A stretch of DNA of 11,554 nucleotides, from positions 1-11,554 of the forward strand of contig CAMWJM010000013.1 of the NCBI GenBank assembly GCA_947174575.1, in the 5' to 3' direction. Each line of letters starts with the position of its first letter. The first letter of the stretch is position 1. Under the pieces are notes generated by a model, which was not told the DNA's origin, did not search any database, and saw only the letters and a program-made list of their open reading frames with translations. Positions 1 through 11,554 of the stretch are shown here, in pieces. Made by a program: the position numbers and the translations under genes. Origin of the DNA: an uncultured Alistipes sp. (GTDB lineage Bacteria; Bacteroidota; Bacteroidia; Bacteroidales; Rikenellaceae).

Positions 1-1
1 T

Positions 2-271
2 GCGATCTTCTGCGCCGTCTTCGGAATGATTCAGAACCCGGCAGGCATCAAGGGCACCATTCTTTCTCTGGCTTTGATCCTGGTCATCATCGGCGTGTCG
101 TACTTCTGTTCGGCAAGCCACACGGTGAACATCGTCGACCTCCAGAACAACGGCTTCTTCGGCCACGGCGAAACCGTAATTACCGAAACGAGCATCCTGG
201 TGACCTACGTCGCATTCGTCGCCGCATTCGTGACGGCCATCGCAACGGAGATCTGGGGCGCATTCAAATAA
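2..271 (+). CDS. Small inner-membrane protein of the ExbB/ExbD operon, 5' end cut by window edge
   Basis: The frame is open from the first complete codon of the window, so the true start lies to the left; 89 residues are visible. Two hydrophobic stretches can be seen: about visible residues 18-37, and a C-terminal one of about 23 residues ending shortly before the WGAFK terminus. Between them is a short polar loop rich in Asn, Gly and His that contains the motif NNGFFGHGE. I do not recognise a named family. Its place 12 bases before two exbD genes matches a small hypothetical membrane protein often found between exbB/tolQ and exbD in Bacteroidota. I infer that exbB lies just outside the window and that this protein belongs to, or assembles with, the proton-channel complex that energises TonB. 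The function is unproven. Confidence 0.75.
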   Translation, partial: AIFCAVFGMIQNPAGIKGTILSLALILVIIGVSYFCSASHTVNIVDLQNNGFFGHGETVITETSILVTYVAFVAAFVTAIATEIWGAFK

Positions 272-283
272 CCAAGCAGACAA

Positions 284-889
284 ATGGCAACGGATAAAAG
301 AAAAGTACAGGAAATCAACGCCGGTTCGATGGCCGACATTGCCTTCTTGCTGCTGATTTTCTTCCTGGTAGCCACTACGATGAACACGGACACGGGTCTG
401 GCACGCATGCTCCCGCCTATTCCTCCCGAAGATCAGAAGCAGGAGGAGATCAAGGTCAAGGAGCGCAACCTCTTCCTGGTGCTCATCAACGGTAGCGGCC
501 AGATCATGGCAGGTCAGCCCGGCAAGCAGGAGTTCATCGAGTTGCGCGACCTGAAGGACAAGACGAAGGAATTCGTCCTCAATCCGCTGGACGACGCCGA
601 TCTTCCGGAGAAAGAGGAGAAGGAGTTCGATCTTCCCGACGGCAGCAAGTGGGTCTATCCCGTCAGCTCGGGCGTCGTTTCGCTGCAAACCACCCGCGAC
701 ACGGGTTACCAGCCCTACATCATGGTGCAGAACGAGCTGGCCCGCGCCTTCAGCGAAATCCGCGACGAGGTGGCCATGCGCAAGTTCGGCGACAAGCTGG
801 CATCCCTGACCGAGGAGCAGCGCAACGTCATCACCAAGGCCGTGCCTCTGAAGATCTCCGAGGCCGAACCGCGTACCATTAAGAAGTAA
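284..889 (+). CDS. exbD: ExbD/TolR-type biopolymer transport protein (first of two)
   Basis: ExbD works with ExbB in the inner membrane to couple the proton gradient to TonB and so drive outer-membrane nutrient uptake. This 201-residue protein has the family layout: a short basic cytoplasmic N-terminus (about 1-15), then one transmembrane helix of about residues 17-36 starting MADIAFLLLIFFLV, then a periplasmic domain. Asp18, at the head of the helix, sits where the conserved proton-carrying Asp of ExbD/TolR lies. It is longer than the usual 130-150 residues because of a charged periplasmic stretch around residues 45-130 rich in Lys, Glu and Asp. The gene starts 12 bases after the upstream small membrane protein and ends 4 bases before the second exbD, so the three look co-transcribed. 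Paired, divergent exbD genes are common in Bacteroidota; exbD versus tolR cannot be decided here. Confidence 0.9.
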   Translation: MATDKRKVQEINAGSMADIAFLLLIFFLVATTMNTDTGLARMLPPIPPEDQKQEEIKVKERNLFLVLINGSGQIMAGQPGKQEFIELRDLKDKTKEFVLNPLDDADLPEKEEKEFDLPDGSKWVYPVSSGVVSLQTTRDTGYQPYIMVQNELARAFSEIRDEVAMRKFGDKLASLTEEQRNVITKAVPLKISEAEPRTIKK

Positions 890-893
890 GATT

Positions 894-1364
894 ATGGCAG
901 TAATGAAAAAGAAGGGCAACAAGAGTTTGCCCCCCATTTCGACAGCGTCGCTCCCCGACGTGATCTTCATGATCCTCTTCTTCTTCATGGTCTCCACGAC
1001 CATGCGCGACCAGGAGTTGTTGGTGCGTTACAAACTCCCCGAGGCTACCGAGGTGCAGAAACTCGAAAAGAAGTCGCTGGTGAGCTACATCCACATCGGA
1101 CAGCCCTCGCTGGCCATGCAGGCCAAGTTCGGTACGGCACCCCGTATCCAGCTCAACGACTCCTACAAGACGACCAAGGACATCCTCGATTTCGTGGCCG
1201 CCGAGCGCGACAAGCTCAGCGAAGCCGACCGTGCTTCGATGACCATCTGTCTGAAAGCCGACGGCACGACCAAGATGGGTATCGTCACCGACGTGAAGCA
1301 GGAGCTTCGTCGAGCCAACGCCTTGAAAATATCCTATGCGGCCTCGAAGTCGCTGGGTTATTGA
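894..1364 (+). CDS. exbD: ExbD/TolR-type biopolymer transport protein (second of two)
   Basis: This is a second, shorter ExbD paralogue of 156 residues, close to the usual family length. A basic N-terminus (MKKKGNK) precedes a transmembrane helix at about residues 22-39 with the sequence PDVIFMILFFFMVSTTM; Asp22 takes the place of the proton-carrying Asp. The rest is a periplasmic domain, and its C-terminal part (about 115-150) fits the ExbD fold that binds TonB or peptidoglycan in relatives. A start three codons later (Met4, position 903) is equally possible. The gene follows the first exbD by 4 bases and is the last of the operon, since a strong intrinsic terminator lies about 20 bases downstream. 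The two copies differ markedly outside the helix, so they are probably distinct subunits and not a recent duplication. Confidence 0.9.
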   Translation: MAVMKKKGNKSLPPISTASLPDVIFMILFFFMVSTTMRDQELLVRYKLPEATEVQKLEKKSLVSYIHIGQPSLAMQAKFGTAPRIQLNDSYKTTKDILDFVAAERDKLSEADRASMTICLKADGTTKMGIVTDVKQELRRANALKISYAASKSLGY

Positions 1365-1385
1365 TGCAAGAGATCGTATTTTTCG

Positions 1386-1420
1386 AAACGACGGGCCTTT
1401 CATGAGACCCGTCGTTTTTT
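1386..1420 (+). terminator. Intrinsic terminator of the exbD operon
   Basis: A 10-bp perfect stem (AAACGACGGG at 1386-1395 against CCCGTCGTTT at 1408-1417) with a 12-base loop runs straight into six T residues (1415-1420). It lies 21 bases after the stop of the second exbD. Confidence 0.85.
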
Positions 1421-1607
1421 GAACCCCGATAAAAAACAGACTTCTCCTACCCGGAATGGCAGGGGTCACGGCTCCTGCCAGCGTGGTAAGTAGATTCAGC
1501 GATCCACTGGCAGCAGAAAGCGCAAAACAGAGGAAAACGCCCTCTGCATGGTCATATCGGAATCCGCGACCGTGCTTATAGGCGGGTGGCTGTTTGCGGG
1601 GTTGTCA

Positions 1608-1762
1608 GTTATTCATTCCAGCTTGGCGGAAAGTTACGAACAATAAATAGCAAGAATAGGATGGTGAAAGAAACGGCGGGACATAATCATTACCCGTTAT
1701 TCATTCACTATTCTTATACACTATTCATCGATTGTATGTTCCTTTTCGTTATTCATTCCAGC
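1608..1762. repeat. Short direct repeats GTTATTCATTC
   Basis: GTTATTCATTCCAGC occurs twice, at 1608-1622 and 1748-1762. A partial third copy, GTTATTCATTC, is at 1696-1706, and CTATTCAT is seen near 1721. The copies lie in a locally A/T-rich stretch just before the FISUMP-like segment. Their role is unknown; they could be ends of duplicated or inserted DNA. Confidence 0.5.
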
Positions 1763-1780
1763 GATCGCTTTTCGCAAGCA

Positions 1781-1994
1781 CCTGCCGCGGGCTACCGCAG
1801 CAACGCGTCGGGAGCCTTGGGCTACGTCGGCGAGCGCGGCCACTGCTGGTCGTCTTCGTCTTACGCAGCCGGCAATATCAACGCCGGGTACTTGTACTTC
1901 AATGCAGGCAACGTGAACCCGCTGAACAACGCCAACCGGGCCAACGGATTCTCCGTGCGCTGCGTCCAGCATCTACAGGAAGCTGTTTTTTATC
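1781..1994 (+). other. Orphan FISUMP / C-type-lectin-like 3' end, DGR template- or variable-repeat-like
   Basis: Read in the frame starting at 1781, the segment gives PAAGYRSNASG, then CWSSSSY, then GYLYFNAGNVNP, and ends ANRANGFSVRCVQ. This is the pattern I know from the C-termini of Bacteroidota proteins with the FISUMP / C-type-lectin-like fold, which also serve as DGR targets. Ten of about 67 codons are Asn, and seven of the fifteen codons at 1901-1945 are AAC or AAT. Such codons are favoured in DGR templates because changes at adenines diversify them. The match begins abruptly near 1781. The frame stays open leftwards only to about 1586, in sequence that looks non-coding, so no parent gene is present. 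The frame also runs on past the usual end after RCVQ without a stop. A weak CAGC/GCTG hairpin followed by six T residues (1967-1991) ends the unit. No reverse transcriptase or avd gene is in the window. It could be a displaced template repeat, a stranded variable repeat, or a simple gene fragment. Confidence 0.5.
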
Positions 1995-1997
1995 TTT

Positions 1998-2600
1998 TTA
2001 TTCGAAAGGGAGTTCCAGCTGGTCGATTTCGTGGTTGAACGTCAGCCGATGATGCGGCGTGAGGCCGTGTTCGCGGATCGCCAGACGATGTTCGCGCGTC
2101 GGATAGCCTTTGTTCTTGCACCAGCCGTATTGCGGATATTCCGCATCCAGACGACACATATATTCGTCGCGGTGGGTTTTGGCCAGCACCGAGGCCGCCG
2201 CAATGTCGGCATACTTGCCGTCGCCTTTCACCACACAGAGATAGGGCAGAGTCAGGTGCGTGCGGAAGCGGTTGCCGTCGATCGCCAGAAACCCCGGCTG
2301 CGGATCGAGCCGCGCCGCGGCCAGCGACATGCCCTCGAACGACGCATTGAGGATGTTGATTTCGTCGATCCGCTCCGGCGACACCGCCTCCACGGCCCAC
2401 GCCACCGCTTCGCGCTCGATCACTTCGCGCAGCCGCTCTCTGTTGCGCGGGGTCATCTGCTTCGAATCGTTGAGCCGCGGATCGTGGAAATCGGGCGGCA
2501 GCATCACCGCCGCCGCGAATACGGGGCCGGCCAGACAGCCGCGACCCGCTTCGTCGCAGCCGGCTTCCGGAAATTCATATTGACAACACAACTCCAACAT
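1998..2600 (-). CDS. rnhB: Ribonuclease HII
   Basis: RNase HII cuts RNA in RNA-DNA hybrids and removes single ribonucleotides from DNA by nicking on their 5' side, in the cytoplasm with Mg or Mn. The 200-residue protein has the normal length and all signature motifs: GCDEAGRG at residues 14-21 with catalytic Asp16 and Glu17 and the GRG loop that senses the 2'-hydroxyl; DGN with Asp108; KGDGKYADIAAAS with Asp127; and KGYPT with Tyr166, the residue that stacks at the RNA-DNA junction. The C-terminus ends ELPFE. The gene stands alone on this strand and diverges from the membrane-protein gene to its right, with a short shared upstream region. On its strand TAACTTTA (2607-2614) resembles a -7 box but lies very close to the ATG, so the true promoter is uncertain. 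Downstream it runs straight into the inverted-repeat block. Confidence 0.97.
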   Translation of the reverse strand: MLELCCQYEFPEAGCDEAGRGCLAGPVFAAAVMLPPDFHDPRLNDSKQMTPRNRERLREVIEREAVAWAVEAVSPERIDEINILNASFEGMSLAAARLDPQPGFLAIDGNRFRTHLTLPYLCVVKGDGKYADIAAASVLAKTHRDEYMCRLDAEYPQYGWCKNKGYPTREHRLAIREHGLTPHHRLTFNHEIDQLELPFE

Positions 2601-2646
2601 CGCGCATAAAGTTACGAATAATTTATAGCCGTCCGGCTTTTTTCGT

Positions 2647-2654
2647 TATTTTTG
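2647..2654 (+). promoter_or_regulatory. Bacteroidota -7 promoter box (TATTTTTG)
   Basis: TATTTTTG matches the TAnnTTTG consensus exactly and lies 21 bases before the ATG at 2676. A TTG codon at 2652, in frame with the gene, overlaps this box, which argues that translation starts at the ATG and not at the TTG. No clear -33 element is visible. Confidence 0.55.
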
Positions 2655-2675
2655 TCCTGCGAATCCCGCAACGAC

Positions 2676-3662
2676 ATGAAATTCGACATCGCACAACAGC
2701 CTTTCGTTCCGGCGTTCCTCACGCTCGCCGTCCTGGTCGTCGCCGCCGTATGTCGGGGCGATATGGCCGTCGTCGCATCGTCGACCGACCCCTGCGCGGT
2801 ATGGCTGCCCGCCCAGGCCCTCGCGAGTTTCCAGGCCGCCTTTCCCGGCTGGGCCAAGGCCATTTGCGGCGTGTTGCTGTTGACAACCGGCATCCGCACC
2901 GGCCACTTCGCCGTCCGCTACAACCTCTACTCCGTCAACACCTGCATCGCCATTCCGTTCTACGGCGTCATCGCCTGCGGCATCGCTGCGGGCCAGGTCG
3001 ACCTGCTCGCCTGCACCTGTTCGTTGTTGCTGGCGTTTTCGTTGAGCAATTTCTGTCGGTCGTTCACGTCCAACTACGCATTCGACATCATCTTCCGGGC
3101 ATCGCTCTACTTGAGCATAGCGCTTCTCCTCGTCCCGCAAGCCGCACCGCTGCTGCTGTTGTTGCCGCTGGCGATCGTCCATTTCCACCGCACCGGGCGC
3201 GAAACGATCGTCGCTTTCGCCGGCCTACTGCTCGTCCCGCTCGCGCTCTGCTACCTCAACTGGGGCCTCGGCCAACCGTTCTTCGCCCCCCTGACCGCCT
3301 GGAGCGGGCAAATCATCGAGAGCGACGCCTTTTTCGCTTTCTTCGGGCAAATTCCGCTGTCGTCGCGGATCCTGCTCGGCGCCACCCTGCTGTGTCTGGT
3401 CATCGGCATCGGCTTCCTGCTTTCGAGCCGCCTGTCCGTCAACTCCAAGCCGCGCATCATTCTTTATTACAACATCGAAGTACTGCTGCTGGCCGCTGCG
3501 GCGCTCTGCCTGCCCGGCGCATCGCTTCCGCTGTTCGCCCTGGCAGCCGTTCCGGGGGCCGTTTTGCTGCCCGTATTCTTCGTCTGCGCCTACCGGTCCA
3601 TCGTCCGCACGGTTTACGTCCTCCTTCTGGCCGGTGCCTTGATGAACCTGTTTTTGCAATAA
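2676..3662 (+). CDS. Polytopic membrane protein of unknown function
   Basis: This 328-residue protein is hydrophobic almost throughout. About eight to ten membrane segments can be traced, near residues 11-26, 60-73, 88-106, 108-124, 144-170, 177-195, 231-250, 265-280, 282-303 and 310-326. Charged residues are few and lie in short loops, for example HRTGRE at 170-175 and SRLSVNSKPR at 251-260. There is no ATPase, enzymatic or transporter signature I can name. In size and layout it resembles the uncharacterised DUF6427-type membrane proteins of Bacteroidota, but that is a loose impression. The start at 2676 is chosen because the promoter box sits over the only alternative upstream start. It diverges from rnhB. 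A weak hairpin (AGGCTTAAT against ATTAAGGCT, one mismatch, near 3671-3696) follows its stop. Confidence 0.8.
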   Translation: MKFDIAQQPFVPAFLTLAVLVVAAVCRGDMAVVASSTDPCAVWLPAQALASFQAAFPGWAKAICGVLLLTTGIRTGHFAVRYNLYSVNTCIAIPFYGVIACGIAAGQVDLLACTCSLLLAFSLSNFCRSFTSNYAFDIIFRASLYLSIALLLVPQAAPLLLLLPLAIVHFHRTGRETIVAFAGLLLVPLALCYLNWGLGQPFFAPLTAWSGQIIESDAFFAFFGQIPLSSRILLGATLLCLVIGIGFLLSSRLSVNSKPRIILYYNIEVLLLAAAALCLPGASLPLFALAAVPGAVLLPVFFVCAYRSIVRTVYVLLLAGALMNLFLQ

Positions 3663-3756
3663 TATATTTAGGCTTAATCTTCGCTTATTAAGGCTGAATA
3701 TACATTTACGCACCCGTATTTACTATTTTTAATTTTATGAATCGAAGTTTAGATTG

Positions 3757-3764
3757 TATATTTG
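3757..3764 (+). promoter_or_regulatory. Bacteroidota -7 promoter box (TATATTTG) for the AraC-type regulator
   Basis: TATATTTG matches TAnnTTTG exactly and is followed about 60 bases later by the regulator's ATG. The surrounding 3660-3770 is A/T-rich, as expected of a promoter in this GC-rich genome. A -33 element is not clear. Confidence 0.6.
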
Positions 3765-3782
3765 AGGTTGAACAAAAGTGAC

Positions 3783-3798
3783 GCAAACATTTGTTCGC
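3783..3798. promoter_or_regulatory. Possible operator: palindrome in the 5' leader of the AraC-type gene
   Basis: GCAAACA TT TGTTCGC is an imperfect palindrome (six of seven pairs). It overlaps a second dyad, GAACAAA (3770-3776) with TTTGTTC (3790-3796). Both lie just after the expected transcription start, where a repressor or an autoregulating AraC protein could bind. No protein binding is shown. Confidence 0.3.
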
Positions 3799-3825
3799 AC
3801 AAAGTAAAATTAACAATCTATACCC

Positions 3826-4740
3826 ATGAAGAATTCAATGAATTCGTCGGCCCAACAGCCGATGATCGTGAAGTATGTCGAAACGCTTCACACCGGCATT
3901 CAGTCGCAAACGCTTTCCCGCTATGCCATCGGGTACATCCTGCGCGGCACGATGTACGTGTACGACGGCGACAAGCGGCGTAAATTCACGCGCGGCGACA
4001 TCTTCTATCTCGGCATCGGCCACCACTACATCGAACATTTTCCGGAGAACGGACAGCCGTTCGAGCAGATTCTCATCTACTACACGCCGTCGGATCTGCA
4101 GCGCATCCTGCTCCATCTGAACATCACCTACGGGTTGAACATCTCCAACTCCCATTCGTGCGAGAACTGCAACAACCGCATGCACGTGGTCATGCCGGCC
4201 TGGAACACCGTGCGCAACTTCTTCTCCAACATCAACAACTATCTGCGCGAAGAGGATTTCCACCACGACGAAACGGCCGAGAACATCAAGATGACCGAAC
4301 TCATCTACCTGATCGCTTCGCACGAGGACTGCTGCATCAAAAGCAAGCTGTTGAGCAACGTCGACGCAGCCAAAGAGAATTTCGAACAAATCGTCTACGA
4401 CCACATCTTCAAAGACATATCCATCGAGGAGCTTTCGCGGCTCACCAACCGCTCGCTCACCTCGTTCAAGAAAGAGTTCCGGCGCCATTTCCAGATGCCG
4501 CCCCACAAATGGTACATCCGCCAGCGGCTCATGCACTCGCGGCTGCTGTTGATCTCGACCTCCAAATCCGTGTCGGAGATCGGCAACGAATGCACCTTCC
4601 CCAATACCTCGCACTTCATCAAGCTCTTCAAGAAGGAGTACCAGATGACGCCCGCGACCTACCGCAACCGTCATCTCCACAACCTCGCCGCACCGCAGGA
4701 GAGCCGCGAGGAGGCCGTGCCCGTTCGCGAAGCGCTTTAA
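3826..4740 (+). CDS. AraC-family transcriptional regulator with N-terminal cupin domain
   Basis: This 304-residue protein combines a ligand-sensing cupin-like N-terminal half (about 15-100, with the beta-rich GYILRGTMYVYDGDKRRKF and GDIFYLG motifs) with a C-terminal AraC/XylS DNA-binding domain. That domain carries two helix-turn-helix units: about 198-222 (ISIEELSRLTNRSLTSFKKE) and about 248-280 (SVSEIGNECTFPNTSHFIKL, then MTPATYR). Family members usually bind direct half-sites and respond to a small molecule. The linker contains a CxxC pair (Cys112, Cys115, in SCENCNNRMH) and Cys169-Cys170, which might bind metal or sense redox state; that is inference. Met1 at 3826 is taken as the start, though Met5 (3838) is possible. 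It has its own promoter and is transcribed alone, so its targets cannot be read from context. Confidence 0.92.
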   Translation: MKNSMNSSAQQPMIVKYVETLHTGIQSQTLSRYAIGYILRGTMYVYDGDKRRKFTRGDIFYLGIGHHYIEHFPENGQPFEQILIYYTPSDLQRILLHLNITYGLNISNSHSCENCNNRMHVVMPAWNTVRNFFSNINNYLREEDFHHDETAENIKMTELIYLIASHEDCCIKSKLLSNVDAAKENFEQIVYDHIFKDISIEELSRLTNRSLTSFKKEFRRHFQMPPHKWYIRQRLMHSRLLLISTSKSVSEIGNECTFPNTSHFIKLFKKEYQMTPATYRNRHLHNLAAPQESREEAVPVREAL

Positions 4741-4759
4741 TGAAAAACTTACGAATTGC

Positions 4760-4808
4760 GGCGATATTAAAATATTTTAATTATAATTTATCGAAAAATA
4801 TCGCCTTT
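4760..4808 (+). terminator. Possible terminator after the AraC-type gene
   Basis: GGCGATATT (4760-4768) pairs perfectly with AATATCGCC (4797-4805) and is followed by TTT. The 28-base A/T-rich loop is long but contains its own palindrome, TTAAAATATTTTAA. It lies 20 bases after the stop codon. Confidence 0.35.
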
Positions 4809-4831
4809 CGACGAAGAAAACAGCGAAAAAA

Positions 4832-4863
4832 TTTTGTTTTTCCTAAAAATCCGTTTATCTTTG
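4832..4863 (+). promoter_or_regulatory. Complete Bacteroidota promoter, -33 TTTG and -7 TATCTTTG
   Basis: TTTTG (4832-4836) and TATCTTTG (4856-4863) stand 19 bases apart, matching the TTTG-N19-21-TAnnTTTG consensus. It is the best promoter in the window, yet no gene starts directly behind it; instead a short hairpin-terminated stretch follows. Start of transcription is expected near 4868-4871. Confidence 0.7.
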
Positions 4864-4868
4864 TCTTA

Positions 4869-4950
4869 CAGAACGTGGGATTCTCCCACTCTCACAAACC
4901 TAACTAACCTAACCAGAGACACCCGGAACCGCTCGGTTCCGGGTGTCTTC
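4869..4950 (+). ncRNA. Candidate small RNA with its own promoter and terminator
   Basis: Behind the complete promoter lies a unit of about 80 bases with no credible reading frame. It starts with a perfect 6-bp hairpin, GTGGGA-TTC-TCCCAC (4875-4889). A G-free A/C-rich single strand follows (to about 4915) with repeated CTAAC units (TAACTAACCTAACC). It ends in a perfect 14-bp terminator stem. Order and size fit a trans-acting small RNA whose unpaired linker could pair with G-rich targets. I do not recognise it as a known family. The other reading is a leader or attenuator for lipA, but lipA has its own promoter box 200 bases further on. Confidence 0.5.
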
Positions 4951-4953
4951 TTT
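4917..4953 (+). terminator. Strong intrinsic terminator
   Basis: AGACACCCGGAACC (4917-4930) pairs perfectly with GGTTCCGGGTGTCT (4935-4948) around a GCTC loop and is followed by TCTTT. It is the 3' end of the candidate small RNA and would also stop read-through from the AraC-type gene. Confidence 0.8.
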
Positions 4954-5146
4954 CCGGCCTATCCGCAAGGACGCTACAGCTCGTCCGGCGCATCTCCATC
5001 GCTGTTCGTTCGACGCGCCTCCACTGCCATTCACCCGCTGCGTTTCCGCCGCCGCAGCCTGCGGAGCACGCGCTTTTCGCGAGCCTGTTTCAGAGGGCTT
5101 CCGATAATAATACGCCCGATTGCTCCGAAATGTCAATTATTTTTCG
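4954..5146. other. Non-coding spacer before lipA, no gene seen
   Basis: The first part (to about 5090) is GC-rich with local hairpins (CCGCA-GCC-TGCGG; CGCG-CTTTT-CGCG), and then it turns A/T-rich towards the lipA promoter. Open frames exist on both strands, but their translations are Arg/Ser-rich and without recognisable domains. I see no gene. It could be a decayed gene or a spacer. Confidence 0.4.
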
Positions 5147-5154
5147 TAGTTTTG
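5147..5154 (+). promoter_or_regulatory. Bacteroidota -7 promoter box (TAGTTTTG) for lipA-lipB
   Basis: TAGTTTTG matches TAnnTTTG exactly, 26 bases before the lipA ATG. No good -33 element is found at the usual distance. Confidence 0.55.
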
Positions 5155-5180
5155 CATCAATTGGAAAATAATGAACTTAA

Positions 5181-6062
5181 ATGCCGAAGTTCCATGACCA
5201 GGCAGACGTACTGAAAAAACCCGGATGGCTCAAGATCCGCCTCCACCGCACGGCCGAATACGCCGAGGTGCGGCGCATCGTCGACAAGCACGAGTTGCAT
5301 ACCATTTGCAGCAGCGGCCGGTGCCCCAACCAGGCCGAGTGCTGGAGCCGAAGAACGGCTACGTTCATGATTCTGGGAGAGATCTGTACGCGCGGCTGCC
5401 GCTTCTGCGCCACGCAGACCGGACGCCCCCTCGCCCCCGACGCCGACGAACCCCGACGGGTCGCCGAAAGCGTCGCGCTGATGAAACTCAAGCATGCCGT
5501 CATCACTTCCGTGACGCGCGACGACCTTCCCGACGGCGGCGCCCGATATTGGGCCGCGACCGTGGAGGCGATCCGCTCGCAGAATCCCGACGTCGCAATC
5601 GAGCTTCTTATTCCCGATTTCGATGCGCGGCCCGACCTGCTGGACGAGGTCGTCGCATCGCAGCCCGACATCATCGGGCACAACATCGAGACCGTCGAAC
5701 GACTGACTCCCGAGTTGCGTTCCAGGGCGACCTATCGCACCAGCCTGGTGACGCTGCGCTATTTGGGCGACCGCGGTGCGATCACCAAAAGCGGGTTGAT
5801 GGTCGGTTTGGGCGAGAGCGATGAAGAAGTCGTACGAACCCTGCACGACCTGCGCGAAGCAGGCGTGGGGATCGTGACGATCGGCCAGTACCTTCGGCCC
5901 ACGCTGGAGCACTATCCCGTAGCGGCGTATGTCGCTCCCGAGAAGTTCGAATGGTACCGGCAACAAGCCCTGGCCATGGGCTTCGCCTACTGTGCGAGCG
6001 CACCTCTGGTACGCTCGTCCTACAGGGCCGAGGAGGCGCTCCGCAACGTGAAAAGCGCATAG
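5181..6062 (+). CDS. lipA: Lipoyl synthase (radical SAM)
   Basis: LipA inserts two sulphur atoms into protein-bound octanoyl groups, making lipoyl cofactors on the E2 and GcvH proteins of 2-oxoacid dehydrogenases and glycine cleavage. The 293-residue product has the normal length. It holds both iron-sulphur sites: the auxiliary cluster motif Cys43-x4-Cys48-x5-Cys54 (CSSGRCPNQAEC), whose cluster is sacrificed as sulphur donor, and the radical SAM motif Cys69-x3-Cys73-x2-Cys76 (CTRGCRFC). The C-terminal RSSYR (278-282) supplies the conserved Ser that caps the auxiliary cluster. SVTRDDLPDGG (110-120) and GLMVGLGE (205-212) are family-typical. It starts an apparent two-gene unit with lipB, 2 bases downstream. 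An out-of-frame ATG at 5171 opens an eight-codon frame that overlaps the lipA start; translation from there would interfere with or couple to lipA. Confidence 0.98.
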   Translation: MPKFHDQADVLKKPGWLKIRLHRTAEYAEVRRIVDKHELHTICSSGRCPNQAECWSRRTATFMILGEICTRGCRFCATQTGRPLAPDADEPRRVAESVALMKLKHAVITSVTRDDLPDGGARYWAATVEAIRSQNPDVAIELLIPDFDARPDLLDEVVASQPDIIGHNIETVERLTPELRSRATYRTSLVTLRYLGDRGAITKSGLMVGLGESDEEVVRTLHDLREAGVGIVTIGQYLRPTLEHYPVAAYVAPEKFEWYRQQALAMGFAYCASAPLVRSSYRAEEALRNVKSA

Positions 6063-6064
6063 CG

Positions 6065-6883
6065 ATGAGAGCCTGCCGCCGCGACCTCGGGACGATGGAC
6101 TACCGGAGCTGCTGGGAGTTGCAGCAAGCGTTGTTCGACGAACTGGTGGCCCGCAAAAGAGGCGCGAAAAACATGTCGGACGTCTCGGCAGCGATCGGCT
6201 CTTCGAACGCCGAGAGGTTGTTCGGCACCGCCGAAGCCGACCCCGATTCGGTCGGGACGGTCTTGCTGGTCGAGCATCCGCCGGTCTACACGCTGGGCAA
6301 GAGCGGTCGTGCGGAGAACCTGCTCGTCGACCGGGCGGCGCTGGAGCGGCTGGGCGCAGAGTTCTTTCACATAGATCGCGGCGGCGACATCACGTTCCAC
6401 GGCCCGGGGCAAAGGGTTTGCTATCCCATCCTCGACCTCGAACGGATCGGGATCGGCCTGCGGGACTACATCGATCGGCTCGAAGAGGCCGTGATCCGCA
6501 CGGTCGCGGCCTACGGGATCGCCGCAGGACGCATACCGGGCGCTTCGGGCGTATGGGTCGAAGGAGCGGACGCAACACCTGCAAGCACCGAAAAAAGCGG
6601 GAGCGCCGCATCCGAACCGATGTCGGCGGAACGAAGGTGCGTGCCGCGTAAAATTTGCGCGATCGGAGTACGTTCGTCGCGGTTCGTCACCATGCACGGG
6701 CTGGCGCTCAACGTATCGACCGATCTGGAGTGGTTTTCGCACATCAACCCCTGCGGGTTCGTCGATCGGGGCGTGACCTCGATCGAACGCGAATGCGGCT
6801 GCAAAATAGCGATGAACGACGTCGACGACGCGCTCGTCGCCAACTTAAGTAAGATATTGAATGTCGATATAACTCACCGGTGA
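6065..6883 (+). CDS. lipB: Octanoyl-[ACP]-protein N-octanoyltransferase
   Basis: LipB moves octanoate from acyl-carrier protein to a lysine of lipoyl domains, giving the substrate for LipA next door. Family motifs are intact: RGGDITFHGPGQ at 105-116, the catalytic Lys196 in RKICAIGV, and the catalytic Cys230 in NPCGF. The ATG at 6065 is chosen because it lies 2 bases after the lipA stop; the frame is open further upstream inside lipA but that part is not LipB-like. At 272 residues it is longer than the usual 210-240. The excess sits in two places: about residues 35-62, before LLVEHPPVYTLGKS, and about 167-194, between GVWV and the catalytic Lys. The second insert is low in complexity and rich in Ala, Ser, Glu and Thr. 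The core looks active. Confidence 0.96.
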   Translation: MRACRRDLGTMDYRSCWELQQALFDELVARKRGAKNMSDVSAAIGSSNAERLFGTAEADPDSVGTVLLVEHPPVYTLGKSGRAENLLVDRAALERLGAEFFHIDRGGDITFHGPGQRVCYPILDLERIGIGLRDYIDRLEEAVIRTVAAYGIAAGRIPGASGVWVEGADATPASTEKSGSAASEPMSAERRCVPRKICAIGVRSSRFVTMHGLALNVSTDLEWFSHINPCGFVDRGVTSIERECGCKIAMNDVDDALVANLSKILNVDITHR

Positions 6884-6894
6884 CCGATGCCAAG

Positions 6895-6924
6895 TCCCCT
6901 CCGAGGAGGGGATTTAGGGGAGGG
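6895..6924. repeat. Palindromic GC-rich intergenic repeat (REP-like)
   Basis: TCCCCTCC-GA-GGAGGGGA forms a perfect 8-bp hairpin (6895-6912). A third arm, GGGGAGGG (6917-6924), could compete for the same CCCCTCC strand. I recall the type TCCCCTCC...GGATTTAGGGGAGGG from intergenic sites in many Bacteroidota, but cannot check copy number here. It lies between lipB and recJ. Confidence 0.55.
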
Positions 6925-6937
6925 TCAGATCTGTAAA

Positions 6938-6954
6938 CGCCGCCATAGGCGGCG
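6938..6954. repeat. Short GC-rich hairpin between lipB and recJ
   Basis: CGCCGCC-ATA-GGCGGCG is a perfect 7-bp stem with a 3-base loop, 13 bases after the palindromic repeat. There is no T-tract, so it is not a classic terminator; together the two hairpins could slow read-through or protect the lipA-lipB messenger. Confidence 0.45.
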
Positions 6955-7041
6955 AACACGACCGACAACAGAGAGAACCGGCGAACGTCATATCGCCAAA
7001 CGACTGAATTTAAATGTTGAAATTAAATAATAATAGTTCGT

Positions 7042-8808
7042 ATGCCCATAGAAAAACGTTGGGTAGTGAAACCGCAGGGCGATCCGGAGGCGGTGGCGGC
7101 GCTGGCTGCCGCGCTGAAACTATCGCCCGTACTGGCTAATCTACTCGTACAGAGAGGCATAGACACTGTAGAAAAGGTGGAGAAATTTTTCAAGCCCAGT
7201 CTTGCCGACCTCCACGATCCGTTCCTGATGAAGGACATGGACAAGGCGGTCGAGCGGGTCGAGCAAGCCGTCCGCAACCAGGAGAAGATCATGGTTTACG
7301 GCGACTACGACGTCGACGGTTGCACGGCCGTCGCACTGGTCTACAAGTTCCTGCGCCAGATCGGGCATAAAAACCTGACTTTCTACATTCCCGACCGGTA
7401 TACCGAAGGCTACGGCATCTCGGTCAAGGGCATCGACCTCGCGGCCCGCAAGGGCGTGGGGTTGATCATCGCCCTCGACTGCGGCATCAAAGCCATGGAA
7501 AAGGTCGTCTATGCGAAGCAGCAGGGCGTGGATTTCATCATCTGCGACCACCACCTCCCGGCCGAGGAGATTCCCCGCGCCGTAGCCGTTCTCGACCCCA
7601 AGCGGGTCGATTGCTCCTATCCGTTCGACGAGTTGTCGGGCTGCGGCGTAGGATTCAAACTCGTGCAGGCCTATGCCCAGAAAAACGGCATTCCTTTCGA
7701 GCAAATCCTCGACCTGCTCGACCTGTTGGTCGTGAGCATCGCCTCGGACATCGTGCCTTTGACCGACGAAAACCGCATTCTGGCCCATTTCGGCCTGAAG
7801 AATCTCAACCGCGAGCCGTCGAAAGGGTTGTTGTCGATCATCAAGATCTGCGGACTGGACAAACACAGCATCACCATCGACGACATCGTCTTCAAGATCG
7901 GGCCGCGCATCAACGCCGCAGGGCGCATGCGCATGGACGAGAGCGACGAGAACGCATCGCCCTCGGGCGGTCATGCCGCCGTGGAGCTATTGATAGAGGG
8001 CAACGAGAGCGTCGCCGAAGAGTTCGGCAACGTCATCGACGCCTACAACCAAGATCGCAAGTCGATCGACCGCTCCGTCACGCAGGAGGCCCACAACTAC
8101 ATCGAGAGCCACCCCGAGCTGAAGAGCCGCAAGAGTACCGTCATCTACAATCCCAAGTGGATGAAGGGCATCGTCGGCATCGTCGCCTCGCGCCTGATCG
8201 AGACCTACTACCGACCTACGGTCGTGCTGACCATGAGCAACGGCTTCGTCACGGGTTCGGCCCGCTCGGTGCCCGGCTTCGACCTCTACCAGGCCGTGGA
8301 GTCGTGCTCCGACCTGCTGGAGAACTTCGGCGGCCACATGTACGCCGCGGGTCTGACCATGAAACCCGAGAACGTCGAGGAGTTCACGCGCCGCTTCAAC
8401 GATTTCGTCGAGCAGCACATCGACCCCCAGATGCTCGTGCCGCAGGTCGACATCGACAGCGAACTGCTCTTCTCCGACATCACGGCCAAGTTCCGCGACC
8501 ACCTCAACCGCTTCCAACCCTTCGGGCCGGGCAATGCGGCGCCGGTCTTCGTCACCTACGGCGTGATCAACCACGGCGAAGCCAAGCTCGTGGGCATGGA
8601 ATGCGAGCATCTGCGCATGGACTTGATGCAGCGGCAGAAGCCCAACACCAAGATCCAGTCGATCGCATTCCAGCAACCCACGCACTACGAATGGGTCAAG
8701 TCGGGGCGCCCGATCGACGTCTGCTACCAGATCGTCGAGAACCACTACCGCGGCTCGATCACCACGCAGCTGCGCGTCAAGGACATCAAACCGGTCATGA
8801 ACAAATAA
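7042..8808 (+). CDS. recJ: Single-stranded-DNA-specific exonuclease RecJ
   Basis: RecJ degrades single-stranded DNA 5' to 3' in recombinational repair, mismatch repair and base excision. The 588-residue protein has the normal length and the DHH-family metal-binding motifs in order: YGDYDVDG (86-93), ALDCG with Asp146, CDHH (168-171), then GPRINAAGR (287-295). The DHHA1 half follows with GSARS (405-409), PGFDL and GGHMYAAG (430-437). The C-terminal part (about 450-585) fits the OB-like domain that binds DNA. Between GPRINAAGR and HAAVELL lies a stretch of about 15 residues rich in Asp, Glu and Ser (296-310), longer than I expect for the family. It follows lipB by 158 bases containing palindromic repeats, and I see no perfect -7 box in front of it, so co-transcription with lipA-lipB is possible but unproven. 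Met1 at 7042 gives the family-typical N-terminus EKRWVVKP. Confidence 0.97.
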   Translation: MPIEKRWVVKPQGDPEAVAALAAALKLSPVLANLLVQRGIDTVEKVEKFFKPSLADLHDPFLMKDMDKAVERVEQAVRNQEKIMVYGDYDVDGCTAVALVYKFLRQIGHKNLTFYIPDRYTEGYGISVKGIDLAARKGVGLIIALDCGIKAMEKVVYAKQQGVDFIICDHHLPAEEIPRAVAVLDPKRVDCSYPFDELSGCGVGFKLVQAYAQKNGIPFEQILDLLDLLVVSIASDIVPLTDENRILAHFGLKNLNREPSKGLLSIIKICGLDKHSITIDDIVFKIGPRINAAGRMRMDESDENASPSGGHAAVELLIEGNESVAEEFGNVIDAYNQDRKSIDRSVTQEAHNYIESHPELKSRKSTVIYNPKWMKGIVGIVASRLIETYYRPTVVLTMSNGFVTGSARSVPGFDLYQAVESCSDLLENFGGHMYAAGLTMKPENVEEFTRRFNDFVEQHIDPQMLVPQVDIDSELLFSDITAKFRDHLNRFQPFGPGNAAPVFVTYGVINHGEAKLVGMECEHLRMDLMQRQKPNTKIQSIAFQQPTHYEWVKSGRPIDVCYQIVENHYRGSITTQLRVKDIKPVMNK

Positions 8809-8845
8809 ATGAAACAGGCTCGAAAATTTCGAGCCTGTTTCATTT
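8807..8845. terminator. Bidirectional terminator between recJ and the M13 peptidase gene
   Basis: ATGAAACAGGCTCGAAA (8809-8825) and TTTCGAGCCTGTTTCAT (8827-8843) are a perfect 17-bp inverted repeat around one base, extendable by two A-T pairs over the recJ stop codon. A- and T-runs flank both sides, so it can act for the two convergent genes. Confidence 0.85.
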
Positions 8846-8875
8846 AAAAATACGCAGAAACAATCATCACGATTA

Positions 8876-10909
8876 TTACCAAATTATCACCCTTTCTTCT
8901 TCGGGCAGGAACATGGCGCCCTCGGTGATGCCGAATGCGTCGTAGAACGTCTGCAGGTTGCGCAGCGTGGCATTCACGCGCCATTTGCCGAGCGAGTGGA
9001 CGTCGAGTTTGGTCAGTCGGGCGATCTCCTCGTCGCGGATGTTCTGCGCCCACAGTGCGGCATAGCCCAAATAAAAGCGCTGGGAGTCCGTAAAACCGTC
9101 GATCGGCGCCGGAGCGGACGTCCCCTCCAGCGAGTTGCGATAAGCCGTCCAGGCGACCCGTAAACCGCCTTGATCGGCGATGTTCTCGCCCAAGCAGAGC
9201 GAACCGTTGGCGAAGATCGCCGGACGGTCGTCTTTGGCGGGCAGCACTTCGATCGCGTCGAACTGCTTCACCAGAATGTCGGTCTTCGCCTTGAAAGCCG
9301 CCGCATCGGCCTCCGTCCACCAGTTGTTCATGTTGCCGTCCTTGTCGAAGTTGCGGCCCTGGTCGTCGAATCCGTGGGTCATTTCATGACCGATCACCAC
9401 GCCGATCGCGCCGTAGTTCACCGCGTCGTCGGCCGCAGGATTGAAGAACGGCGGTTGGAGAATGGCGGCCGGGAAGCAGATCTCGTTGGTCGTGGGGTTG
9501 TAGTAAGCGTTGACCATCTGCGGCGGCATGTGCCACTCGGCCTTGTCGACCGGCTGCCCCAGCTTGGCGATGTTGTCGGCCGTATACCAGGCGCTGGCGC
9601 CCATGATGTTCTCCCAATAGCTCTTCGAGGGGTCGATTTCGAGCGTCGAATAGTCCTTCCACGTGTCGGGATAGCCGATCTTCACCGTGAATGCCGCCAG
9701 CTTCTCCTGCGCGCGAGCCTTGGTCTCGTCCGACATCCAGTCGAGCGCGGCGATGTGCTGGCCGAGCGCCGTCTGCAAGTTCTTCACCAGCTCCAGCATG
9801 CGGGCCTTGTCCTCCTCGGGGAAGTACTCGGCCACATACATCTCGCCCACGGCCTCCGATAAGGTGCCGTTGGGCACCGACATGGCGCGCTTCCAGCGGG
9901 GTTTCATCTCCTGCTGGCCGGCCATCGTGCGGCCGAAGAACTCGAACGAAGCCTGCTGGAAATCGTCGCTCAAATAGTTGGCCGCCGCGTCGATATATTG
10001 CGCAGCGAGGTAGTAACGTATGTCGGCCAGCGGCGCCGTCTTGAGCAGCTTGTTGGCGTTGGCGAGCGACGAAGCCGTCGTGACGATGATCGTGTCGAAA
10101 TCGCCGATGCCGAGCGTCTTGTAATACGTCGGCCAGTCGATAGCGTCGTAGGTCTTCTCGAAAGCGGCTTTCGTCGTGGGGTTGTACTGCTTGGCGATGT
10201 CGCGCAGCTCGACGTTCGACCACATCTTTTTAGCCAGCTTCGTTTCGATATTCATCACTCCGGCCACGGCCTTTTCGATTTCGACTTCAGGCAGCCCTGC
10301 GAGAGCGAATATTTCGGCCAGATACTTTTTGTAGGCCGTGCGGAACTGCTCGTTCTCGGCATCGAGATAGTAGTCGCGGTTGCCCATCATCAAGCCCGAC
10401 TGCGAGGCGTAGAGCGCATTCATCGAACTGTTCATCAAGTCGGCTTCGACCCCCAGCGCGAAGAACGGATTGGCCACGCTCGCGTGGAGCTTGGCGATCG
10501 CCTCGGTGAGCTGCGCCCGGTTGTCGATCGCCAAAATGGCGTTCACGGCAGCCTTGATCGGCTCGGCGCCCTCGGCATTCAGACGCACGGAGTCGAGGCC
10601 CATCTTATAGAGATCGGCGATCTTCTGCTCCACCGACCCCGGCACGGTTTTCCGGGCCGTCATGCTCGAAAACAGCTCGTTGATGCGCTTCTCGTTGTTG
10701 TCGCGCAGCATGTCGAACGAGCCATAGCGCGAATACTCGGGTTTGAGCGGGTTGAGCTTCTGCCACCCGCCCGTGGCATACTGATAGAAATCGGCCTCGG
10801 GAGCCACCTCGGTGTCGAAGTTGGCCAAATCGATCGCCGGGACTTTCGACTGGTTCCGACAGCCTGACATACAAGCCATAGCAACTAACAAAACGATTAC
10901 TTTTTTCAT
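8876..10909 (-). CDS. pepO: M13-family (neprilysin/PepO-like) zinc metallopeptidase, predicted lipoprotein
   Basis: M13 peptidases cut short peptides outside the cytoplasm; only peptides fit inside their closed chamber. This 677-residue protein has the usual full length. An N-terminal signal peptide with a lipobox-like MSGC at Cys17 predicts a lipoprotein, probably facing the periplasm or the outside. The zinc site is complete: His508-Glu509-Met-Thr-His512 (HEMTH) and Glu575 in GENIADQGG. The substrate-binding NAYY (467-470) and the WRVN motif with Arg644 are present, and the chain ends in the family's conserved C-terminal Trp (VIIW). The large N-terminal helical domain (about 35-430) is intact. 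The gene is monocistronic, convergent with recJ and 170 bases downstream of pgk, whose own hairpin separates the two. The symbol pepO is by family similarity; physiological substrate unknown. Confidence 0.95.
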   Translation of the reverse strand: MKKVIVLLVAMACMSGCRNQSKVPAIDLANFDTEVAPEADFYQYATGGWQKLNPLKPEYSRYGSFDMLRDNNEKRINELFSSMTARKTVPGSVEQKIADLYKMGLDSVRLNAEGAEPIKAAVNAILAIDNRAQLTEAIAKLHASVANPFFALGVEADLMNSSMNALYASQSGLMMGNRDYYLDAENEQFRTAYKKYLAEIFALAGLPEVEIEKAVAGVMNIETKLAKKMWSNVELRDIAKQYNPTTKAAFEKTYDAIDWPTYYKTLGIGDFDTIIVTTASSLANANKLLKTAPLADIRYYLAAQYIDAAANYLSDDFQQASFEFFGRTMAGQQEMKPRWKRAMSVPNGTLSEAVGEMYVAEYFPEEDKARMLELVKNLQTALGQHIAALDWMSDETKARAQEKLAAFTVKIGYPDTWKDYSTLEIDPSKSYWENIMGASAWYTADNIAKLGQPVDKAEWHMPPQMVNAYYNPTTNEICFPAAILQPPFFNPAADDAVNYGAIGVVIGHEMTHGFDDQGRNFDKDGNMNNWWTEADAAAFKAKTDILVKQFDAIEVLPAKDDRPAIFANGSLCLGENIADQGGLRVAWTAYRNSLEGTSAPAPIDGFTDSQRFYLGYAALWAQNIRDEEIARLTKLDVHSLGKWRVNATLRNLQTFYDAFGITEGAMFLPEEERVIIW

Positions 10910-11045
10910 CTATTCAAAAATTGGTTATGTTCGAATTATCCGACCCGCACCGGCAATCGGCAGAACCGCGCAACCCGCCGCAGAAAACCCGCAGCGTCGC
11001 ACGAACGGCCGCCGGATCCGTCGCCTGTCGTGCAGGTGTTTTATG

Positions 11046-11076
11046 CAGAAAGGCCGCTTGCGCAGCGGCCTTTCTG
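11046..11076 (-). terminator. Hairpin terminator after pgk
   Basis: CAGAAAGGCCGCT (11046-11058) and AGCGGCCTTTCTG (11064-11076) form a perfect 13-bp stem with a 5-base loop, directly after the pgk stop. On the minus strand no long T-tract follows, though TTTCTG lies in the arm, so its efficiency is uncertain. Confidence 0.65.
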
Positions 11077-11078
11077 TG

Positions 11079-11554
11079 TTAGTCGCGGATCGCCGCCACA
11101 CCGGGCAGGTCGCCGAACTCGATATATTCGAGCAGCGCGCCGCCGCCCGTCGAGATGTAGGATACCTGGTCGGCCAGACCGAACTTGTTGACGCAGGCCA
11201 CCGAGTCGCCGCCGCCGATGAGCGAGTAGGCGCCTTTCTTCGTAGCCTCGGCGATGGCCAGCGCCACCTCCTTGGAACCCGTCGCGAACTTGTCAATCTC
11301 GAACACGCCTACGGGGCCGTTCCACAGAATGGTCTTGCAGCCGAGGATGTGCTCGCGGAAGGCTTTCTTGCCCTGCTCGGCGATGTCGACACCCTCCCAG
11401 CCGTCGGGAATGTCGTTGGCCGGGGCCGATTGGGTATTGGCGTTTTGCGAAAAGTCGTCGGCCACCAGCGCATCGGGCGACATGACGAGCTTCACGCCTG
11501 TCTGCTTGGCCAGCTCCAGGATTTCGAGCGCCACGGGGAACATGTCAGGTTCGC
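11079..11554 (-). CDS. pgk: Phosphoglycerate kinase, C-terminal part (5' end cut by window edge)
   Basis: Phosphoglycerate kinase makes ATP from ADP and 1,3-bisphosphoglycerate in glycolysis. The visible frame of about 158 residues is the C-terminal, nucleotide-binding portion of a protein normally near 400-420 residues; the frame stays open through the right edge, so the Met at 11543 is internal. Family motifs are plain: ILWNGPVGVFE, then SLIGGGDSVACVNKFG with the glycine-rich nucleotide loop, then ISTGGGALLEYIE near the end. The segment KLVMSPDALVADDFS corresponds to the LP-D-V-A-D region. The stop is TAA at 11079-11081 and a strong hairpin follows at once. No sign of damage is seen in the visible part. 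Confidence 0.97.
   Translation of the reverse strand, partial: EPDMFPVALEILELAKQTGVKLVMSPDALVADDFSQNANTQSAPANDIPDGWEGVDIAEQGKKAFREHILGCKTILWNGPVGVFEIDKFATGSKEVALAIAEATKKGAYSLIGGGDSVACVNKFGLADQVSYISTGGGALLEYIEFGDLPGVAAIRD

Follow-up and report, generated by a model that had tools for sequence, protein, structure and literature searches.

Why does a coding-like segment that belongs to no gene lie between exbD and rnhB in an uncultured Alistipes sp.? The window, i.e., the whole stretch of 11,554 nucleotides that was analysed, had been described in a first-pass annotation as holding an orphan template- or variable-repeat-like piece of a diversity-generating retroelement (DGR), and several of the points read from the letters were borne out. 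A single open frame at 1781-1969 encodes the FISUMP-like C-terminus PAAGYR...CWSSSSY...NRANGFSVRCVQ, AAC or AAT accounts for 7 of the 15 codons at 1901-1945, no target gene lies upstream (exbD runs to 1364 and rnhB, which is convergent, to 1998), and there is no stop at the usual end of a target, the frame continuing 22 codons further. The block resembles the C-terminus of a FISUMP protein in reading; a profile search gave weak matches to Fib_succ_major and Lcl_C, all below the cut-off. We consider it very probable that the segment is one non-coding template cassette of a multi-template DGR serving a single surface-protein gene.

The coordinates 1781-1994 proposed at first delimit a real segment but are too short. 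Because a conserved leader stands 5' of the coding-like block, the repeated unit begins at about 1428, and a cassette of approximately 570 bases (1428-1994, + strand) lies in the exbD-rnhB gap, as listed in Table 1. The cassette tail is located where targets carry their stop codon and a target-only tail motif. Elsewhere in the window, an intergenic stretch at 6890-6960, 3' of a lipoate ligase-like gene, contains short inverted repeats.

Table 1 Parts of the window cassette and the features next to it.
Feature	Position	Strand	Remarks
exbD-like gene, 5' of the cassette	894..1364	+	Name by reading
Terminator-like hairpin after exbD	about 1386-1420		By eye
Closing stem, left arm	1428..1439	+	GATAAAAAACAG; pairs at 12 of 12 bases with 1983-1994
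RNA leader, structured	1450..1775	+	Match to Rfam RF03028 (RT-7 RNA), whole model 1-191
Template-repeat block (TR)	1781..1969	+	63 codons, 10 of them AAC/AAT; own start codon and stop absent
Cassette tail	1970..1982	+	CATCTACAGGAAG; CATCT common to cassettes
Closing stem, right arm, and T-run	1983..1994	+	CTGTTTTTTATC; terminates just ahead of the rnhB stop codon
rnhB-like gene, convergent with the cassette	1998..2600	-	Name by reading

The genome of the window is a draft (72% complete, 256 contigs), and nine cassettes were found in it, together with two genes of the target type and a single reverse transcriptase (RT) of the DGR type. With a 280-base DNA query, eight further matches covered most of the query at 73-81% identity and three were partial; at the protein level, 11 further matches were obtained. 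Such a number of copies greatly exceeds what chance would produce. It had been reasoned that a segment with neither another copy nor a DGR RT in its genome would be a plain gene fragment; both are present. Eight RT-7 matches corresponded to eight of the cassettes, the ninth being broken by a contig end. A truncated copy without the leader was also seen on contig C35 (L047:612-780), 3' of an apparent 5S rRNA gene.

Relatives contained 12-89 matches, both in arrays adjoining the RT and scattered elsewhere. Block matches, targets included, numbered 89 in G060, 87 in G012 (a count inflated by a duplicated stretch), 47 in G062, 38 in G009, 22 in G061 (A. muris), and 20 in G007, and RT-7 matches numbered at least 83 in G060 (107 of 166 candidates scored), 40 in G062, 23 in G061, 13 in G066, and 12 in G064. 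In these gut bacteria one RT appears to rewrite one gene from about 10 to about 90 scattered template cassettes, whereas a textbook DGR has a single template next to its enzyme. None of 140 cassette blocks contained an in-frame stop, although tblastn favours open blocks and the set includes one target row of G066. The open frame of 150 codons with a GTG start that spans the window block might be taken to encode a short translated protein; however, an in-frame ATG was absent from 98 of the 140 blocks and the next in-frame stop followed at no fixed place, 2 to 666 codons after the block, and we regard such a protein as extremely improbable.

The window leader matched RT-7, which Weinberg and colleagues reportedly described as a candidate RNA in 2017, with 90.5 bits (E values of 1.3e-21 and 7.3e-22), which is under the gathering score of 116.8; in G064, the cassette occupying the exbD-rnhB gap scored 117.3, above this cut-off. 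Two helices of the leader covaried: one was paired in 342 of 372 cells, compared with at most 320 in 2000 shuffles (62 cassettes parsed), and the other in 145 of 175 cells, compared with at most 141 in shuffles (25 cassettes parsed). Among 61 genomes of the genus, RT-7 was present in seven, and a close RT (E below 1e-100, a cut-off picked after the list was seen) was present in the same seven; four more had a distant RT and no RT-7.

The closing stem was examined with 88 cassettes from eight genomes, i.e., 108 rows minus 16 of G012 and four target or odd rows. The mean score of an end with its own partner was 26.98, compared with 21.66 (sd 0.46) when partners were shuffled within genomes, and none of 5000 shuffles reached 26.98, although the own partner was the single best one in only 32 of the 88 cassettes. 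This pairing was kept in copies with quite different end sequences. The Bacteroidota -7 promoter has the consensus TAnnTTTG; upstream of cassettes it was found in five of 87, all in G062, and shuffles gave up to five, so that such a promoter was unsupported.

Inverted ends, dispersal, and tandem arrays would also suit a non-autonomous mobile element of small size, similar to a retron or a MITE, with the template block as a passenger, and the exbD-rnhB gap of relatives adds to this resemblance, since the orientation of the cassette there varies. In G064 a cassette occupies the same place in the same orientation, its block differing from that of the window at 41 of 189 bases. The cassette is in the opposite orientation in G061 and G009, with long reversed matches, and the gap of G060 and G012 showed only short reversed matches of 37-47 bases. 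In G066 the gap is 256 bases long and no cassette match was found in it, and in G062 and G007 it is long or rearranged. An attempt to define insertion boundaries with the empty site of G066 was abandoned, the gap being too diverged. As regards the ends, their variation between copies with retained pairing fits an RNA structure and not transposase recognition sites, and a target-site duplication was not established. We think it rather unlikely that the cassettes are such a mobile element; as a hypothesis on their spread, it is compatible with a template role.

The first-pass annotation had reported no RT nearby. This holds within the window; genome-wide, one RT was found on contig C51, directly 3' of a sibling copy, where two cassettes immediately precede it. 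The protein matched RVT_1 with 57.6 bits (cut-off 29.6), and its best match among PDB sequences was 8ub7_A (E 4.8e-39), which we take to be the DGR RT of phage BPP-1. It contains YVDD and LPIGNLTSQ, the latter presumably the SQ motif of DGR RTs. No NCBIfam model was matched over its cut-off; the best were group II and retron models, below cut-off, the retron RT model giving 51.5 bits against a cut-off of 235. From the RVT_1 and PDB matches and the GNLTSQ motif, the enzyme is assigned to the DGR type.

The analysis also covered 15 RT loci from named genomes of Alistipes, Rikenella, Paludibacter, Prevotellaceae, and one other. At many of these loci the RT is directly preceded by cassettes in a tandem array, with the target gene further upstream of the array in those inspected. 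DGRs have an accessory protein beside the RT; at three loci a gene of 171-230 aa lies between target and array, and MutS domain I scored over the cut-off in one of the three. In L068, from a Rikenella MAG, template-like blocks form arrays with as many as 15 members, and many of these are only about 240 bases apart, a spacing that indicates a different cassette layout. The Paludibacter genome G068 (L072) contains 38 FISUMP-family matches and eight RT-7 matches, and perhaps has many targets as well as several templates.

The variable repeat was readable in 11 targets, each of which was compared with cassettes from its own genome or locus. For seven of them, a cassette explained the repeat with changes almost only at template adenines, and the pooled changes were at 89 of 241 adenines and nine of 965 other bases. 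The target on contig C82 of the window's genome differed from the cassette on another contig, C165, by six mismatches, all at adenines (6/14 adenines, 0/85 other bases); the overlap is only 99 bases because C82 stops within the repeat. The corresponding values were 22/39 and 1/150 for G007, 7/35 and 1/154 for G060, 12/37 and 0/143 for G064, 9/40 and 0/140 for G068, 16/39 and 2/141 for G066, and 17/37 and 5/152 for A. muris (G061). The sole non-adenine change in G007 and in G060 was at the last base (CAG to CAA), and in G060 the first base of the block was one of the seven changed adenines. For the five cleanest targets, which were selected after the table was seen, 56 of 165 adenines and two of 672 other bases were changed (Fisher p = 6e-41).

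Five of the seven template cassettes (those of the window's genome, G007, G060, G061, and G066) lie outside the RT array, and those of G064 and G068 lie inside it. As to the three possibilities raised earlier, a template acting at a distance, a seed moved away from its RT, or a fossil, the first is thus best supported, through the sibling cassettes: siblings outside the array are evident templates of targets on other contigs, and the differences fall almost only at template adenines. A fossil origin, with the cassettes as degenerated 3' remnants of former target genes and an inert copy in the window, seems improbable in view of these five targets, of the open blocks, and of the covariation of ends and leader helices; it would fit the absence of the promoter consensus from most cassettes, partial copies in the draft genome such as that on C35, and a window copy used by no target examined, but this copy retains its complete closing stem, full-length RT-7 match, and AAC/AAT codons.

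Ordinary homologous gene conversion from silent donors, as with pilin or vls copies, would need no reverse transcription, and the distant loci L113 and L114 of G062 look like a swap without adenine change. The target differences, however, are almost confined to cassette adenines in one direction, whereas cassette pairs shared between genomes are unbiased (e.g., L078 and L090 differ at 14 bases, two and four of them at an adenine of either and eight without adenine), and RT-7 co-occurs with the close RT. Gene conversion alone is accordingly a very improbable account.

Two members of the same genus, in which RT-7 and the template are each present once and the template adjoins the RT, gave 18/45 adenines and 0/138 other bases (G002) and 21/54 and 0/132 (G033). 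Judged by this pattern, both are ordinary DGRs, which indicates that the leader itself goes with DGR templates.

For four of the 11 targets (C20 of the window's genome, L069, L070 of Rikenella, and G012), no clean template was found among the sequence compared. The C20 repeat differed from the best cassette at 54 bases, 33 of them not at adenines, and the L069 repeat showed 15 adenine and 12 other mismatches. That of G012 was identical to an array cassette on contig C85, which bears a 7.66-kb duplication; G012 was therefore unusable as a target and was excluded from the stem test and the cassette counts. The C20 gene (L049) is a second target-type gene and stands beside a methyltransferase-like gene (by eye). 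The A. muris target was also considered as a mosaic of two templates, and the second template reduced the non-adenine mismatches only from five to three, so that a mosaic was not established. Seven stretches in viral contigs fitted a pattern of targets, none of which was confirmed.

In four genomes the variable repeats of targets lie at contig ends or in N (C82 of the window's genome, C20/C92 of G064, L144 of G062, and L145 of G066), and the variable repeat of the G062 target is a run of N. This would be as expected of population-level variation; for the N, masking is possible.

Among six related target proteins, four could each be matched to a cassette, a different one in every case, with no more than one residue that changes at template adenines would not produce; one of the four is the target of the window's genome again and three are from genomes other than those of their cassettes. 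These fits suggest that lineages differ in the template they use. P0006 matched no cassette. P0007 was considered as a target fed by a cassette of the exbD-rnhB type, but it carries the cassette tail, making an assembly chimera likely, and was not used. As for the window cassette, no variable repeat examined derives from it, and 9-14 residues stayed unexplained in comparison with the six target proteins, which represent few alleles; its use would therefore follow from its siblings and its membership in the family.

A motif, GTGAGCGAGC..AGCGAGNCGAACG, occurs right after the stop codon of the target exactly once in eight of nine genomes (e.g., L150 and L143-L149) and 0 times in G009; the same motif read backwards was found 0 times in the nine genomes. 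In the genome of the window it belongs to the C20 gene; contig C82 ends before its target reaches the motif position. Its core, GAGCGAGC, was absent within 60 bases of all 194 remaining non-target rows, three rows (G062, G064, and G012) having been classed as target ends outside the 194. This target-only tail motif is a candidate retrohoming signal.

The cassettes also appear to exchange sequence with each other. L113 and L114 of G062 share an identical 189-base block beneath leaders only 63% identical, indicating that blocks are swapped between cassettes. In the G060 array, the neighbours L094:3295 and L094:3716 (minus-strand coordinates) showed 22 differences, 16 at adenines of 3295 and none at adenines of 3716, so that 3716 seems to be an adenine-mutated copy of 3295. 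The earlier proposal that the 5' part of the window segment is an adenine-mutated variable repeat is not absurd in view of this one mutagenic overwrite, but it found no support for this copy, which differs from each of the eight relatives nearest to it at 35-38 of 183-189 bases, adenines and non-adenines alike. Possibly, although we hold this at slightly below even chances, the tens of template RNAs from all over the genome that rewrite one gene form a self-renewing library, whose templates are also swapped and mutagenised mutually; template choice and adenine mutation would then multiply.

In the model that we propose, each cassette would yield an RNA in which the RT-7 leader is followed by the 63-codon template block and both ends pair as a closing stem. 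Transcription and cDNA priming would be part of this process. The RNA with its leader and closing stem may be bound by the single RT, encoded elsewhere, which would reverse-transcribe the template block and insert random bases wherever the template has an adenine. The resulting cDNA would then take the place of the corresponding 3' end in one surface-protein gene, which has DUF4906/FISUMP-type sequence and the target-only tail motif. The final steps, error-prone copying and cDNA replacement, follow those of known DGRs (PMC12875486 and PMC8144416).

Standard DGRs vary one template. If the model is true, a gut commensal with a library of distinct, separately located templates could exchange the entire backbone of a surface loop before randomising it, and the candidate RNA family RT-7 would be explained as part of the DGR template RNA. 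Searches confined to RT neighbourhoods miss such remote templates, and a 2021 metagenome survey states that remote targets would escape its detection (PMC8144416). The system is carried by a cultured species, Alistipes muris DSM 112343, and is thus directly testable.

The DGR itself is known, and the proposed variant has many dispersed templates for one target. The system resembles DGRs such as that of BPP-1 and those of the Bacteroidota type with FISUMP targets in its RT, which is close to 8ub7 and has the SQ motif and YVDD, in its template and variable repeats with adenine-specific mismatches, and in the C-terminal position of the variable repeat within a lectin-like (FISUMP-type) sequence. 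It differs in having tens of different templates per target, many far from the RT, each with pairing ends and its own leader 5' of the block; in BPP-1, by contrast, RT-Avd is recruited by the spacer RNA that follows the TR (PMC12875486). It shares with multi-TR and trans-acting DGRs more than one TR and targets remote from the TR. Of 271 multi-VR DGRs, 216 had one TR only, leaving 55 with more than one (PMC6642488), and a TR can also act on targets at other places of a genome (PMC10907252). In the passages on these DGRs, no family of dispersed cassettes that have an RNA leader and serve one target was described. In the open full-text literature, which leaves most subscription papers outside, and in passages of PMC8143477, PMC8144416, PMC4891356, PMC10907252, PMC12875486, PMC3521204, PMC6642488, and PMC8867640, we found neither a dispersed template library nor RT-7 as a DGR template leader.

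The leader fits the whole RT-7 model and its occurrence within the genus equals that of the close RT, whereas here the RNA can be understood as the 5' portion of the template RNA of a DGR. The msr-msd RNA of retrons has its ends closed by a stem, as would the cassette RNAs, but in its RT and its pattern of template and variable repeats the present system is like a DGR. In silent-cassette antigenic variation, such as that of pilin and vls, one expressed gene is accompanied by many silent partial donors elsewhere. One expressed gene and many silent partial donors at different places are likewise found here, but the transfer bears the adenine signature of reverse transcription; if the model is true, the library would be the RT-driven counterpart of silent-cassette antigenic variation.
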